Translations under genes and position numbers: made by a program
Assembly: GCF_030273445.1 (NCBI RefSeq)
Contig: NZ_CP120678.1
Span: 845,501 to 909,500, forward strand
DNA from: Selenobaculum gibii
Lineage (GTDB): Bacteria; Bacillota; Negativicutes; ICN-92133
Direction: 5' to 3'
Length of the DNA stretch: 64,000 bases
In this document: piece after piece, positions 1-64,000 of the stretch
Position numbering within the stretch: position 1 is the stretch's first letter
How the letters are laid out: the number at the start of each line of letters is the position of its first letter
Notes under the pieces: generated by a model
Databases searched by the model: none
Told to the model about the DNA's origin: nothing
What the model saw: only the letters and a program-made list of their open reading frames with translations

Positions 1-14
1 TAAGGAGAGCTTAT

Positions 15-2234
15 ATGTATATTTCAAAAATTAATATAAATAATTATCGCTTACTTAAAAGCACAAGTATAGACTGTGAAAGAGAATTGTCACTTATAAT
101 CGGAAAAAACAATTGTGGAAAAACATCTCTATTATCTGCATTAAATAAGTGCATTGGCAGTAAATCTGAAAATGGAAATTTTGAATATTTTGATTTCAGC
201 ACATCCTTCCAAAATAAACTTTATAATTTGGTGAGTACATCAGGTGAATTTTCAGAGGATGAATTAAAAGGTATACAGGTGGACTTATATATCGTATATG
301 ATGAGAATGATAATTTGACTAACATAAGCAAACTCTTGTTGGATTTAGATCCCGATAACAAAACTGTGATTCTTAGGTTTTTATATTCATTAAAGGAAAA
401 TATTGATAAATTGAAAGAAGATTTTACTAAATATAATATAGAAAGAAGCAGTTTGAAAGATAAAGAAACGTTTATTAAGTTCATGCAAAAAAAGCATAAA
501 CAATATTTTGGGTTTAAAAGATATAGTGTTCTATACGATTATAAGGAAAATAAAGTAAATAATGAAATGTATAAATTTCTTGACAGTAAAGACGTCGATA
601 TATCAAAACTTATTGCATTTAATTATATTGGAGCTAAAAGGAGTGTTTCAAATTCAACAGAAACTGAGCTTTCGGCACTTGCCAGCAGCTATTACGATAA
701 ATCTAAAAATCCTGATGAAAATGGTTCAACAACTCAACAGTTTGAAAATGCGGTAGACGAAACAGATAGTGCATTTAATTCTATATATGGTAATATTTTC
801 AAACCATTAACCGATAAGATATCTAAATTTGGTGGGATTAGAAAAAATGAAACTACATTAAAAGTTGTTTCTCAGATTCAAGCTATGAAGTTACTAAAAG
901 ACAATACGACAGTTGTCTATGATGATCAAACTAACTTTCTACCGGAAAATTATAATGGACTCGGATATTTGAATTTATTTAGCATTATTATGAATATTGA
1001 GATTAAACTAAATGATTTTAGAAAGGATTCAAAAAAAGATGAACTACCTGCGGATATAAATATTTTGTTTATTGAAGAACCAGAAGCACATACGCATCCG
1101 CAAATGCAATATATATTTATAAAAAATATAAAAGATTTGTTAGAAGAAGGAAAAAAAACTGAAGGTAGTAATAGAAAAATAAACTTACAAACGCTAATGA
1201 CTACACACTCGTCACACATTGTAGCTGAAAGTAATTTTGATGATATTAAGTATTTTGTCAAAAATATAGATGGTAATGAATATAATATAATATCCAAAAA
1301 CTTAAAAGAATTGGAAATAATTTATCAAAAAGAAGGCGGAAAGTCTAACAATCGTTTTAAATTTCTTAAACAATATTTGACGTTAAATAGATCTGAGGTG
1401 TTTTTTGCAGATAAAATTATTCTAATTGAGGGTGATACTGAAAGAATTTTGCTTCCGGCTATGATCAAAAAATTAGACCAAGAAAACAACTATGAAACAC
1501 CGCTACTCTCGCAGAATATTTCAATAATTGAGGTTGGAAATTATTCTGAAATTTATTCTGAATTTATTCGTTTTATAGATACTAAAACACTAATTATTAC
1601 TGATGTTGATACGGAAAAATATTGCGATGCAACCGATAGAGATGGAAACCTCAAAAAAGATAAAGATGGACAAGTAATAAAAGTATTATCTGCATGTCGA
1701 GTGATCGATGGAACTCATACAAGTAATAGTTCATTAAAATATTATTTGAAAGAAAAATTGAAAGCTGAAACTGATACTAATACACAAAAAGAGATATTAA
1801 CAAAATTATCTATTGAAGATAAAACCGTTAAATATGATGATACTAATCCAAAATGGATAGCTGATAAAAATGGTAGGGTCTTAATCGTTTATCAAACAAA
1901 CCAATCTAATTCTGATGGTATTTCTTATAATGCTAGAAGCTTTGAAGATGCTTTTTTCCATATTAATAAAAAGTTTTTCACACACTTAGGTGGTGCTAAT
2001 ATTGATGACAACAAAAAAATGTGTGCTGAAAAGTTTCAAGGATTAAAAAGTGTTCATCTCTTGTTTGACGATACCCAAGATAGCTATTTTTTAGCTGAAA
2101 AGTGTGTTAATAAAAAGCCATCTTTGGCAATGGATATTCTTCTGAATAGTGAAAATATAGAGGGCAAAGATTTTGCCAATTGGGAAACTCCTGCATATAT
2201 TAGGGAGGGCTTAGAATGGTTACAGAAAAATTAG
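15..2234 (+). CDS. OLD-family ATP-dependent nuclease, Gabija GajA-like
   Basis: A 739-residue protein with an N-terminal ABC-type ATPase half and a C-terminal TOPRIM nuclease half. The Walker A motif GKNNCGKT lies at residues 30-37, and the Walker B region IEEPEAHTHP starts near 353. In the TOPRIM part the acidic residues are E472 (LIEGDTE) and D530/D532 (TDVD). AAGGAG at 2-7 fixes the ATG at 15. The next gene overlaps it by 19 bases and encodes a UvrD-like helicase, the arrangement of class 2 OLD proteins and Gabija defence systems, in which GajA nicks DNA when nucleotide pools fall. At 739 residues it is longer than the described GajA (about 580), so it may be a divergent variant. The role is inferred from family and context. 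Confidence 0.85.
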   Translation: MYISKININNYRLLKSTSIDCERELSLIIGKNNCGKTSLLSALNKCIGSKSENGNFEYFDFSTSFQNKLYNLVSTSGEFSEDELKGIQVDLYIVYDENDNLTNISKLLLDLDPDNKTVILRFLYSLKENIDKLKEDFTKYNIERSSLKDKETFIKFMQKKHKQYFGFKRYSVLYDYKENKVNNEMYKFLDSKDVDISKLIAFNYIGAKRSVSNSTETELSALASSYYDKSKNPDENGSTTQQFENAVDETDSAFNSIYGNIFKPLTDKISKFGGIRKNETTLKVVSQIQAMKLLKDNTTVVYDDQTNFLPENYNGLGYLNLFSIIMNIEIKLNDFRKDSKKDELPADINILFIEEPEAHTHPQMQYIFIKNIKDLLEEGKKTEGSNRKINLQTLMTTHSSHIVAESNFDDIKYFVKNIDGNEYNIISKNLKELEIIYQKEGGKSNNRFKFLKQYLTLNRSEVFFADKIILIEGDTERILLPAMIKKLDQENNYETPLLSQNISIIEVGNYSEIYSEFIRFIDTKTLIITDVDTEKYCDATDRDGNLKKDKDGQVIKVLSACRVIDGTHTSNSSLKYYLKEKLKAETDTNTQKEILTKLSIEDKTVKYDDTNPKWIADKNGRVLIVYQTNQSNSDGISYNARSFEDAFFHINKKFFTHLGGANIDDNKKMCAEKFQGLKSVHLLFDDTQDSYFLAEKCVNKKPSLAMDILLNSENIEGKDFANWETPAYIREGLEWLQKN

Positions 2235-4126
2235 AAAAAGAAGTAATAGAAGTATTTAAGCTTATAGATGAAAAGAAAAACTTTGTTTTAAGTGGAGGAG
2301 CCGGTAGTGGTAAAACATATTCTTTAGTTGCCGTGATTAACGAAATTTATTCAAGAAATCCTGCTGCAAAAATTGCTTGTATAACTTACACAAATGCAGC
2401 AGTCCATGAAATTGAAAATAGAGTTGCAAATAACAAACTTAGAATATCAACTATTCATGATTTTTTATGGGATAATATATCTTCTTTTCAAAGTGAATTA
2501 AAATCAACTTTAATTGAAGGTATAAACAATTCTGAAGTAAAATATAAAAACATAAAAGTAGAGACGCCATATATCAATACATTTGAAGGTGGAATAAAAT
2601 ACACTGAATATCTTCGCTTGGCAACAGGTAATATATCACATGATGAAGTTATTACATTGGCAAATCAGATGTTTAAAAAATATCCTAAACTCTGTGACAT
2701 ATTAAATAATAAATATGACTACATTTTGGTAGATGAATATCAAGATACTTTTCCTAAAGTAGTAGAAATATTATTGGATTTTTTACCCAGTAGCAAGACA
2801 ACTACTAAAGGTATAATCGGTTTCTTTGGAGATTCAATGCAATCAATATATGATGATGGTATTGGAGATCTAAATAAATACATAGAATCAAGTTTTGTTG
2901 TAGAGATTCAGAAAAAGCAAAACAGGAGAAATCCACAGTCAGTAATTACTTTAAGCAATAAACTTCGTACTGATGGATTAAAACAGGAGCCTTCTAAAGA
3001 TGGGAAAGCCCCTAATATGGAAAACGATGTAATTAAGCAAGGTAGTATAAAATTTTTATACGGAAGTATTTTTCTTGATGAATTAAAGAATAAAGATTAC
3101 TTTAAAGGGTGGAATTTTGATAATCCAAAAGAAACAAAAGAACTTCGATTAACACATAATCTAATAGCTGCTACAGCTGGATTTCCCATATTAATGGAAA
3201 TATATGACAAAGATCCACTTTTAAAACTTAAAGGAGATTTTTTAGCCTATATTAAAAAAGAAGGAATAGAAATTAATGAAGATCAAACCTTTGATGCGGT
3301 TATGCTGTCAATTGATTGGAGATTCTCAAATAAAGTAAGAACTGTCGAAAATCGAGGACGAAAGCAAATTGAAGTATTTTTAGAGAATAATGAAAATAGC
3401 ATACTTTACGATATAATTAAAAACATGGCTTTTTCTGATGTAAAAAGAATATACTTTGATAAAGATAATTTAATTTCAGATAAAAAAGAAATTGATGAAA
3501 AAGCTTCGACTCAATCCAAAAGAGATAAATTAATACGGCATTTATTTAAAATTCAATCAGTCATAAAAAGTTATGAGGATAAAGAGTATAATGAATTCTT
3601 ACGTAAGACTTCATTTAAAATTGGAAATATTGCTGATAAGAGAAAGATAAAACAAAAGCTTGATACTCTTGTCAATATGAAAGAAAATACAATAGCCGAG
3701 GTCATATCCTATGCCGATGAAAGTGGCCTATGCTTGAAAGATGATAATATAAATCTGTTTATAAAAGAAAATGAGTATCTTTTTAAGCGAGTTTCTGGAG
3801 TTAAATATGATGAATTTATACATTTATATGACTATTTAGAAGGTTTTTCACCTTTGTCTACACAACATAAAATCAAAGGTGCAGAATTTAATAATGTATT
3901 AGTTATATTAGATAATGGAAAATGGAATGATTACAATTTTGAGTATTTATTTAATCCTACTCACGAAAAATGTAATAAAAATGTTTTGGCCAGAACAAAT
4001 AAGCTATTTTATGTTTGCTGTACACGTGCTATGGATAACTTAGTTGTCTATTGTGAAAATCCAAGTAGTCCTATGATTATTACGGCTGAAGATTGGTTTG
4101 GTAAAGAGAATTGTATTCCAATGTGA
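2216..4126 (+). CDS. UvrD/Rep-like superfamily 1 helicase, Gabija GajB-like
   Basis: A 636-residue SF1A helicase. Walker A is GGAGSGKT (27-34), motif Ia is TYTNAAVHEIE, and motif II is VDEYQDT (D173, E174). A motif III-like GDSMQSIYD follows. Motif V (STQHKIKGAEF) and motif VI (CCTRAMD, R604) are present near the C-terminus. It starts inside the 3' end of the OLD nuclease gene, so the two are almost certainly translationally coupled and form one complex. GajB proteins sense DNA ends or termini and activate GajA. This one is longer than the described GajB (about 500 residues). No intrinsic terminator is visible just after it. Confidence 0.85.
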   Translation: MVTEKLEKEVIEVFKLIDEKKNFVLSGGAGSGKTYSLVAVINEIYSRNPAAKIACITYTNAAVHEIENRVANNKLRISTIHDFLWDNISSFQSELKSTLIEGINNSEVKYKNIKVETPYINTFEGGIKYTEYLRLATGNISHDEVITLANQMFKKYPKLCDILNNKYDYILVDEYQDTFPKVVEILLDFLPSSKTTTKGIIGFFGDSMQSIYDDGIGDLNKYIESSFVVEIQKKQNRRNPQSVITLSNKLRTDGLKQEPSKDGKAPNMENDVIKQGSIKFLYGSIFLDELKNKDYFKGWNFDNPKETKELRLTHNLIAATAGFPILMEIYDKDPLLKLKGDFLAYIKKEGIEINEDQTFDAVMLSIDWRFSNKVRTVENRGRKQIEVFLENNENSILYDIIKNMAFSDVKRIYFDKDNLISDKKEIDEKASTQSKRDKLIRHLFKIQSVIKSYEDKEYNEFLRKTSFKIGNIADKRKIKQKLDTLVNMKENTIAEVISYADESGLCLKDDNINLFIKENEYLFKRVSGVKYDEFIHLYDYLEGFSPLSTQHKIKGAEFNNVLVILDNGKWNDYNFEYLFNPTHEKCNKNVLARTNKLFYVCCTRAMDNLVVYCENPSSPMIITAEDWFGKENCIPM

Positions 4127-4459
4127 AATGTAATTAAGGTTCATGGAGATAATTCTAATTACTATTTACAATGATTAATTTTTTATATATAGTAAATTAC
4201 CTAAAAATAGTTTAGATCAGAAACTTAATAAGTTTCGCCTAATGTTTATATCAACAGCATTTTTTTATTAGATAGATCTACTCAATGCCAGTTGTCATAT
4301 AGATAACATTTGCGAGTGTAGTTAATGGATGCATACATTGGTGAAGCAGTTATAATTTCGCGTGGTATTTAATGTTTTTGGTTGGCTTTCTAAAACAAAG
4401 GGTGGCGACGTTTTGAAAACCGAAGCATCCATGATATCATAAATATTAGAAGAAGCATT

Positions 4460-4501
4460 AAATGCCTTTAGTCATTACTGAAGTAACGACTAAAGGCATT
4501 T
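4460..4501. repeat. Long hairpin, imperfect only at one pair
   Basis: Arms 4460-4478 and 4483-4501 pair with one mismatch around a TGAA loop. The outer 13 bases (AAATGCCTTTAGT) pair perfectly. No T-run follows on the plus strand, so a simple terminator for the helicase gene is uncertain. It could be a two-sided terminator or a recombination or protein-binding site. Confidence 0.6.
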
Positions 4502-4548
4502 AAATTATATCCCCCCAATAGGCACAATTAAATTCTGGCTATCAAAGG

Positions 4549-4578
4549 TTGACAGGCTGTCAGTCGTATAAATAATAT
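4549..4578 (+). promoter_or_regulatory. Sigma-A-like promoter with a palindrome over the -35 box
   Basis: TTGACA at 4549-4554 and TAATAT at 4573-4578 are 18 bases apart. The -35 box overlaps the palindrome GACAGGCTGTC (4551-4561), a plausible operator. Transcription would begin near 4585, immediately before the perfect hairpin at 4590-4624. Confidence 0.45.
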
Positions 4579-4589
4579 ATACCGTGAAT

Positions 4590-4624
4590 AAGGAGTTTCC
4601 AGCGTTTATCGCTGGAAACTCCTT
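4590..4624 (+). repeat. Perfect 15-bp stem hairpin
   Basis: AAGGAGTTTCCAGCG (4590-4604) and its exact complement (4610-4624) enclose the loop TTTAT. It stands just after the predicted start of the transcript from 4549-4578. It would either end a very short RNA or form the 5' hairpin of a leader. It also buries an AAGGAG Shine-Dalgarno-like sequence in its left arm. Confidence 0.6.
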
Positions 4625-4635
4625 TCGCTAATGTT

Positions 4636-4959
4636 TTGGTTGACTATTCGAAGCGTGCAGCTACGAAGTGCTGGTCAACTAATACGAAGTGTATATTAAA
4701 AAACGGCCGGAATGGGATTGATATCTATGCTGACGAAGTGCGTTACTGGTACCAATCCAAAAATACGCAGCGATTTTTATCGAATGTTAGACGATTGTCT
4801 CTTGGTGAAATTTACATAATTATCAATAAATTCATTTTCGGTTCGTGCGTACACCCTGAGTGTCTGCAGTATGTAAGAATGTTGAAGGATAAAGTGAGAG
4901 ACGTATACTATGAAAATGAAACACCGACAATTGAAAAGAGTCGAAGATACGGCATTTAG
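4636..4959 (+). CDS. Doubtful short ORF, unknown
   Basis: A 107-codon frame beginning at TTG with no clear ribosome binding site. The product is rich in Lys, Arg, Tyr and Cys, and I recognise no domain. Its first third contains the CGAAGYG word repeats, giving ATKCW/NTKCI-like segments. It lies in decayed DNA between two defence modules and may be a degenerate fragment and not a functional gene. Confidence 0.2.
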   Translation: MVDYSKRAATKCWSTNTKCILKNGRNGIDIYADEVRYWYQSKNTQRFLSNVRRLSLGEIYIIINKFIFGSCVHPECLQYVRMLKDKVRDVYYENETPTIEKSRRYGI

Positions 4960-5162
4960 TGTCATAAATTTATTAAACGAAACTGAATGAAAGTATGGGA
5001 ATGAATAATCTTTGAAAGAAAAAGGGGGAATTTGTGTAAAAGTATAGAATAGTAATATATTAAACATTTTTGATGGTTAGGGAGTTATTTGTTGCCAATG
5101 ATATTTCTATGATTGAAGATAAAAAATATCAGCGATAGATATTAAAGACAAGTTGCTGAAAC

Positions 5163-5533
5163 ATGGCTTTGGAGTTTCTCGGAAACAGCACCACTGGAGC
5201 TAAGATTAGGGAAGGCGATAGAGTTTTAATTTATCTTGCTGGTCCAGTTTGAAGAGAGTTTGTTGCTGGTGCTACAATAGCTAATGATGCAGAGAATTTA
5301 GTGAGTGGATCTGAGGGGAAAAAGATATTGTCAGTGCATGGAATAGATTTTTAAAATATAAGGTAAAACTCAAAAATGACGTAAATTTTCCTAATGCTAT
5401 TAAAATTATACACTTGATCGATAAGATTAATTTTATAGTTGGCAAGAAAAATTACGGATTATATCTTCGATTACCGATTGTTCGAATCAATTCGAACGAC
5501 ATTGAATTGATTTTAACTCATGGTGGATTTTGA
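5163..5533 (+). pseudogene. Broken EVE-domain protein gene
   Basis: Reading from ATG 5163 gives an EVE-like segment containing GDRVLIYLAGPV, then an in-frame TGA at 5250-5252, then REFVAGATIAND and a TAA at 5352. A shift of one frame near 5348 continues as KYKVKLKNDVNF and then KKNYGLYLRLPIVRI, ending at TGA 5531-5533. That C-terminal pattern is typical of EVE (PUA-like, modified-base-binding) proteins, which are common in defence islands beside restriction genes. At least two lesions (one nonsense, one frameshift) show it is dead. Confidence 0.65.
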
Positions 5534-5695
5534 TAATTAATTGGCAATGTAGGTATTTTGGTAATTAAATTGTGCGTGCGATATGTCGGACATATGTTAA
5601 CCTCCTGGTATAGAAGATATCATTGAATATATTGATTACATGATTCCAAGTAAATTTACTAAAGAAAACACAATAATTCATATGGAGGGTATATC

Positions 5696-8600
5696 GTGAA
5701 TATTCAAGAATTAGTTGAAAAATATAAGTCTGACAGAAATACACATATGAAATCTACATACAACGAAACACAATTACGAAATGATTTTATCGATCCCTTT
5801 CTTAAGTGTTTAGGGTGGGACGTTGATAATGATAAAGGTAAAACTCATTTTCTAAGAGATGTAATTCAAGAAGAGTATATAGAAGTTGAGGATGAAGATA
5901 CTAAGAAAAATCCTGATTATACACTTCGTATTAATGGGAGCAGAAAATTATTTGTTGAGGTGAAAAAACCTTCGGTAAAGATATTGAGCTCTGCTAAAGC
6001 TGCTTTTCAAACAAGAAGATATGGGTGGAGTGCAAATTTAGGTATATCAATACTAACAAATTTTGAGCATCTCATTATTTATGATTGCAGACATAAACCG
6101 GACAGTTCTGATAATGAACATATCGCTAGATATAAAGTATTTTCGTATGAAGATTATGAACAGGCAATCGATGAAATTAATAGTCTAATTTCATATGATG
6201 CAGCTAATTCTGGTATATTGGATGGAATGTTTAATGTAGATGAAAGAGAAGGTGAGACCTTCGATGAGTATTTCTTGCAGCAAATAGAAGGCTGGCGTGA
6301 AAAATTAGCTGCAAGTGCGATTAGAAATAACACTGAACTCAATGAAGAAGACATAAATTACATTATTCAGAGACTATTGAATAGGATAATCTTTCTAAGA
6401 ATCTGTGAAGATCGAACAATTGAAAAATATGAAACAATTAAATCCGTTAAAAATTATGATGAGCTAAAAGAACTTTTTCATAAATCAGATAAAAAATTCA
6501 ACTCAGGGCTTTTCGACTTTATTGAAGACGCGTTATCACTTGAGGTCAATATTGATTCCGATGTGTTAATTGATATTTTTAATGAATTGTATTTCCCACA
6601 AAGTCCCTATGATTTTTCTGTAGTTGATCCAACAATATTAAGTCAGATTTATGAACGTTTCTTGGGACGCAAAATAACAATTGATGCTGGTCGGACATTC
6701 AATATTATGGAAGCACCAGAAGTTTCAGCATCAGCGGGTGTTGTTCCAACACCAAAGATGATAGTAGAACAAGTAGTAAAGGATACTTTATCACCATTGG
6801 TAGAAGGAAAAAATTTTAATGAGTTAAGTCAACTTAGAATTGCAGATATTTGTTGTGGATCAGGTACCTTCTTAATATCTGCATTCGATTTTCTTTTAGA
6901 AAAAAAGCTGGTGAAGATTATTGAAGAGGGGATAGAAGACCCCAACTTGGTTTATAATGTTGATGGTGTAGGATTAACTTTTACATTAAGAGGTAAAAGG
7001 GATATATTGGAAAATAACCTATATGGGGTGGATATAAACCCTTACGCTGCTGAGGTGACAGAGTTTAGCTTGCTGTTAAAGCTATTAGAAGGAGAAAATG
7101 AAGCAACAATTAATAATTTTATTCATCAACATTCCGGTAAAATTCTGCCTAATCTTAAATCAAACATTAAATCCGGGAACTCATTAGTGGATAGCAAATT
7201 CTTTAATTTCATGCCTGCCGCTCTAGAGGATGATAAGATTCTCTTTGCTGTTAAACCTTTTGACTGGAATGAGGAGTTTAATGATATAATGGCTAGTGGA
7301 GGATTTGATGCGATTATTGGTAATCCACCTTATGTTCGTATACAAAACATGCAGAAATATAGCCCACATGAAATCAAGTACTACCAATCTACGGACTCGC
7401 AATATACTGTAGCAAAAAAAGCAACTATCGATAAATATTTTGTCTTTATCCAAAGGGCCATACATCTACTGAATCCAACAGGGATATTAGGGTATATAGT
7501 TCCACATAAGTTTTTTCTAACAACAGGAGGAAAAGAACTTAGGAGTTTTATAACAGAAAACCATCAAATATCAAAGATTATTCATTTTGGAGTAACTCAA
7601 GTTTTTCCGGAAAGATCAACTTATACTGCGATTTTGATTTTGCAAGCTAATAGAATGGATGAATTTGAGTTTAAGAAGGTAAGCAAGATTTCAGCAGAAT
7701 CTTTGTCTTCCAATGCTGATACTAGAAAATATAAAACGGATAAATACAATGCTGATCCGTGGGTGTTTTTGTCACCTGAAACAGAAGATATATTTGATAG
7801 GTTTAAAGGTGAAGAATATGAAAGACTTGGAGATATTACGGATATAACCGTAGGCTTACAAACAAGTGCCGATAAAATTTACATATTTGCTCCTGAAGAA
7901 GAAAATGAGAGTACCTTTGCGTTTACTTATAAAGGGCAAAAATATGAGGTTGAGAAAGAAATATGTAAGCCGGCAATTTACGATTTATCTTTTAGTAGTT
8001 TTGAGAGTATTGAAGGAAATGCTCAGATGATATTTCCTTATAAAATTGCAAGTGATGAAGTGAGACTAATTGATGAAGAAACTATGGAAAGAGACTATCC
8101 TCTAACATGGAAGTATTTATCTGACAATAAAGTAGTACTTGAGAAAAGAAGTTTACAGGGAAGCACTCCTAAATGGTATCAGTTTGGTCGCTCTCAGAGC
8201 CTTGTCAAGTTTCATAATGCTGAAAAACTTGTTTGGTCAGTACTTGCCACTCGGTCGCCATATGTGCTTGATACAAATAATTTATTATTTACAGGTGGAG
8301 GAAATGGTCCATACTATGGACTACTAAATAAATCAAATTATTCTTTACTTTACTTTCTGGGAATTCTATCGCATCCTGTAATAGAAAATATGGTCAAAGC
8401 AGGTGCAAGTGAATTTATGGGTTCTTATTATTCTCATGGCAAGCAATTTATTGAGAAACTACCAGTTAAAAAAATAGATTTTTCAAATGAAGATGAGTTA
8501 GAAAAGTATAATAAGGTTGTCAAAATAGTTAGAAACTTAATCAATACAACTTCACAAGCTAAAGCCGAGAAAAATAGCTCACGTAAGAAGGTCTTAGACC

Positions 8601-8725
8601 GAAAACTAGGAACTCTATTTAATCAGCTTATTAAAGTGATTAATGATCTTTACCAAATAAATGATGAAGAATTTGCAACAGTAATGAATGATGAAATGTT
8701 AACGGGTATGACAGGAGATGAATAA
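5696..8725 (+). CDS. Fused restriction endonuclease-N6-adenine methylase (Eco57I/type IIG-like)
   Basis: A 1009-residue single-chain restriction-modification protein. The N-terminal part has a PD-(D/E)xK nuclease signature (D74, then E88-V-K90 in FVEVKKPS) like the HsdR N-terminal domain. A helical linker follows, then an N6-adenine methylase with motif I DICCGSGTF (from 384) and motif IV NPPY (543-546). The last 250 or so residues look like a TaqI/Eco57I-type target recognition domain. Start is GTG 5696, chosen by GGAGGG at 5684-5689. Its stop overlaps the next methylase start (TAATG), so the two form an operon. Restriction and modification are inferred from the domains. The recognition sequence cannot be read from this. 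Confidence 0.85.
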   Translation: MNIQELVEKYKSDRNTHMKSTYNETQLRNDFIDPFLKCLGWDVDNDKGKTHFLRDVIQEEYIEVEDEDTKKNPDYTLRINGSRKLFVEVKKPSVKILSSAKAAFQTRRYGWSANLGISILTNFEHLIIYDCRHKPDSSDNEHIARYKVFSYEDYEQAIDEINSLISYDAANSGILDGMFNVDEREGETFDEYFLQQIEGWREKLAASAIRNNTELNEEDINYIIQRLLNRIIFLRICEDRTIEKYETIKSVKNYDELKELFHKSDKKFNSGLFDFIEDALSLEVNIDSDVLIDIFNELYFPQSPYDFSVVDPTILSQIYERFLGRKITIDAGRTFNIMEAPEVSASAGVVPTPKMIVEQVVKDTLSPLVEGKNFNELSQLRIADICCGSGTFLISAFDFLLEKKLVKIIEEGIEDPNLVYNVDGVGLTFTLRGKRDILENNLYGVDINPYAAEVTEFSLLLKLLEGENEATINNFIHQHSGKILPNLKSNIKSGNSLVDSKFFNFMPAALEDDKILFAVKPFDWNEEFNDIMASGGFDAIIGNPPYVRIQNMQKYSPHEIKYYQSTDSQYTVAKKATIDKYFVFIQRAIHLLNPTGILGYIVPHKFFLTTGGKELRSFITENHQISKIIHFGVTQVFPERSTYTAILILQANRMDEFEFKKVSKISAESLSSNADTRKYKTDKYNADPWVFLSPETEDIFDRFKGEEYERLGDITDITVGLQTSADKIYIFAPEEENESTFAFTYKGQKYEVEKEICKPAIYDLSFSSFESIEGNAQMIFPYKIASDEVRLIDEETMERDYPLTWKYLSDNKVVLEKRSLQGSTPKWYQFGRSQSLVKFHNAEKLVWSVLATRSPYVLDTNNLLFTGGGNGPYYGLLNKSNYSLLYFLGILSHPVIENMVKAGASEFMGSYYSHGKQFIEKLPVKKIDFSNEDELEKYNKVVKIVRNLINTTSQAKAEKNSSRKKVLDRKLGTLFNQLIKVINDLYQINDEEFATVMNDEMLTGMTGDE

Positions 8726-10371
8726 TGGGTCAATTGAACGAAACCTTAAGTAAGCAAAAACTAAGGGGTGGTTATTATACACCCCAGGTTATTTCTGACT
8801 TTTTATGCAAGTGGAGTATTAATTTGAAAACAAATAGCGTTCTAGAACCGAGTTGCGGAGATGGAAGTTTCATTGAGTCAGCAATAAATAGATATAAGGA
8901 ATTAAATATTGATGTACGTGAAATTGAAGAAAGAATTACTGGTGTTGAATTAATTGATGAAGAAGCTGGTAAAGCAAAAGAGCGTGCTAAGATTTTAGAA
9001 CTAAAAAAAAGTCCTATTATTAACGGTGATTTCTTCGGTTTTATAAAGAAAAATAGAGATAAGAAGTATGATGTAGTTATTGGAAATCCGCCGTTTATAC
9101 GGTATCAAAATTTTCCGGAGGAGCACCGTAAAATAGCCATCGAAATGATGCAAAACTTAGGTTTGAAACCGAATAGGTTAACAAATATCTGGGTTCCATT
9201 CCTTGTAGTATCAGCATCATTGCTAAATGAAAACGGAAAGCTAGCAATGGTAATACCAGCGGAATTATTCCAAGTGAAATATGCGGCAGAAACTAGAATA
9301 TTCTTATCTCAATTCTTCGAACGCATCACAATAGTTACATTCAAAAAATTAGTTTTTGAGAGAATACAACAAGAAGTGGTTTTGTTACTATGCGAAAAAA
9401 GAGTAAGTCATGGAAGCGGTATTCGTGTTATTGAATGTGAAAGTTTAGATGATTTAAACACGATTGACTTTGTATCTATTAATGGATCAAATGTAAAACC
9501 AGTAGATCATAGCGCAGAAAAATGGACCAAATATTTCTTAAATGAAGAAGAAATACTACTTTTAAGAAGATTGAAAAACGACAGGAGAATTATGGCTTGC
9601 AAGGAGATCTTTGATACCGAAGTTGGGTTAGTAACTGGCAGAAATGAATTCTTTATGATGAAAGAAAACCAGACAAAAGAATGGAATTTAGAAGAATACA
9701 CAATCCCTGTTGTAAGTAAATCAAATCAACTTAAGGGAATTAATTTTTCAGATAAAGATTTCCACGATAATTCTACAGCACAAAAAGCAACTCACCTATT
9801 TTTACCACCCGATGAAGACTTTGATCAACTACCAGATGTATGCCAAAAATATATTAAATATGGTGAGGAGAATGGATTCCATCAAGGTTATAAAACTCGG
9901 ATTAGGAAACGCTGGTATATAACTCCATCAAGATGGGTTCCGGATGCTTTTGCGTTAAGGCAGGTTGGCGAGTATCCGAAAATTATTCTAAATGAAACAG
10001 GAGCTTCATCAACAGATACAATTCATAGAGTCAGATTTAAGGAGGGTGTCAACAAAAAGTTAGCAGTTGTTTCATTCTTAAATTCATTAACTTTTGCATT
10101 CTCAGAGGTAACTGGTCGAAGTTATGGTGGAGGAGTTATGACATTTGAACCATCTGAAACTGTAGAAATCAGGATTCCAAAATTTGATGGTTTTACAATA
10201 GATTTTAATGAGATCGATACTTTAATAAGAAAAAGAGAAATCGAAAAAGTGTTAGATATTGTAGATGAAGCATTGTTGATTAAGCATCATGGCTTTAGTA
10301 GAGACGAAGTTGAACAGATGCGTGGAATTTGGAAAAAGTTATCTCAGCGAAGAGCCAATAGAAAAAAATAA
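8725..10371 (+). CDS. N6-adenine DNA methyltransferase (TaqI/Eco57I class)
   Basis: A 548-residue class I SAM-dependent methylase. The N-terminal GGYYTPQ motif is the usual substrate-binding lead-in. Motif I is EPSCGDGSF (41-49) and motif IV is NPPF (121-124). The rest, with RKRWYITPSRW around residue 395, is a target-recognition region. The ATG at 8725 shares one base with the stop codon of the endonuclease-methylase. A second methylase beside a type IIG enzyme usually modifies the other strand of an asymmetric site, which is the most likely job here. No separate endonuclease gene follows. Confidence 0.85.
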   Translation: MGQLNETLSKQKLRGGYYTPQVISDFLCKWSINLKTNSVLEPSCGDGSFIESAINRYKELNIDVREIEERITGVELIDEEAGKAKERAKILELKKSPIINGDFFGFIKKNRDKKYDVVIGNPPFIRYQNFPEEHRKIAIEMMQNLGLKPNRLTNIWVPFLVVSASLLNENGKLAMVIPAELFQVKYAAETRIFLSQFFERITIVTFKKLVFERIQQEVVLLLCEKRVSHGSGIRVIECESLDDLNTIDFVSINGSNVKPVDHSAEKWTKYFLNEEEILLLRRLKNDRRIMACKEIFDTEVGLVTGRNEFFMMKENQTKEWNLEEYTIPVVSKSNQLKGINFSDKDFHDNSTAQKATHLFLPPDEDFDQLPDVCQKYIKYGEENGFHQGYKTRIRKRWYITPSRWVPDAFALRQVGEYPKIILNETGASSTDTIHRVRFKEGVNKKLAVVSFLNSLTFAFSEVTGRSYGGGVMTFEPSETVEIRIPKFDGFTIDFNEIDTLIRKREIEKVLDIVDEALLIKHHGFSRDEVEQMRGIWKKLSQRRANRKK

Positions 10372-10494
10372 TAGTTTCTGATATGTTTGTTTCTTTTAAT
10401 ATAAAGAAGTATAGTTGATTTAATGCGAAGCAGTTCAATAAAACTAAAGGCTAGGATAATCAAGAATGGCTGTTAAATAGCTGGTAAAGACGAG

Positions 10495-10530
10495 TCGCCA
10501 ATCCAAATTTGGATTGGCGATTTATCTTTT
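10495..10530 (+). terminator. Intrinsic terminator of the RM operon
   Basis: Perfect 13-bp arms TCGCCAATCCAAA (10495-10507) and 10508-10520, followed by TTTATCTTTT. Confidence 0.85.
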
Positions 10531-10601
10531 GTCCTGTTTATATTGTAGACGCTGTGTTATAATAAACAACAATACATAACACAAAAGGCTGGTGCGATAA
10601 A

Positions 10602-12359
10602 TTGAAGCAATCAAAAGAAAATATACAGCAAATTGCCATCTATTCTCGTAAATCTAAATTTACAGGTAAGGGTGAAAGTATAGAAAATCAAATAGAGCTT
10701 TGCAAACAGTATATCCGTACCCATTACCAAAATTGCAACGACGAAGGTATCCTGATATATGAAGATGAAGGATTTTCGGGAAAAAATACAGAGCGTCCTA
10801 AGTTTAAAAAGATGATGAGTGATGCAAGGGCAAAGAAGTTTTCTGCGATTGTCTGCTATCGCCTTGACCGTATAAGCCGTAATATTGGTGACTTTGCTAA
10901 GTTGATTGAAGAATTGGACGGGTTGAAAGTTTCTTTTGTTTCTATTAAAGAGCAATTTGACACTTCATCACCTATGGGTAGGGCCATGATGTATATTTCC
11001 TCTGTGTTTTCACAACTGGAGCGTGAAACGATAGCCGAACGCATACGTGATAATATGCATGAGTTATCCAAAACCGGCCGTTGGCTTGGTGGCGTATCGC
11101 CTACAGGTTATGTTTCTGAACAGGTGGAGAATGTAACAATAGACGGGAAAACCAAAAAAGCTTGTAAGTTGAAACTTATTCCCGAAGAAGCAGAAACTGT
11201 TCAAGAGATTTACAGAGTGTTTTTGGAAGCCAATTCATTAACGAAAACCGAAACTTACTTTATTCAAAACGGTTATAAAACGAAAAATAAGAAACTATTT
11301 ACCCGCTTTGCACTCCGTAATATCCTTACCAATCCTGTATATATGATTGCTGACGAGGATGCTCATCATTACTTAATCGAAAATGAGGTAGACTTGTTTT
11401 CTGAACAAAAAGATTTTGATGGCAAGCATGGTGTTATGGCATATAACCGTACAATTCAAAAAACAGGTAAGACGAATCAAATACGCCCGATGAACGAGTG
11501 GATTGTATCTGTGGGTAAACATATGGGACTGATTAAAGGAGCGGAATGGATAAAGGTGCAGGAATATTTAGATCAAAATCGGTCGAAGTCTTTCCGCAAG
11601 CCTCGTAGTAATGTTGCACTTCTTTCTGGCCTTTTATTTTGCACTTGCGGCGACTATATGCGGCCTAAACTTAGCCAACGGAAGAATGCGCAAGGCGAGC
11701 TTATTTATTCTTATCTTTGTGCCATGAAAGAAAAGAGCCGTTCTTATGTCTGCCAGATGAAGAACGCCAACGGAAATTTGCTGGATCGAGTTGTTTGTGA
11801 AGAAATAAAAAGACTTGGCTCAGATAGTTCAGAATTTATCCATGAACTTGAACTTGGGAAAAAACAATTGGAAGGCAATCGTGAAAAATATGACGATAAT
11901 CTAGATCGATTGCGTGGTTCAATTGCGGAAGTTGAAAAAGAGATTAACGCATTGGTATCGTCTTTATCCAAAGCGACAGGTACAGCAGCCGAAGGCTATA
12001 TCGTTAAACAAATTGATGAGCTGCACGGTAAGGGCGAAATTATGAAAAGTCGTATTGCTGAGATGGAGAGTCTCACAGCCAATCATGCTCTATCTGATAT
12101 TGAGTTTGATATTATTCGTCAGATGCTAACAAATTTTCGGGATACGATAGACGATATGAGCGTTGAACAAAAACGCGCCGCCCTACGCACCTTTGTGAAA
12201 AAGGTAGTTTGGGACGGCGAGAATGTTCATGTGTATTTATTTGGTTCTGATGACAGCAGCGGTATCGAATTGCCGCCGGATGACTTCCTTTTAAATCACA
12301 ACGGAAGTGCCGAAAATGTGGGGAATATTACTGAGCCGTTATGTGAGGATAGCAAATGA
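10602..12359 (+). CDS. Large serine recombinase at the sigK junction (SpoIVCA-like role)
   Basis: A 585-residue large serine recombinase. The resolvase catalytic domain covers about 10-160 with nucleophile S15 (IYSRKS) and YRLDRISRN. A recombinase domain spans about 165-275, a zinc ribbon with CTCG and YLCAMKEKSRSYVCQ about 345-390, and a coiled coil about 420-510. The start is TTG 10602 with only a weak ribosome site, which suits a rarely expressed enzyme. Its TGA stop (12357-12359) is part of the AATGA core, after which sigma-K sequence begins. By analogy with SpoIVCA and the C. difficile skin recombinase, it should excise the element in the mother cell to rebuild sigK. A mother-cell promoter was not identified. 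Confidence 0.85.
   Translation: MKQSKENIQQIAIYSRKSKFTGKGESIENQIELCKQYIRTHYQNCNDEGILIYEDEGFSGKNTERPKFKKMMSDARAKKFSAIVCYRLDRISRNIGDFAKLIEELDGLKVSFVSIKEQFDTSSPMGRAMMYISSVFSQLERETIAERIRDNMHELSKTGRWLGGVSPTGYVSEQVENVTIDGKTKKACKLKLIPEEAETVQEIYRVFLEANSLTKTETYFIQNGYKTKNKKLFTRFALRNILTNPVYMIADEDAHHYLIENEVDLFSEQKDFDGKHGVMAYNRTIQKTGKTNQIRPMNEWIVSVGKHMGLIKGAEWIKVQEYLDQNRSKSFRKPRSNVALLSGLLFCTCGDYMRPKLSQRKNAQGELIYSYLCAMKEKSRSYVCQMKNANGNLLDRVVCEEIKRLGSDSSEFIHELELGKKQLEGNREKYDDNLDRLRGSIAEVEKEINALVSSLSKATGTAAEGYIVKQIDELHGKGEIMKSRIAEMESLTANHALSDIEFDIIRQMLTNFRDTIDDMSVEQKRAALRTFVKKVVWDGENVHVYLFGSDDSSGIELPPDDFLLNHNGSAENVGNITEPLCEDSK
12355..12359 (+). other. Putative attachment core AATGA at the element-sigK boundary
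   Basis: AATGA encodes the start of the conserved Asn-Glu of sigma-K (NEILMHLR). The same AATGA is the reported crossover core of the B. subtilis skin element. Upstream sequence belongs to the recombinase and downstream sequence to sigma-K, so the boundary is sharp. The partner site beside the 5' half of sigK lies outside the window. Confidence 0.65.
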
Positions 12360-12723
12360 GATTTTAATGCATTTGCGTAGCACCAGACGGGTTCGTAGTG
12401 AAGTGAGTCTTTATGATCCAATCGGAGTAGATAAAGAGGGTAATGAAATAGTTTTACTTGATATTCTTGGAACAGAAGCTGATGTAGTTGCAGAAACGGT
12501 AGAAAATAAATGTGAAAATGAACGACTAGCAAAGCAAATGGATTTGTTAACGAAACGCGAACGGATGGTTTTAAATTTACGGTTTGGTATCCCAAATGGC
12601 GCTCGTAAAACGCAGCGTGATATTGCCAAAATGCTTGGAATATCACGTAGCTATGTATCACGTATTGAAAAAAAAGCTGTGGAACGAATTGGGAAACGGT
12701 TAAATAATGATGAAAAAGTCTAA
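12355..12723 (+). CDS. sigK: 3' half of split sporulation sigma factor sigma-K
   Basis: From NEILMHLR onward the frame encodes the end of region 2 through region 4 of a sporulation sigma factor. VSLYDPIGVDKEGNEI is characteristic of sigma-K and differs from sigma-E at this place. The helix-turn-helix of region 4 is KTQRDIAKMLGISRSYVSR. The promoter-binding 5' half (start through region 2.4) is missing. The frame continues upstream to ATG 12307, but those residues come from the recombinase region read in another frame. The gene would be functional only after excision of the element. It could equally be a permanently broken gene if the 5' half is lost. Confidence 0.85.
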   Translation, partial: NEILMHLRSTRRVRSEVSLYDPIGVDKEGNEIVLLDILGTEADVVAETVENKCENERLAKQMDLLTKRERMVLNLRFGIPNGARKTQRDIAKMLGISRSYVSRIEKKAVERIGKRLNNDEKV

Positions 12724-12735
12724 AATACATATCGC

Positions 12736-12862
12736 CTAATGATTAGCGTACTTTAGAGTTCTGACTCATTAGGAGGAAAGATATATTTGGTAAGAGTCTG
12801 GATAAATGCGGCTAGGATTCAGATGGAGTAAAAAACTCTACTTGATTTAAGTCTATTTTATC
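12736..12862 (+). ncRNA. Candidate structured RNA element, copy A
   Basis: A stem CTAATGA/TCATTAG (12736-12742 with 12766-12772) is followed by a compact core at 12801-12862. In the core, GATAAAT pairs with ATTTTATC, GGCT (12810-12813) pairs with AGTC, and TCAGATGGA pairs across an A-rich loop with the CTACTTGA side. The same core recurs at 17199-17256 before gatC with several arm changes that keep pairing. I do not recognise it as a known riboswitch. It lies after sigK and before the CsoR operator and copA. Confidence 0.5.
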
Positions 12863-12894
12863 ATAACAAGATAAAACAATTTTTTCCAAAGAGG

Positions 12895-12930
12895 AAAGTT
12901 CATTTGTTTATTGACAAATGAACTTTTTTA
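12895..12930 (+). terminator. Intrinsic terminator downstream of sigK and RNA copy A
   Basis: Arms AAAGTTCATTTGT (12895-12907) and 12914-12926 are perfectly complementary around TTATTG and run into a T-stretch. It would stop transcription from sigK and RNA copy A before the copper operon. Confidence 0.8.
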
Positions 12931-12931
12931 T

Positions 12932-12987
12932 GTTTAAGTAATAATATAATACCCCACCCCGTGGGGGTATTATATTATTACTTAAAC
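12932..12987 (+). promoter_or_regulatory. CsoR-type operator and promoter of copA
   Basis: Two perfect 24-base arms (12932-12955 and 12964-12987) surround an eight-base centre. The inner part TACCCCAC...GTGGGGGTA matches the G/C-tract palindromes bound by CsoR copper repressors. A perfect -10 box TATAAT sits inside the left arm at 12945-12950. TTGACA at 12911-12916 is too far for a normal -35, so the exact promoter is uncertain. A csoR gene lies at the end of the operon. Confidence 0.75.
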
Positions 12988-13032
12988 GAGAGCATATTAC
13001 TAGATAAGAATTATAGGTAAAAAAGGATGAAT

Positions 13033-15573
13033 ATGATGAAAAAAATTTTTAATGTCATTGGCATGTCTTGTTCGGCCTGTTCGTCAAGTATAGGGAAGAC
13101 AGTACGTAGATTAGAAGGGGTAAAAGCGGTCAATGTAAATTTATTAACGAATACAATGCAGGTTGAATTTGATGAAAATGTTATTACAACGGGTGCGATT
13201 TGCCAGGCTGTGAAAGAAAGTGGGTATGGAGCAAATCTAGCAGATGGAAAAAAGTCAGCAAAAAATGAGAATACAGAAAAAGATATAGTAGAACAAATGT
13301 GGTTTCGATTAAAAAATTCTTTTTTATTCATGATTCCACTTATGTATATTTCTATGCATCATATGTTTACTTACCCACTTCCAGCGATATTTCATGGCAC
13401 TGAGAATGCAATTACGTATGCATTTTCACAATTTTTATTAACGTTACCAATTCTTTATGTAAATCGTAAATACTATATTGTTGGTTTTAAATCGCTACTA
13501 AGTGGACACCCCAATATGGACTCATTAATCGCTATTGGATCAGGTGCAGCATTTATCTATGGAGTTGGAGCAATTTTTGCAATTGGACATGGTCTGGGGA
13601 TTGGAGATTTTGAATATGTAAAACAATATATGGGGGATTTATACTTTGAATCTGCCGCGATGATTTTGACTTTAATTACTTTAGGAAAATATTTAGAGAC
13701 AAAATCAAAGCGCAAAACCTCTGAGGCAATTGAAAAACTATTGCAGTTGACACCGAAGCAAGCAACGGTTATTCGGGATGGAAAAGAAGTGGATTTATCT
13801 GTAGAGGAAATTATTGTCGGTGATATTGTGATTGTAAAGCCTGGACAAAGTATTGCTGTAGATGGAGTAATAACAAGTGGAACTTCATTTGTCGATGAAT
13901 CTATGCTTACTGGAGAAAGCCTTCCTGTTGAAAAGAATGTTGGAGACTTAGTAATTGCAGCTACTTTAAATAAATCTGGTGTATTTGAATTTAAAGCAAC
14001 AAAAGTAGGAAAAGATACAACATTGGCACAGATTATTCAATTGGTTGAGTCTGCGAGTGCAAGCAAAGCGCCTATTGCACGTTTAGCTGATAAAGTAAGC
14101 GGGATTTTTGTACCTGTTGTTATTGGTATTGCTATTTTATCCGCAGCAATATGGATTTTAGTTGGTGAGAGTATTACTTTTGCCTTATCGATAGGGATTG
14201 CTGTACTCGTTATTTCCTGCCCTTGTGCTTTAGGGCTTGCAACTCCTGTTGCAATTATGGTTGGTACAGGAAAAGGTGCGGAAAATGGAATTTTAATAAA
14301 ATCAGCAGAAAGCCTTGAATTGGCGCATAAAGTGTGTACAGTTGTACTTGATAAGACGGGGACAATTACGGAAGGAAAGCCCAGTATAACAGATATTGTT
14401 ACTTTTGGCTTCATGACAAAAATGGATTTATTGACGTTAGCCGCTAGTTTGGAGAAGAATTCAGAGCATCCACTTGCTCGAGCAATTTTAGAGTATGCTG
14501 AAGACTGGGCAATGCCGATAAACTCAGTGGAAAACTTCATGGCAATTTCTGGGTATGGTGTGAGTGGAAAAATAAAAGGCAAAATTTTTTATGGAGGAAA
14601 TTTACGGCTATTGAAAGAAAAAAGTATTTTTCAAGATGCTTTTGCCAAAGAAGGCGAAAAATTTGCTAAACAAGGCAAGACGCCATTATATTTCTTTGAT
14701 GATCATACGTTATTAGGGATTATTGCAGTTGCAGATGTAGTAAAGCCAAATAGTAAAATGGCAATTGATTCTTTAGTTAAATCGGGAATTGAAGTCATTA
14801 TGCTGACTGGTGATAATCAATCCACCGCAAAGGCGATTCAGTCGATCGTAGGTGTGCCAAAAGTTATTGCTGAAGTTTTGCCCCAAGATAAGGAAAAAGT
14901 AATCCGAGATTTACAAGCGGAAGGAAAAGTTGTCGCAATGGTAGGTGATGGAATCAATGACGCACCTGCACTAACACGTGCTGACGTTGGCATTGCAATT
15001 GGTGCGGGGACGGATATTGCCGTAGAGTCGGCAGACATTGTGTTAATGAAAAATGATTTACTTGATGTAGTGAATGCCATTGCGCTGAGTAAAGCGGTAA
15101 TTAAAAATATTAAACAAAATTTATTTTGGGCGTTTTTCTACAATTGTATTGGAATTCCACTTGCAGCGGGTGTATTTTTCACTTTGTGGGGACTAAAGTT
15201 AAATCCAATGTTTGGAGCGGCTGCGATGAGCTTAAGTTCTGTATGTGTAGTAAGTAACGCACTTAGATTAAAATTATTTAAATTTCAGGTAACAGAAAAA
15301 ATTTCTGTTTATCATATGAAAAATGAAAAGCCACGCGTAAAAAAAGGAGCGATACAAATGAAAAAAGTAATCACAATTGAAGGAATGATGTGCAAACATT
15401 GTCAAGGAAAAGTTGAAAAAATTCTCAAAGAAATTGATGGTGTAACAAACGTTGAAGTGAATTTAGAAGAAAAGACAGCGACGGTTATGATGGATAAGGT
15501 GATTGATGATCGATTATTGACTGAACCAATTGTCGATGCCGATTATGAAGTTTTAAACATTCAAGAAAAATAA
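13033..15573 (+). CDS. copA: Copper-exporting P1B-type ATPase with C-terminal CopZ-like domain
   Basis: A P-type ATPase of about 846 residues. Numbered from the in-frame ATG 13027, the N-terminal HMA domain has GMSCSAC (C15, C18). The TGES actuator motif follows, then CPC (398-400) in a membrane helix, the phosphorylated D442 in DKTGT, and GDGINDAP near 640. After the last helices an unusual second HMA domain (CKHC, 789-792) is joined by a short linker. It pumps Cu(I) out of the cytoplasm. In-frame ATGs lie at 13027, 13033 and 13036; AAGG at 13023-13026 is too near the first, so 13033 or 13036 is preferred. It is regulated through the adjacent CsoR operator. Confidence 0.9.
15358..15573 (+). 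CDS. copZ: Nested in-frame start for a free CopZ copper chaperone
   Basis: Within the 3' end of copA, AAAAGGAG at about 15341-15348 precedes ATG 15358 by a normal distance. The frame from there encodes a complete 71-residue HMA protein ([16 protein letters not shown] onward), the usual size of CopZ. The same bases thus can give both a copA-fused domain and a separate chaperone that would deliver Cu(I) to CopA and to CsoR. Alternatively an ancestral separate copZ lost the copA stop codon and is now only a domain. Confidence 0.55.
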
Positions 15574-15598
15574 GCAGATTTGGTTTGAGGAGTCAATT

Positions 15599-15862
15599 AT
15601 GCAGGCAGATGCAGAGAAAATTATGCGGTTATTGAAAACTGCACGTGGACAAATGGATGGGATTATCCGAATGGTTGAAGAAAATCGTTATTGTGTCGAT
15701 ATTTCTAATCAGGTGTTAGCGACACGAGCTTTGCTCCATACCGTGAATAAAGAAATTGTTAAAGCACATATGGAGCATTGTATAAAACAAGCTTTTCAAA
15801 CAGACAAAGAAGAAGAAAAGATTGAAGAGTTTTTGGTGATGATGGATAAAATGATGAAGTAA
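15599..15862 (+). CDS. csoR: CsoR-family copper-sensing repressor
   Basis: An 87-residue all-helical CsoR/RcnR protein. The Cu(I)-binding residues of CsoR are all present with the right spacing: C32, H57 and C61. It follows copA by 25 bases with GAGGAG ahead of ATG 15599, so it is the last gene of the copper operon. It would repress the operon through the palindrome at 12932-12987 and release it on copper binding. Confidence 0.9.
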   Translation: MQADAEKIMRLLKTARGQMDGIIRMVEENRYCVDISNQVLATRALLHTVNKEIVKAHMEHCIKQAFQTDKEEEKIEEFLVMMDKMMK

Positions 15863-15877
15863 TGTGAGTTTTATGGG

Positions 15878-15914
15878 CAGATGTATTGCGGAGCGATACA
15901 TCTGTGTTTTTTTA
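15878..15914 (+). terminator. Intrinsic terminator after csoR
   Basis: CAGATGTAT (15878-15886) pairs with ATACATCTG (15896-15904), followed by TGTTTTTTT. Confidence 0.8.
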
Positions 15915-15957
15915 GAAAAAGGCTAAAATAAGTGAGGCATTATTAGTATATATAGGG

Positions 15958-15963
15958 TATAAT
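15958..15963 (+). promoter_or_regulatory. -10 box of dapA
   Basis: TATAAT lies about 95 bases before the dapA start. The matching -35 region near 15935-15940 is weak. No lysine riboswitch sequence was found in the leader. Confidence 0.4.
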
Positions 15964-16057
15964 GGTAAGGGTTTTGTTTATATTTTTATTAGTGAGAATT
16001 ATTAAGTACTGGTAAGCTCGTTAATTAAATGAGTAATTTCTAGGGAGGTCGGAAAGT

Positions 16058-16942
16058 TTGAAAGAAATTATGTTTAAAGGTGCTGGGGTAGCTATTATTA
16101 CTCCTTTTAATGAAACTGGAATTGATTTTAATGAACTTGCGCGGTTAATTGATTTCAACATTGAAAATGGAACAGATGCTATCATTATTACGGGAACAAC
16201 GGGTGAGTCAGCAACGATGACCGATGAAGAACATAAAGAGGCCATAAAATTTACTATAAATCATGTAAATAAAAGAATTCCTGTAATCGCTGGTACTGGA
16301 TCTAATGATACTGCATATGCTATGCAATTATCGAAATATGCTCAGGAAGTTGGTGCAGATGGATTACTTCTTGTAACACCATATTATAATAAATGTTCAC
16401 AAAAAGGACTAATTAAACACTTCACTTATATTGCGGATCATACAAATATTCCGATTATTTTATATAATGTACCTTCACGTACTGGAGTAAACATCGCGCT
16501 TGATACTTATATTGAACTTGCAAAACATCCGCGAATTGTAGCGGTAAAGGAAGCGAGCGGAGATTTATCAGCAATTATTAAAATAAAAGAAGCTTGTGGT
16601 GATAATCTTCATATCTATTCTGGTAACGATGATCAGATTGTACCAATTTTATCGATTGGCGGTATAGGCGTTATTTCTGTATTATCTAATGTTATGCCAA
16701 AAGAAGCGCATGATATTTGTCAGCTTTATTTTGATGGCAAAGTAAAAGAAAGTGCCGAGTTACAAATTAAATTATTAACGTTAATCAATACACTTTTTAT
16801 TGAAGTGAATCCTATTCCAGTAAAAACTGCATTAGGTTTAATGGGGTACAAGGTTGGCGATTTGCGGATGCCACTTTGTGAAATGGCAGAAGGAAACCTT
16901 GCAAAATTAAAAGAAGTACTTTCTACGCATAAATTGATATAA
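16058..16942 (+). CDS. dapA: 4-hydroxy-tetrahydrodipicolinate synthase
   Basis: A 294-residue TIM-barrel aldolase of normal length. It condenses pyruvate with aspartate semialdehyde, the first step toward diaminopimelate, lysine and spore dipicolinate. It carries GTTGESATMTDEEH, the Tyr in LYNVPSRTG and the Schiff-base Lys in VAVKEASGD. The start is TTG 16058, eight bases after GGAGGT (16044-16049). It stands alone, with a terminator before and a hairpin after. dapL of the same pathway is 6 kb away on the other strand. Confidence 0.93.
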   Translation: MKEIMFKGAGVAIITPFNETGIDFNELARLIDFNIENGTDAIIITGTTGESATMTDEEHKEAIKFTINHVNKRIPVIAGTGSNDTAYAMQLSKYAQEVGADGLLLVTPYYNKCSQKGLIKHFTYIADHTNIPIILYNVPSRTGVNIALDTYIELAKHPRIVAVKEASGDLSAIIKIKEACGDNLHIYSGNDDQIVPILSIGGIGVISVLSNVMPKEAHDICQLYFDGKVKESAELQIKLLTLINTLFIEVNPIPVKTALGLMGYKVGDLRMPLCEMAEGNLAKLKEVLSTHKLI

Positions 16943-17020
16943 GGTCTGTAGAGAATCTAAAAAATATTATTAGATGAGTAATATTTTATATAAGATAAAT
17001 TAACTTTTGTAAAAATTTTT

Positions 17021-17065
17021 TAGGGGTAGATAAAAAATACCGTAGGTATTGCTTATCTACCCCTA
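17021..17065. terminator. Hairpin after dapA
   Basis: TAGGGGTAGATAA (17021-17033) pairs with 17053-17065, and AATACC/GGTATT extends the stem inside. A T-run precedes it and none follows, so on the plus strand it is not a textbook terminator. Read from the minus strand it would be one. It is probably the end of the dapA transcript. Confidence 0.5.
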
Positions 17066-17097
17066 TATCGTGATATAATATAAGTTATTATTACTAT

Positions 17098-17126
17098 TTG
17101 ACAATTTAGTTAATCTAAAGACTAAT
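17098..17126 (+). promoter_or_regulatory. Promoter of the gatCAB leader
   Basis: TTGACA at 17098-17103 and ACTAAT at 17121-17126 are 17 bases apart. Transcription would start near 17133 and give a leader of about 170 bases containing RNA copy B. Another TATAAT at 17074-17079 lacks a good -35 box. Confidence 0.55.
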
Positions 17127-17133
17127 TCGCTTT

Positions 17134-17256
17134 AAGTATCCCATTTTCTATAAGTGAGAGCTGTAACTATAGGGCATAGACAAGCGGCTAAGTCTCTAGA
17201 TAAGGTGGCTTGCATCAGATGGAATAAAACTCCACTTGAGAAAAGTCTAATTTATC
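17134..17256 (+). ncRNA. Candidate structured leader RNA, copy B, before gatC
   Basis: The core at 17199-17256 matches copy A (12801-12862) along its length. GATAAGG pairs with AATTTATC, GGCT with AGTC, and TCAGATGGA (17215-17223) with TCCACTTGA (17231-17239). The segment AAGTCTANTTTATC is conserved in both. Upstream there is a CTATA/TATAG stem and an AGAC/GTCT stem. No terminator or sequestered start is evident before gatC, so the mode of action, if any, is unknown. Confidence 0.5.
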
Positions 17257-17302
17257 AAATTTTTATACTAAATTGTATAGACTAAAACTGGATGGTGAAA
17301 AA

Positions 17303-17593
17303 ATGAAAATTACGCGTAATGATGTAGAAAACGTGGCGTTATTATCACGTCTTGAGATTCCTGAGGAACAAGTTGAGAAATACACTGGCCATTTAAATGC
17401 GTTTTTAGAATATGCAGATGTGCTTACAAGTCTTGATACTAAAGGGGTACAACCAACAGCACATGTACTTCCATTAAAAAATGTATTCCGTAAAGACGAA
17501 GAACATACTTCCCTTGATCGTGAACTTGCTTTATCTAATGCACCAGAAAAAGAAAATGGCTACTTTAAAGTGCCAAAAATTGTAGAAGGTTAG
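17303..17593 (+). CDS. gatC: Asp/Glu-tRNA amidotransferase subunit C
   Basis: A 96-residue GatC, the small subunit that holds GatA and GatB together. It begins MKITRNDVENVALLSRLEI, the conserved start. An in-frame TTG lies 30 bases upstream, but the ATG at 17303 fits the family and follows GGTGAAAA. It opens the gatCAB operon, 12 bases before gatA. Confidence 0.93.
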   Translation: MKITRNDVENVALLSRLEIPEEQVEKYTGHLNAFLEYADVLTSLDTKGVQPTAHVLPLKNVFRKDEEHTSLDRELALSNAPEKENGYFKVPKIVEG

Positions 17594-17605
17594 GAGGAAA
17601 ATTGA

Positions 17606-19075
17606 GTGAAGTTATACAATCAGCCAGCACACGTGCTTCATGATATGCTAGTGAATAAAGAAATTACGGCAGTAGAATTAGTAGATAGTTTATTTGCTCG
17701 TATGGATGAAGTTGAAGGCAAGGTAAAAGCATATTTAACACAAACGAGAGAAACTGCATTAGCAAAGGCGAAAGCAGTGGATGAAAAAATTGCTCGCGGG
17801 GAAGAAATTTCATTTTTAGAAGGGATTCCTGGCGCGATTAAAGATAATATTTGTACAAAAGGCACAAAAACAACTTGTGCATCTAAAATGTTAGAAAATT
17901 TTGTGCCGCCATATGATGCAACTGTGATGGAAAAATTACAGGCGCAAAATCCTACAATTTTAGGTAAAACGAATATGGATGAGTTTGCAATGGGTGGTTC
18001 AACAGAAAATTCCGCGTTCTATCCAACGCATAATCCGTGGAATATAGACTGTGTACCTGGAGGTTCAAGTGGTGGTTCAGCGGCTGCTGTGGGCGCAGGA
18101 ACTGCGATTTGGGCACTAGGATCAGATACAGGTGGATCTATCCGTCAGCCGGCATCATTTTGTGGTGTTGTAGGCATGAAGCCAACTTATGGACGCGTAT
18201 CGCGCTATGGTTTAGTTGCGTTTGCATCTTCACTTGATCAAATTGGGCCTGTGACACGCGATGTAACAGACTGTGCGCATTTGATGAATATTATTTCTGG
18301 TTATGACAAACGTGATTCTACTTCTATTAATGCAGAAGTTCCTGATTATACGAAATCACTTGTAAAAGATGTAAAAGGCTTAAAAATTGGTTTACCAAAA
18401 GAGTACTTTGTTGAAGGTATGGACGAAGATGTTGAAAAAGCTGTACGTGCGGCAATCAAGCAATTTGAAGATTTAGGGGCAGAAGTTGTTGAAGTATCTA
18501 TGCCACATACGAAGTATGCAGTATCCGCTTATTATTTAATTGCGCCAGCTGAAGCAAGTTCAAACCTTGCGCGTTATGACGGTGTTAGTTATGGTGCTAG
18601 AGTAGAAGGTACCGATATTGTAGATATGTATAAGAAAACTCGTAGTGAAAAATTTGGTGAGGAAGTACAGCGTCGTATTATGCTTGGTACATATGCATTA
18701 AGTGCAGGTTATTATGATGCTTATTATTTACAGGCACTAAAAGTTCGGACTTTAGTAAAACAAGACTTTGATAAAGCATTTGAAAAAGTAGATGTATTAA
18801 TTACGCCAACAGCACCAACTCCTGCATATAAAATTGGAGATATGATTAGTGATCCAATGAAAATGTATCTGCAAGATATCTGTACAATTCCTGTAAATTT
18901 AGCTGGAGTGCCAGGAATTTCTCTTCCATGTGGATTTAGTAATTCTGGTATGCCAATTGGGCTTCAGATTATCGGTAAACCTTTAGGTGAAGAAACATTG
19001 ATTCGCGCTGCGTATACTTTTGAACAAAACAATGAATATCATAAGAGTATTGCACCAGTGGGGGAGGCTGAATAA
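17606..19075 (+). CDS. gatA: Asp/Glu-tRNA amidotransferase subunit A
   Basis: A 489-residue amidase-signature glutaminase that releases ammonia for converting Glu-tRNA(Gln) and Asp-tRNA(Asn). The catalytic Lys is in AIKDNI, and the two serines are in [14 protein letters not shown] and [19 protein letters not shown] 17606 follows AGGAGG at 17592-17597. Its stop overlaps the gatB start by one base. Confidence 0.95.
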
Positions 19076-20517
19076 TGAGCTACGAAGCAGTCATTGGGCT
19101 TGAAGTCCATAGTGAATTAAAAACGAATACAAAAATATTCTGCGGTTGCAGTACAAAATTTGGCGCAGAACAAAATACACAAGTTTGCCCAGTTTGTTTA
19201 GGATTACCAGGTGTACTTCCAGTAATTAATGAACGGGTTGTAGAGTTTGCCATTAAAGCAGGACTGGCTTTAAATTGTAAAATTAATAATTTTAGTAAAT
19301 TTGATAGGAAAAATTATTATTATCCTGACCTACCTAAAAACTTTCAAACTTCACAATATGATTTACCGATTGCGGAACATGGCTATTTAGATATTGAAGT
19401 TGATGGAAAAACGAAAAGAATTGGGATTACAAGAATTCATATGGAAGAAGATGCAGGAAAATTAGTACATTCGGGAACAACAATCAATGATTCTGATTCT
19501 GCATGTGTAGATTATAACCGTACGGGTGTACCTCTAATTGAAATTGTTTCTGAGCCAGACATGTCTACACCAGAAGAAGCTAGAGCTTATATGGAAAAGA
19601 TTAAATCTATTTTAGAATATATTGATGTATCTCATTGTAAAATGGAAGAAGGTAATTTAAGAGCTGATGTAAACGTATCTTTACGCAAAGTCGGTGTAAA
19701 AGAACTTGGCACAAAGGCGGAGATGAAAAACTTAAATTCCTTTAAGATGATTCAAAGCGCTTTAGAATATGAAATTGAACGCCAAGCGGAAATCTTAGAT
19801 GATGGTGGTCATATTGTCCAAGAAACTCGCACATGGGATGACGCAAAAGGTATGACTGTTTCTATGCGGACAAAAGAAGCTGCGCATGATTATCGTTATT
19901 TGCCTGAGCCTGATTTAGTTCCCATCATTACAAGTGATGAACAAATTGAAGAAATACGTCAATTACTCCCTGAGCTTCCTGATGCTCGTCGCAAACGCAT
20001 GATGGAAGATTGCGGACTTTCTGCCTATGATGCAGGTGTTTTAACGGCTACACGCCAGATGGCTGAATATTTTGATGAAGCGGTAAAAGATAAAGCTGAT
20101 GCAAAATTAGTTGCAAATTGGATGATGGGGGATTTAGCGAAAAATCTAAATGCAGAAGGAAAATCCATCACGGAAAGCCCTGTAACTGCTGCAAATTTAG
20201 CTGAACTTGTTAATTTAATCAGCAAAGGTACAATTTCCAGTAAAATTGCAAAAACCGTGTTCGAAGAAATGTGGAAAACCGGTAAACAAGCTGAAGTTAT
20301 CGTAAAAGAAAAAGGATTAGTACAAATTACTGATACAAAAGAGATCGAAGCGATTGTTGATGTTGTACTTGCAGCAAATCAAAAAGCTGTAGATGATTAT
20401 AAGGGTGGCAATGCAAAAGCCATAGGTGCTTTGGTTGGACAAGTGATGAAACAAAGTAAAGGTAAAGCAAATCCAGGGATGGTAAACGAATTACTTAAGA
20501 AAAAATTAGATGCATAA
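19075..20517 (+). CDS. gatB: Asp/Glu-tRNA amidotransferase subunit B
   Basis: A 480-residue GatB of normal length. It binds the misacylated tRNA and carries out kinase and transamidation steps. It starts with [15 protein letters not shown] and has the zinc-binding cysteines C23, C25 and C39/C42 in FCGCS and CPVC. A YqeY-like helical tail closes it. It is the last gene of the operon, with a terminator directly after. Confidence 0.95.
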
Positions 20518-20520
20518 AAA

Positions 20521-20554
20521 ATTAGAACAGAGCTTTTGCTCTGTTCTAATTTTT
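20521..20554 (+). terminator. Intrinsic terminator of gatCAB
   Basis: ATTAGAACAGAGC (20521-20533) pairs with 20538-20550 around TTTT, followed by TTTT. Confidence 0.9.
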
Positions 20555-20575
20555 CCTTGAGAGGGAGGAGAAAAG

Positions 20576-20626
20576 ATGAGAGTTGTACCTTTAATTGAAA
20601 ATGATGTACCAAACATGTCTTTCTAA
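20576..20626 (+). pseudogene. 16-codon ORF, remnant or leader peptide
   Basis: ATG 20576 follows a strong GGAGGAG site, yet the frame stops after 16 codons (MRVVPLIENDVPNMSF). It may be the cut-off start of a lost gene. A 9-bp hairpin TCAAATGGA/TCCATTTGA (20628-20656) follows, between it and the transporter gene, so an attenuation-like leader is a second possibility. Confidence 0.3.
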
Positions 20627-20684
20627 ATCAAATGGAAAGGAATGCTCTCCATTTGATGTTGCATTTTAAATATGGAGAGGAAAC

Positions 20685-21569
20685 ATGTTTAGTATGAAAA
20701 ATAAATGGTTAGGTTCAATTTATTTAACTTTAGCGGCAAGTATTTGGGGAGGAATGTTTGTCGTTGTCAAAATCGTAGTACCTGTAATTTTGCCAATTGA
20801 GTTAGTTTGGCTGCGTTACTTGGTTGCGGGCCTAGTGTTATTGCTTTGGGGTGTAGTTACCAAGCAGAAATGGCGAATTGACAAACGAGATTGGAAATGG
20901 ATTTTTCTTATTGGTCTGATTGGAAATACAATTTCGATTGTTACGCAAGAATATGGAACACTTTTTTCTTCTGCGCAGACTGGAGCCATTGTAACGTCTG
21001 CTACACCCGCGTTTATGTTGATTTTTGCAAAGGTTTTACTAAAAGAAAAATTAACGAAACGAAAAGTAGTCTCAGTTGTTTTAGCAACATTAGGTGTTTT
21101 TCTGATTGTTGGTATTAATCGTGTAGATTTGTCACATCAATTAGGTGGCATATTTCTTTTTATTGCTGCACTAACATGGGCTTTAATGTCAATCCTAATA
21201 AAGTTAGTACCTTCAAAATATTCGATATATTTGATTACAAACTATGCAATTTGGGTAGCGGTTACTTTATTGACACCATTTGTAATTGCTTATTTTCAGC
21301 AAATTGCGTGGAATCGATTACAGGAACCGATGATTGGTGGCGGAATTCTGTATTTAGGTGCAGTATCAACAGCTGGGGCTTTTATTCTATGGAATAAAGG
21401 GATACAGATGATGGATTGCGCGACAAGTGGTTTATTCTTTTTCTTTCAACCTTTAGTAGGAACTTTTTTAGGGTGGTTAATTTTGCATGAACCACTTACG
21501 ATTTGGTTTTGGATAGGATCACTTCTCATTTTCGCGAGCGTACTATTAATTACGTTAAAAAGAAAATAA
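20685..21569 (+). CDS. EamA/DMT-family membrane transporter
   Basis: A 294-residue protein with about ten hydrophobic segments in two EamA repeats. The first runs LAASIWGGMFVVVK through ATLGVFLIVGI. The second starts LTWALMSILIKLV and ends LGWLILHEPLTIWFWIGSLLIF. Such carriers export amino acids or other metabolites. The substrate is unknown. GGAGAGG sets ATG 20685. It stands alone between two terminators. Confidence 0.85.
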   Translation: MFSMKNKWLGSIYLTLAASIWGGMFVVVKIVVPVILPIELVWLRYLVAGLVLLLWGVVTKQKWRIDKRDWKWIFLIGLIGNTISIVTQEYGTLFSSAQTGAIVTSATPAFMLIFAKVLLKEKLTKRKVVSVVLATLGVFLIVGINRVDLSHQLGGIFLFIAALTWALMSILIKLVPSKYSIYLITNYAIWVAVTLLTPFVIAYFQQIAWNRLQEPMIGGGILYLGAVSTAGAFILWNKGIQMMDCATSGLFFFFQPLVGTFLGWLILHEPLTIWFWIGSLLIFASVLLITLKRK

Positions 21570-21630
21570 AGTAAGTTTGGATTCCGATGGATTTATAATT
21601 TTATTCGAATCTTTAGCTATGAAGAAGCAA

Positions 21631-21674
21631 AGAAACCAGATGATCTTGTATTTAAGATTATCTGGTTTCTTTTT
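21631..21674 (+). terminator. Terminator between convergent transporter and DUF815 genes
   Basis: 17-base arms (21631-21647 and 21654-21670) pair with one mismatch, followed by TTTTT on the plus strand. The minus side is also T-rich, so it may serve both genes. Confidence 0.8.
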
Positions 21675-21676
21675 GT

Positions 21677-22912
21677 TTAATTTTTTCCCAATAAATGATT
21701 GATATATTGTTGTGCTGTACGACCGGAACGTCCGGAATGGGAGACTTCCCAAGCAATTGCACCAGCCCTGAGTTCTTCAGCAGATATATTCAAATTGTAC
21801 TTTTTTGCTAAACCTAAAACAATATCTAAATACTCTTCCTGATTTGGAGATAGATAACTAATGGTAATCCCAAAGCGGTCAGATAGAGAAATTGTTTCAT
21901 TTACTGTATCTGCACGATGGATATCATCGTTTTCAGCACCTCGATCTTTCCATGTTTCTTTGATTAAATGACGACGATTAGAAGTTGCATAGATTAATAC
22001 ATTATCTGGTTTGGACTCTACGCCACCTTCGATATTAGATTTCAAATATTTGTACTCAACTTCGAAATCTTCAAAGGATAAATCATCGAGAAAAATGATA
22101 AACTTTTTGCTGCTGCTCTGACGGAGCGTCTCCATGATCTGCGGTAAGCTAACCAATTGATTTTTCGTAATTTCGACTAATCTTAGTCCATGGGAAAAAT
22201 ATTTGTTTGCTAAAGCTTTTACAGATGAGGATTTTCCTGTTCCTCTTGCACCTACTAATAACGCATTATTTGCAGGTCTACCGTTGACAAACGCTTCTGT
22301 GTTTGCGAGTAAAACTGATTTTTGATATTCATAACCGATAATCTCATCAATAGACATTTTATCAAAATGTCTTATTCCAATTAATTTTTTCGTATCATTC
22401 CAACGGAATGCACGAAAGTTAGCAATATCACCAAAGCCATATGTACGATAATAATCAATAAAAGTATCTGCTAAAAATTTTGGATTTGTTGCGGTCTTTA
22501 CTTTATCTTGTAAATCGATAATTGATAAGTTATTGCATTTTAAGGTAGAGCGATAATCATCAAGTAAAGAGGTATCGAAGTAGGTACTGGGGCTTGCCTT
22601 TAAAAGGGGATAAATGATTTCCATATCATTGATAAAAGCACGATAAAGGCTGTTGCCAATGGTACCTTGTGATTTTTCTGTCATGACAGCAGCGATGTTT
22701 TTCCCTTGAGCCATTAAGTAAACGATATAACTACTTAAAAGATTACCCGAAAGATTTAATGATTCAGCTTTATCAATTAGCTCGTAAATAAGCGCATTTT
22801 TTAAGTCAGAATGATTATTTCCTTTAAGAAGTGTGATAAATTTTTTTATAATTCCATCTTCTAATAAGGAACGGCAAACAATTAAATTTTGTATATTTGG
22901 AATTATAGACAC
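21677..22912 (-). CDS. DUF815-family AAA+ ATPase
   Basis: About 411 residues. The C-terminal half is the DUF815 AAA+ domain, with Walker A LLVGARGTGKSSSVK, Walker B FIIFLDDLSFE and sensor 1 LIYATSNRRHL. The N-terminal half is helical without known motifs. The longer frame begins at 22966, but GGAGGG nine bases upstream of GTG 22912 marks the likely start (MSIIPNIQN). The function of the family is unproven. It lies 84 bases downstream of dapL on the same strand, with a terminator between. Confidence 0.8.
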   Translation of the reverse strand: MSIIPNIQNLIVCRSLLEDGIIKKFITLLKGNNHSDLKNALIYELIDKAESLNLSGNLLSSYIVYLMAQGKNIAAVMTEKSQGTIGNSLYRAFINDMEIIYPLLKASPSTYFDTSLLDDYRSTLKCNNLSIIDLQDKVKTATNPKFLADTFIDYYRTYGFGDIANFRAFRWNDTKKLIGIRHFDKMSIDEIIGYEYQKSVLLANTEAFVNGRPANNALLVGARGTGKSSSVKALANKYFSHGLRLVEITKNQLVSLPQIMETLRQSSSKKFIIFLDDLSFEDFEVEYKYLKSNIEGGVESKPDNVLIYATSNRRHLIKETWKDRGAENDDIHRADTVNETISLSDRFGITISYLSPNQEEYLDIVLGLAKKYNLNISAEELRAGAIAWEVSHSGRSGRTAQQYINHLLGKN

Positions 22913-22944
22913 GACAGCTTTCCCTCCTATGGACTTTAAATAAA

Positions 22945-22979
22945 AGACGAAACCAACCGCCTTCACGGTGATTTCGTCT
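22945..22979 (-). terminator. Terminator of dapL
   Basis: AGACGAAA and TTTCGTCT (22945-22952, 22972-22979) enclose a CCG/CGG inner stem. Read on the minus strand it runs into TTTTATTT. Confidence 0.7.
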
Positions 22980-22996
22980 CTTTCATTCTCTTTTTA

Positions 22997-24226
22997 TTAT
23001 AGGATTAATTTTGTTTTGATGCGTTCAATTGCTTTTTCTGTATTTTCTCTATTTCCAAAAGCAGTTAAACGGAAATAGCCTTCACCAGATGGACCAAATC
23101 CAGCTCCAGGTGTTCCTACAATATGCACTTCTTTTAACAGTTTATCAAAGAATCCCCATGAATCAATGCCTTCTGGAGTTTTTAGCCAAATATAAGGGGC
23201 ATTTACGCCACCAAAGGCTTGTAATCCTGCCGTAATAAGACCTTCACGAATGATTTTAGCGTTTGTCATATAGTAATCGACTGTTGCCTTAATTTGAGCT
23301 TGTCCTTCTGGTGTATAAATTGCAGCTGCACCACGTTGGACAATGTAAGGAGTTCCATTAAATTTAGTCGTATGACGACGATTCCATAATTGGTTAAGTG
23401 AATGCTCTTTCCCTTCTGAATCTTTTCCCATTACTGTCTTTGGAACAACAGTATAAGCGCAACGTGTACCAGTAAAACCGGCCGTTTTTGAAAATGAACG
23501 AAACTCGATAGCTACATCTCTTGAACCTTCAATTTCATAAATAGAACGGGGCACATCGGCTTCAGTAATATAAGCGGCATAAGCTGCATCAAAGAGGATG
23601 ATAGAATCATTTGATTTTGCATAATCTACCCATTTTTTTAATTCTTTTTTAGATAATGTTGTTCCTGTTGGGTTGTTTGGGCAGCATAAATAAATCATAT
23701 CTACTTTATTTGTTGGTAGGGCTGGAGTAAAGCTGTTTTCAGCGTTACATGGTAGATATACAACTTGTTCAAAGGTTCCATTATTTTGTAAAGTCCCCGT
23801 TCTGCCAGCCATTACATTGGTATCCAAATATACAGGATAAACTGGGTCTGTAATTGCAACCGTATTGTTCACACCGAAGATTTCTTGAATATTTCCAACA
23901 TCACTTTTAGATCCGTCACTGACAAATACTTCATCCATCTCAACGCCAAGGGATTTGTAGTTTGTTTCGATAATTTTTTCAATAAGAAAATCGTACCCTT
24001 GTTCGGGACCATAGCCGCGGAATGTTGCTTGGTTTGCCATTTCATCAACAGCATCATGCATCGCTTTGATTGAAGCAGGGGCAAGTGGTTGTGTTACATC
24101 ACCAATACCTAAACGGATAATATCTGCAGATGGATTTTCTGCTTTGAATGTACTTACACGGCGTGCTATTTCGGCAAATAAATAGCTGCCAGGTAATTTT
24201 AGGTAATTTTCATTAATTAAAGCCAT
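22997..24226 (-). CDS. dapL: LL-diaminopimelate aminotransferase
   Basis: A 409-residue PLP enzyme that turns tetrahydrodipicolinate directly into LL-diaminopimelate with glutamate as donor, by-passing the acyl routes. It begins [17 protein letters not shown] like other DapL proteins. The PLP lysine is in [14 protein letters not shown], with [12 protein letters not shown] before it. ATG 24226 follows GGAGGG. Together with dapA it indicates the DapL lysine and cell-wall route. Confidence 0.93.
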
Positions 24227-24521
24227 ATATATGAGCCCTCCTATTACAATATTAGTTAAGTAGATTCATTTTAAGTCTTAACTAATAATTTATTATACAG
24301 TAAGTTAACAAATTATAATAGATATTATGCAAAAAGTTATCACTTTCGTTATGGTGCGTTTAAAATAAGAAGAATATTGTCGAATGATAATAGTCAAACA
24401 CTTTGCTTTTTGATGAATAGCTTATTTCATTGGGGAGTTAGTCTTCGGATAAAAAGGGGATTTTAAATTTGAATCGAATATAATAATTCTAGTATTGGCT
24501 AAATAGAAAAGAGGTTTTTAG
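24227..24521. promoter_or_regulatory. Divergent intergenic region dapL / GH18 gene
   Basis: Near dapL a minus-strand TATAAT is found at 24292-24297. Toward the hydrolase gene no strong sigma-A promoter is evident. AT-rich sequence fills the rest. I see no RNA gene or repeat in it. Confidence 0.3.
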
Positions 24522-25958
24522 GTGAAAAAATATTTTATTTTAGTATTAACAACTTTATTGATTTGTATAGGAACAATATCGGCATTAGCAAATCCAAAGA
24601 CAATGCAAATTGAACTCATACATGATAACTTTATTTTTACTGCAGATGATCTTGCTTATGTTGATGAAAATGAAGTATTTGTGCCTGGGAGCTTTTTGCA
24701 AAAAAATATTTATCAAATGACATACGAGGAGGGTTCTAGACAATTACATGGGCAGTTTTCTATGCCGAAGATTAGATTAAATGCAAATAAAGCAGATGAT
24801 TTACTTTTTAAGGGCTTTGAAATAAATTTGCCAACAAAAGTAATTTCAAATAAACCCTACGTTAATATTTATGGAATGGATAAGCTCTTTGGATCTGAAT
24901 TATTAGTTAATGATAAAGAAGAAAAAGTAATAATTACTTTAAAAAAGTATACTTTTTTCAATCCAGCGAATTTGTCTATATCAAATAAAAAAGTAAGTAG
25001 AAATGAAAAGATAAGCTTAGTCTGGCAGCCTACCTTTGAAGATGAAAATAATCTTGCGAAAATAGATAAAATTCAAGGGGTAAATGTAGTTTCACCATGT
25101 TGGTTTAGTATTGACAATCAATGGGGGCTTGTGAAAAATCAAGCAGATATTGCATATGTGAAAGCGGCAAAGGAAAAAGGATACAGTGTTTGGCCTTTAA
25201 TTACAAATAGTTTCGATCCAGATTTAACGAAAAGTATTGTACATAATCCGAATGCGAGAAAAAATGTAATTAAGCAATTATTGCTTTACGTTGCTTTATA
25301 TAATTTAGATGGGATTAACCTTGATTTTGAAAATATTTATGAAGAGGATAGAGAAGCAGTTTCTGTCTTTGTACAAGAGATTTCTGATGCATTACATGAA
25401 TTAAATGTTATTGTTTCCATTGATGTTACTGTTCCTTCAAACGTTTCGCAATGGTCTTTATCGTATGACCGTAAAGCTTATAGTAAGTCTGTTGATTATG
25501 TGATGTTAATGGCATATGATGAGCATTGGCGTACAAGTCCTGTTAGTGGATCAGTAGCATCCATCGGCTGGGTAGAACAAGGTGTTGAAAATACATTGAA
25601 AGAAGTTCCGGCAGATAAGCTTATTTTAGGTATTCCTTTATATATGCGGGAGTGGAAAGAAACAAATCAATCAGGAAAAACAAAAGTTGAAGCAAAGACT
25701 TTGAGCATGATGCAATCAGATGAATTGATAAAAAAACATAAAGTGAAATTGAATTGGCTCGCTGATAAAGGGCAAAATTATTTTGAATTCACCGCCAATA
25801 ATGCAAAATATCGTGTATGGGTAGAAGATGAACGATCTATTCAGATGAAATTGGATCTTGTCCATCAATATAAGTTAGCAGGTGTTGCAGGCTGGCGTAA
25901 AGGATTTGAAAAATCGGAAATATGGAAAACTGTAAACGAGACATTGTTTAAACAATAA
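24522..25958 (+). CDS. Secreted glycoside hydrolase family 18 protein
   Basis: A 478-residue exported protein. Residues 1-24 form a signal peptide (KKYFILVLTTLLICIGTISALA). A middle segment of about 130 residues resembles copper-amine-oxidase-N-like wall-binding domains. The GH18 barrel carries DGINLDFE (263-270), with E270 as the expected acid. Family members such as YaaH/SleL cut peptidoglycan or chitin-like glycans. In a spore former a cortex or wall hydrolase is likely, but this is inference. The start is GTG 24522 after GAGGT. Confidence 0.8.
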   Translation: MKKYFILVLTTLLICIGTISALANPKTMQIELIHDNFIFTADDLAYVDENEVFVPGSFLQKNIYQMTYEEGSRQLHGQFSMPKIRLNANKADDLLFKGFEINLPTKVISNKPYVNIYGMDKLFGSELLVNDKEEKVIITLKKYTFFNPANLSISNKKVSRNEKISLVWQPTFEDENNLAKIDKIQGVNVVSPCWFSIDNQWGLVKNQADIAYVKAAKEKGYSVWPLITNSFDPDLTKSIVHNPNARKNVIKQLLLYVALYNLDGINLDFENIYEEDREAVSVFVQEISDALHELNVIVSIDVTVPSNVSQWSLSYDRKAYSKSVDYVMLMAYDEHWRTSPVSGSVASIGWVEQGVENTLKEVPADKLILGIPLYMREWKETNQSGKTKVEAKTLSMMQSDELIKKHKVKLNWLADKGQNYFEFTANNAKYRVWVEDERSIQMKLDLVHQYKLAGVAGWRKGFEKSEIWKTVNETLFKQ

Positions 25959-25996
25959 ATATAAAATCCCAGCTTTATAGCTGGGATTTTATATTT
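25957..25996. terminator. Two-way terminator between GH18 and LysR genes
   Basis: Perfect 18-base arms 25957-25974 and 25979-25996 contain ATAAAATCCCAGCT. The left arm overlaps the GH18 stop codon. The genes on either side converge. Confidence 0.8.
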
Positions 25997-26065
25997 ATTC
26001 GATGACTAAAGAATTGTCAAATTGCAAATATTTTTAGTGAAATCGATCTTTTTTAAGTTGTCTGT

Positions 26066-26935
26066 TTATAAATTTTTCTTGCAAAAGTCAATAAAAGATT
26101 GTGCGGCACGTGAAATATAACGATCCTTTTTCCAAGTAAGCCCTAAATCTACATAAAGAGGTTCAGCAAAAGGAATTGCTTTCACCGTAGGATCATCCTT
26201 AACGATTACATCTAAAAGAAAAGCAATTCCAACATTACTTGCAACAAGCCCTTTTATTGTTTCAATTTGATTAGATTCCAAAACAGTTTTAGGCTTTGTA
26301 TTATCTTTTTTAAATTCTTTTGTTACTAATTGACGGATATAAGATCCTTCTTTTAGCATAATTAAATCGCAATCTTCTAATTGGCTCATTGATAAACTTT
26401 TTTGATTTGCAAGAGGATGAGCAGGAGGAACACAAGCTAAAATTTGATTTTTACTCATAGGAAGAAGCTGAAGGTTGGATGATGCATCAGTTAAAATGAC
26501 AATGCCGAAGTCAAGTTCATCTCTTTCTAATTGCTCGCGTATAGCAATGGAACCTTCTTCATAAAGGTAAATATCAAGATGTGAATGCTCTTTTTGGAAG
26601 TTAGAAAATATTTTGGGAAATAAGTATGCACCCATCATGGCAGGAATTCCTATTTTAATTGTACCTTTTTGTAATTGTTTATAATCGTTGACTTCGAGAA
26701 CCGCATCCTCTATGTTTCTAAGTGCCATTTCAATTCGATTTAAAAAGACTGTACCTTCAGGGGTAAGAGAAAGCTGCTTTTGACTTCGATCAAATAATTG
26801 AATACCAAGTTCTGCTTCTAATTTTTTTATTGCAACTGTAATATTAGGTTGTGATACACGAAGCCTCTCTGCAGCGCGAGTGATATTTTTTAGTCGGCTG
26901 GCCATTTGAAAATACTCTAATTGTCGTAATTCCAT
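26066..26935 (-). CDS. LysR-family transcription regulator
   Basis: About 289 residues. The N-terminal winged helix is LRQLEYFQMASRLKNITRAAERLRVSQPNITVAIKKLE, followed by a periplasmic-binding-like effector domain starting KGTIKIGIPAMMG. The ATG at 26941 touches the GGAGA site, so the second ATG (26935) is preferred. No gene is transcribed divergently close by: motA lies 540 bases away. The target and effector are unknown. Confidence 0.85.
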   Translation of the reverse strand: MELRQLEYFQMASRLKNITRAAERLRVSQPNITVAIKKLEAELGIQLFDRSQKQLSLTPEGTVFLNRIEMALRNIEDAVLEVNDYKQLQKGTIKIGIPAMMGAYLFPKIFSNFQKEHSHLDIYLYEEGSIAIREQLERDELDFGIVILTDASSNLQLLPMSKNQILACVPPAHPLANQKSLSMSQLEDCDLIMLKEGSYIRQLVTKEFKKDNTKPKTVLESNQIETIKGLVASNVGIAFLLDVIVKDDPTVKAIPFAEPLYVDLGLTWKKDRYISRAAQSFIDFCKKNL

Positions 26936-27016
26936 ATTCATTCTCCAAAAAATAAATTTTATTTGATGACGGACAGCGCCATCTAAAGAAAAAAAGATTT
27001 ATGCAAAAGTGAATTT

Positions 27017-27081
27017 CCGATTTGTACTTTATTAAACCGTGATTTTACATGCAAAATCATAGACTCTATAAGTCAAATCGG
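27017..27081. repeat. Nested inverted repeats upstream of LysR gene
   Basis: CCGATTTG (27017-27024) pairs with CAAATCGG (27074-27081). Inside it TGATTTT (27040-27046) pairs with AAAATCA (27053-27059). Both stems are perfect. It could be the folded leader of the LysR transcript on the minus strand or a protein site. Confidence 0.5.
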
Positions 27082-27194
27082 ACCACTTAGAGAACTTAGC
27101 ATAGAAGTATTTTTCTTTCTAAAGAAAAAGAGAAAATCAAATAAATAATGATTATCTAGAGTAATTATATCATATTTTTAACTTATAGGATGGA

Positions 27195-27231
27195 ATATAT
27201 AAATAAAATTTATAAAATTTTATTTATATAT
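27195..27231. repeat. AT-only palindrome with 16-bp arms
   Basis: ATATATAAATAAAATT (27195-27210) and its exact complement (27216-27231) enclose TATAA. It may act as a weak two-way terminator or an AT-rich regulator site. Confidence 0.5.
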
Positions 27232-27474
27232 CATTAACTGGAGAAATATTGATATATGTTCTGATATATTTATTATTGGCTAGGGTTTTACAATTTTATT
27301 TGATAATATCTTTTTTTTGCAGGATAATTATTTAAAATCGCGTATATTTACTACTATATTACATTGTTTTTTTAGGGTAGGTTGAATTTCCTATTTTTAA
27401 GATAGTAACATAGACAAGAATGTATAATAAATGTTAAAATTCAATTATCGGTTGTTTAAAGGGAGGCATTTATT

Positions 27475-28257
27475 TTGGAAAAGTCGACACTTATAGGGGT
27501 AATTTTAGGGATAATTGCGGTTTTTGTTGGGATGGTTCTTAAAGGCGCTCCGATTACGGCACTCAATAATCCAGCAGCGTTTTTAATTATCATTGGCGGA
27601 ACCGGGGCTTGTCTATTCACGGCATTTACAATGACTCAGTTAAAGAATTTGCCTGTGTTGTTTAAAAAGACATTTAAGGCGCCGCCATTACGAGCAAAGG
27701 CAGACTTATTACGATTGTTTGTAGAGTTATCCCAAGTTGCACGTAGAGAAGGCATTTTAGCATTAGAAAATCGAGTTGATCAAATTGAAGATCCTTTCTT
27801 TAAATCGGGGTTAAATATGGTTATCGATGGTATGGATCCGGAATTTGTTGGTGATGTTTTAGAAGCGGAATTAGAGGTAATGGAGTCGCGTCATCAAGAA
27901 GGTATGGCGATTTTTGTACAAGCTGGTACATACGCACCGACTCTTGGGGTTTTAGGAGCGGTTGTTGGTCTTATTGCAGCCTTGGGGAGTTTAAATGATA
28001 TTGAGAAACTTGGGCATTCTATTGCAGCAGCGTTTGTTGCTACGATGTTAGGGATTTATACTGGATATGTAATCTGGCATCCGTTAGCAAATAAATTAAA
28101 AATGTTATCAAAATTAGAGGTTGCAGAAAAACGAATGATTATTGAAGGGGTGTTGTCATTGCAAGCTGGTGATTCACCTACGGCAATTGAAGCAAAATTG
28201 ATGGTATTTATCCCTCAATCCGAGCGTGCATTTTTAAAAGATAAAGATAGGGATTAA
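27475..28257 (+). CDS. motA: Flagellar motor stator protein MotA
   Basis: A 260-residue four-helix stator protein. Membrane segments are seen at about 5-22, 33-50, 150-170 and 182-200. The last pair contains the conserved AGTYAPTLGVLGAVVGLI and AFVATMLGIYTGYVIW. With MotB it forms the ion channel that drives flagellar rotation. The TTG start follows GGGAGG. It is followed 31 bases later by motB. No other flagellar gene is in the window. Confidence 0.92.
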   Translation: MEKSTLIGVILGIIAVFVGMVLKGAPITALNNPAAFLIIIGGTGACLFTAFTMTQLKNLPVLFKKTFKAPPLRAKADLLRLFVELSQVARREGILALENRVDQIEDPFFKSGLNMVIDGMDPEFVGDVLEAELEVMESRHQEGMAIFVQAGTYAPTLGVLGAVVGLIAALGSLNDIEKLGHSIAAAFVATMLGIYTGYVIWHPLANKLKMLSKLEVAEKRMIIEGVLSLQAGDSPTAIEAKLMVFIPQSERAFLKDKDRD

Positions 28258-28288
28258 TCATGAGAGGTAAGGGAAAAGGGGGATATGC

Positions 28289-29053
28289 ATGGCTAGAAGA
28301 AAGAGACAACCTGCCCATGATGAACATCCAAGTGAAGCTTGGTTAATTCCATATGCGGACATATTGACGTTATTATTGGCGTTATTTATTGTATTATTTG
28401 CAGTCTCTCAAACAGATCAGAAAAAAATGCAAGAGATGGCGCAAGCTTTTGCAGCGGCGTTTCAGACAGGTGGACCATCTTTTTTTGATAAAGCAGGACA
28501 ATCTGATTATCAATCAGCGCAAATGCCAACGACTGATTCAGCAAATAATTTAGCTTATCTGCAAGAAAGTACTCAGTTACTTGAAACACAACAACAGTTA
28601 GATCAGTATATTAAAGAGGGTGGCTGGGAAGACTCTTTAACTACCGCATTAAGTGAAGATGGTTTATTAATTCGCATTAAGGAAAAAGCGTTATTTCCAT
28701 CCGGAAGTGCGGATTTATTGCCACAATCACAGGCTATTGGAAAGCCTGTGGCTGATTTGTTAGCAACGATTCCACAAAAAGTAGTAATATCTGGTCATAC
28801 AGATAATGTTCCAATTGCAACATCAAAGTTTCCTTCTAATTGGGATTTAAGTGTAGAACGGTCATTGAATTTTATGAAATTTATTTTAGCGCAAAATAAT
28901 AAACTAGATCCAGCTAGATTTAGTACTACAGGGAATGCCGAATATCGTCCGGTTGCTCCGAATGATACAGAAGAAGGCAGAGCACAAAATCGTCGTGTGG
29001 AAATTTTGATTATGCGTACATATCAAGATCGTATTCCAACAACAAATTGGTAA
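28289..29053 (+). CDS. motB: Flagellar motor stator protein MotB
   Basis: A 254-residue protein with one membrane helix at about 20-40 (IPYADILTLLLALFIVLFAV). D24 is the ion-binding aspartate. A plug/linker follows, then an OmpA-type peptidoglycan-binding domain at about 125-245 with SGHTDNVP and GRAQNRRVEI. It anchors the stator to the wall. The GGGGGATAT sequence before ATG 28289 serves as ribosome site. Confidence 0.93.
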   Translation: MARRKRQPAHDEHPSEAWLIPYADILTLLLALFIVLFAVSQTDQKKMQEMAQAFAAAFQTGGPSFFDKAGQSDYQSAQMPTTDSANNLAYLQESTQLLETQQQLDQYIKEGGWEDSLTTALSEDGLLIRIKEKALFPSGSADLLPQSQAIGKPVADLLATIPQKVVISGHTDNVPIATSKFPSNWDLSVERSLNFMKFILAQNNKLDPARFSTTGNAEYRPVAPNDTEEGRAQNRRVEILIMRTYQDRIPTTNW

Positions 29054-29071
29054 TACTATGGATATCATAGA

Positions 29072-29097
29072 ATCGACCTTACTTTAAGGTCGATTTT
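29072..29097 (+). terminator. Terminator of motAB
   Basis: TCGACCTT (29072-29079) pairs with AAGGTCGA (29084-29091), then TTTTTT. Confidence 0.9.
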
Positions 29098-29114
29098 TTA
29101 ATATGGAGGGAAAA

Positions 29115-29489
29115 ATGGTTATTGGAATTGGCATTGACATCATAGAAATTGAAAGGGTAAAAAAAGCAATAACTAAGGAAAATTTCTTAAAAAGGGTGTT
29201 CACTCCCAAAGAGATTGCCTATTGTGAGGGACGAGGTGCACAAAAAGCAGCTTCTTATGCAGCAAGATTTGCGGGTAAAGAAGCTGTATTAAAGGCGTTT
29301 GGTACAGGTCTAATTGGTGGGATTTTATTGGAGATAGAGATATTAAATGATGAATTAGGTGCACCAAAAGTTTATTTATCGGGTTTTTTTGCCAGATTGG
29401 CAAAAGAAAAAGAAATTCAAAGGATTCATTTATCATTAAGTCATGCGCATTTATATGCGGTTGCTCATACTGTTTTTGAGGGGGATTAA
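29115..29489 (+). CDS. acpS: Holo-[acyl-carrier-protein] synthase
   Basis: A 124-residue phosphopantetheinyl transferase that activates ACP for fatty acid synthesis. It begins MVIGIGIDIIEIERV, with the Mg-binding Asp, and has FAGKEAVLKAFGTG. An upstream ATG at 29103 overlaps the GGAGGG site at 29105-29110, so ATG 29115 is the start. The nnr gene follows after one base. Confidence 0.92.
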   Translation: MVIGIGIDIIEIERVKKAITKENFLKRVFTPKEIAYCEGRGAQKAASYAARFAGKEAVLKAFGTGLIGGILLEIEILNDELGAPKVYLSGFFARLAKEKEIQRIHLSLSHAHLYAVAHTVFEGD

Positions 29490-29490
29490 G

Positions 29491-31041
29491 ATGAAAGTCG
29501 TTACAGCAGAAAAAATGCAAGAAATTGATAAAGGTGCAATACAAAAGTACGGAATTCCAGAAGTAATCTTAATGGAGAATGCTGGAATTGAGGTAACGAA
29601 TGTAGCAAAAACGATACTGACATCCTTAGAAGGAAAAAAAGTTTGTATTTTCGCTGGCAAAGGAAATAATGGTGGAGATGGTTTTGTTGTCGCAAGGCAG
29701 ATGTTTTACCAAGGCGCAAAAGTAAAAGTTTTTATTTTAGGAGGGCTGGAGTCAATTCAGCATTCTGCAAAAGTTAATTTAAATATTTTGCAGAATATGA
29801 ATATTGATATTGTGCCTATAAAAAGTGAGCGGGATTGGGATAAAGTAAAAGTAACTTTAGCTTTTTCTGACTGTGTGATAGACGCTTTATTGGGAACTGG
29901 TTTCAGGGCTCCTTTGCAAGAATCTATGAAAAATTTAATTGAAACTATAAACTTTTCAGGAAAGCCAATTATTGCAATTGATATTCCTAGTGGTGTTGAT
30001 GCAAGCACTGGACAGATTGATACAATTGCAATTTGTGCGACAGCAACAGTTACTTTTGGATTATTGAAAATAGGGCTTATTTTTTATCCTGGTGCTGACT
30101 ACACGGGTGAGGTATTTATAAAAAATATTGGATTTCCTTACAGTTTATTGCAGGATGAATGTATAAAACAGACAATTATTACGAATAGTATTGTAAGGAG
30201 TCAACTTCCGGAAAGGAATGGCGACGTTCATAAGGGGCTATGTGGTAGAGTTTTAGTAATTGCTGGATCTAAAGGAATGACGGGAGCGGCTGCATTAGCA
30301 TCTCTGGCTTGCTTGAGAGCCGGTGCAGGATTGGTAACTTTAGCAGTTAGTGAAAGTGTACATGATATTTTATCAAGTAAATTAACAGAAGTTATCATAA
30401 AAACCTTACCGGAAGAGAATGAAGAGTTGATTTATGAAGAATCTTTGAAGACTTTAATGGATTTAGCGAATAAAAATGACGTTGTCGTTATTGGACCTGG
30501 ACTTGGTCGTAATCCATCGACTGTTCAAATCATACAAAAATTTATTGAACAAACGGATAAACAGCTTGTGATAGATGCGGACGCATTATATGCATTAAGT
30601 AAAAATACTAATGTATTAGAGGAAAAGAGCAGAATGCCGATTTTAACACCTCATTTAGGTGAAATGGCACGTTTAATTAACAAAAGCACTGATGAGATTA
30701 AGAATAATTTAATTTCGATTGCACGTGAGACGGCAGAACTTTTCCAAAGCATAATTGTCTTAAAAAATTCTAGAACAGTAGTTGCATATCCAGATGGTAA
30801 TGTATATATTAATACAAGAGGTAATGCAGGTATGGCGACGGCTGGCAGTGGTGATGTTCTTGCTGGCATAATTGGTGCATTGGCTGCGCAACATAATAAT
30901 TCAAACTTCGATTCGGCTGTTTGTGGGGTGTATCTACATAGTATGGCTGGGGATATTGCTGCAAGTGCAGGGATGATTGGCTTAATAGCCAGTGATATTG
31001 TTCAAGCAATTCCATCGGCTAGGTATGGTATTCAAGAGTAA
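29491..31041 (+). CDS. nnr: Bifunctional NAD(P)H-hydrate epimerase/dehydratase
   Basis: A 516-residue fusion. The N-terminal YjeF epimerase domain carries FAGKGNNGGDGFVVAR. The C-terminal ADP-dependent NAD(P)HX dehydratase domain carries AGSKGMTGAAALA, GPGLGR and GNAGMATAGSGDVLAG. It repairs hydrated NADH and NADPH. ATG 29491 follows GAGGGGG at the end of acpS. Longer in-frame starts lie inside acpS. The acpS-nnr-endoAI-endoA order is common in Firmicutes. Confidence 0.93.
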   Translation: MKVVTAEKMQEIDKGAIQKYGIPEVILMENAGIEVTNVAKTILTSLEGKKVCIFAGKGNNGGDGFVVARQMFYQGAKVKVFILGGLESIQHSAKVNLNILQNMNIDIVPIKSERDWDKVKVTLAFSDCVIDALLGTGFRAPLQESMKNLIETINFSGKPIIAIDIPSGVDASTGQIDTIAICATATVTFGLLKIGLIFYPGADYTGEVFIKNIGFPYSLLQDECIKQTIITNSIVRSQLPERNGDVHKGLCGRVLVIAGSKGMTGAAALASLACLRAGAGLVTLAVSESVHDILSSKLTEVIIKTLPEENEELIYEESLKTLMDLANKNDVVVIGPGLGRNPSTVQIIQKFIEQTDKQLVIDADALYALSKNTNVLEEKSRMPILTPHLGEMARLINKSTDEIKNNLISIARETAELFQSIIVLKNSRTVVAYPDGNVYINTRGNAGMATAGSGDVLAGIIGALAAQHNNSNFDSAVCGVYLHSMAGDIAASAGMIGLIASDIVQAIPSARYGIQE

Positions 31042-31073
31042 AATTTTACATATTAAAAAGTGATGTAAAAAAA

Positions 31074-31102
31074 TTGACTTTTTGATATAAAAAAATTATA
31101 CT
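31074..31102 (+). promoter_or_regulatory. Promoter of the toxin-antitoxin pair
   Basis: TTGACT at 31074-31079 and TATACT at 31097-31102 are 17 bases apart, about 40 bases before the antitoxin start. GTGTATAC (31105-31112) continues the region and may be the antitoxin's binding site. Confidence 0.6.
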
Positions 31103-31140
31103 ATGTGTATACTTTTATTTGGGACTGCGGAGGTGTAAGT

Positions 31141-31413
31141 GTGGCAGAATTGAAACGGATTATGATTAGTATTCCTAATAGCCTATTAAAGGAAGTTGAT
31201 GGTATCGCAGCCATGGAAAAACTTAGCCGCAGCCAATTTGTGCGTGATGCTATGTGCTCTTATATTGAAGAACGTAAACGTAAGGCGATAAGAGATAATA
31301 TGAGAAAGGGATATCAAGAAATGGCAGCAATTAATTTGACTTTAGCTGAAGAAGGTCTTTATGCTGATGCTGACATTGTTGATGTGCCGAGCTTGTTAGT
31401 GGAGCGTGAATAG
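31141..31413 (+). CDS. Ribbon-helix-helix antitoxin, EndoAI/NdoAI-like
   Basis: About 90 residues. The N-terminal RHH DNA-binding fold is [18 protein letters not shown] followed by [14 protein letters not shown]. The acidic C-terminal tail ([15 protein letters not shown]) would block the toxin. GTG 31141 follows GGAGGT by six bases; a longer frame from ATG 31105 lacks a ribosome site. It precedes the toxin gene by two bases and likely represses its own promoter. Confidence 0.85.
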
Positions 31414-31415
31414 CG

Positions 31416-31766
31416 ATGGTGGTTAAACGAGGAGATGTGTATTATGCCAATCTGAGCCCTGTAGTGGGTTCAGAGCAGGGGGGACTCAGACCTGTTCTTG
31501 TCATTCAAAATGATGTTGGCAATAAATATAGTCCAACGGTTATCGTTGCGGCAATTACTTCTCAAATAAGCAAAGGAAAACTTCCTACCCATATTGAGTT
31601 AATGGCAAAAGAATGCAGATTAGAGAAAGATTCAGTTGTTTTATTAGAGCAACTTCGCACGATAGATAAACGTAGATTAAAAGAGAAGATTACTCATTTG
31701 TCAGAAGAGTATATGACAAATGTTGATGATGCAATTAGAATTAGTGTTGGATTAGTTCAATTGTAA
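31416..31766 (+). CDS. ndoA: MazF-family endoribonuclease toxin EndoA
   Basis: A 116-residue MazF/EndoA RNase. It has the family start [21 protein letters not shown] with the catalytic Arg in [10 protein letters not shown], and the Thr/Ser in AITSQ. It cuts mRNA at short specific sequences (UACAU in B. subtilis EndoA). It is neutralised by the protein encoded just upstream. Confidence 0.92.
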
Positions 31767-31811
31767 TTTAATGAAATACTGTTTTCAGGTTATGTGAGGA
31801 TAAAAAATTTA

Positions 31812-32690
31812 ATGAAGGTTTTACGAAATTTAATAGCGATTGGATTAGTTTTTTTAGTTATTTTGAGCAGTGGATGTTCTATAAAAAGTACGAATGAAAA
31901 TGTGCCCAGTAGCTCTAATTTGACCGTGAAAATGTTGGATGTAGGGCAAGGTGATGCTTTTTTGATTAAAACATCGCAGCAAGTTATTTTACTGGACACA
32001 GGCGATATTGATGCTCGAGATTTATTAGTAAATAAATTAAAAGCTGAGGGCATAACAAAAATTGATAAACTTATTATTACGCATCCACATGCAGATCATT
32101 TAGGTGGTGCAATGGGGGTGTTAATGAATTTTGATGTAAAGAGTGTTTATGATAATGGTCAAATCACGACAACATCAACCTATCGTAAGTACATAAAAAA
32201 AGTAACTGATAGTAAGATTCCCTATAAACAGTTGCTTGCAGGTGAGCATTTAGAGTTTGGAGATGGAATTAAGTTTATTGTTTATAGCCCGACTAAAAGA
32301 ATGATTGATACGGAAGAAGATTTAAACAATAACTCAATTGTAGGAAAGCTAAAGTACGGAGATTTTTCAATTTTATTTACAGGTGACAGTGAATCTGCTA
32401 TTGAAAAAGAGTTATTGAATAAATATAAGGATGAATTGAAAAGTACAATATTAAAAAGTCCACATCATGGTAGCAAAACATCTTCTAATAATGCTTATTT
32501 AAAAGCTATTTCTCCGGAATGTGTACTAATATCAGTTGGTGCTGGAAACGATTATAAACATCCACATGAAACAACATTAAATAAATATAAAAAATTGAAT
32601 TTTAAAATTTATCGTACCGATTTCGATGGGACGGTTACAATTACGTCAGATGGGCATGGATATAATGTTCTAAAGGAGAAAGTACAATGA
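31812..32690 (+). CDS. ComEC-like metallo-beta-lactamase-fold lipoprotein
   Basis: About 292 residues. The N-terminus is a lipoprotein signal ending in LSSGC (Cys 22 from ATG 31812). The metal-binding HPHADHLGG motif and SPHHGSKTSS place it with the soluble ComEC/Rec2-type beta-lactamase domain, which cuts nucleic acids. It is anchored outside the membrane, so extracellular DNA or nucleotide use is possible. The start is uncertain: GTG 31794 is in frame, but ATG 31812 has TGAGGA upstream. DUF3006 follows with a 4-base overlap. Confidence 0.82.
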   Translation: MKVLRNLIAIGLVFLVILSSGCSIKSTNENVPSSSNLTVKMLDVGQGDAFLIKTSQQVILLDTGDIDARDLLVNKLKAEGITKIDKLIITHPHADHLGGAMGVLMNFDVKSVYDNGQITTTSTYRKYIKKVTDSKIPYKQLLAGEHLEFGDGIKFIVYSPTKRMIDTEEDLNNNSIVGKLKYGDFSILFTGDSESAIEKELLNKYKDELKSTILKSPHHGSKTSSNNAYLKAISPECVLISVGAGNDYKHPHETTLNKYKKLNFKIYRTDFDGTVTITSDGHGYNVLKEKVQ

Positions 32691-32905
32691 TATCTGTAGT
32701 CATAGATCGTTTTGAAAATGATAAAGCTATTTTATTATTTGAGGATGAAGAAAAGAGTGTAATATTTCCCAAGAAATATTTGCCGAGGGACGTTGATGAA
32801 GGAGATTATTTACGGATTAATATAGTAGCGGACAAAGAGGCAACGAATGCAGCAAGAAAAGAAGCGCAAGAATTATTAGAAAAACTAAAAAAGCAGAATA
32901 AATAA
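32687..32905 (+). CDS. DUF3006 domain protein
   Basis: A 72-residue protein matching the DUF3006 pattern: IDRFENDKAILLFED, then IFPKKYLPRDVDEGDYL. It overlaps the lipoprotein gene (ATGA). The same pair is frequent elsewhere, implying a joint function that is not known. Confidence 0.8.
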   Translation: MISVVIDRFENDKAILLFEDEEKSVIFPKKYLPRDVDEGDYLRINIVADKEATNAARKEAQELLEKLKKQNK

Positions 32906-32941
32906 TAGTAAGCTGTGCACTAGGCACAGCTTACTATTATT
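32901..32941 (+). terminator. Long hairpin after DUF3006
   Basis: 18-base arms 32901-32918 and 32924-32941 are perfect (AATAATAGTAAGCTGTGC). It overlaps the stop codon and likely ends the transcript. Confidence 0.75.
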
Positions 32942-32959
32942 TATCGTTTAATTTTTTAA

Positions 32960-33545
32960 ATTTTCATTTAGCGAATATTTAAAAATACGAGAAAAGCAAG
33001 ATCGTGAACCTGCTTTTCGTTATTGGGGAAAATTACTTAATTTATTGCCAGTTGGACCTGATTTACCGGGCATATATGGCATATAATCAAAAAGTAGTCA
33101 TTGCAACAATGGATGGTATGATAAGTTTAGTAAAAGAAGTTGACTTATTTAAAGATATGAGTAGAATAGAAATCGATGCTTTATTGAAGAATGCAAAAGG
33201 TAAATATTATTTAGAAAATGATGTTATTTTATCCGAAGGTATGATGCAAAAATGTCTATACATTGTTATGTAAGGAAATGTAGAGGTTAGCCGCAAAGCA
33301 AGTAACGGATGGACGAGTAGTTTGGGGATTATAGGTGAAAAAGGGATTATTAATTATAATGCGGTTAATGATGATGAAGAAAGCTGTATCCGAGTAGAAG
33401 TTGTGGAAGGAGATGTAGTTGTAGTAAGAATTCCAATTTTGAACCTAAAAAATTGGTTAGTAGTAATGAAAAGATTATGTGGAAGTTTATTAATCACCTA
33501 ACAAAAGAAGTAGATAAATATCAAAAGTTATGGATTAATGAATAA
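32960..33545 (+). pseudogene. Broken cyclic-nucleotide-binding domain protein
   Basis: One frame gives EYLKIREKQDREPAFRYW...LLPVGPDLPGIYG up to a stop near 33088. A shifted frame continues MAYNQKVVIATMDG and VDLFKDMSRIEIDALLKNA, the start of a cNMP-binding (CRP-type) domain. TAA 33271-33273 interrupts it just after KCLYIVM. Reading on gives GNVEVSRKASNGW and a final part VVEGDVVVVRIP. A last shift near 33450 yields a Lys-rich end at 33543-33545. At least three lesions are present. No helix-turn-helix region is apparent, so it may have been a signalling protein and not a regulator. Confidence 0.7.
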
Positions 33546-33571
33546 CTGGATAAGTGAAAAAGGGTGATTTT

Positions 33572-34636
33572 TTGAAATATAAATGGATGATTGTCTTATG
33601 TTTATGCTTATTATTGCCACAAATTGTATTTGCTGCGAGTATTAAATCTCATAGATTTGAATCGTTTCAATATGAAGTAATTGCAGCAAATAATAATTCA
33701 CCACAAATTTTAAGAATTGAAATTGGTTTAAATTCAGAAATAGATGATTATGAAGTGAAAACAAAAAGTTCATATGCAACAGATTTAATCATAGAGTTTC
33801 CTAATACAAAATTAGGAAGGTTAAAGAAACCATTAGCCATTCAAAGTGATTTAGTGAAAATTGCTAAATTTAATCAAGAGAATAAAGATACAGCAACGGT
33901 GAGTTTGACACTTCCTGTAAAAACAGATAATATTAATTATAAAATTTATACGTTGCCTAAAGATCGTAAAGCTCGTAAACCATTTCGTGTAGTAATTGAT
34001 ATTCTCGGGGAAAAATCATATAATTTTAATGTTAATGGTGTTGCGGGAAAATCAATTATTATTGATCCGGGACATGGTGGCAGTGATTCTGGAGCGGTAG
34101 GTGTTACGGGAGTAAAAGAAAAGGATGTAAATTTTGCGGTTGCATTAAAAGTAAGAGATATATTAACTCATGCGGGTGCTGAGGTCATTATGACACGCTT
34201 AAATGATCGTGATGTATATGGCCCTAATGCCACCGATAAACAAGAATTAGATGCAAGAGCAGATTTTAGCCGACGTTATCATGCGGATGCTTTTTTAAGT
34301 ATACATTCGAATTCTTTTGTGAATTCGAAGGCGAATGGAACAGAGACTTATTATTATAATAAAACAATTTATGATAAGATATTAGCAGAGAATTTGCAGC
34401 GCTCGTTAATTGATTCTGGACAAAGGATGGATAGAGGCGCTTTGACCGCAAATTTTTATGTGTTGAAAAACTCTACTGTTCCGGCTGCATTGGTTGAACT
34501 AGGTTTTTTATCAAATCCTGATGAAGAGGAATTGCTAAACTCTGATGATTTTCAGACAAAATTGGCAGGAGGCATTAGTGTAGGATTAAGTAAATTCTTT
34601 TATGAGATGTCAGGGAAAGGGAGTAATTATTTATGA
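33572..34636 (+). CDS. AMIN-domain N-acetylmuramoyl-L-alanine amidase
   Basis: About 354 residues with a signal peptide (WMIVLCLCLLLPQIVFA), an AMIN wall-targeting domain at about 20-140 and a catalytic Amidase_3 domain. The zinc ligands are in IIDPGHGGSDSGA, the Glu in the NGTET region, and the end motif is ALVELGFLSNPDEE. It cuts the amide bond between MurNAc and the stem peptide during division, maturation or sporulation. Two starts are possible. TTG 33572 has GGGTGA just upstream. GTG 33554 has none. Confidence 0.88.
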   Translation: MKYKWMIVLCLCLLLPQIVFAASIKSHRFESFQYEVIAANNNSPQILRIEIGLNSEIDDYEVKTKSSYATDLIIEFPNTKLGRLKKPLAIQSDLVKIAKFNQENKDTATVSLTLPVKTDNINYKIYTLPKDRKARKPFRVVIDILGEKSYNFNVNGVAGKSIIIDPGHGGSDSGAVGVTGVKEKDVNFAVALKVRDILTHAGAEVIMTRLNDRDVYGPNATDKQELDARADFSRRYHADAFLSIHSNSFVNSKANGTETYYYNKTIYDKILAENLQRSLIDSGQRMDRGALTANFYVLKNSTVPAALVELGFLSNPDEEELLNSDDFQTKLAGGISVGLSKFFYEMSGKGSNYL

Positions 34637-35202
34637 TTAAGCAAATAAAAATTTTATGTGCTTTAGTAGGCGTTTTGATGCTGGTTTTTATCGCTGGTTG
34701 TACATCAGATTCAAAAGGATCTGTTACAAATGAGAAAGAGGTTCCTACTAATGTTGAGGCAGCTGAAAATGCAGAAAATGACACGGGGACGAATGAAAAT
34801 AAAGTAAAAGTAAAAATTTATTTTTCGAATCAAGACGCAACCAAACTTATAGCAGAGGAAAGAGAGATTAGCAGTGAAGACAAATATACAGCTGTTATTC
34901 AGGAATTAATAAAAGGAACTGTACATGAACATTCTGTATCGCTTATTCCGAAGGCTACGATTTTAAGGTCAGTAAAAGTTGCCGATGGAATTGCGTACGT
35001 TGATTTTAATGATGCTATTGTTAGAAATTTTAATGGAGGGTCGGGTGCGGAGATTATCTTAGTCGCATCTATTGTTGATACTTTGACCGAGTTTCCAGAG
35101 GTGCAACAAGTACAAATTCTTTTAAATGGTTCAACGATGGAAACGATTACTGGACATTTAGATACAAGTAAGCCATTTAAAAGAATAACGGATGTACTTT
35201 AA
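34633..35202 (+). CDS. GerMN-domain lipoprotein
   Basis: A 189-residue lipoprotein. The signal ends at FIAGC (Cys 23), then comes an acidic linker, then one GerMN domain (VKIYFSNQDATKLIAEER through VQILLNGS). In B. subtilis GerM with two such domains works in sporulation and germination. It overlaps the amidase gene by four bases (ATGA), so wall remodelling is the likely shared theme. Confidence 0.85.
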   Translation: MIKQIKILCALVGVLMLVFIAGCTSDSKGSVTNEKEVPTNVEAAENAENDTGTNENKVKVKIYFSNQDATKLIAEEREISSEDKYTAVIQELIKGTVHEHSVSLIPKATILRSVKVADGIAYVDFNDAIVRNFNGGSGAEIILVASIVDTLTEFPEVQQVQILLNGSTMETITGHLDTSKPFKRITDVL

Positions 35203-35261
35203 TTGGGGGTATACATTTCTTTTTTATTTTGATAAAATGAATATATAGAAATTTTATGAAA

Positions 35262-35350
35262 TCCACTAGGGGGGCTTTTGCTGAGAGGTCATTTATAATG
35301 ACCGACCCTTGGAACCTGTATGGTTAAGACCAGCGTAGGAAAGTGGTAAG
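35262..35350 (+). ncRNA. TPP (THI-box) riboswitch
   Basis: The conserved THI elements occur in order: CTAGGGGGGC (35266-35275), GCTGAGAGG, GACCCTTGGAACCTG and GGTTAAGACCAGCGTAGGAAAGTGG split around 35322-35346. It senses thiamin pyrophosphate and controls thiC. The expression platform is the terminator at 35371-35411. Confidence 0.97.
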
Positions 35351-35370
35351 TAGCTTTTAATATTGAAAGG

Positions 35371-35411
35371 CCATTTAACATTGTTATGCGTTAAATGGCT
35401 TTATTTTTTTA
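35371..35411 (+). terminator. Riboswitch-controlled terminator before thiC
   Basis: GCCATTTAAC (35371-35380) pairs with GTTAAATGGC (35391-35400), then TTTATTTTTTT. It stands between the TPP aptamer and the thiC ribosome site, as in transcription-attenuating THI boxes. Confidence 0.92.
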
Positions 35412-35428
35412 TATTTGGAGGTATTAAA

Positions 35429-36733
35429 ATGGCAACACAATTAGAATTAGCTCGCCAAGGCAAAATTACAGAAGCGATGGAAATTGTAGCAAAGCAAGAG
35501 AAGATGGATGTTAATCTGATTAGAGAACGTGTAGCAGAAGGGACAATTACGATTTGTGCAAATGTAAATCATACGTCCTTGATTCCTCGTGGCGTAGGTA
35601 AAGGCTTATCGACAAAAGTAAATGCCAATATTGGGACGTCTAGTGCATATCCAGATATTGAACCAGAATTAATTAAGCTCCAAGCGGCGATTGATGCTGG
35701 AGCTGATGCAGTTATGGATTTAAGCACAGGAGATAATATTGATATGTCCAGACGTGCCATTATTGAAAAATCTACAGTTATGGTTGGTACGGTACCAATT
35801 TATCAAGCGACTGTAGACGCAATAAAAAAACACGGTGCAGTAGTTGATATGACAGCAGATGATTTATTACATGCAATTGCTGTGCAAGCAAAAGATGGCG
35901 CAGATTTTATGACGATCCATTGCGGAGTAACGCGTGAAGTTATTCAAAGAATGCGCAAACAAGGCAGAATTGCGGATGTTGTTAGTCGCGGCGGCTCATT
36001 CATCACAGGATGGATGTTACATAATCAAAAAGAAAATCCATTATACGAAAGATATGATGATATTTTAGATATTTGTCGGCAATATGATGTAACGATTAGT
36101 CTTGGGGACGGTCTTCGTCCAGGATGTTTAGCTGATGCTACAGACAGAGCGCAAATCCAAGAGTTGATTATTCTTGGCGAATTGGTTGACCGTGCGTGGG
36201 CAAAAGGTGTACAAGTTTTGGTTGAAGGCCCGGGACACGTCCCATTTGATCAAATTGCTGCCAATATGAAATTACAAAAGCAGCTTTGTAAAGGTGCACC
36301 TTTTTATGTATTAGGACCTCTTGTGACTGATGTTGCTCCAGGATATGATCATATTACTTCAGCTATCGGTGGTACTTTAGCCGCGGCGAATGGTGCAGAC
36401 TTTTTATGTTATGTTACACCAGCTGAACATTTAGCATTGCCGACCATAGAAGATGTTCATGAGGGTGTTATTGCTTCAAGAATTGCTGCGCATGCAGCGG
36501 ATATCGTTAAAGGAATTCCTGGTGCAAAAGACTGGGACTTAAAAATGGCCAAGGCACGTAAAGCTTTGGATTGGCAGGAACAATTAAAACTTGCCATTGA
36601 CCCTAAAAAAGCAGAGAGATATCGCAATGCGCGAAATACGCCAAATACAGAAGCCTGCTCAATGTGTGGCGATTATTGTGCGATGAAAATTGTTGGTGAA
36701 TATTTAAATAAACCGATGGATTTGTGTGACTAA
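35429..36733 (+). CDS. thiC: Phosphomethylpyrimidine synthase
   Basis: A 434-residue radical SAM enzyme that rearranges aminoimidazole ribotide to HMP-phosphate, the pyrimidine part of thiamin. The C-terminal cluster motif is [11 protein letters not shown] (CxxCxxxxC). [13 protein letters not shown] and EGPGHVP are also typical. ATG 35429 follows GGAGGT (35417-35422). A longer frame runs back into the terminator hairpin and is not the start. Confidence 0.96.
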
Positions 36734-36758
36734 TTTCGCATAAAGGATAGAGTGTATG

Positions 36759-36791
36759 GACACCTTACATAAGCTAAGGTGTCTTTTCTTT
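36759..36791 (+). terminator. Terminator of thiC
   Basis: GACACCTT (36759-36766) pairs with AAGGTGTC (36776-36783), then TTTTCTTTT. Confidence 0.9.
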
Positions 36792-36871
36792 TGCAAAAGT
36801 AACTTGCGAATGAATGAATCTATGTTAAAATTTAAAATAGTTTAAAATAATTTTACGATGAGGGAAGCTCA

Positions 36872-37861
36872 ATGGATATAAAAGAGTGTGGAGAGTTTGG
36901 ATTAATAGATTTAATCAAAGAGAATTGTATCGTAGAGCCTAAAAGCGTAGCAGTTGGCATTGGTGATGATGCCGCTGTTTTAATACCAACCCACAATATG
37001 CTGCAATTGGTTAGTGCTGATATGTTGGTAGAAGGTGTCCATTTTGATTTATCCTTTATTTCTCCATTTCAATTAGGCTATAAATCATTGGCGGTAAATT
37101 TAAGTGATATTGCGGCGATGGGGGGGATACCTAAACATGTGGTTCTTTCTATTGCTTTACCGAAAAAAATAAATGTAGATTTTGTAAAAGAATTATATCG
37201 GGGAATGAAGAATATTGCGCAATCTTTTTGTGTGAACATTGTCGGTGGGGATACTGTTTCAACGCATGATAAAATTGTCATTAATGTAACGGTTTTGGGG
37301 GAAGTTGAGCCGGAAAAATTGCAAAAAAGAAATGGTGCAAAGCCTGGAGATTTTATTGTAGTTACAGGGACTCTAGGAGATTCTGCCGCGGGCTTAGATA
37401 TTTTGTTAAATAAAAAAGATAATTTTGATTTTGCTGAACCACTGATTAAGGCGCATTTAATGCCTTTCCCACAAGTTGAATTAGGAAGAATAATTGCAAA
37501 GTATGCAAGCAGTATGAATGATATTAGTGATGGACTAGCAAGTGAAGCAAAAGAAATCGCCTTGGCAAGTAGTGTGGATGTCATGCTAGATGCAGGTAAA
37601 GTTCCATTTAGCACTGAACTTCTTCAAAGAGCCAATTTTTTTCGAAAAACCCCTTTAGAATATGCTTTGTTTGGCGGTGAAGATTATCAATTACTCTTTA
37701 CGATTTCAAAAGAAAAGTATATATTATTGCAAAAAGAATTAAGCAATTGCAATATTAAAGTCGTTGGTGAAGTAAAGCAGGGGACAGGTAATGTATTTTT
37801 AAAAGAGTATAACGGAAAATTTGTGAATTTAGAGCCGAAGGGTTATAATCATTTTAGATAA
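36872..37861 (+). CDS. thiL: Thiamine-monophosphate kinase
   Basis: A 329-residue PurM-fold kinase forming TPP from thiamin phosphate. VGIGDDAAVL, SADMLVEGVHFDLSF and VGGDTVSTHD are the family's nucleotide and Mg sites, and FGGEDYQLLF is near the C-terminus. It lies after the thiC terminator with its own promoter region and leads into the t6A genes 16 bases later. Confidence 0.93.
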   Translation: MDIKECGEFGLIDLIKENCIVEPKSVAVGIGDDAAVLIPTHNMLQLVSADMLVEGVHFDLSFISPFQLGYKSLAVNLSDIAAMGGIPKHVVLSIALPKKINVDFVKELYRGMKNIAQSFCVNIVGGDTVSTHDKIVINVTVLGEVEPEKLQKRNGAKPGDFIVVTGTLGDSAAGLDILLNKKDNFDFAEPLIKAHLMPFPQVELGRIIAKYASSMNDISDGLASEAKEIALASSVDVMLDAGKVPFSTELLQRANFFRKTPLEYALFGGEDYQLLFTISKEKYILLQKELSNCNIKVVGEVKQGTGNVFLKEYNGKFVNLEPKGYNHFR

Positions 37862-37877
37862 CTTATGAGGTGTTAAT

Positions 37878-38351
37878 ATGATAAAGATAAAGACGAATTC
37901 GCCGGAAGAAACTTTTGCCTTTGCAAAAGGGCTGGCAGACTTATTGAAAAATGGTGTAGTCTTATGCTTAAAAGGAGATTTAGGTGCTGGCAAGACTTTA
38001 TTTGTTCAAGGGCTAGCAAAAGGTTTTCAAGTAGAAGAGGAAGTAACAAGCCCAACCTTTTCTCTGATGAATGTTTATCACGGTCGTAGGGCGATATATC
38101 ATTTTGATTTGTATCGGCTAGAGAGTGCTGAAGAATTATATGATATTGGATTTTATGAATATACGACATTAGAGGATTCTATTGTCATTATTGAATGGCC
38201 GGATAAATTTCCTGAAGAACTTCCCGAGGAATATCTTTGGCTTGAAATTACACGTACTGAAAATATAGATGAACGTTTAATCACGATTCAATTAAAGGGT
38301 GAATCGTATCGACAGATTTATGAGGAGTTGAAACAAAATTGCCAATTTTAG
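37878..38351 (+). CDS. tsaE: tRNA t6A synthesis ATPase
   Basis: A 157-residue P-loop protein with Walker A GDLGAGKTLFVQGLAKGF and TSPTFSLMNVY. It resets the TsaBD complex during threonylcarbamoyladenosine formation at A37 of ANN-decoding tRNAs. It overlaps tsaB by 13 bases. Confidence 0.92.
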   Translation: MIKIKTNSPEETFAFAKGLADLLKNGVVLCLKGDLGAGKTLFVQGLAKGFQVEEEVTSPTFSLMNVYHGRRAIYHFDLYRLESAEELYDIGFYEYTTLEDSIVIIEWPDKFPEELPEEYLWLEITRTENIDERLITIQLKGESYRQIYEELKQNCQF

Positions 38352-39046
38352 CAATTGATACAGCAACTTTAGTTTCTGGTGTTGCTGTTGCTACTGAAAA
38401 AAAACTATTAGCGGAATTGACATTACAGACGAAGTTAACGCACTCGGAAGTTTTAATGCCGCATATAAAACAAATTTTAGATATGACTAATTTAAAAAAG
38501 AGTGATTTAGAGGCAGTTGCAATTAGTATTGGCCCAGGTTCTTTCACTGGACTTAGAATTGGTTTAGCAACGGCAAAAAGTATTGCTTATGCACTTAATA
38601 TTCCAATTATCGGTGTATCTACATTAGCTGCTTTAGCGTATCATTATCCAGTCGGAGATGTTTATATTGCACCTATGTTAGATGCACAAAAAGGCAATAT
38701 ATATATATCTCTTTACCAATGGAAAGAAGGTAAACTTTGTCAGGTTTATGAACCTACGGTGAAAAGTTTTACTGAAGTGTTAGAAGCTGGACAGAGATTA
38801 GATAAACCTGTTGTTTTCTTAGGTGAGAAGGCCGTACAAAAAGCAGAAGAAATTCAAGCAGTAGGCGGAAATATTATTATGGCAATGCCGCATATGACGA
38901 TGCCTCGTGCTGCTAATGTAGCTATGCTCGGATGGAATTTGCTGCAAAATGGAAAAGCAGATGATGTAATGAGTTTAGAGCCACTTTATATTAGACGGTC
39001 AGAAGCAGAAGTTTTATGGGAAAAGCGAAACGGAGTAAAAGAATGA
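38339..39046 (+). CDS. tsaB: tRNA t6A synthesis subunit
   Basis: A 235-residue ASKHA-fold partner of TsaD. It begins PILAIDTATLVSGVAV and has SIGPGSFTGLRIGLA. The start is TTG 38339 inside tsaE, with GAGGAG about 11 bases before. The stop overlaps rimI. Confidence 0.92.
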   Translation: MPILAIDTATLVSGVAVATEKKLLAELTLQTKLTHSEVLMPHIKQILDMTNLKKSDLEAVAISIGPGSFTGLRIGLATAKSIAYALNIPIIGVSTLAALAYHYPVGDVYIAPMLDAQKGNIYISLYQWKEGKLCQVYEPTVKSFTEVLEAGQRLDKPVVFLGEKAVQKAEEIQAVGGNIIMAMPHMTMPRAANVAMLGWNLLQNGKADDVMSLEPLYIRRSEAEVLWEKRNGVKE

Positions 39047-39492
39047 GTGAAGTTGTTTTTCGTAAAATGATCGTCGATGATATCGATGCTGTTTTTGAAA
39101 TTGAAACTACATCTTTTTCACATCCGTGGTCAAGACAATCTTTTTGTGATGAGATGGAAAATGAGCGTGCTTTATACATAGTTGCAGTAGCAGAAGATAA
39201 GCCAATTGCTTATATGGGAACATGGCTTATCTTTGACGAAGCACATGTTACAAATGTAGCGGTTTTACCTCAGTATCGTCGTTTGGGGATTGGGCAAAAG
39301 CTACTAAGGCATATGATTGATATCCTAAAACACAAGGGAATATGTAGTATGACCTTAGAAGTGCGCGAATCGAATTTCCCAGCTCAGGCAATGTATCAAA
39401 AGCTTGGCTTTGAAGCAGCTGGAATAAGAAAGAATTACTATGAAGATACAAAAGAAAATGCCATTATCATGTGGCTTAATGATATAGGATAA
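39043..39492 (+). CDS. rimI: Ribosomal protein S18 alanine N-acetyltransferase
   Basis: A 149-residue GNAT enzyme. The acetyl-CoA site is VLPQYRRLGIGQKLL, followed by LEVRESNFPAQAMYQKLGF. ATG 39043 overlaps the tsaB stop (ATGA) and follows CGGAG. The tsaE-tsaB-rimI-tsaD order is a common bacterial cluster. Confidence 0.9.
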   Translation: MSEVVFRKMIVDDIDAVFEIETTSFSHPWSRQSFCDEMENERALYIVAVAEDKPIAYMGTWLIFDEAHVTNVAVLPQYRRLGIGQKLLRHMIDILKHKGICSMTLEVRESNFPAQAMYQKLGFEAAGIRKNYYEDTKENAIIMWLNDIG

Positions 39493-39499
39493 AAAAAAG

Positions 39500-39519
39500 T
39501 GAGCCGACGAAGCGGCTCA
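39500..39519 (+). terminator. Hairpin between rimI and tsaD
   Basis: TGAGCCG pairs with CGGCTCA around ACGAAG. No T-run follows, so termination may be partial. Confidence 0.5.
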
Positions 39520-39600
39520 TATAGGGTGATTGGTAATATAGCGTATGATTATTAGGGATAAAGTGTTACTAATCTAGCATAAATAAATGGAGGTTTAGTT

Positions 39601-40641
39601 TTGAGTATAGAAGAAAGATGTTTAACTTTAGCAATTGAAACAAGTTGTGATGAGACATCCGCGGCAGTATTAGTAAACGGACGCGAAATTTTAGCGAATA
39701 TTATTTCATCTCAAGTACCTGTGCATCAAAAGTTTGGCGGAGTCGTACCTGAAATTGCATCAAGAAAACATATTGAAAATGTAATTCCTGTTGTTGATGC
39801 TTGTTTGAAGGAAGCAAATGTTAAACTTGAAGACATTAATCATATCGGAGTTACCTATGGACCTGGATTAGTCGGAGCTTTATTGGTCGGGGTTGCAGCT
39901 GCAAAATCTTTATCGTATATATTAGACGTACCTTTAATTGGGGTAAATCATTTAGAAGGACATATTTTTGCTAACTTTCTTGCACATCCGGAATTAAAGC
40001 CTCCTTTTGTGGCACTTGTTGTATCTGGAGGACATACTTCGCTTGTTCATGTTAAAGACTATAATGATTTTGAGCTAATTGGGCAGACACGTGATGATGC
40101 AGCAGGCGAAGCTTTCGATAAAGTAGCGAGAGTTATGGGATTGCCATATCCGGGCGGTCCACAAATTGATCGATTGGCAAAAGCGGGGAACCCGGAAGCG
40201 ATTGATTTTCCGCAAGCCTTACACGAAAAAGGGAACTTTGAATTTAGTTTTAGTGGGTTAAAATCAGCGGTATTAAATTATCTGAACAGTGCAAAACAAA
40301 AAGGAGAAGAAATCAATCAAGCCGATGTTGCAGCAAGTTTCCAACGCGCTGTTATTGAGGTACTTGTTCATAAGGCGTTGCAGGCGGTAAAAAGTGTTGG
40401 TGTGAATACGCTAGTGTTAGCTGGTGGCGTTGCAGCCAATAGTGCACTTAGAGAACGATTAAATAATGAATGTGAAAAGACTAATATAGAGTTTTGTTAC
40501 CCTACACCTATTCTTTGTACGGATAATGCGGCAATGATTGGCTGTAGAGCATATTATCAAAGTAGATTAAAAGAGTATTCGGATTTATATTTGAATGCTG
40601 TACCTAGTTTGAAACTAACGAGTAAAGTGCAGGCGGGATAA
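39601..40641 (+). CDS. tsaD: tRNA N6-threonylcarbamoyladenosine synthase catalytic subunit
   Basis: A 346-residue Kae1/TsaD protein that transfers threonylcarbamoyl to A37 of tRNA. It has [12 protein letters not shown], the iron-binding [11 protein letters not shown] and SGGHTSLV, and [12 protein letters not shown] near the end. The TTG start follows GGAGG (39590-39594). Confidence 0.95.
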
Positions 40642-40657
40642 CCTGCACTTTACTTTT
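40624..40657 (+). terminator. Terminator overlapping the end of tsaD
   Basis: AAAGTGCAGG (40624-40633) pairs with CCTGCACTTT (40642-40651), then ACTTTTT. The left arm lies in the last codons. Confidence 0.8.
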
Positions 40658-40786
40658 TAAGTTCAAGATATAATATTTTGTTCAGTCATAGATCAGGCTA
40701 CTTTAAATTACTAATCAATCCCAGAGGATTTGATTTTTTTTCATTGAATAGAATAATTTTAAATATTATTTATTGGAGTGATATTT

Positions 40787-42211
40787 GTGAACTCTATTAT
40801 AGATATGTGCCATATGATGACGACATTATCAGTTGTGCAAATGGATATTTTAGATAAACTACATAGTGTATATCCGATTGTTGCAGATATTGCCCATGCA
40901 CAGCTTACTGTTTATGTAAAATCGTCGGAAGTAAAGAACCTATTAGTTATTTCTCAAATCAAACCTAATACGAATTTTAGTCAATATCGCGCTAATAATA
41001 AACTTGAATCTCAGGTAAGAATTGCTGAGGAGCCATTAGTTTGGCATACGTTGTCTACTGGTGAAACACTGCAAGGAAAACGTGAATGGGCTTGGGGTCT
41101 CATGATGGATATGTATACCTACCCGATTTATGATTATTATGGAAAGATTATTGCATGTGTAAGTTTTGAGACAAATTGGAAGGATTTAAAAATTAAAGGA
41201 TATAATTACTTATTAGAAACTGCTTATGCAATTATATCAAATGCAAGTTTTCCGATAGATTATGAATTATACCGTTCTTTGTCGGCGAGTGATGGAATTG
41301 TCATTACAGATAAGCATAGTAAGATTACATTTGCTAATACCGCAGCAAGAAGTATCTATAAAGTCCTTGGTGTAGGTGAAATGGTAGGACATCATATGTT
41401 TGATCGCGAAATTACGATGCATATAAAAAAAGAAACGACACTTGTTCAAAGACCGCATGAAAAGGAATTAGAAATTGGGAACCTAGTTTTAATTCAAAGA
41501 AGTATACCAATTTATGAAAATCAGAGATTATTTAGGACAGTTATTATTGTTTCTGATGTTACGGAATTAAAAAAGAAAGAAAAAGAATTAATTATAAAAT
41601 CTGCGGTTATTCAAGAAATTCATCATCGTGTAAAAAATAATTTGCAAACGATAGCTAGTTTATTGAGATTGCAATCAAGAAGGACAAATTCACCGGAAGT
41701 AAAGGCTGCCTTGAAAGAAAGTGTGAATCGTATTTTGAGCATTTCTGTTGTCCATGAATTTCTATCTCAGCAAGATGCTGAAATTATTGATGTAGTTGAA
41801 GTAGCAAAAAATATTCTTGATTTAGTTATGCAGAATATGCTCGAACCGGACTTTAAGCTCGAAACAAAATTTAAAGGGGAAACGATTATTTTACCATCTG
41901 AACATGCTAGTAGTTTAGCGCTAGTAATGAATGAACTTATACAGAACTCTATTGAGCATGGATTTATTGGTTGTAATGAAGGTGTTATTGGACTTAATAT
42001 TGTCAGAGAAAGCGATAATTATCTTATTGACTTATATGATAATGGGACAGGATTGCCGGAAACCTTTCAAAAACATGCATCAAAAAGTTTAGGACTGCAA
42101 ATTGTCCGCACATTAATTGAAGATGACTTAGGTGGGACATTTGAACTTTACAGTGATAAAGGAACACATGCGCGCATAAATATTCCAAGAAAAATGGGAG
42201 GGGGCAGGTAA
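40787..42211 (+). CDS. Soluble sensor histidine kinase, PdtaS-like
   Basis: About 474 residues without membrane segments. An N-terminal GAF-like H_kinase_N domain (about 1-155) and a PAS domain (about 160-260) precede a HisKA_2 domain with phospho-His in IHHRVKNNLQT (H279/H280). An HATPase domain with ELIQNSIEHGF and DNGTGLP follows. GTG 40787 is set by GGAG at 40775-40778. It abuts the ANTAR regulator without a gap, as PdtaS/PdtaR and EutW/EutV pairs do. The ligand is unknown. Confidence 0.88.
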   Translation: MNSIIDMCHMMTTLSVVQMDILDKLHSVYPIVADIAHAQLTVYVKSSEVKNLLVISQIKPNTNFSQYRANNKLESQVRIAEEPLVWHTLSTGETLQGKREWAWGLMMDMYTYPIYDYYGKIIACVSFETNWKDLKIKGYNYLLETAYAIISNASFPIDYELYRSLSASDGIVITDKHSKITFANTAARSIYKVLGVGEMVGHHMFDREITMHIKKETTLVQRPHEKELEIGNLVLIQRSIPIYENQRLFRTVIIVSDVTELKKKEKELIIKSAVIQEIHHRVKNNLQTIASLLRLQSRRTNSPEVKAALKESVNRILSISVVHEFLSQQDAEIIDVVEVAKNILDLVMQNMLEPDFKLETKFKGETIILPSEHASSLALVMNELIQNSIEHGFIGCNEGVIGLNIVRESDNYLIDLYDNGTGLPETFQKHASKSLGLQIVRTLIEDDLGGTFELYSDKGTHARINIPRKMGGGR

Positions 42212-42796
42212 ATGGAGAGTTTACGAATTGTAATTGCCGATAATGAATCTATTATTCGCATGGATTTAAAAGAAATTCTTGAGGAAGCTGGACATGAGGT
42301 TATTGGAGAGGCTACAGACGGGATAAAAGCGATTGATCTTACTCGTAAATATAAACCGGATTTAATTATTATGGATATAAAAATGCCAGAGATGGATGGA
42401 ATTACAGCGGCGAAAACGATCGCAAATGAAAAACTTGCACCCGTACTCTTACTTACGGCTTTTAGCCAAAAAGAAATTGTTGATCGTGCCAAAGATTCGG
42501 GTGTTTTAGCATATCTAGTGAAACCAGTAAAAGAAAGTAATCTTTTTCCGGCGATGGAGATTGCAATTTCAAGATTTCGTGAAATTGCTCAATTAGAGCA
42601 AGAATTAGATGATGTTAAAAACTCTTTAGAGATGCGAAAGCTGCTTGATCGTGCAAAAGGCATACTAATGGATGCGTATGGAATTAATGAAAGTGAGGCA
42701 TATAGAAGAATTCAGCAATATAGTATGGCGAAAAGAAAAACGATTAAGGAAGTAGCAAAATCAATTATAGATTCAGTTTTGAAAAAAAATAGATAG
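42212..42796 (+). CDS. ANTAR-domain response regulator, PdtaR-like
   Basis: A 194-residue protein with a receiver domain (phospho-acceptor D55 in IIMDIKMPE, Thr in LLTAF, Lys in VKPV) and an ANTAR RNA-binding domain (LLDRAKGILMDAYGINESEAYRRIQ, split at about 150-190). ANTAR proteins stop transcription terminators by binding paired hexaloop hairpins. It forms one unit with the kinase. No paired-hairpin target was recognised nearby. Confidence 0.92.
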   Translation: MESLRIVIADNESIIRMDLKEILEEAGHEVIGEATDGIKAIDLTRKYKPDLIIMDIKMPEMDGITAAKTIANEKLAPVLLLTAFSQKEIVDRAKDSGVLAYLVKPVKESNLFPAMEIAISRFREIAQLEQELDDVKNSLEMRKLLDRAKGILMDAYGINESEAYRRIQQYSMAKRKTIKEVAKSIIDSVLKKNR

Positions 42797-43161
42797 TTTT
42801 ATTCTTAATAAAAAATTGGAGATGGAACTTTTTAAAAATAAATGTGCTGAAATAATTTCATTGTAATTTTTATATGTATAAATAAGGAGAAAATATCATA
42901 TAATTTTAGTATGGGTTCTATTCTATTAGGGATTTGGGGTAAAAATTAGCATGAGGAAGTAAAATGGAGAAATTCTAAAAGAATAATAGATTTTTATTAC
43001 TTTTTGAAAAATTTTTTTTTATAAAAAGTCTAAAATTTTGTTTATTGCTATTGATTTTTGGCAATGAATTATATATTATGAATTATGTAATTAGCACTCA
43101 CATATAAAGAGTGCTAACAAAATAATAATAATTTTATTAAAATAAAGGGAGGCAAACCAAC
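42797..43161 (+). promoter_or_regulatory. groESL control region
   Basis: AT-rich DNA with TTGATT (43051-43056) and TATTAT (43074-43079) 17 bases apart as promoter, followed by the CIRCE operator. The first 250 bases hold no recognisable feature apart from the decay of the previous transcript. Confidence 0.6.
43091..43117. promoter_or_regulatory. CIRCE operator for HrcA
   Basis: TTAGCACTC (43091-43099), a 9-base spacer and GAGTGCTAA (43109-43117) match the CIRCE consensus exactly. It lies between promoter and groES, so HrcA should repress groESL under non-stress conditions. hrcA itself is not in the window. Confidence 0.97.
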
Positions 43162-43446
43162 ATGATTAAGCCATTAGGCGACAGAGTTGTTATCGAAGTT
43201 GTAGCAGGAGATATGAAAACTGCAAGTGGTATCGTATTGCCTGATAGTGCAAAAGAAAAACCACAAGAAGGTAAAGTATTAGCTGTTGGTACTGGTAAAG
43301 TATTAGATAATGGTCAACGTGTAGCATTAGATGTTAAAGTTGGCGATAAAGTTATCTTCTCTAAATATGCTGGAACAGAAGTGAAAGCACAAGGACAAGA
43401 TTATTTAATCGTTAGCGAAAGAGACATTTTAGCTATTGTTGAATAA
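43162..43446 (+). CDS. groES: Co-chaperonin GroES
   Basis: A 94-residue GroES of usual length: [12 protein letters not shown], then the mobile loop [18 protein letters not shown]. It caps GroEL during folding. GGGAGG precedes ATG 43162. groEL follows 46 bases later. Confidence 0.97.
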
Positions 43447-43468
43447 TTTCTTTTTATTTACTATTTAA

Positions 43469-45136
<1,668 letters not shown>

Positions 45137-45575
45137 GCTTTGCTTACACATTCTCAGCTTGAGTAATTTGTAAAATTATAATTTACAAATTTCCACGAAC
45201 TCAATAAGGTCACTACATGTGTAATAAAATAATGAAGAGCAGTGTTCGCAATTCCACGGTTGCGAGCATCCACGACTGCTAAACGAATAATAAAAGAGGA
45301 GCTAAAAAGCTCCTCTTTTTATTTTGGATTAGAGAAAATGAAATTAACTATTATTTTTATTATCGAATAATAATTTGTAAATATAAAATGGTAGATAAAT
45401 AATTTTTTTGATACAATAAGAAAGAAGCCAAAAGATTGCAATGATAAAATTTAAAATTGTATTCATGAATAAAACCTCAGATTAATATGATTTAATTCTA
45501 CTGTATGTAAAGTTTAAAAGAATTTTTAGATAAAATCAATTGGTCTTCTATATTATATTTAGTAAGGTGATGCTA
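45137..45575 (+). other. Post-groEL region with two palindromes
   Basis: An AT palindrome AATTTGTAAA/TTTACAAATT lies near 45163-45192. A compound stem follows: GCAGT (45239-45243) with ACTGC (45275-45279), and inside it CGCAA (45247-45251) with TTGCG (45260-45264). Then comes the intrinsic terminator at 45292-45325. Between 45330 and 45575 only AT-rich leader sequence of the pilin-like genes is seen. Confidence 0.45.
45292..45325 (+). terminator. Terminator of groESL
   Basis: AAAAGAGGAGCT pairs with AGCTCCTCTTTT around AA, followed by TATTTT. Confidence 0.9.
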
Positions 45576-45992
45576 ATGCAAAAAAAGATTTTTTCTTTAA
45601 AGTTAAATCAAGGTGGGTGGATTTATATTGATTCGTTAATTGCAATGATTATACTATCTGTTGCTTTGATTGCGCTATTAATCACTTATCAACAATCGAC
45701 TTCTTCCACTGTTCATGCGAAAACCTATAGTCAGGCAGCTTTATTAGCGCAAAGTGAACTTGAAAAGTTGACAAACGTAGAAGAAAACTTACATAGCAAT
45801 GATTTACTTAATGAAGAAGTTGAAAGGGAAATTGATGGGGTAAAATATAAACTTTTTACTATATGGACGAAGCCATCTTTAGAACAAGCGGAAAACATTT
45901 ATCAGTGCGAAGTGAAGGTACAATGGCGTGCACCAATTGCAAAAACAGACTCGATCCTATCGATGGTGAGTTATTTTGAAATACAGCGATGA
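45576..45992 (+). CDS. Prepilin-like protein (PilV type)
   Basis: A 138-residue protein. After a basic leader ending NQGG comes WIYIDSLIAMIILSVALIALL, a type IV pilin-like helix. The usual Glu at +5 is an Asp here. Minor pilins of the PilV/GspI kind have this size. ATG 45576 follows AAGGTGA; the frame is open upstream but without a ribosome site. It is followed 17 bases later by a PilW-like gene. Confidence 0.65.
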   Translation: MQKKIFSLKLNQGGWIYIDSLIAMIILSVALIALLITYQQSTSSTVHAKTYSQAALLAQSELEKLTNVEENLHSNDLLNEEVEREIDGVKYKLFTIWTKPSLEQAENIYQCEVKVQWRAPIAKTDSILSMVSYFEIQR

Positions 45993-46009
45993 TAAGGAGA
46001 AAATAGGCG

Positions 46010-46552
46010 ATGAGAAAAAAGGATGCGCAAAGGGGTTTTTCGCTTATCGAAGTAATGATTGGGATTGCGATTATGGTAATTATTTTTGCTGGAATTACCA
46101 ATGTATTTAGAAGTTTAATGACCAGTCAGGAATATACCTTTACACAAAATAGCAATATGCAAGATGCTAATGCGGTGATGAAGTTAATTCAACGTGAAGT
46201 TCAAAAAAGCAAAGAAATTGTACAGCCAATAAAGGATGAGGAAGCAACCGATTTTTTGGAATATTATACGGAGGAAAAAAATGAGAAAGGGGAGGTTAGG
46301 GACATTTTAAATCGGATTTTTATTGAGGGAGATGCCGTTGTATGGCAGCATGGAGAAACAAAGCAACTGCTTGCAATCCATCGGGTAATCGCAAGTGAAG
46401 ATTTAACAAAGAATTCGTTGCGGTTTCAAAATATTTCTACCAATTCGGATAGAAGTTTAATTGAAGTACATGTGTTATTGAAAGATGTGGAAAAGAAAAA
46501 TACAACTGAAGCAGCTGCGGTTCACTTAGAAGCACAGATTTCTACACGGTAA
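46010..46552 (+). CDS. Prepilin-like protein (PilW/GspJ type)
   Basis: A 180-residue protein with a classical prepilin signal QRGFSLIEVMIGIAIMVIIF: Gly before the cleavage, Phe +1, Glu +5. The rest is a soluble head domain. It would be processed by a prepilin peptidase and built into a pseudopilus or minor pilus tip. AAGGAGA precedes ATG 46010. No secretion ATPase or peptidase gene is in the window. Confidence 0.8.
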   Translation: MRKKDAQRGFSLIEVMIGIAIMVIIFAGITNVFRSLMTSQEYTFTQNSNMQDANAVMKLIQREVQKSKEIVQPIKDEEATDFLEYYTEEKNEKGEVRDILNRIFIEGDAVVWQHGETKQLLAIHRVIASEDLTKNSLRFQNISTNSDRSLIEVHVLLKDVEKKNTTEAAAVHLEAQISTR

Positions 46553-46571
46553 TTAGATCCTGCATAAAAAA

Positions 46572-46603
46572 CGTGGCATCGTAATTTAAGATACGATGCC
46601 ACG
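46572..46603. terminator. Two-way terminator between pilin-like and yeiH genes
   Basis: CGTGGCATCGTA (46572-46583) pairs with TACGATGCCACG (46592-46603). AAAAAA on the left gives a U-run for the minus-strand gene, and AATTTCTT on the right is a weaker one for the plus strand. Confidence 0.85.
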
Positions 46604-46615
46604 AATTTCTTATTG

Positions 46616-47596
46616 TTAAATTAGACCGATACTATATTGAACGATAAGTGAAACTATAGCAACAGCAATCCAGCAAATGAGACCGAGGATAATCAGTCGT
46701 ATGCCATTGCCTAATAGTTGACGAATATTAGTATTTAATCCGATTGCACTCATTGCTAAGATGATGAAAAATTTCCCGGTGTTCCCTAAAAATTTACTTA
46801 CTTCCCCAGGTAAAAATCCAGTGGTATTTACAATTGATGCTACTACGAACCAAAGGATAAACCAAGGAAAAACTCTCGCAATGCTAAAGTTACCTGATTT
46901 TGCGTTTTTACGAGAAATAAAAATTGCGAGAATGATTGTAATTGGCACAATCATTAGCGCTCTCGTCAATTTAACGATGGTCGCATAATCGCCAGCAGCT
47001 TGGCTGTAGGAGTACCCAGCAGCAACAACTGAAGAGGTATCATTAATTGCTGTGCCAGCCCACATGCCAAAACCAGCATCTGTAAAGTTAAATAGATGTC
47101 CAAAGAATGGAAAGATAAAAACAGCTAAAATATTAAAAAGAAAAATAGTTGATATGGAAAAAGCAACTTCCTTTTCTTTTGCACCGATAACTGGCGCTGT
47201 TGCAGCGATGGCAGAACCACCGCAAATTGCAGTACCAACACCGATTAAAGTTGTTGTATTGCCGTCTAGGTTCAATAGTTTACCAAAGATATAAGCCGTG
47301 ATAAATGCAGTGAGCAGGGTGAAAATCATTACGGATAAAGACTGTGCTCCAACAGCAAAAACATTATATAAATTCATTTCAAATCCAAGTAAAATAATTG
47401 ACCATTGTAAGATTTTTTTCCCTGTAAATTTAATGCCTGGTTCAACTGATTCAGGTCGCTTAAATGATGCAGCGATTATTCCTAATAAAATCCCAAACAC
47501 GGGGCCGCCAATGATTGGGAATTGGTTGCCTAAAAACCAAGCAGGAATTGCAAAAATAAGTGTGAATCCAATGCCTTTTAATAAGCGGATATTCAT
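46616..47596 (-). CDS. yeiH: YeiH-family putative membrane exporter
   Basis: A 326-residue protein with about ten membrane helices of the conserved-hypothetical-698 (YeiH) family. GVGTAICGGSAIAATAPVIGAKE is typical, given here split: GVGTAICGG then SAIAATAPV. Members are annotated as putative sulfate exporters, which is unproven. ATG 47596 follows GGAGATG. A LysR gene is divergently transcribed, as with yeiE/yeiH in enterobacteria. Confidence 0.85.
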   Translation of the reverse strand: MNIRLLKGIGFTLIFAIPAWFLGNQFPIIGGPVFGILLGIIAASFKRPESVEPGIKFTGKKILQWSIILLGFEMNLYNVFAVGAQSLSVMIFTLLTAFITAYIFGKLLNLDGNTTTLIGVGTAICGGSAIAATAPVIGAKEKEVAFSISTIFLFNILAVFIFPFFGHLFNFTDAGFGMWAGTAINDTSSVVAAGYSYSQAAGDYATIVKLTRALMIVPITIILAIFISRKNAKSGNFSIARVFPWFILWFVVASIVNTTGFLPGEVSKFLGNTGKFFIILAMSAIGLNTNIRQLLGNGIRLIILGLICWIAVAIVSLIVQYSIGLI

Positions 47597-47633
47597 GTTA
47601 AATCATCTCCTTTGAATAACTGTAGTCTATCAC

Positions 47634-47653
47634 TTGTAGTTGCATATGTACAA
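47634..47653. promoter_or_regulatory. Possible LysR-type operator
   Basis: TTGTA-N10-TACAA (47634-47638 with 47649-47653) in the 111-base divergent region matches the T-N11-A style of LysR sites. It overlaps the likely promoters of both genes. Confidence 0.4.
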
Positions 47654-47707
47654 TAATATAATTATATAAAAACGATAGGTATTTACATATAGAAAGTGGT
47701 GTTTGCT

Positions 47708-48586
47708 TTGACTTTAAGACATTTACAAATTTTTATTTGTGTTTGCGATGAACTTAGTATGACTAAAACAGCAGAAAAATTACATATGACTCAGCCATCT
47801 GTTAGCCAAGCCATTCATGAAATTGAAGATCATTATAAGGTTCGTTTGTTTGAGAGATTAGGCAGGAATTTATTTATTACGGATGCCGGAAATAATTTAT
47901 TAACTTATGCACGGCATTTTGTTAATTTAAGTACAGAGATTGAAAATGCTATGCAAAAGTTTGGCAAGCAGTATATGATAAGAATTGGTGCAAGTGTTAC
48001 AATTGGTGAATGTGTATTAATAGATTTAATAAAAAAACTACATATAGAATATCCAGAATATCAAATAAAATCCGAAATTCATAATACGAGAGTTTTAGAA
48101 AAAATGGTACTAAGTGATAAACTCGATATCGCTTTAGTAGAAGGGAAAATAAAATCAGAATATTTGATTGCTGATGCATTTTTGGATGACGAACTGGTTT
48201 TTATTGCATCTCCTGATTTAGAATTGATGAAAAAAGATAAGATTGAAATAGCTGATATAGAAAAGATGAATTTCTTTGTAAGAGAGGAAGGAAGCGGGAC
48301 GCGAAACTTATTTGATCAAGTTATGGAAAGCAAAGAAATAAAATGTAACATTGTAGGTGTTTATAATAATGCAGATACAATAAAAAAAGCGGTTTTGGCG
48401 GGATTAGGTATAAGTGTAATTTCTAGATGTGCTGTTCGTAATGAAATTAAAAGCGGAGAACTTTCTGAGTTTAAGATGAAAAATATTAATTTTAAACGGA
48501 AGTTTCATATCGTGTATCATAAGAATAAATATTTATCTCAAGGAATTAAAAATATTATGGAAATTTGCAAAAAAATGAGTGAATGA
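47708..48586 (+). CDS. LysR-family regulator (YeiE/CysL-like)
   Basis: About 292 residues. The winged helix is TLRHLQIFICVCDELSMTKTAEKLHMTQPSVSQAIHEIE, and the effector domain has VREEGSGTRNLFDQ, the anion-binding loop seen in CysL/YeiE-type regulators. TTG 47708 gives the usual family start; GTG 47696 is an in-frame alternative. It probably controls the divergent yeiH gene. Confidence 0.85.
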   Translation: MTLRHLQIFICVCDELSMTKTAEKLHMTQPSVSQAIHEIEDHYKVRLFERLGRNLFITDAGNNLLTYARHFVNLSTEIENAMQKFGKQYMIRIGASVTIGECVLIDLIKKLHIEYPEYQIKSEIHNTRVLEKMVLSDKLDIALVEGKIKSEYLIADAFLDDELVFIASPDLELMKKDKIEIADIEKMNFFVREEGSGTRNLFDQVMESKEIKCNIVGVYNNADTIKKAVLAGLGISVISRCAVRNEIKSGELSEFKMKNINFKRKFHIVYHKNKYLSQGIKNIMEICKKMSE

Positions 48587-48653
48587 GTTTCTTGGATTTT
48601 TAGATATAATATAGTAGAAGTCATTTAAATATATTGGGTTAGGGGAAAGGAGG

Positions 48654-50435
48654 ATGAGATCGTTGTTTGCAAACTTAAAAATGGAAAAAGGCGTTACAAC
48701 GTTGACTGCTGCTATGATTGTGGCATTAGTTGGTATTGTCTTAGCTGGTATAGTACCCATGATTTCTCAATCAGCAAGAGCGAATATCAGTAATAAAGAT
48801 CAAATCCAAGCTATGTACGCTGCAGAATCAGGGATTAAAAGAGCAATGAATGAATTGAAAAATAAACCTGATATAGATTCATGGTCAAATGAAGAAAATA
48901 TTTGGTTGGAAAAAAATGCAAAAAATTATTTGACTGATGGTGTTAGATATGAGGTACAAATACATAGACAAGGTATTTCTGGAAACCAATATACATACAA
49001 AATAGAGTCTAGAGGGATTGTTGAGTCGACATTTGGAACTGAGAGTAAGTCGGAAAAAATGGCAATCCTTGTCGTTATAAAAAATGATGATAATTCAGCT
49101 GATGAAGTTTTTGGTAAGTATACGTTGTATGGAAATGGACACGTCATACTAACAGGTACTGCTGGATCTATGGTTTATGGTGATATCGTAGCAAATACAA
49201 ATTATACGTTATCTGGATATACTAGAATCGTTGGCGATATATATATTTATAATAATGCTACGGGAAAATATAACACGATTAAGGAAATGCCTAAACTTAC
49301 TGTTAATATCCCTGGAATTCCAAGTTGGGAAAGTACAGGGTATACGGAAGCACCTAAAATAAAAGGTGATAATGTTAATTTGTTTGGAGATATTTCTTTA
49401 TCAGGTAATTATAAAACATCGAATGCGCAGAATTTATACAATATGAATGCTGTTTTATCTGGAAATACCAATCTTTATATAAATGGGCAAAGTGGTTTTA
49501 ACATGAATAATCAATCTTCCATTAATGGTCAAAATCACGAATTGACTTTAGTAGTAGATGGAAATGTTACACTTACAGATGATTCCTATATTAAAGCAAA
49601 GAAGCTTAGAATTTATGCTACAGGTGATGTGATTTTAACAAGTAGAGCAGCGTTAAAAGGTGATGATGTTTTTATATCAGCAGGAGGAAAATTTAAATTT
49701 ACCGATTCTAGTAATGGAATTAATCCAGATTTTTTTACTGTTGAGAATTATGATATGAATAATAGTTCTGTTCGAGTCTATGCTACGGAAATTGATATTA
49801 CAAATGGACGGAATATTAATGGAAATAAAATTGTTTTGCATGCAAAAAATCGTTTGTCTTTTAATGGGGACGTTGGGATTAATCGCGGTTTAGAACAATA
49901 TTTACAAAAGAATCCGAGCTATCAGACAGAAGCTGAAATTTATAGTAATCAACATTTAAGTTTTCAAAACGCTTGTCTTGTAAATGCTAGTGATTGCCGA
50001 ATTCAAAGTGGAGATAGTATGGAGCTGCGAGGAGATGTAAAAGTCAATGCATATCGAAATATTGCCTATCCGGTTGTTACGCAAATTTACAGTGGAAACC
50101 AACTTGTTATACAGGGATATAATAAATTTGAGATTACGGACAGTGTCAAGGATTCACGGAATGATGCGATTATAAAAGCTGAAAATCTGATTAATTTATC
50201 AGGGGAAATTTATGCTAAAAATACATTGGTTATTGGTAATCAGAATATAGTTAGTAGTTATGGCAATATGAATCTAGCTGCTATATATAGTAATGGTTTT
50301 ATGGAAATAAATAATTGGAATCTGCTTATGATTAATGAGGACTATCGTAAAGGTGGAATAATAAAAACATTGGCAAACTATTTGTCATCTGGTGTTGCTG
50401 GAGAGAATGAAGTTATTATAAAGGAATGGAAATAA
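48654..50435 (+). CDS. PilX-like pilus assembly protein with long repetitive C-terminus
   Basis: A 593-residue protein. The N-terminus (GVTTLTAAMIVALVGIVLAGIVPM...AMYAAESGIKRAMNEL) matches the PilX/GspK-like class of minor pilins with a helical hydrophobic stalk. The remaining 450 residues are rich in Asn, Gly and Ser with strand-like repeats (VNLFGDISLSGNY, VILHAK), resembling a beta-helix. AAAGGAGG at 48645-48652 is too near ATG 48654 and better placed for TTG 48663. It continues the pilin-like gene set beyond the yeiH/LysR pair. The function is unknown. Confidence 0.65.
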   Translation: MRSLFANLKMEKGVTTLTAAMIVALVGIVLAGIVPMISQSARANISNKDQIQAMYAAESGIKRAMNELKNKPDIDSWSNEENIWLEKNAKNYLTDGVRYEVQIHRQGISGNQYTYKIESRGIVESTFGTESKSEKMAILVVIKNDDNSADEVFGKYTLYGNGHVILTGTAGSMVYGDIVANTNYTLSGYTRIVGDIYIYNNATGKYNTIKEMPKLTVNIPGIPSWESTGYTEAPKIKGDNVNLFGDISLSGNYKTSNAQNLYNMNAVLSGNTNLYINGQSGFNMNNQSSINGQNHELTLVVDGNVTLTDDSYIKAKKLRIYATGDVILTSRAALKGDDVFISAGGKFKFTDSSNGINPDFFTVENYDMNNSSVRVYATEIDITNGRNINGNKIVLHAKNRLSFNGDVGINRGLEQYLQKNPSYQTEAEIYSNQHLSFQNACLVNASDCRIQSGDSMELRGDVKVNAYRNIAYPVVTQIYSGNQLVIQGYNKFEITDSVKDSRNDAIIKAENLINLSGEIYAKNTLVIGNQNIVSSYGNMNLAAIYSNGFMEINNWNLLMINEDYRKGGIIKTLANYLSSGVAGENEVIIKEWK

Positions 50436-50502
50436 TTTAAGTTTTATAAAGAAATCTTCTTGCATAGGTTTAGTAATAAGTTTTATGCAGGGAGGTTTTT
50501 TT

Positions 50503-51246
50503 ATGGTAATCAATTTAAAAAAATTAATTGGGCAGAAGCAGTTTGTTTATGGACTTATTGGTTTATTTATCTTTAGTACCGCTTATGTTCAAGTCGCAAA
50601 TCTTGTAAACACTGGACCCATTGCAATTGCAGGAACCAATACGGAACAAAAAGTGGTTGCATTGACATTTGATCATTCCTGGGGAAATAAATTTACTCCT
50701 TCGATTTTGGAAACACTAAGAGCAAATGATGTAAAAGCTACATTTTTTATCATGGGGCCATGGGCGCTTAAATATCCAGAGGTTGCAAAGCAGATAGCTA
50801 CTGACGGTCATGAAATTGCTAGTCATGGGCATAAGCATGAAAACTATGGAGACCGAACAGCAGATTGGGTAAAGAATGATATTGAAAAAGCCGAAGCGGA
50901 AATTAAGGAAGCAACAGGGGTCGAATCAGTGTCTTTAGTTAGACCTCCGAATGGAAGCTATAGCAAAGAAGCATTATCCGTCATTGATAGTTTAGGCTAC
51001 AAAACGATTATTTGGAATATTGATTCTTTAGATTGGAAAAATCCCGGGAGAGATGTAGTTATTGATCGTGTAGTAAAGCGCTTAAAACCAGGTGGTATTA
51101 TTTTAATGCATGCCTCTGATACGCCACAGCAAACAGCAGAAGCTTTACCAATTTTACTAGAAAAGATTAAAGCAGAGGGATATCAAATTGTAACAGTGGG
51201 GGAACTTTTACAAAACTACGCTGAGGGTGGATTGAAGCGCCACTGA
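50503..51246 (+). CDS. pdaB: PdaB-like sporulation polysaccharide deacetylase
   Basis: A 247-residue NodB-domain protein with one N-terminal membrane anchor (FVYGLIGLFIFSTAYVQVA). The catalytic motif is ALTFDHSWG, with SHGHKHENYGD (metal His) and RPPNGSY, then LMHASDTPQQTAEALP. The TFD-SWG form and the HENY segment are those of PdaB, which is needed to keep spores stable, and differ from most TFDDGP deacetylases. The usual second Asp of TFDD is replaced by His here, as it is by Ile in PdaB, so enzymatic activity is uncertain. GGGAGGT sets ATG 50503. Confidence 0.8.
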   Translation: MVINLKKLIGQKQFVYGLIGLFIFSTAYVQVANLVNTGPIAIAGTNTEQKVVALTFDHSWGNKFTPSILETLRANDVKATFFIMGPWALKYPEVAKQIATDGHEIASHGHKHENYGDRTADWVKNDIEKAEAEIKEATGVESVSLVRPPNGSYSKEALSVIDSLGYKTIIWNIDSLDWKNPGRDVVIDRVVKRLKPGGIILMHASDTPQQTAEALPILLEKIKAEGYQIVTVGELLQNYAEGGLKRH

Positions 51247-51367
51247 TAGCTGAATAAAGAATAAAAAAACCTTTAGCAGGATTTTAGCCAGAGCTAAACG
51301 AATTTTATAAAGTTATGTAGTGCGAATATAGATAGCAGTATAAATTATGCTAAAGGTGGCGATTTTT

Positions 51368-52450
51368 GTGATAGATATGATGACGCCTGCCCGAAAAGCG
51401 GCAGAGGGTATTCGACTAGATTTTTCTGACGCAGTGCAGCTATATAAGGAAGAAAATTTGCTTAATTTAGCAAATTGGGCGCGAGCAATCAAAGAAAAAA
51501 AGAGCGGCAAAAATGTGTATTATAATGTTAACCGTCATATTAATTTGACGAATATATGTGTATCTGAATGTCCGTTATGTGCATTTGCGTGTACAGCTGA
51601 AGAAAAAAGAGCGTATGTAATGAGCCAAGAGGAAGTGGAGAGAATTGTGCAAAGCACGATGGCGAAAACTCCTGATTTAAGTGAGTTTCATATGGTAAGT
51701 GCACTTCATCCGGAGAAAGATTTTGATTACTATTTAAATATTGTAAGAGCGGTAAAACGCATTGCGCCTCAGGTACATTTAAAAGCGTTTACCCCGGTTG
51801 AAATTGTCCATTTTTCAAAGATATCCAAACGAAGTATTGAAGATGTGCTAAAAACATTAAAAGAAGCTGGGCTGGATTCATTACCTGGCGGTGGTGCTGA
51901 AATTTTAGATGATGAAATAAGAAAAGAGATTTGTCCGAATAAAGCAACGACAAAAGAATGGATTGAAACGATAAAAACGGCACATCGCCTAGGTATATTG
52001 ACAAATGCAACGATGCTTTACGGTCATAAAGAAACGATTGAGCAGAGAATCCGCCATCTGTTCACCTTGCGTGATATTCAAGATGAAACAGGTGGCTTTC
52101 AAGCTTTTGTCGCGTTCCCTTTTCATCCGGCAAATACAGGATTTTCAGACCTTAAGCGTGTCAGTTCTTGGGAAGATTTAAAAATGATTGCGTTAACGCG
52201 ATTGATTTTAGATAATTTTGACCATATAAAAGCTTTTTGGATGATGCTTACGATGCCAATTGCACAGTTATCACTAGCCTTTGGGGTAGATGATTTGGAT
52301 GGAACGGTCGAAGAAGAAAAGATTATCCATGCAGCAGGAGCAAAAACAAATAAAGGAATTACAAAACAAGAAATTATTCAATTGGTGAGTGAAACGGGAT
52401 ATATTCCTGTAGAACGTGATACATTTTATCAACCAGTAGAAAAATTTTAG
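51368..52450 (+). CDS. mqnE: Aminofutalosine synthase
   Basis: About 360 residues, a radical SAM enzyme with the cluster motif CVSECPLC (CxxxCxxC). It joins the chorismate-derived product of MqnA to SAM, giving aminofutalosine for menaquinone. KAFTPVEIVHFSK and GLDSLPGGGAEIL are typical. AAAGGTGG (51352-51359) sets GTG 51368; the ATG at 51347 has no ribosome site. It opens a four-gene operon with mqnA, mqnC and a nucleoside phosphorylase. Confidence 0.92.
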   Translation: MIDMMTPARKAAEGIRLDFSDAVQLYKEENLLNLANWARAIKEKKSGKNVYYNVNRHINLTNICVSECPLCAFACTAEEKRAYVMSQEEVERIVQSTMAKTPDLSEFHMVSALHPEKDFDYYLNIVRAVKRIAPQVHLKAFTPVEIVHFSKISKRSIEDVLKTLKEAGLDSLPGGGAEILDDEIRKEICPNKATTKEWIETIKTAHRLGILTNATMLYGHKETIEQRIRHLFTLRDIQDETGGFQAFVAFPFHPANTGFSDLKRVSSWEDLKMIALTRLILDNFDHIKAFWMMLTMPIAQLSLAFGVDDLDGTVEEEKIIHAAGAKTNKGITKQEIIQLVSETGYIPVERDTFYQPVEKF

Positions 52451-52463
52451 TGAGGGAAGAACC

Positions 52464-53303
52464 ATGGGAAAAGCAAAATTAGGGCATATTAATTTTATTA
52501 ATTGTTTGCCATTAACATATAGCTTTGAAAAAGAAGGGTTTGGAAAAGGACTAAATATTACTTCGGCAGTACCGACAGTGCTAAATAATGATATTGTCAA
52601 TAACAGGCTGGATGTCAGCCCTGTATCTTCTATTGTTTATGCACGAAATAGTGAAAAGTTTTTGATTATGCCAGATGTGGCAATTAGCGCAGATGGCAAC
52701 GTGCAGAGCATTATTTTAGTCTCGAAAAAACCAATTGAAGAGTTAACGAATGACAAAATTATTCTAACGGCAAAATCGGCAACTTCTCACTGCTTATTGA
52801 AAATAGTTTTAAATAAAGCATATGGTGCAAGACCAAATTATTATATTCGTATTATTGATATGAATCGGATTATTCCCGAGGATGCAACTGCAACTTTATT
52901 AATCGGTGATGATGCATTATATGCAAATCACAATCATCAAGAAGGTTTTTATTATTATGATATCGGTATGGAGTGGAAAAAACTCACCGGACTTAGAATG
53001 GTATATGCAGTATGGATTATCAATCGGAATTTTGCCAAAAGCCATGCTGATTTATTACAGCTCGTTTTTGATAGAGTAACAAAGGGATTTGCGAATGGTT
53101 ATCAAAAGAAAAAGCAAGCAATTGAAATGATTTTAAATCATAAACCATTTTCATTTGCGCAATTAGATGAATATTTAGAAGTGATAAAATGGGGTTTTTC
53201 CCAGGAACATCAACGTGCGTTGTTGATGTTTTATGAGATGGCACATGAGATGAATTTGATTGACCATGTACCGAAAATAGAACTGGCAGAGGTGATTCGA
53301 TGA
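52464..53303 (+). CDS. mqnA: Chorismate dehydratase
   Basis: A 279-residue periplasmic-binding-fold enzyme that dehydrates chorismate to 3-enolpyruvyl-benzoate, the first step of the futalosine route. It begins LGHINFINCLPLTYSFE and has DVSPVSSIVYA. ATG 52464 follows GAGGGA. Its stop overlaps mqnC by four bases. Confidence 0.92.
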   Translation: MGKAKLGHINFINCLPLTYSFEKEGFGKGLNITSAVPTVLNNDIVNNRLDVSPVSSIVYARNSEKFLIMPDVAISADGNVQSIILVSKKPIEELTNDKIILTAKSATSHCLLKIVLNKAYGARPNYYIRIIDMNRIIPEDATATLLIGDDALYANHNHQEGFYYYDIGMEWKKLTGLRMVYAVWIINRNFAKSHADLLQLVFDRVTKGFANGYQKKKQAIEMILNHKPFSFAQLDEYLEVIKWGFSQEHQRALLMFYEMAHEMNLIDHVPKIELAEVIR

Positions 53304-54328
53304 GTTTGTCGCCCAAAGAAGGTTTAGATTTGTTATGTAATGGCGATGTACTCGCACTTGGCAAGCAGGCAGACGAAGTACGTCGTAGCTTACATCCGGA
53401 TAATACAGTAACTTTTATAGTTGATAGAAATATCAACTATAGCAATGTATGTGTAAGTGAATGCAAGTTTTGTGCATTTTATCGTCGTAAAGGGGAAAAG
53501 GGGCAGTATTTATTATCGAATGATGTCATTCTTAAAAAGATTGATGAAACGATTTCAGCAGGGGGAACACAAGTTATGATTCAGGGGGGGTTACACCCTG
53601 ATTTGGATTTTCAATATTATCTTGATATGCTGAATTTAATAAAAAAGAAGTATCGGATTACTATCCATTCTTTTTCGCCAGCAGAGGTCATTCATATGGC
53701 GAAGAAAGCCAATTTATCTATTTTAGATACGCTTAAAGAATTAAAAAAAGCCGGATTAGATTCACTTCCGGGAGGCGGTGCTGAAATTTTAGTCGATGAA
53801 GTTAGGCAGCGTGTCAGTCCAAAGAAAATATCAGCTGGTGAGTGGCTAGAAGTCATGGAAATTGCGCATGGCATTGGTCTTGAGAGTACTGCAACGATGG
53901 TAATCGGTATGGGAGAGACGCTAGAGCAAAGGATTGAACATATGGAAAAGGTTCGTCAATTGCAAAAGCGTACGGGCGGCTTCCGGGCATTTATTACATG
54001 GACATTCCAACCCGGGAATACTGAACTTGGCGGGAAAAAAGTTACTGCCTGGGATTATTTAAAGACGTTGGCTGTAACGAGAATTTATTTAGATAATATT
54101 AAACATATTCAAGGTTCGTGGGTAACGCAAGGGCAAAATATTGGACAACTTACGTTAGCTTTTGGGGCAGATGATTTAGGTAGTATTATGTTAGAAGAAA
54201 ATGTGGTCAGAGCCGCAGGAACTTCTTATCAAATGTCAATTGATAAGATGGTAAATATAATTCGTGACGCTGGAAAGGTTGCCGCTCAACGTGATACCCA
54301 GTATAATATAATAAGAAAATTTGAATAG
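53300..54328 (+). CDS. mqnC: Cyclic dehypoxanthinyl-futalosine synthase
   Basis: A 342-residue radical SAM enzyme with CVSECKFC, IQGGLHPDL and FSPAEVIHMAKKANL. It cyclises dehypoxanthinyl futalosine. It shares CxxxCxxC and LDSLPGGGAEIL with MqnE but has the FYRRKGEKG segment of MqnC. The next gene starts 11 bases after its stop. Confidence 0.93.
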   Translation: MSLSPKEGLDLLCNGDVLALGKQADEVRRSLHPDNTVTFIVDRNINYSNVCVSECKFCAFYRRKGEKGQYLLSNDVILKKIDETISAGGTQVMIQGGLHPDLDFQYYLDMLNLIKKKYRITIHSFSPAEVIHMAKKANLSILDTLKELKKAGLDSLPGGGAEILVDEVRQRVSPKKISAGEWLEVMEIAHGIGLESTATMVIGMGETLEQRIEHMEKVRQLQKRTGGFRAFITWTFQPGNTELGGKKVTAWDYLKTLAVTRIYLDNIKHIQGSWVTQGQNIGQLTLAFGADDLGSIMLEENVVRAAGTSYQMSIDKMVNIIRDAGKVAAQRDTQYNIIRKFE

Positions 54329-54338
54329 AGGGAAAAGA

Positions 54339-55163
54339 ATGAGTATACCAAATGTAGAATTTGCTGTAATCGGAGGATCAGGTACATTGTCTAGCGATTT
54401 TCCATTGGGTGCAAAAGCTGATGATGTAACGATATTAGAAGATGAACTCGTTTTTGATACGCCATATGGGACAAGTCCGGTTTTTCGTTTATTTTCGGTA
54501 GGTAAGAAAAAAGTTTTAACTTGTAGAATGCATGGTTGGCGTAGTGAAGTGAGCCGAGCGGATGCGTCCAGACAAATCTTTTGGGTGTTTCGGGAAGCTG
54601 GAGTAAAACGAATTATCTCAGAAGGTGGAGTTGGGACAATCAATCCACTATTAGATCCGCGTGATTTTTTAATTCCAGATGATTATCTTGATATGTCAGA
54701 GCGTAAAGGCGTGGGCTTGGAAGGTAAGTATTTACTGATTATGCGTGATGCGCTTTGCCATGAACTGCGTCAAACGTTGATTGAAAAAACGAGAGCTGAA
54801 TATAAAGGCAGAATTTTTACCCGTGGAACTTATGCAGTAACTGAAGGCAGACATTTTGAAAGCCCAGCAGAAATTGCAATGTTAAAAGGACATGCTGATA
54901 TTGTTGGACAAAGTATTTGCCCAGAAGTGTATTTAGCAAGGGAAATTGGTGCATGTTATGCAGGAATATATTTTGTTGTAAATTATGGTGAAGGGTTAGT
55001 AAAATCTTGGTCGCATGAAGTTTTGGAAAATATTTTTTACGATGATGCTCCAATGATTAGTCGTATTATTTTAGATACAATTCGCGATACAAAAAGTGAA
55101 GGAAAATGTGAATGTAAAGATCTTCGCAAAGAAACACTATTAAAAGGTATTTACAATAAGTAG
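54339..55163 (+). CDS. Nucleoside phosphorylase of the MTAP family, likely acting in the futalosine pathway
   Basis: About 274 residues. [11 protein letters not shown], the phosphate-binding [14 protein letters not shown] and [16 protein letters not shown] are MTAP/PNP features. In the mqn operon the expected activity is splitting aminofutalosine or futalosine, normally done by MqnB or the MTA/SAH nucleosidase, neither seen here. This gene probably fills that step, by phosphorolysis and not hydrolysis. An alternative is ordinary salvage of methylthioadenosine. ATG 54339 follows AGAGGG; an in-frame start at 54321 lies inside mqnC. Confidence 0.75.
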
Positions 55164-55213
55164 AATCTTGTGGTATATTGTCGTCATTACCAAAGTCGAG
55201 GAGGAAAGAAATT

Positions 55214-56755
55214 TTGGAAAGTAAGCATCATGAAATGGTATTAATATTAGATTTCGGTGGTCAATATAATCAATTGATTGCCAGACGTGTAAGAGAATGT
55301 GGCGTTTATTGTGAAATAGTGCCTTATGATTATAGTATTGAAAAAATTAAAGCGAAAAATCCACGTGGTATTATTTTTACAGGTGGACCGAATAGCGTGT
55401 ATGGAGATGATACACCAAAAGCAGATCCACAAGTTTTTGAACTAGGAATTCCTGTACTTGGAATTTGTTATGGACACCAATTTATGGCATATACATTGGG
55501 CGGAGTAGTAGAAAGCCCAGATATTAGAGAATACGGAAAAACTGCAATTGCTTTAGATGGCGCATGCAAGTTATTTGAAGGAATTGATGCCGATAACGAA
55601 TGCTGGATGAGTCATACAGATTTTGTTTCTAAAGCACCAGCAGGCTTCAAAATTGTTGCAACTACGAAACAATGTCCAATTGCAGCAATGGCAAATAAAA
55701 CAAAAAAATTATATGGTGTACAATTCCATCCAGAAGTTGAACATACACCATATGGCAAAAAAATGTTGGCGAATTTCTTATTTGATGTTTGTGAATTAGA
55801 AGCAGATTGGAATATGTCTTCTTTTGCTGAGAGTAAAATCGCTGAAATTAAAAAAATCGTTGGCGATAAAAAAGTTTTATGTGCTTTATCCGGTGGTGTT
55901 GATTCCTCAGTTGCAGCAGTGCTTGTACATAAGGCTGTTGGTAAACAATTAACTTGTGTGTTCGTTGATCATGGCTTACTTAGAAAAGATGAGGGTGATC
56001 AAGTAGAGGCGATTTTTAGAGAACAATTCGATATGAACTTAATTCGTGTTGATGCAAAAGATCGTTTTCTTGGAAAACTTGCTGGGATATCTGATCCAGA
56101 GCGTAAACGTAAAATTATTGGTGAAGAATTCATTCGTGTATTTGAAGAAGAATCTAATAAACTTGGCAAAATTGATTTCCTAGTACAAGGTACAATTTAT
56201 CCAGACGTTGTTGAAAGTGGAACAAAAACCTCTGCGACAATTAAAAGTCATCATAACGTAGGTGGTTTGCCAGAAGATATGGATCTAGAATTGATTGAAC
56301 CACTTCGTGAATTGTTTAAAGATGAAGTTCGTGCGGTTGGTGAAGAATTGGGAATTCCACATCATTTAGTATGGCGTCAACCATTCCCAGGTCCAGGTCT
56401 TGCAATTCGTGTACTTGGTGAAATTACGGAAGAAAAACTATTTATCACGCGCGAAGCAGATGCAATCTTTAGAGATGAAGTTGCAAAAGCAGGCCTAGAA
56501 GGTAAGATATGGCAATACTTTGCTTGCTTGCCAAATATTCGTTCCGTAGGTGTTATGGGTGATGAAAGAACTTACTGTCACACAGTAGCACTAAGAGCAG
56601 TAACCAGTTCCGATGGAATGACTTCCGATTGGGCACATATTCCATACGAAGTATTAGATAAAATTTCCCGCCGTATCGTTAACGAAGTAAAAGGTGTAAA
56701 TAGAATTGTTTATGATATAACAAGTAAACCACCATCCACAATTGAGTGGGAGTAA
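55214..56755 (+). CDS. guaA: GMP synthase (glutamine-hydrolysing)
   Basis: A 513-residue two-domain enzyme. The glutaminase part has [11 protein letters not shown] and [11 protein letters not shown], the ATP-pyrophosphatase has [12 protein letters not shown], and the dimerisation domain ends KPPSTIEWE. It makes GMP from XMP. TTG 55214 follows GAGGAGG, while the frame is open to 55178. The tail is intact although mobile-element DNA begins six bases after the stop. Confidence 0.95.
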
Positions 56756-56760
56756 AATGA

Positions 56761-57012
56761 ATGTCGTAGGGCACTGCCATTTATGCTCCAAAGGGCAAAA
56801 TGGCTTAACCTGCCGACATAGAAAAAACGACCTTGCATTAAAGCTTTTCGAAGCTTGTGCAAGGTCATTTTTTTATCCTCAACCCGCGTAAATACAGGAA
56901 GTTCTGCTTGCTAAAAGAGGCGGGCACCATGGAGTGGCGGGCATTCCTGGCAAAGCCAGGGAGAATACAGGAAAATGCCCTTTGGAGAATAAATGGCAGT
57001 GCCCCACGACAT
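56761..57012. mobile_element. 252-bp unit with 37-bp inverted terminal repeats, beside guaA
   Basis: The left repeat 56761-56797 (ATGTCGTAGGGCACTGCC at its start) and the right repeat 56976-57012 match at 35 of 37 positions in inverted orientation. The left repeat is also half of a 59-bp imperfect palindrome ending TGCCGACAT at 56819, with GCCATTT/AAATGGC inside. The TGTCG...CGACA termini recall the TGT...ACA ends of Tn7-like elements. No coding frame of note lies within. No clear target duplication flanks it. It may be a transposon end, a MITE or a palindromic repeat pair. Confidence 0.6.
56829..56874 (+). terminator. Intrinsic terminator downstream of guaA
   Basis: GACCTTGCA (56829-56837) pairs with TGCAAGGTC (56858-56866), with AAGCTT/AAGCTT and a TTCG loop inside, followed by ATTTTTTT. 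It lies within the 252-bp inverted-repeat unit. Confidence 0.85.
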
Positions 57013-57236
57013 GGTGATGTTTTCTTTTATGCTTTTTGGCAAAAAGCATAGCGCTATGACTTTCATGAACATTGGCTTGAACGCCCGTAACATAGGGGAG
57101 AGTATATTCATGATTTTCTGTTTCCCAAAAACCGAGTCTCCAATTCCCCCAAAACCGCCCATTTTCATTTTTGGGCGCGTTTTTGGGAAAATGGAGTCAA
57201 GCAGCAGAGCGTTCCTAATATGGAGGTTTTGCAAAG
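57013..57236. repeat. Hairpin-rich DNA upstream of the Tn7-like remnant
   Basis: ATGCTTTTT pairs with AAAAAGCAT at 57029-57049. TTTCCCAAAAAC (57121-57132) pairs with its exact complement at 57179-57190, and CGCCCA (57146-57151) with TGGGCG (57172-57177) inside. GGCGGGCA also recurs at 56920 and 56936 just upstream. Transposase-binding ends of Tn7-like elements carry such repeats, but no regular array was recognised. Confidence 0.5.
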
Positions 57237-58484
57237 GTGAGGAAGAAAAATTTTAAAGGTCGTTGTGAAAAACGTGTCATTGCAAAGTGCAATGAAGTAT
57301 GCAGGACATACGATGCGATCCAGTATGTCTATGCAGATATTCTGCAAGCAAGTGATGAAGTAAAAGAAATCAGGTGCAATGTCCCGCTTAATGGGCGGGA
57401 CATTAGCGAATACACATCGGATTTTGTCTGCGTCAAGTCTGACAATGATTTGATGGTGCGTGAATGTGTGTTCCGCAAGTTTCTGATGAAGGCACTTACG
57501 GTCAAGCTGCTGGATGCTTCAAGGGAATACTGGTTAAGGCATGGGGTCACCGATTGGGGGTTAGTCATTGATGAGAAAAATGATTTGTTGAAGGACGGTG
57601 ACAACATTATCAGGGTTTTAGAGGTAAAGCCTGATAAAATCCTCATTATCGACTGCATCAAAAGGACTATGCCCGTATGGGTGGAATCTTCGGCTTTGGA
57701 TTCCTTCTCTTGCTGCACTGATGAAGTACTGAACCAGGCTACAAATTTTATCGTCACCGATATTGAAAATCTAAATGCTAATCAGAAAAGAATCATGTTT
57801 GAGCGTTATACATTAATTGCATCAATTTTCCCTTTTGTAGCAGAGGAAAGAATGCGTTCAAAAGTTATCGATTCTATAGATACAGAACACAACATATCTA
57901 AGCAGACCATCAGAAACTATTTATGCTTGTATTTGGTCTATATGAATATAATAGTCCTTGCCCCAAGGCAACGGCTAGACGATGATGGAAAGCTTACACA
58001 AGATGAAAAAAACATACGATGGGCTTTGAACAAATTCTTCTATACCACGAAAAAGCAATCACTTATGACTGCTTATACCATGATGCTGAAAGAGAAGTAT
58101 TGTGATAGTATGGATATTCTAGCAAACCAATACCCGTCTTTTTATCAATTTCGTTACTTCTACCGTAAAACAAAAAAGATGCAGAACTTCTATATTTCCA
58201 GAGATGGATTGAAGAGTTACCAGAGAAATAACAAGCCTCTTATTGGTGATAGCATACGGTCGTTTGCTCCTGCTATTGGCGCTGGTATGCTGTATTCTAC
58301 TATACTTGTTCAGAACGAACATATACATTTCCACCCCAGTGGTGATGCGCTGCCAATCCAAGAAGACATTACTATCATTAGAAAACTGGTCGAAGCAGGT
58401 AAGTTACTGGATATTAACATTTTGGACCATATTATTATCGGTAAGGGGAATTTTGAGAGTTTAAAAGAGCGAGGAATCTTGTGA
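57237..58484 (+). pseudogene. Chimeric remnant: Tn7-like TnsA/TnsB N-terminus joined to RadC C-terminus
   Basis: An open frame of 415 codons from GTG 57237 (GGAGGT at 57222-57227). Residues 1-114 resemble the TnsA endonuclease core of Clostridial Tn7-like elements: EYTSDF with D62, VRECVFRKFLMKALTVKLLDAS. Residues 115-345 resemble the DNA-binding part of TnsB (KILIIDCIKRTMPVWV, YPSFYQFRYFYRKTKK) and stop where the DDE catalytic domain should begin. Residues 350-415 are the end of a RadC/JAB protein: HPSGD at 366-370, then RKLVEAGKLLDINILDHIIIG. The join implies an internal deletion. The frame is open but unlikely to transpose. Confidence 0.7.
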
Positions 58485-58731
58485 TAAATAGTTTATCAAT
58501 ATTAAGAGGCTTATACTACATCTAAGCTGGATAAGACAATAAAAGTACCCTATTGTTGCATCGAGACAATGGTGTATTTCTGCTTTTTAAATTGGAAGTT
58601 TTCAATTGTTTAACCTTGCTGAAATTACTGGATTATCTAATTAGGTTCCTGCCAACATTTTGACCCAAATATACGCTAAGCTTCAATTTTGTTTTGTTAT
58701 TTCTGCGTTGAGGTTATCTATTTATGGGAAA
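58485..58731. other. Junction between Tn7-like remnant and GC-rich block
   Basis: 247 bases with stops in all frames. CTATTGTTGCATCGAGACAATGG (58552 onward, split here as CTATTGT and ACAATGG) forms a weak stem. I see no gene or promoter. Confidence 0.3.
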
Positions 58732-59319
58732 CTAACCTGCTCTATTTACGTCGATTCCGCTTACCATCATTTGCAAGTATTCTTTCGCCTGTGCCTTTGA
58801 GCACTCCTTTTTATCGAGATATTTCCATTCCAAGATAATCAATACCGCTTTACTGTATAGTTTTGCAGCCATCTCCTGCGGTATTTTGAATTGGTGGGTA
58901 TTCGGACTGCTTTTAAAAGCTGCCATCATATTTGTGATCAGATAAAAATGAATTTGATTGATAAAGTATTGATTCGGGCAATTATTCTTCAAAATATTCT
59001 GTACGATTTCAATGTTTTGGTCAAAGAAATCAATAAAGTTTTCCATCAGTGCGTTCAATCGTTTCTGACAATTACCTGTTTCTTGATTGCTGCTGTCAAT
59101 TTGCTTATGAACGGTCAAAAAACAGTATTCCAGAAAGTCATATTTATCATCGAAATAATTATAAAAGGTAGCTCGCGGCAGCATTGATTTTTCGCAAAGC
59201 TCTTGAACGGCAATTTCCTCGAAAGATTTTTCGGCGAGCAAGGTCAACATTGCTTGCTGCAAAGAAATGAGAGTCCGAGATGCGCCAATGGTTAATTTTT
59301 TAGATAAATCATACTTCAT
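58732..59319 (-). CDS. TetR/AcrR-family regulator
   Basis: A 195-residue protein. The helix-turn-helix lies at about 15-62 with FEEIAVQELCEKSMLPRATFYNYFDDKYDFLEY. The C-terminal ligand domain is not recognisable. ATG 59319 follows AGGAGGT. It is transcribed divergently from the aldehyde dehydrogenase operon 184 bases away and probably represses it. Confidence 0.88.
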   Translation of the reverse strand: MKYDLSKKLTIGASRTLISLQQAMLTLLAEKSFEEIAVQELCEKSMLPRATFYNYFDDKYDFLEYCFLTVHKQIDSSNQETGNCQKRLNALMENFIDFFDQNIEIVQNILKNNCPNQYFINQIHFYLITNMMAAFKSSPNTHQFKIPQEMAAKLYSKAVLIILEWKYLDKKECSKAQAKEYLQMMVSGIDVNRAG

Positions 59320-59503
59320 TTGAAGACCTCCTTTGACATTTTTTCAAATCTGTATAAATTTTGACTTTTCTACGATTCTGTCACTTGTATTCTTGATGAG
59401 TCCATTATAGACTAGAATAAAAATTTAGACAACTGCAAAAATACGGTCACGAGAAAATATAGCAAGCGATTATAGTTAGTCTTTTAAAAGGTGAGGTACA
59501 GTT

Positions 59504-60871
59504 GTGGAATACAATGAAATTTTAGCGATGCAGAAAAATTTTTTTTATTCCGGTAAAACCAAGACGTATCAATACAGGCTGGATGCGTTAAAGGCGCTGA
59601 GGGAATCCCTAATTTATTATGAAGAAGAAATCAACCAAGCGCTTATGGACGATTTAAACAAATCGCCATATGAAACTTATATTTCTGAATACGGCATATC
59701 GCTGCAGCAGCTTACTTACGCAACCCGTCACCTGAAAAAATGGATGAAGCCAATACCCAGATCGGTTGGAATCAATTCATTTCCTGGCAAGGCTTATGAC
59801 ATCTTTGAGCCTTATGGCACAGCCCTCATCGTATCGTCTTGGAATTATCCCATTACACTGACCATCTTACCGCTAATCGGCGCTATAGCAGCGGGTAACT
59901 GCTGTGTCATTAAGCTGTCAGAATTGTCGCCGAACACATCAAACGTAGTCGAAAAGATTGTGGCACGCGCCTTTCCGAAAGAATATGTCACCACCATATT
60001 AGGTGGAAAAGAGGAAAGCCAGCAGCTTCTCGAACAGCGTTTTGATTACATCTTTTTTACCGGAAGCACCGCAGTAGGTAAGTATGTGATGGAAAAAGCG
60101 GCACAGCATCTTACTCCGGTGACACTTGAATTGGGTGGTAAATGCCCGTGTATCGTGACTGCCGATGCCGATATACGGGAGGCGGCAAAAAACATAGCGT
60201 ATGGCAAAGTTCTCAATAGCGGACAGACTTGTACCGCTCCGGATTACGTGTTGGTGTATGAAAAAGTAGCGGAACAGTTTTGCAGAGAAATTACAAATCA
60301 ATATAAAAAGATGGTTGGGGATTCGCTTACAAATCCGGTATATCCGCGCATTGTAACTGAAAGACACTTTGAACGGCTTCGACGCCTCATGGAAGAGGGA
60401 ACGGTTTATAGTGGAGGACATTTTGATCAAGGAGCGTTGAAAATAGAACCGACCGTCCTGGTCGATGTGAAGCCTGATTCTCCCGTGATGCGCGAAGAAA
60501 TATTCGGTCCCCTCCTCCCAGTCATTCCCTATAGCACGCTGGACGAGGCGGAGACATTTGTACAAGAGAGGGAAAAGCCGCTGGCGCTCTATCTCTTTAC
60601 AACAAGCAAAAGCACAGAAATAAGAGTACTTAACAAACTCTCCTTTGGCGGAGGCTGTGTAAATGACACGATTTCCCACATGACCTGCGATGGTCTGGGG
60701 TTTGGCGGGATCGGCCACAGCGGCATGGGAACGTACCACGGTGTATATAGCTTTGAGGCCTTCAGCCACAAGAAAGGGATTTATAAAAAATCCAGGGTGT
60801 TTGGGCTGTCGCTGCGATACCAGCCATATGCCCAGAAAGTAAGCAGGCTGCTTAGGTTCTTGATGAAATAA
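59504..60871 (+). CDS. Aldehyde dehydrogenase (fatty/coniferyl aldehyde type)
   Basis: A 455-residue NAD(P)-dependent ALDH. Catalytic C243 is in NSGQTCTAPDYV, the general base E209 in LELGGKCP, and cofactor-site FTGSTAVGK precedes them. The closing segment FGGIGHSGMGTYHG is typical of class 3 enzymes with broad aldehyde range. GTG 59504 follows AAAGGTGAGG. G+C is visibly higher than in the chromosomal core. It opens a set of three redox genes behind the TetR gene. Confidence 0.9.
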   Translation: MEYNEILAMQKNFFYSGKTKTYQYRLDALKALRESLIYYEEEINQALMDDLNKSPYETYISEYGISLQQLTYATRHLKKWMKPIPRSVGINSFPGKAYDIFEPYGTALIVSSWNYPITLTILPLIGAIAAGNCCVIKLSELSPNTSNVVEKIVARAFPKEYVTTILGGKEESQQLLEQRFDYIFFTGSTAVGKYVMEKAAQHLTPVTLELGGKCPCIVTADADIREAAKNIAYGKVLNSGQTCTAPDYVLVYEKVAEQFCREITNQYKKMVGDSLTNPVYPRIVTERHFERLRRLMEEGTVYSGGHFDQGALKIEPTVLVDVKPDSPVMREEIFGPLLPVIPYSTLDEAETFVQEREKPLALYLFTTSKSTEIRVLNKLSFGGGCVNDTISHMTCDGLGFGGIGHSGMGTYHGVYSFEAFSHKKGIYKKSRVFGLSLRYQPYAQKVSRLLRFLMK

Positions 60872-60916
60872 GTGTAAATTCGTATTTCAAAAACAAACAG
60901 AAAAGAGGGTAAAGGG

Positions 60917-63031
60917 ATGAGGTATCCAAATTTATTTTCACCCATGAATATTGGTTCAGTGACCATCAAAAACCGAATTGTGATGTCCTCCATGTGCATT
61001 GGATTGGCGGCGCATGACGGCGCGGCGAGCAAAGAATTATCCGACTATTATGAAGAACGCGCCGCCGGAGGCGTGGGTCTTATCATGACAGAATGTACCC
61101 GCGTCAATGAGACGGATTGCGTGTCCCATTCTAGCATGTTATCCATGTCACACGACAGATATATTGAGCCGTTTCGCAGAATCACGGAAAAGGTGCATGC
61201 CCATGGCACTAAGATTTTTGTTCAATTGTTTCATCCCGGTCGGCAAAACGTGGTTATTTTCCCAACGCTGTGGCAATTCAATGAGAGAGTTGCAAGGATT
61301 TTTCCTCCATATTGGGATTTATTTTTTAAAGCCACCGGTAGCTTTGATGAATCCGCCATGGAAGATCCCAAAACCGTGAAGCGGATGAAGCGCTATATGA
61401 AGCCGCTCCTTGCACCAAGCGCTGTTCCTTGTGGCCTTGGTGACAATCCTATTCGTAATCAAACTACCATTGCCATGACAATACCTCAGATTAAAACACT
61501 GGTCAGCCAGTTTTCCGCCGCTGCGAAACGGGCGAAAAAAGCCGGAGCCGATGGCGTGGAGCTACACGCTGCCCATGGATATTTGCTGCAGCAGTTTTTA
61601 AGTTCCTACACTAACCGTCGTACGGATGAATACGGTGGCTCTCCGGAAAACCGGATGCGACTCATTCAGGAGATTATAGAGGACATCCGCCAAAAGTGCG
61701 GGGCTGATTTTCCCATCAGTGTGCGATTGACAGCAGATGAGTTCTATGACACGATTGGTTATCCCGGTCAAGGGATCACCTTGGGTGAGGGCGTAGAGAT
61801 TGCGAAACGGCTGGAGCAGTTCGGAATTGACGCGCTCAATATCAGCAGCGGCGCTTACGATACGGAGCACACCTCCTGCGAACCAATCAGCTATGAACCC
61901 GGCTGGCGCAAGTATTTGGCGAAAGCTGTTAAGGGAGAGGTCAGCATTCCGGTAATGGCGGCTAATTTGATCCGCTCTCCGGAACAGGCGGAAGCGCAGC
62001 TCGTGGAAGGAACCCAAGACTTCATCGCCATGGGGCGGCCTTTCCTCGCTGACCCTGAATGGTCCAATAAAGCGAAGGAGGGGCGCAGCGAGGATATCCT
62101 TAAGTGTATTTGCTGCCTGCGTTGTATGGAATGTTTACGTAAAAACATCATGAACGGCCAGCCGATTGAATGTGCCGTCAATCCCCGCACCTGTCAGGAA
62201 AATAAATATGAACGCAATGCACCGAAAGATGGTCATCAGCGGCAGATCGTCATTGTGGGCGCTGGCCCGGCGGGCTTAACAGCGGCAAGAGAACTGGCGG
62301 CGCGGGACTTCAAGGTAACCGTACTGGAAAAGAATGCAGAACCCGGCGGTCAGCTTCTCTTGGCGAAATCGCCGCCGCATAAGGAGAAAATCGGTTGGCT
62401 CATTGAGGGATTAACCCATTTGGCAACTCAGCAGGGTGTAACAATTGAGTACAATATCGAAGCCACCAAAGAAGTTATTGATACGTATCATCCCCATGCC
62501 GTGATCTTCGCAACCGGCGGAGAGGCAATCTCACCGAGAATATCGGGATCAGAATCAGAATCGGTTGTCACGGTGACGCCGATTTTGACAGGGGAAAAAA
62601 CCTACTCCAATAAGAAGATTGCCGTTGTCGGCTCCGGTATGACCGGGCTGGAGACAGCGGAATTACTGTTGGAACAAGGGAATACCATCACTGTAATTGA
62701 GATGGTGGATAAAATCGCTCTCGGCGCACATCCTTCTAACTCTATGGATGTAGTTAAAAGATTAAAACAGGGGAATGTTAGATTTTTCCTTGGCAGGCGG
62801 TTGGATCAAATCGACGATGGCATGCTGCACCTGAGCCGGAAAGACGGCGTTCTTGAATCAATCAGTACGGATGTGACGGTGCTTGCCACTGGTGTACGTA
62901 GTTGCAACAGGCTGGCAAAGGAATGCTTCGGCCATTATGATCATCTTTATACCATCGGCGACGCAGAAAAAACCGGACGCATCGGCGACGCGACTCGCGG
63001 AGCTTTCGAGCTGGCACGCTCTTTACATTGA
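60917..63031 (+). CDS. Old-yellow-enzyme/2,4-dienoyl-CoA reductase-type iron-sulfur flavoprotein
   Basis: 704 residues. An FMN TIM barrel (about 1-380) starts NLFSPMNIGSVTIKNRIVMSS and has ELHAAHGYLLQQFLS. The 4Fe-4S cysteines lie in CICCLRCMECLRKN (C397-C406). An FAD domain begins VIVGAGPAGLTAARE near 445, and an NAD(P) domain has AVVGSGMTGLETAELL near 572. The family reduces conjugated enoyl or enal compounds. A segment at about 112-150 (LWQFNERVARIFPPYWD) looks like an insertion relative to FadH. The ribosome site is AAAGGG before ATG 60917. It is about half G+C, unlike its chromosomal surroundings. Confidence 0.88.
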   Translation: MRYPNLFSPMNIGSVTIKNRIVMSSMCIGLAAHDGAASKELSDYYEERAAGGVGLIMTECTRVNETDCVSHSSMLSMSHDRYIEPFRRITEKVHAHGTKIFVQLFHPGRQNVVIFPTLWQFNERVARIFPPYWDLFFKATGSFDESAMEDPKTVKRMKRYMKPLLAPSAVPCGLGDNPIRNQTTIAMTIPQIKTLVSQFSAAAKRAKKAGADGVELHAAHGYLLQQFLSSYTNRRTDEYGGSPENRMRLIQEIIEDIRQKCGADFPISVRLTADEFYDTIGYPGQGITLGEGVEIAKRLEQFGIDALNISSGAYDTEHTSCEPISYEPGWRKYLAKAVKGEVSIPVMAANLIRSPEQAEAQLVEGTQDFIAMGRPFLADPEWSNKAKEGRSEDILKCICCLRCMECLRKNIMNGQPIECAVNPRTCQENKYERNAPKDGHQRQIVIVGAGPAGLTAARELAARDFKVTVLEKNAEPGGQLLLAKSPPHKEKIGWLIEGLTHLATQQGVTIEYNIEATKEVIDTYHPHAVIFATGGEAISPRISGSESESVVTVTPILTGEKTYSNKKIAVVGSGMTGLETAELLLEQGNTITVIEMVDKIALGAHPSNSMDVVKRLKQGNVRFFLGRRLDQIDDGMLHLSRKDGVLESISTDVTVLATGVRSCNRLAKECFGHYDHLYTIGDAEKTGRIGDATRGAFELARSLH

Positions 63032-63119
63032 TGTTACCCATAATCGTGAATTATTTGGAAAAATGAAAAAGCTGGTAGTTGACATCGAAATAGTAATGAA
63101 TCATTTGGAGGAATAAGAA

Positions 63120-63914
63120 ATGTCAGATTGTATTCGAATTGATAAAGCCGCTTGCATTGGCTGTGGAATGTGCGTGAAGGATTGTCCGCACCATGCCATT
63201 GTTTTGAAGGATAAAATAGCTGAAATGAAACTTGATCGTTGCATGGAATGCGGTCACTGCGTTGCGGTCTGTCCAAAAGCTGCCGTCAGCATGAATGGCT
63301 ATGCTATGGACGAGGTAAAAGAATATGATAGGGATACTTTTACCATCGCGCCTGAAACCTTCCTCAATAACATAAAGTTCAGACGCTCCATCAGGCATTA
63401 TAAGAATATGCCTGTAGAACATGAAAAAATCATGCAGATAATTGATGCTGGAAGGTACACCCCTACGGGAAGCAATAAGCAGCGGATACGTTATGTTGTT
63501 GCTGAACACCCGGAGGATAATATCGAAAAGGACGCAATCATAACCTTTCGGAAGATAAAGTCCGTAACCGATGTGGTTGGTAAATTCATTAAGTTACCGA
63601 TTGATACGAGAAAATATCAAGTTGATAAAGGGTTTTTCTTCCAGGGGGCGCCAACAGCTATTTTTGTAATATCCGATGATACGGTCGATGCTGCATTGGC
63701 TTCAACAAATATGGGTACTATGGCTGAATCACTTGGTCTTGGTGTATTATATGTTGGATTCTTTGTACGAGCTGCACGAATAAATAAAACTATCCGCAAA
63801 AAGCTATCGATTACAGGGAAAGAACGATTGGTAACTGCTATTGCTATTGGCTATCCTGATGCTCATTACAAGCGGACTGTTCCGAGAAAACCAGCAAAAG
63901 TGCAATGGCTGTAA
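63120..63914 (+). CDS. Ferredoxin-nitroreductase fusion protein
   Basis: 264 residues. The N-terminal 2[4Fe-4S] ferredoxin has CIGCGMCVKDCP and CMECGHCVAVCP. The nitroreductase FMN domain begins RRSIRHYKNMPVEHEKI with PTGSNKQ. It likely takes electrons through its own clusters and reduces nitro or enone compounds. GGAGGAATAAGAA precedes ATG 63120. It is the third gene of the redox block. The 88 bases before it hold a short open frame (ending NHLEE) that I cannot assign. Confidence 0.88.
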   Translation: MSDCIRIDKAACIGCGMCVKDCPHHAIVLKDKIAEMKLDRCMECGHCVAVCPKAAVSMNGYAMDEVKEYDRDTFTIAPETFLNNIKFRRSIRHYKNMPVEHEKIMQIIDAGRYTPTGSNKQRIRYVVAEHPEDNIEKDAIITFRKIKSVTDVVGKFIKLPIDTRKYQVDKGFFFQGAPTAIFVISDDTVDAALASTNMGTMAESLGLGVLYVGFFVRAARINKTIRKKLSITGKERLVTAIAIGYPDAHYKRTVPRKPAKVQWL

Positions 63915-63959
63915 GCTTGTTCAAATATTACAGAATTGTGAAAGGGATTTGACCTGATT

Positions 63960-63979
63960 GACACCCTAGTGTCTTGACA
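63960..63979 (+). promoter_or_regulatory. Start of a promoter region at the window edge
   Basis: GACAC pairs with GTGTC (63960-63973) around CCTA, followed at once by TTGACA (63974-63979). The -10 box would lie at or beyond the end of the window. An operator over the -35 box is plausible. Confidence 0.35.
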
Positions 63980-64000
63980 AAGTTAATTACACTACCTTAA

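Follow-up and report, generated by a model that had tools for sequence, protein, structure and literature searches.

Direct 250-bp end blocks in relatives of a decayed Tn7-like element behind guaA in Selenobaculum gibii suggest insertion by end-block copying

The block behind guaA and the decayed element beside it

The window analyzed here is the whole 64,000-nucleotide stretch at positions 845501-909500 of the 2.68-Mb single-contig genome of Selenobaculum gibii (labeled G000). Directly behind guaA lies a block with inverted arms, followed by a conserved edge and a run of broken genes (Table 1). A preliminary description, made from the letters alone, had reported 37-bp inverted repeats with 35 matches and TGTCG ends, a gap of six bases between guaA and the repeats, and a 59-bp palindrome around the left repeat. 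All of this is borne out, the palindrome by RNA folding, with the refinement that the block proper measures 250 bp. The two arms are separated by 178 nt. When the region was shuffled 60 times with its dinucleotides preserved, no 37-mer inverted repeat exceeded 24 of 37 matches.

Table 1. Features at the 3' end of guaA, in window coordinates
Feature	Position	Strand	Remarks
guaA (GMP synthase)	55178..56755	+	ORF list, start as given there; 3' end is the attachment gene
Left target duplication	56757..56761		ATGAA
Proximal end block	56762..57011		250 bp, TGTCG...CGACA
Left arm	56761..56797	+	37 nt
Right (inner) arm	56976..57012	-	37 nt, 35/37 complementary to left arm (95%)
Palindrome enclosing left arm	56761..56819		59 bp; RNA fold -27.4 kcal/mol, z -5.57
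Terminator-like hairpin inside block	56822..56873		Folded as 56815-56880; T runs on both strands; z -6.46 and -5.41
Inner edge between block and tnsA (coreL)	57012..57236	+	225 bp; 14 other genomes align along most of it at 82-92% identity
tnsA-like stretch	57237..57581	+	115 aa; E63 and K132 equivalents are Q29 and V78
tnsB, N-terminal part only	57582..58310	+	In-frame fusion to tnsA
RadC C-terminal tail	58323..58484	+	Fused to broken tnsB; Pfam RadC E 1.4e-14

The terminator that had been assigned to guaA within the repeats requires a different reading. The hairpin itself is strong on both strands, and it is absent from the output of a simple consensus terminator scan; it belongs to the mobile block and is not guaA's own terminator. 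Many relatives without the block have another hairpin directly 3' of guaA, as judged by eye, and at filled sites a native guaA-terminator-like sequence is found past the far end of the element. No Rfam family matched at gathering score in the 19.9 kb of L009.

Remnants of tnsA and tnsB begin 225 bp beyond the block, and a single ORF (57237-58484) joins tnsA to the beginning of tnsB and ends in the C-terminal 51 residues of a RadC protein. As a related element (in G304) encodes an intact RadC, a deletion inside the element would explain this fusion, which probably arose in that way. Among the ORFs of the island stretch in this genome there are no tnsC or tniQ homologues, and the element is dead, its tnsB being truncated and fused to radC. 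The block behind guaA is the guaA-proximal end of a Tn7-like element, now decayed, for which the 3' end of guaA serves as attachment site.

A genome-wide search returned three copies of the block, all within the guaA-purE interval. Besides the copy in Table 1, these are a truncated second copy (909746-909952) and a full third copy (916117-916394), both past the end of the window and both preceded by the edge AAGGTCGAGGATACTA. The outermost flanks of copies 1 and 3, ATGAA and TGAAA, miss a perfect duplication by one base. The island also carries redox enzymes (window 59504-63914) and a duplicated nitroreductase-like gene segment (L009:12226-12597 and 13485-13856, 96.5% identity). Self-comparison additionally revealed closely packed, imperfect repeats that recur about every 67 bases at L010:11186-12213 (about G000:C1:932586-933613).

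Related elements in the Negativicutes

The block is present, in a scattered manner, in 24 of 380 genomes of the class, including our own, and a tnsA-tnsB query matched in 16 of the 380. Both genes occur at high identity in 11 genomes besides our own, and the same 11 contain tnsC and tniQ homologues. An exact pattern search of named genomes gave nine stretches, from Pelosinus, Sporomusa, Pectinatus, and an uncultured Selenomonadales bacterium. The guaA protein was matched in 59 of 60 genomes searched, and the block starts 6 or 7 bp past the guaA stop in 18 genomes (G000, G064, G066, G067, G073, G074, G079, G081, G091, G140, G143, G146, G276, G277, G296, G298, G300, and G304). Exceptions to this spacing are G145 (109 bp), G347 (8 bp, decayed), G142 (6 bp with a rearranged left arm), and the rearranged G090 and G260. 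The sequence downstream of guaA differs between relatives rather than presenting the same neighbors throughout, and G072 has an empty guaA site corresponding to the filled site of G073. Decayed blocks in G066 (L107:10065-10190) and G347 (L111:4665-4794; both spans approximate) retain only the part through the hairpin, which fits with host use of the hairpin.

In intact relatives, genes for TnsA, TnsB, TnsC, and TniQ lie in elements that have a copy of the block at either end, the two copies in direct orientation. The order is guaA, block, the conserved 225-bp edge, and tnsA, continuing to the other conserved edge and a second block in the same orientation. This far-end edge is AAGGTCGAGGATACTA or a close variant, of which G090 keeps only the last bases. 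Since the blocks are direct, they do not form an ordinary pair of opposed transposon ends. The locus had earlier been proposed to be a leftover Tn7-like end pair or a nonautonomous element. The tns remnants uphold a Tn7-like end, and the direct blocks of the relatives do away with an opposed pair; the second proposal holds insofar as the block forms a unit of its own, found also singly and then flanked by a target duplication, and it is at the same time one end of a tns-encoding element.

As a separate observation, the far inner edge includes CAAGGTCGAGGATAC (L009:8231-8245 and 14602-14616), complementary both to the 5' arm of the hairpin and to the stretch behind the hairpin. Termination might be influenced by transcripts that enter the block from the far edge. 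As the leader mostly pairs better behind the hairpin than with its arm, an RNA switch of the leader-terminator type is mentioned here in passing and not proposed. The G304 element (L070:8745-12496) carries a UvrD-like helicase, DarT, and an ADP-ribosylglycohydrolase, likely defense cargo.

Both outer flanks could be read in ten elements (G000, G304, G300, G298, G073, G074, G296, G145, G140, and G276), and six of the ten have exact 5-bp target duplications: ATAAG in G304, AAAGA in G300 (at the outer edges of its array), AAAGA in G298, CAATA in G073, TAATA in G074, and CTAAA in G296. The two blocks share a contig only in G000, G304, G300, and G298; in G073, G074, G296, G064, G145, G140, and G276 they come from separate contigs and are matched solely through their common genome. 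The far flank of G064 is off its contig. Among the remaining four elements, the flanks of G140 and G276 mismatch, G000 is one base off, and G145 has a duplication of 107 bp. In the last case a 107-bp stretch behind guaA is found both before the proximal and after the distal block (L082:3711-3817 and L083:6698-6804), as if the ends had joined sites 107 bp apart on sister copies or an unequal exchange had taken place.

The two blocks of an element were compared in ten pairs, the flank-readable set minus G276 plus G064. Four pairs are near identical, namely, G074 (254/254), G298 (249/249), G296 (91/91, partial), and G064 (251/252), and six are diverged at 86.7 to 94.0% identity: G073 (235/250), G140 (224/240), G145 (230/252), G000 (228/251), G300 (223/250), and G304 (215/248). 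Between genomes, block identity has a median of 87.6% and a maximum of 97.1% (398 pairs, each with >200 compared sites). Identity within elements combined with divergence between them is the pattern of long terminal repeats and requires a copying step. Recent copying accounts for the near-identical pairs; for the six diverged ones, subsequent exchange with older lone blocks has to be assumed.

Blocks outside an element pair are found in several genomes. Two lie ahead of the element in G300; of these, one is bracketed by two copies of AAAGA, and TTAAAT comes after the other. The G079 assembly breaks within a block, leaving its two parts at separate contig ends, each bordered by TCCTT; as the tnsA-tnsB query had no match in this genome, the block is likely, though not certainly, a lone one. 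The block has the traits of a miniature inverted-repeat element (MITE), being short and noncoding, with inverted ends and a target duplication of its own, as seen for the lone block of G300 and, across contig ends, for that of G079. A collapsed block array in G091 has GAATA on both sides and a last arm that is cut short, and the blocks of G304 look mosaic by eye. Tandem blocks in G091 (L080:4277-4283, AAATGGC) and G140 (L099:834-840, AAACGGC), which belong to different families, share one fusion point, with 7 bases of overlap; these fusions are consistent with repeated deletion of the palindrome made by abutting arms.

The Tns proteins are recognizably of the Tn7 type. The G304 operon comprises tnsA, tnsB, tnsC (TniB/AAA), and tniQ; the TnsB of an intact relative matches Tn7 TnsB at E 2.5e-39, TniQ matches TnsD at E 6.5e-17, and the acidic residues of TnsB are kept, as judged by eye. 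TnsA is a dwarf: its 12 copies, 88 to 95% identical to the first of them, span 115 aa in 11 (our own copy continues into tnsB) and 106 in G145, and the C-terminal domain is missing. The protein was aligned to canonical TnsA from other genomes, one of which matches Tn7 TnsA (1F1Z) over 250 residues at E 4.1e-48. Glu63 is replaced by Gln (E63Q) and Lys132 by Val (K132V) in all 12 aligned copies, with Asp114 kept; these three residues we take to be the catalytic ones. Lacking two of the three, this TnsA is presumably inactive as an endonuclease. An AlphaFold2 model reached a pLDDT of 39.7.

The dwarf TnsA was not found in phage or plasmid records at E 0.01, and a full match among 398 genomes of the phylum came from our own genome only. 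Matches to TnsB in plasmid and phage records have at most 26% identity among those listed (8 of 3,917 for plasmids, 4 of 4 for phages). No resolvase is common to at least three genomes in the parts of 33 loci that were covered, most of which hold partial elements; single serine resolvases occur in G304 and L167.

Distant relatives in viral contigs

Block copies were not found in plasmid and phage records at E 1e-5, nor was the exact arm pattern in viral contigs, where relatives with changed arms do occur. Twelve loci at 51 to 75% identity came out of a search of viral contigs with the TnsB alignment. The distant TnsA proteins in these contigs repeat the substitutions, with Gln at the E63 site in 9 of 9 and Val or Ile at the K132 site in 10 of 10 readable rows. 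L163 and L173 each contain a 251-bp block whose arms are unlike the guaA type yet complementary (28/30 and 29/30), and L193, found by DNA pattern, has a 263-bp block with arms complementary at 28/30. The arm search gave no block in the other loci on which it was run, several of which start too near tnsA to hold one. The block of L173 lies 15 nt behind a gene that we read, from its protein, as pyruvate phosphate dikinase (ppdK), and in L193 the last codons of presumably the same gene precede the block.

The contigs G767 and G768 open with the right-hand part of a block and close with the left-hand part, as expected of an assembly broken at two identical copies. With the contig ends paired, the end parts are complementary at 34/37 in G767, and 0 of 2,000 shuffles were as good for G768. 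The arms of L163, L173, L193, G767, and G768 are thus changed but complementary, which means that the inner arm is kept. G768 (122.8 kb) encodes terminase, portal, and tail fiber proteins, endolysin, anaerobic ribonucleotide reductase, and a tyrosine integrase, and its phage genes may be cargo of the element. Two further candidates were set aside: G767 as a phage, with matches to phage families for only four of its nine proteins considered, a DNA ligase and three of unknown function, and G770 as a full prophage, as its far end enters genes read by eye as conjugation genes.

A single contig, L174, carries a phage reverse transcriptase, an endolysin gene, the far inner edge, a 214-bp block-like stretch with a hairpin, the near inner edge, tnsA, and tnsB. 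This order, read from the contig sequence, appears to be that expected of a circle or concatemer and not of an integrated copy. The arm search missed the L174 block, which was placed by eye from its edges, and its ends are weakly complementary and out of register (6 of 2,000 shuffles as good). L167 may have the same single-block form, less clearly. The L174 reverse transcriptase gene lies near a gene of unknown function (L174:3024-4202), possibly a phage diversity-generating retroelement.

Insertion by block copying, alternatives, and known systems

The direct end blocks suggest insertion by copying of the end block rather than by cutting out. From sequence comparison, we consider it rather probable that the block acts as a mini-transposon on a circular element, that replicative transposition integrates the whole circle, and that recombination leaves lone blocks. 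The block would be present once on the circular form, and TniQ would find guaA. We infer that both block ends are used jointly from the circle: with no functional TnsA present to release the 5' ends, TnsB would join both block ends to the target five bases apart, and replication would then copy the block. The product would be a cointegrate consisting of target duplication, block, whole circle, block, and target duplication. We further infer reversal, in which recombination between the blocks would later free the circle and leave one block, and restored guaA termination, in which the block hairpin would replace the terminator displaced by insertion. Inner arms that differ between lineages and are nevertheless maintained, as observed directly in the viral contigs, are what such a model needs. 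Several observations count against it: the diverged pairs, 6 of 10, are explained only through later recombination with older lone blocks; four elements depart from the duplication pattern (G140 and G276 without a match, G145 with 107 bp, and our own genome one base off); many block pairs span separate contigs; the covered parts of the elements have no resolvase common to three genomes; and the arms of the L174 block are weak.

A competing explanation, which we regard as unlikely, is composite cut-and-paste, in which the tns genes are by chance enclosed between two 250-bp nonautonomous Tn7-like units, mobility of the whole depends on its outermost ends, and the two units stay alike through gene conversion. 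The 5-bp duplications at the outer ends agree with it, and six diverged pairs out of ten would be expected without constant copying. It is harder to reconcile with a TnsA that lacks two of three catalytic residues in all aligned copies, with inner arms that are maintained and vary between lineages together with the outer arms, though only the outer arms would be needed, and with L174, which appears to join both inner edges by a single block, if one with weak arms.

It is improbable that the circle enters mainly in Campbell fashion, by homologous recombination at a resident lone block behind guaA, with transposition playing a minor part. Lone blocks are known in G079 and G300, and the two mosaic-looking blocks of G304 would suit such exchange. 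The placement of the first block is left unexplained, however; identical pairs would demand a resident block identical to the incoming one, and the empty site of G072 against the filled site of G073 represents insertion at a site without a block in a close relative. An ordinary REP-like (or BIME) or terminator repeat with no link to mobility can be dismissed: despite the strong hairpin with T runs on both strands, dispersed copies would be expected in large number, and the genome search gave three, confined to one island, with target duplications and tns genes alongside and a scattered occurrence across the class.

Insertion by block copying leads to a wider hypothesis, plausible but put forward tentatively, for the whole element family, large temperate phages included. 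Its members may use Tn7-type machinery with a disabled TnsA as a system of site-specific integration, in which the mini-transposon of about 250 bp would be the attachment site of the circle and would be duplicated replicatively, so that the cointegrate, normally transient, would become the stable integrated state. If true, this would be a Tn7-like system with the cointegrate as its purpose and not its by-product, and it would provide bacteria, and perhaps phages, with gene-specific integration of whole circles without a site-specific recombinase. It makes testable what becomes of Tn7-type elements once TnsA dies and there is no dedicated resolvase. Because each end holds both orientations, boundary callers that seek opposed ends may misplace such elements.

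The comparison with known systems places the family close to Tn7. Shared with Tn7 and Tn7-like elements are the TnsB, TnsC, and TniQ homologues, the 5-bp duplication, insertion just behind a conserved gene, and the TGT...ACA ends that are also those of Tn7. The differences are the direct 250-bp end repeats, each with its own inverted arms, the short TnsA (about 115 aa), in which two catalytic residues are replaced, and the location of the tns genes outside the smallest end-bounded unit. Mu is a transposable phage, and some relatives of the tns module likewise share their contigs with phage genes for terminase, portal, tail, and lysis functions; unlike Mu, the guaA- and ppdK-type members insert behind a fixed gene and have a block at both ends. 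The portions of the open-access literature consulted contain neither a guaA attachment site of a Tn7-like element nor a Tn7-like element with direct terminal repeats; one further paper, PMC8239412, includes the terms "guaA" and "Tn7-like".

A TnsA protein is, according to passages in PMC8649781, not present in all Tn7-like elements, and passages there and in PMC11406308 name Tn5053/Tn402 and the type V-K CASTs as Tn7 relatives without it. Replicative transposition via cointegrates, which those passages give as shown for V-K, would be shared with the elements described here. The tns genes of these relatives lie inside the ends, whereas here they form the backbone, and the cointegrate would be the stable form. 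A parallel to the proposed integration is found in PMC6350997 on the IS26 translocatable unit and a 210-kb composite transposon of Burkholderia, where a circle with one repeat gives an integrated form between two direct repeats, as our model would have it. The repeat of the IS26 unit is an insertion sequence that encodes its transposase; here it is a 250-bp noncoding block, with the tns genes outside it and integration at a fixed gene.

Follow-up and report, generated by a model that had tools for sequence, protein, structure and literature searches.

The uninterrupted 415-codon reading frame at 57237–58484 on the forward strand of the window (the 64,000-nucleotide stretch of Selenobaculum gibii DNA analyzed here) is very probably a fusion pseudogene located inside a dead Tn7-like transposon. 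The frame, which was taken from the ORF listing of the window, starts with GTG behind the ribosome-binding site ATGGAGG and encodes, in order, TnsA, 40% of TnsB from the N-terminal side, and a C-terminal stretch of ∼60 RadC residues. Strong homologues were found for all three parts; this rules out a chance open frame and bears out the preliminary description of three unrelated domains joined in one frame. The similarity to TnsA and TnsB is genuine, and no second case of the three-part fusion was found among 76 genome-contig loci, 60 relatives, and 9 viral-contig loci, so that a conserved fusion gene is also ruled out. Among plasmids, nothing was found beyond weak TnsB matches in two Stenotrophomonas plasmids. 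Modeling of the whole fusion gave a low-confidence structure (pLDDT 49), which carries little information for or against function.

Table 1. Features in and around the fused frame (window coordinates)
Feature	Position	Strand	Remarks
guaA (GMP synthase), host gene	55178..56755	+	ORF; same position in L008, L010, L012, L059, and others
Proximal transposon end, 250-bp unit	56762..57011	.	Inverted repeats TGTCGTAGGGCACTGCCATTTAT / ATAAATGGCAGTGCCCCACGACA at borders; hairpin and T-run inside
tnsA part of fused frame	57237..57575	+	GTG start; whole family TnsA minus last 2 residues
tnsA/tnsB overlap with one-base deletion	57570..57600	+	GATGAGAAAAATG versus GATGAAGAAAAATG in L059 and L012
5′ part of tnsB	57578..58304	+	First catalytic Asp codon is TAT (Tyr); remaining DDE domain absent
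3′ end of radC	58305..58484	+	15 extra bases (GAACATATACATTTC) directly ahead of HPSGD
3′ flank of radC donor	58485..58572	+	Homology 58332–58572 to L096
TetR-like regulator, probable cargo	58732..59319	-	Pfam TetR_N 4.1e-5, just under cut-off
Cargo: aldehyde dehydrogenase, flavin oxidoreductase (Oxidored_FMN), ferredoxin-nitroreductase	59504..63914	+	

Three gene segments and their two joints

Close relatives encode a tnsA product of 115 aa, to which residues 1–113 of the fused frame are 90–96% identical. An AlphaFold model built for TnsA of a relative had a pLDDT of 95; in a Foldseek comparison, its sole significant matches were the Tn7 TnsA crystal structures 1t0f and 1f1z (E 6.5e-6, TM 0.76). 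Pfam PF08722, the TnsA N-terminal domain, was matched by 11 of 14 family members (best E 2.3e-5), whereas a PDB search with the TnsA sequence profile gave nothing significant. The fold match and PF08722 identify this part of the island as the TnsA endonuclease of a Tn7-like transposon. It had initially been described as a TnsA-like nuclease core. The identity as TnsA stands, but a core remaining after deletion is ruled out, since TnsA is ∼115 aa throughout the whole family and is complete here. Tn7 TnsA is 273 aa long, whereas the protein of this family consists of the nuclease domain only.

Residues ∼115–355 are 80% identical to residues 7–250 of a 613-aa TnsB, which itself matches Tn7 TnsB with an E value of 8e-39. 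Homology between the window and its relatives ends near 58304, leaving the pre-catalytic part, in agreement with the earlier reading of a TnsB DNA-binding half without its catalytic domain; the relatives contain the DDE domain. The LDST motif of the relatives aligns with IDAT of Tn7 TnsB, and the GAT codon of the first DDE aspartate has become TAT at 58293–58295 in the window.

Separate tnsA and tnsB genes overlapping by 14 bases are present in ten close loci from Sporomusa, Pelosinus, Pectinatus, Propionispira, and Megamonas, and nearly all relatives encode the two proteins by two genes. The window overlap is one A short (Table 1), and tnsB consequently runs on in the tnsA frame. A sequencing error at this position, with only the tnsB-radC fusion being real, is unlikely but deserves the most weight among the alternatives: only one A is involved, such errors are common in long reads, and the assembly is a single contig. 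Such an error would leave the conclusion unchanged because tnsB is truncated and its catalytic aspartate lost in any case.

An in-frame tnsA-tnsB joint at the same point (..VIDEKHDLLRSGD..) is also present in L015 (10001–10799), on a contig that breaks off too early for its function to be judged; this recurrence could suggest tolerance of a TnsAB fusion. Natural TnsAB fusion transposases have been reported for CAST I-B2 and I-D (PMC10293859). As in those proteins, TnsA is joined to the TnsB N-terminus in one frame. In contrast to them, the window owes its joint to a recent accident of one base in a single genome, the genes are still separate in the relatives, and TnsB lacks its catalytic half.

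Residues ∼356–415 match Pfam PF04002 (E 1.4e-14) and are 77% identical to RadC of L096, which substantiates the RadC tail with HPSGD that had been noted. Resemblance to RadC/JAB-domain proteins covers ∼52 residues at the C-terminus, among them HPSGD and the LLDI-ILDHIIIG stretch, but the front two thirds of such proteins are gone. The window contains QNEHIHFHPSGD where intact RadC has HNHPSGD (the native version in L086 is ATTCTCATTCACAACCATCCCAG): the first His of HxH is Gln, and five residues have been added ahead of HPSGD. The segment thus has neither an intact JAB/MPN HxHPSGD motif nor the N-terminal half of the family. Both the catalytic core of TnsB and the metal motif of RadC have therefore been lost.

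The island behind guaA and the source of radC

The element begins 6 bp past the guaA stop codon and forms an island of 14.1 kb (window coordinates 56762–70892) between guaA and purE. Terminal inverted repeats are paired at both island borders, 56762 and 70892. The distal end, which the preliminary description had suggested seeking beyond 64 kb, was located there, 6.9 kb outside the window, with purE, purC, and purF next. The 250-bp end unit is conserved 5′ of tnsA in dozens of relatives and recurs beyond the window in the same genome as a truncated copy at 64246–64452 and a complete copy at 70617–70892 (window coordinates). The left flank of the island reads ATGAA and the right flank CGAC+ATGAA, which misses a perfect 5-bp duplication by one base; in Pelosinus UBA6563 (L059/L075), whose ends lie on separate contigs, a clean 5-bp repeat, CAATA, is present at both ends.

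Each transposon end consists of a 250-bp unit that contains both terminal inverted repeats, present as direct copies at the two borders, and encloses a terminator-like hairpin. The conserved block TATAATAATTGTAACAAGGTCGAGGATACTA precedes the distal copy, and an Rfam search of the end unit matched no known RNA. Further units are present in L027 (9562–9810 and 19734–19982), L075 (6775–7023), and L036 (9286–9547 and 9552–9813). In the second half of the island, a nitroreductase segment is duplicated (96.5% identical) at 68225–68742 and 69484–70336 (window coordinates), with tannase-like and rep-like fragments between the two copies.

Searches of the window genome for tnsC, tniQ, and another tnsB found none of them; the tnsC query had a positive control in two relatives, and the tniQ query, with no separate control of this kind, recovers tniQ from the related loci. 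The TnsC ATPase and the TniQ/TnsD target selector, both present in relatives, are absent from the genome. The island is Tn7-like by its relatives, its TnsA, its ends, and its site, but a working TnsB, TnsC, and TniQ are not part of it.

The radC genes closest to the fused tail are mobile-type copies adjoining a resolvase gene and, variously, primase/helicase-like and rep-like genes (L094–L096), and the homology with L096 extends past the stop codon of the frame up to 58572. A rep fragment at 68877–69027 of the same island is related to the rep gene adjoining radC in L095, and rep/prim/resolvase homologues are found 7–10 kb from tnsA in other copies of the element (L019, L023, L024). Thus the element probably carried radC as cargo and did not meet it as a resident gene. 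That the element instead inserted into a radC already resident in the chromosome, or reached one by deletion, is improbable, even though mobile-type radC genes with an adjoining resolvase exist outside guaA islands (L094–L096). The radC segment lies inside the element ends together with the rep-related fragment, the island still has the native genes guaA and purE on either side, five other radC-like genes are located elsewhere in the genome, and Tn7-like elements use one fixed site, normally without capturing neighbours. The original proposal that the element collapsed onto a radC gene by internal deletion therefore holds for the deletion into radC, but the tnsA/tnsB joint is a one-base deletion in a gene overlap rather than a loss of protein domains, and radC was probably carried by the element.

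Complete relatives and their attachment sites

Complete tnsA-tnsB-tnsC-tniQ elements are located behind guaA in Pelosinus, Sporomusa, Propionispira, and Pectinatus, in the order guaA, 250-bp unit, tnsA, tnsB, tnsC (TniB/AAA), and tniQ. These are the intact copies whose existence in relatives was proposed as a check, and the reading of a Tn7-like element behind guaA is supported. The site is a fixed one, occupied in the window and in many relatives. Shared with Tn7 and Tn7-like elements (TnsA, TnsB, TnsC, TnsD/TniQ) are the gene set and order of the relatives, the TnsA fold, the similarity of TnsB to Tn7 TnsB, insertion directly behind a conserved gene, paired ends, and the 5-bp target duplication in one relative. 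The differences from Tn7 are, besides the short TnsA, attachment at guaA (or ppdK) rather than glmS, an end formed by a 250-bp unit with repeats at both its borders, and, for the window copy, the loss of tnsC, tniQ, and most of tnsB. In the open-access literature, of which coverage was partial, we found no description of guaA as a Tn7-like attachment site, which is weak evidence.

Decayed copies are frequent in the family, with a stop in tnsA of L011 and, besides the joint in L015, other independent truncations or fusions in L017, L040, L060, and L072. Units behind guaA that lack a tns operon occur in L146 (4065–4182; G037), L140 (4048–4416; G009), and L141 (3426–3983; G004), one of which retains 26 codons of tnsA; these relics are likely scars of lost elements.

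Elements at the guaA site (guaA 3′ end ..TIEWE*) were identified in L007, L008, L010, L012, L013, L020, L059, and L097. A second set (L018, L019, L021, L026, L027, L030–L033, L038, L041, and L060) follows a gene that we take to be ppdK from its C-terminus (..AAQAAI..*). TniQ proteins of guaA-site elements, including that of L020, which comes from a distant lineage, are 67–100% identical to L010 TniQ, whereas the ppdK-site elements encode a different TniQ with 27–30% identity to it. The L020 TnsB (74%) and TnsC (75%) are about as distant from those of L010 as are those of the ppdK group. By these sequence comparisons, TniQ type tracks the attachment site and TnsB/TnsC do not.

Probable decay of the fused gene and its meaning

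The intact ancestor would have consisted of guaA, the proximal end, tnsA-tnsB-tnsC-tniQ, cargo with a radC/rep module in it, the distal end, and the purE side. One A would then have been lost from the 14-base tnsA/tnsB overlap, placing tnsB in the tnsA frame, and a deletion from about codon 240 of tnsB into the 3′ part of radC would have taken the remainder of tnsB, tnsC, tniQ, and the front of radC. Point changes, including those at the first catalytic Asp of TnsB and in the RadC metal motif, may have followed. On its own, the element can no longer transpose.

Set against a pseudogene are the open frame, the retention of a good ribosome-binding site, and a TnsA part without a stop. The frame is still open because its pieces are real genes and both joints keep the frame by chance (a probability of ∼1/3 each). 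Private substitutions were counted in the window and in nine relatives. The window carries 14 nonsynonymous and 5 synonymous private changes, compared with 63 and 72 in the relatives (Fisher p = 0.048; p = 0.026 when L011, which has a nonsense codon, is left out). These marginal values give modest evidence of relaxed constraint.

The preliminary description had also suggested that the product might bind the transposon ends and interfere with related elements. In the fullest form of this idea, the frame would encode a domesticated protein that is expressed, uses the TnsB N-terminal domains to bind the 250-bp units, and keeps related elements from entering or moving at guaA. The open frame with its ribosome-binding site, the 80% identical pre-catalytic TnsB part, and the three end units still in the island are compatible with this proposal. 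However, the substitutions look like decay, P86A, A31V, and others fall at residues that are fixed in nine close relatives, the fusion is found in no other strain or species, and no related active element remains in the window genome. We regard domestication as very improbable, and end binding with interference is not supported. Slightly less credible still is a decoy role, for which the retained TnsB part is the only positive support: the fused protein would still be made and would sit on the 250-bp end units, keep the element silent, and shield the guaA site from incoming relatives.

As a fusion pseudogene, the frame shows how a Tn7-like island dies, and it is a caution that a long frame uniting unrelated domains may be mere decay. 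The element belongs to a Tn7-like family of Negativicutes and Clostridia with a nuclease-domain-only TnsA and double-ended 250-bp terminal units. Each of its two sites, the 3′ ends of guaA and ppdK, has a TniQ type of its own while the TnsB/TnsC core is similar, which provides a natural test of target-selector swapping. This site-tracking TniQ family may deserve more attention than the fusion itself.
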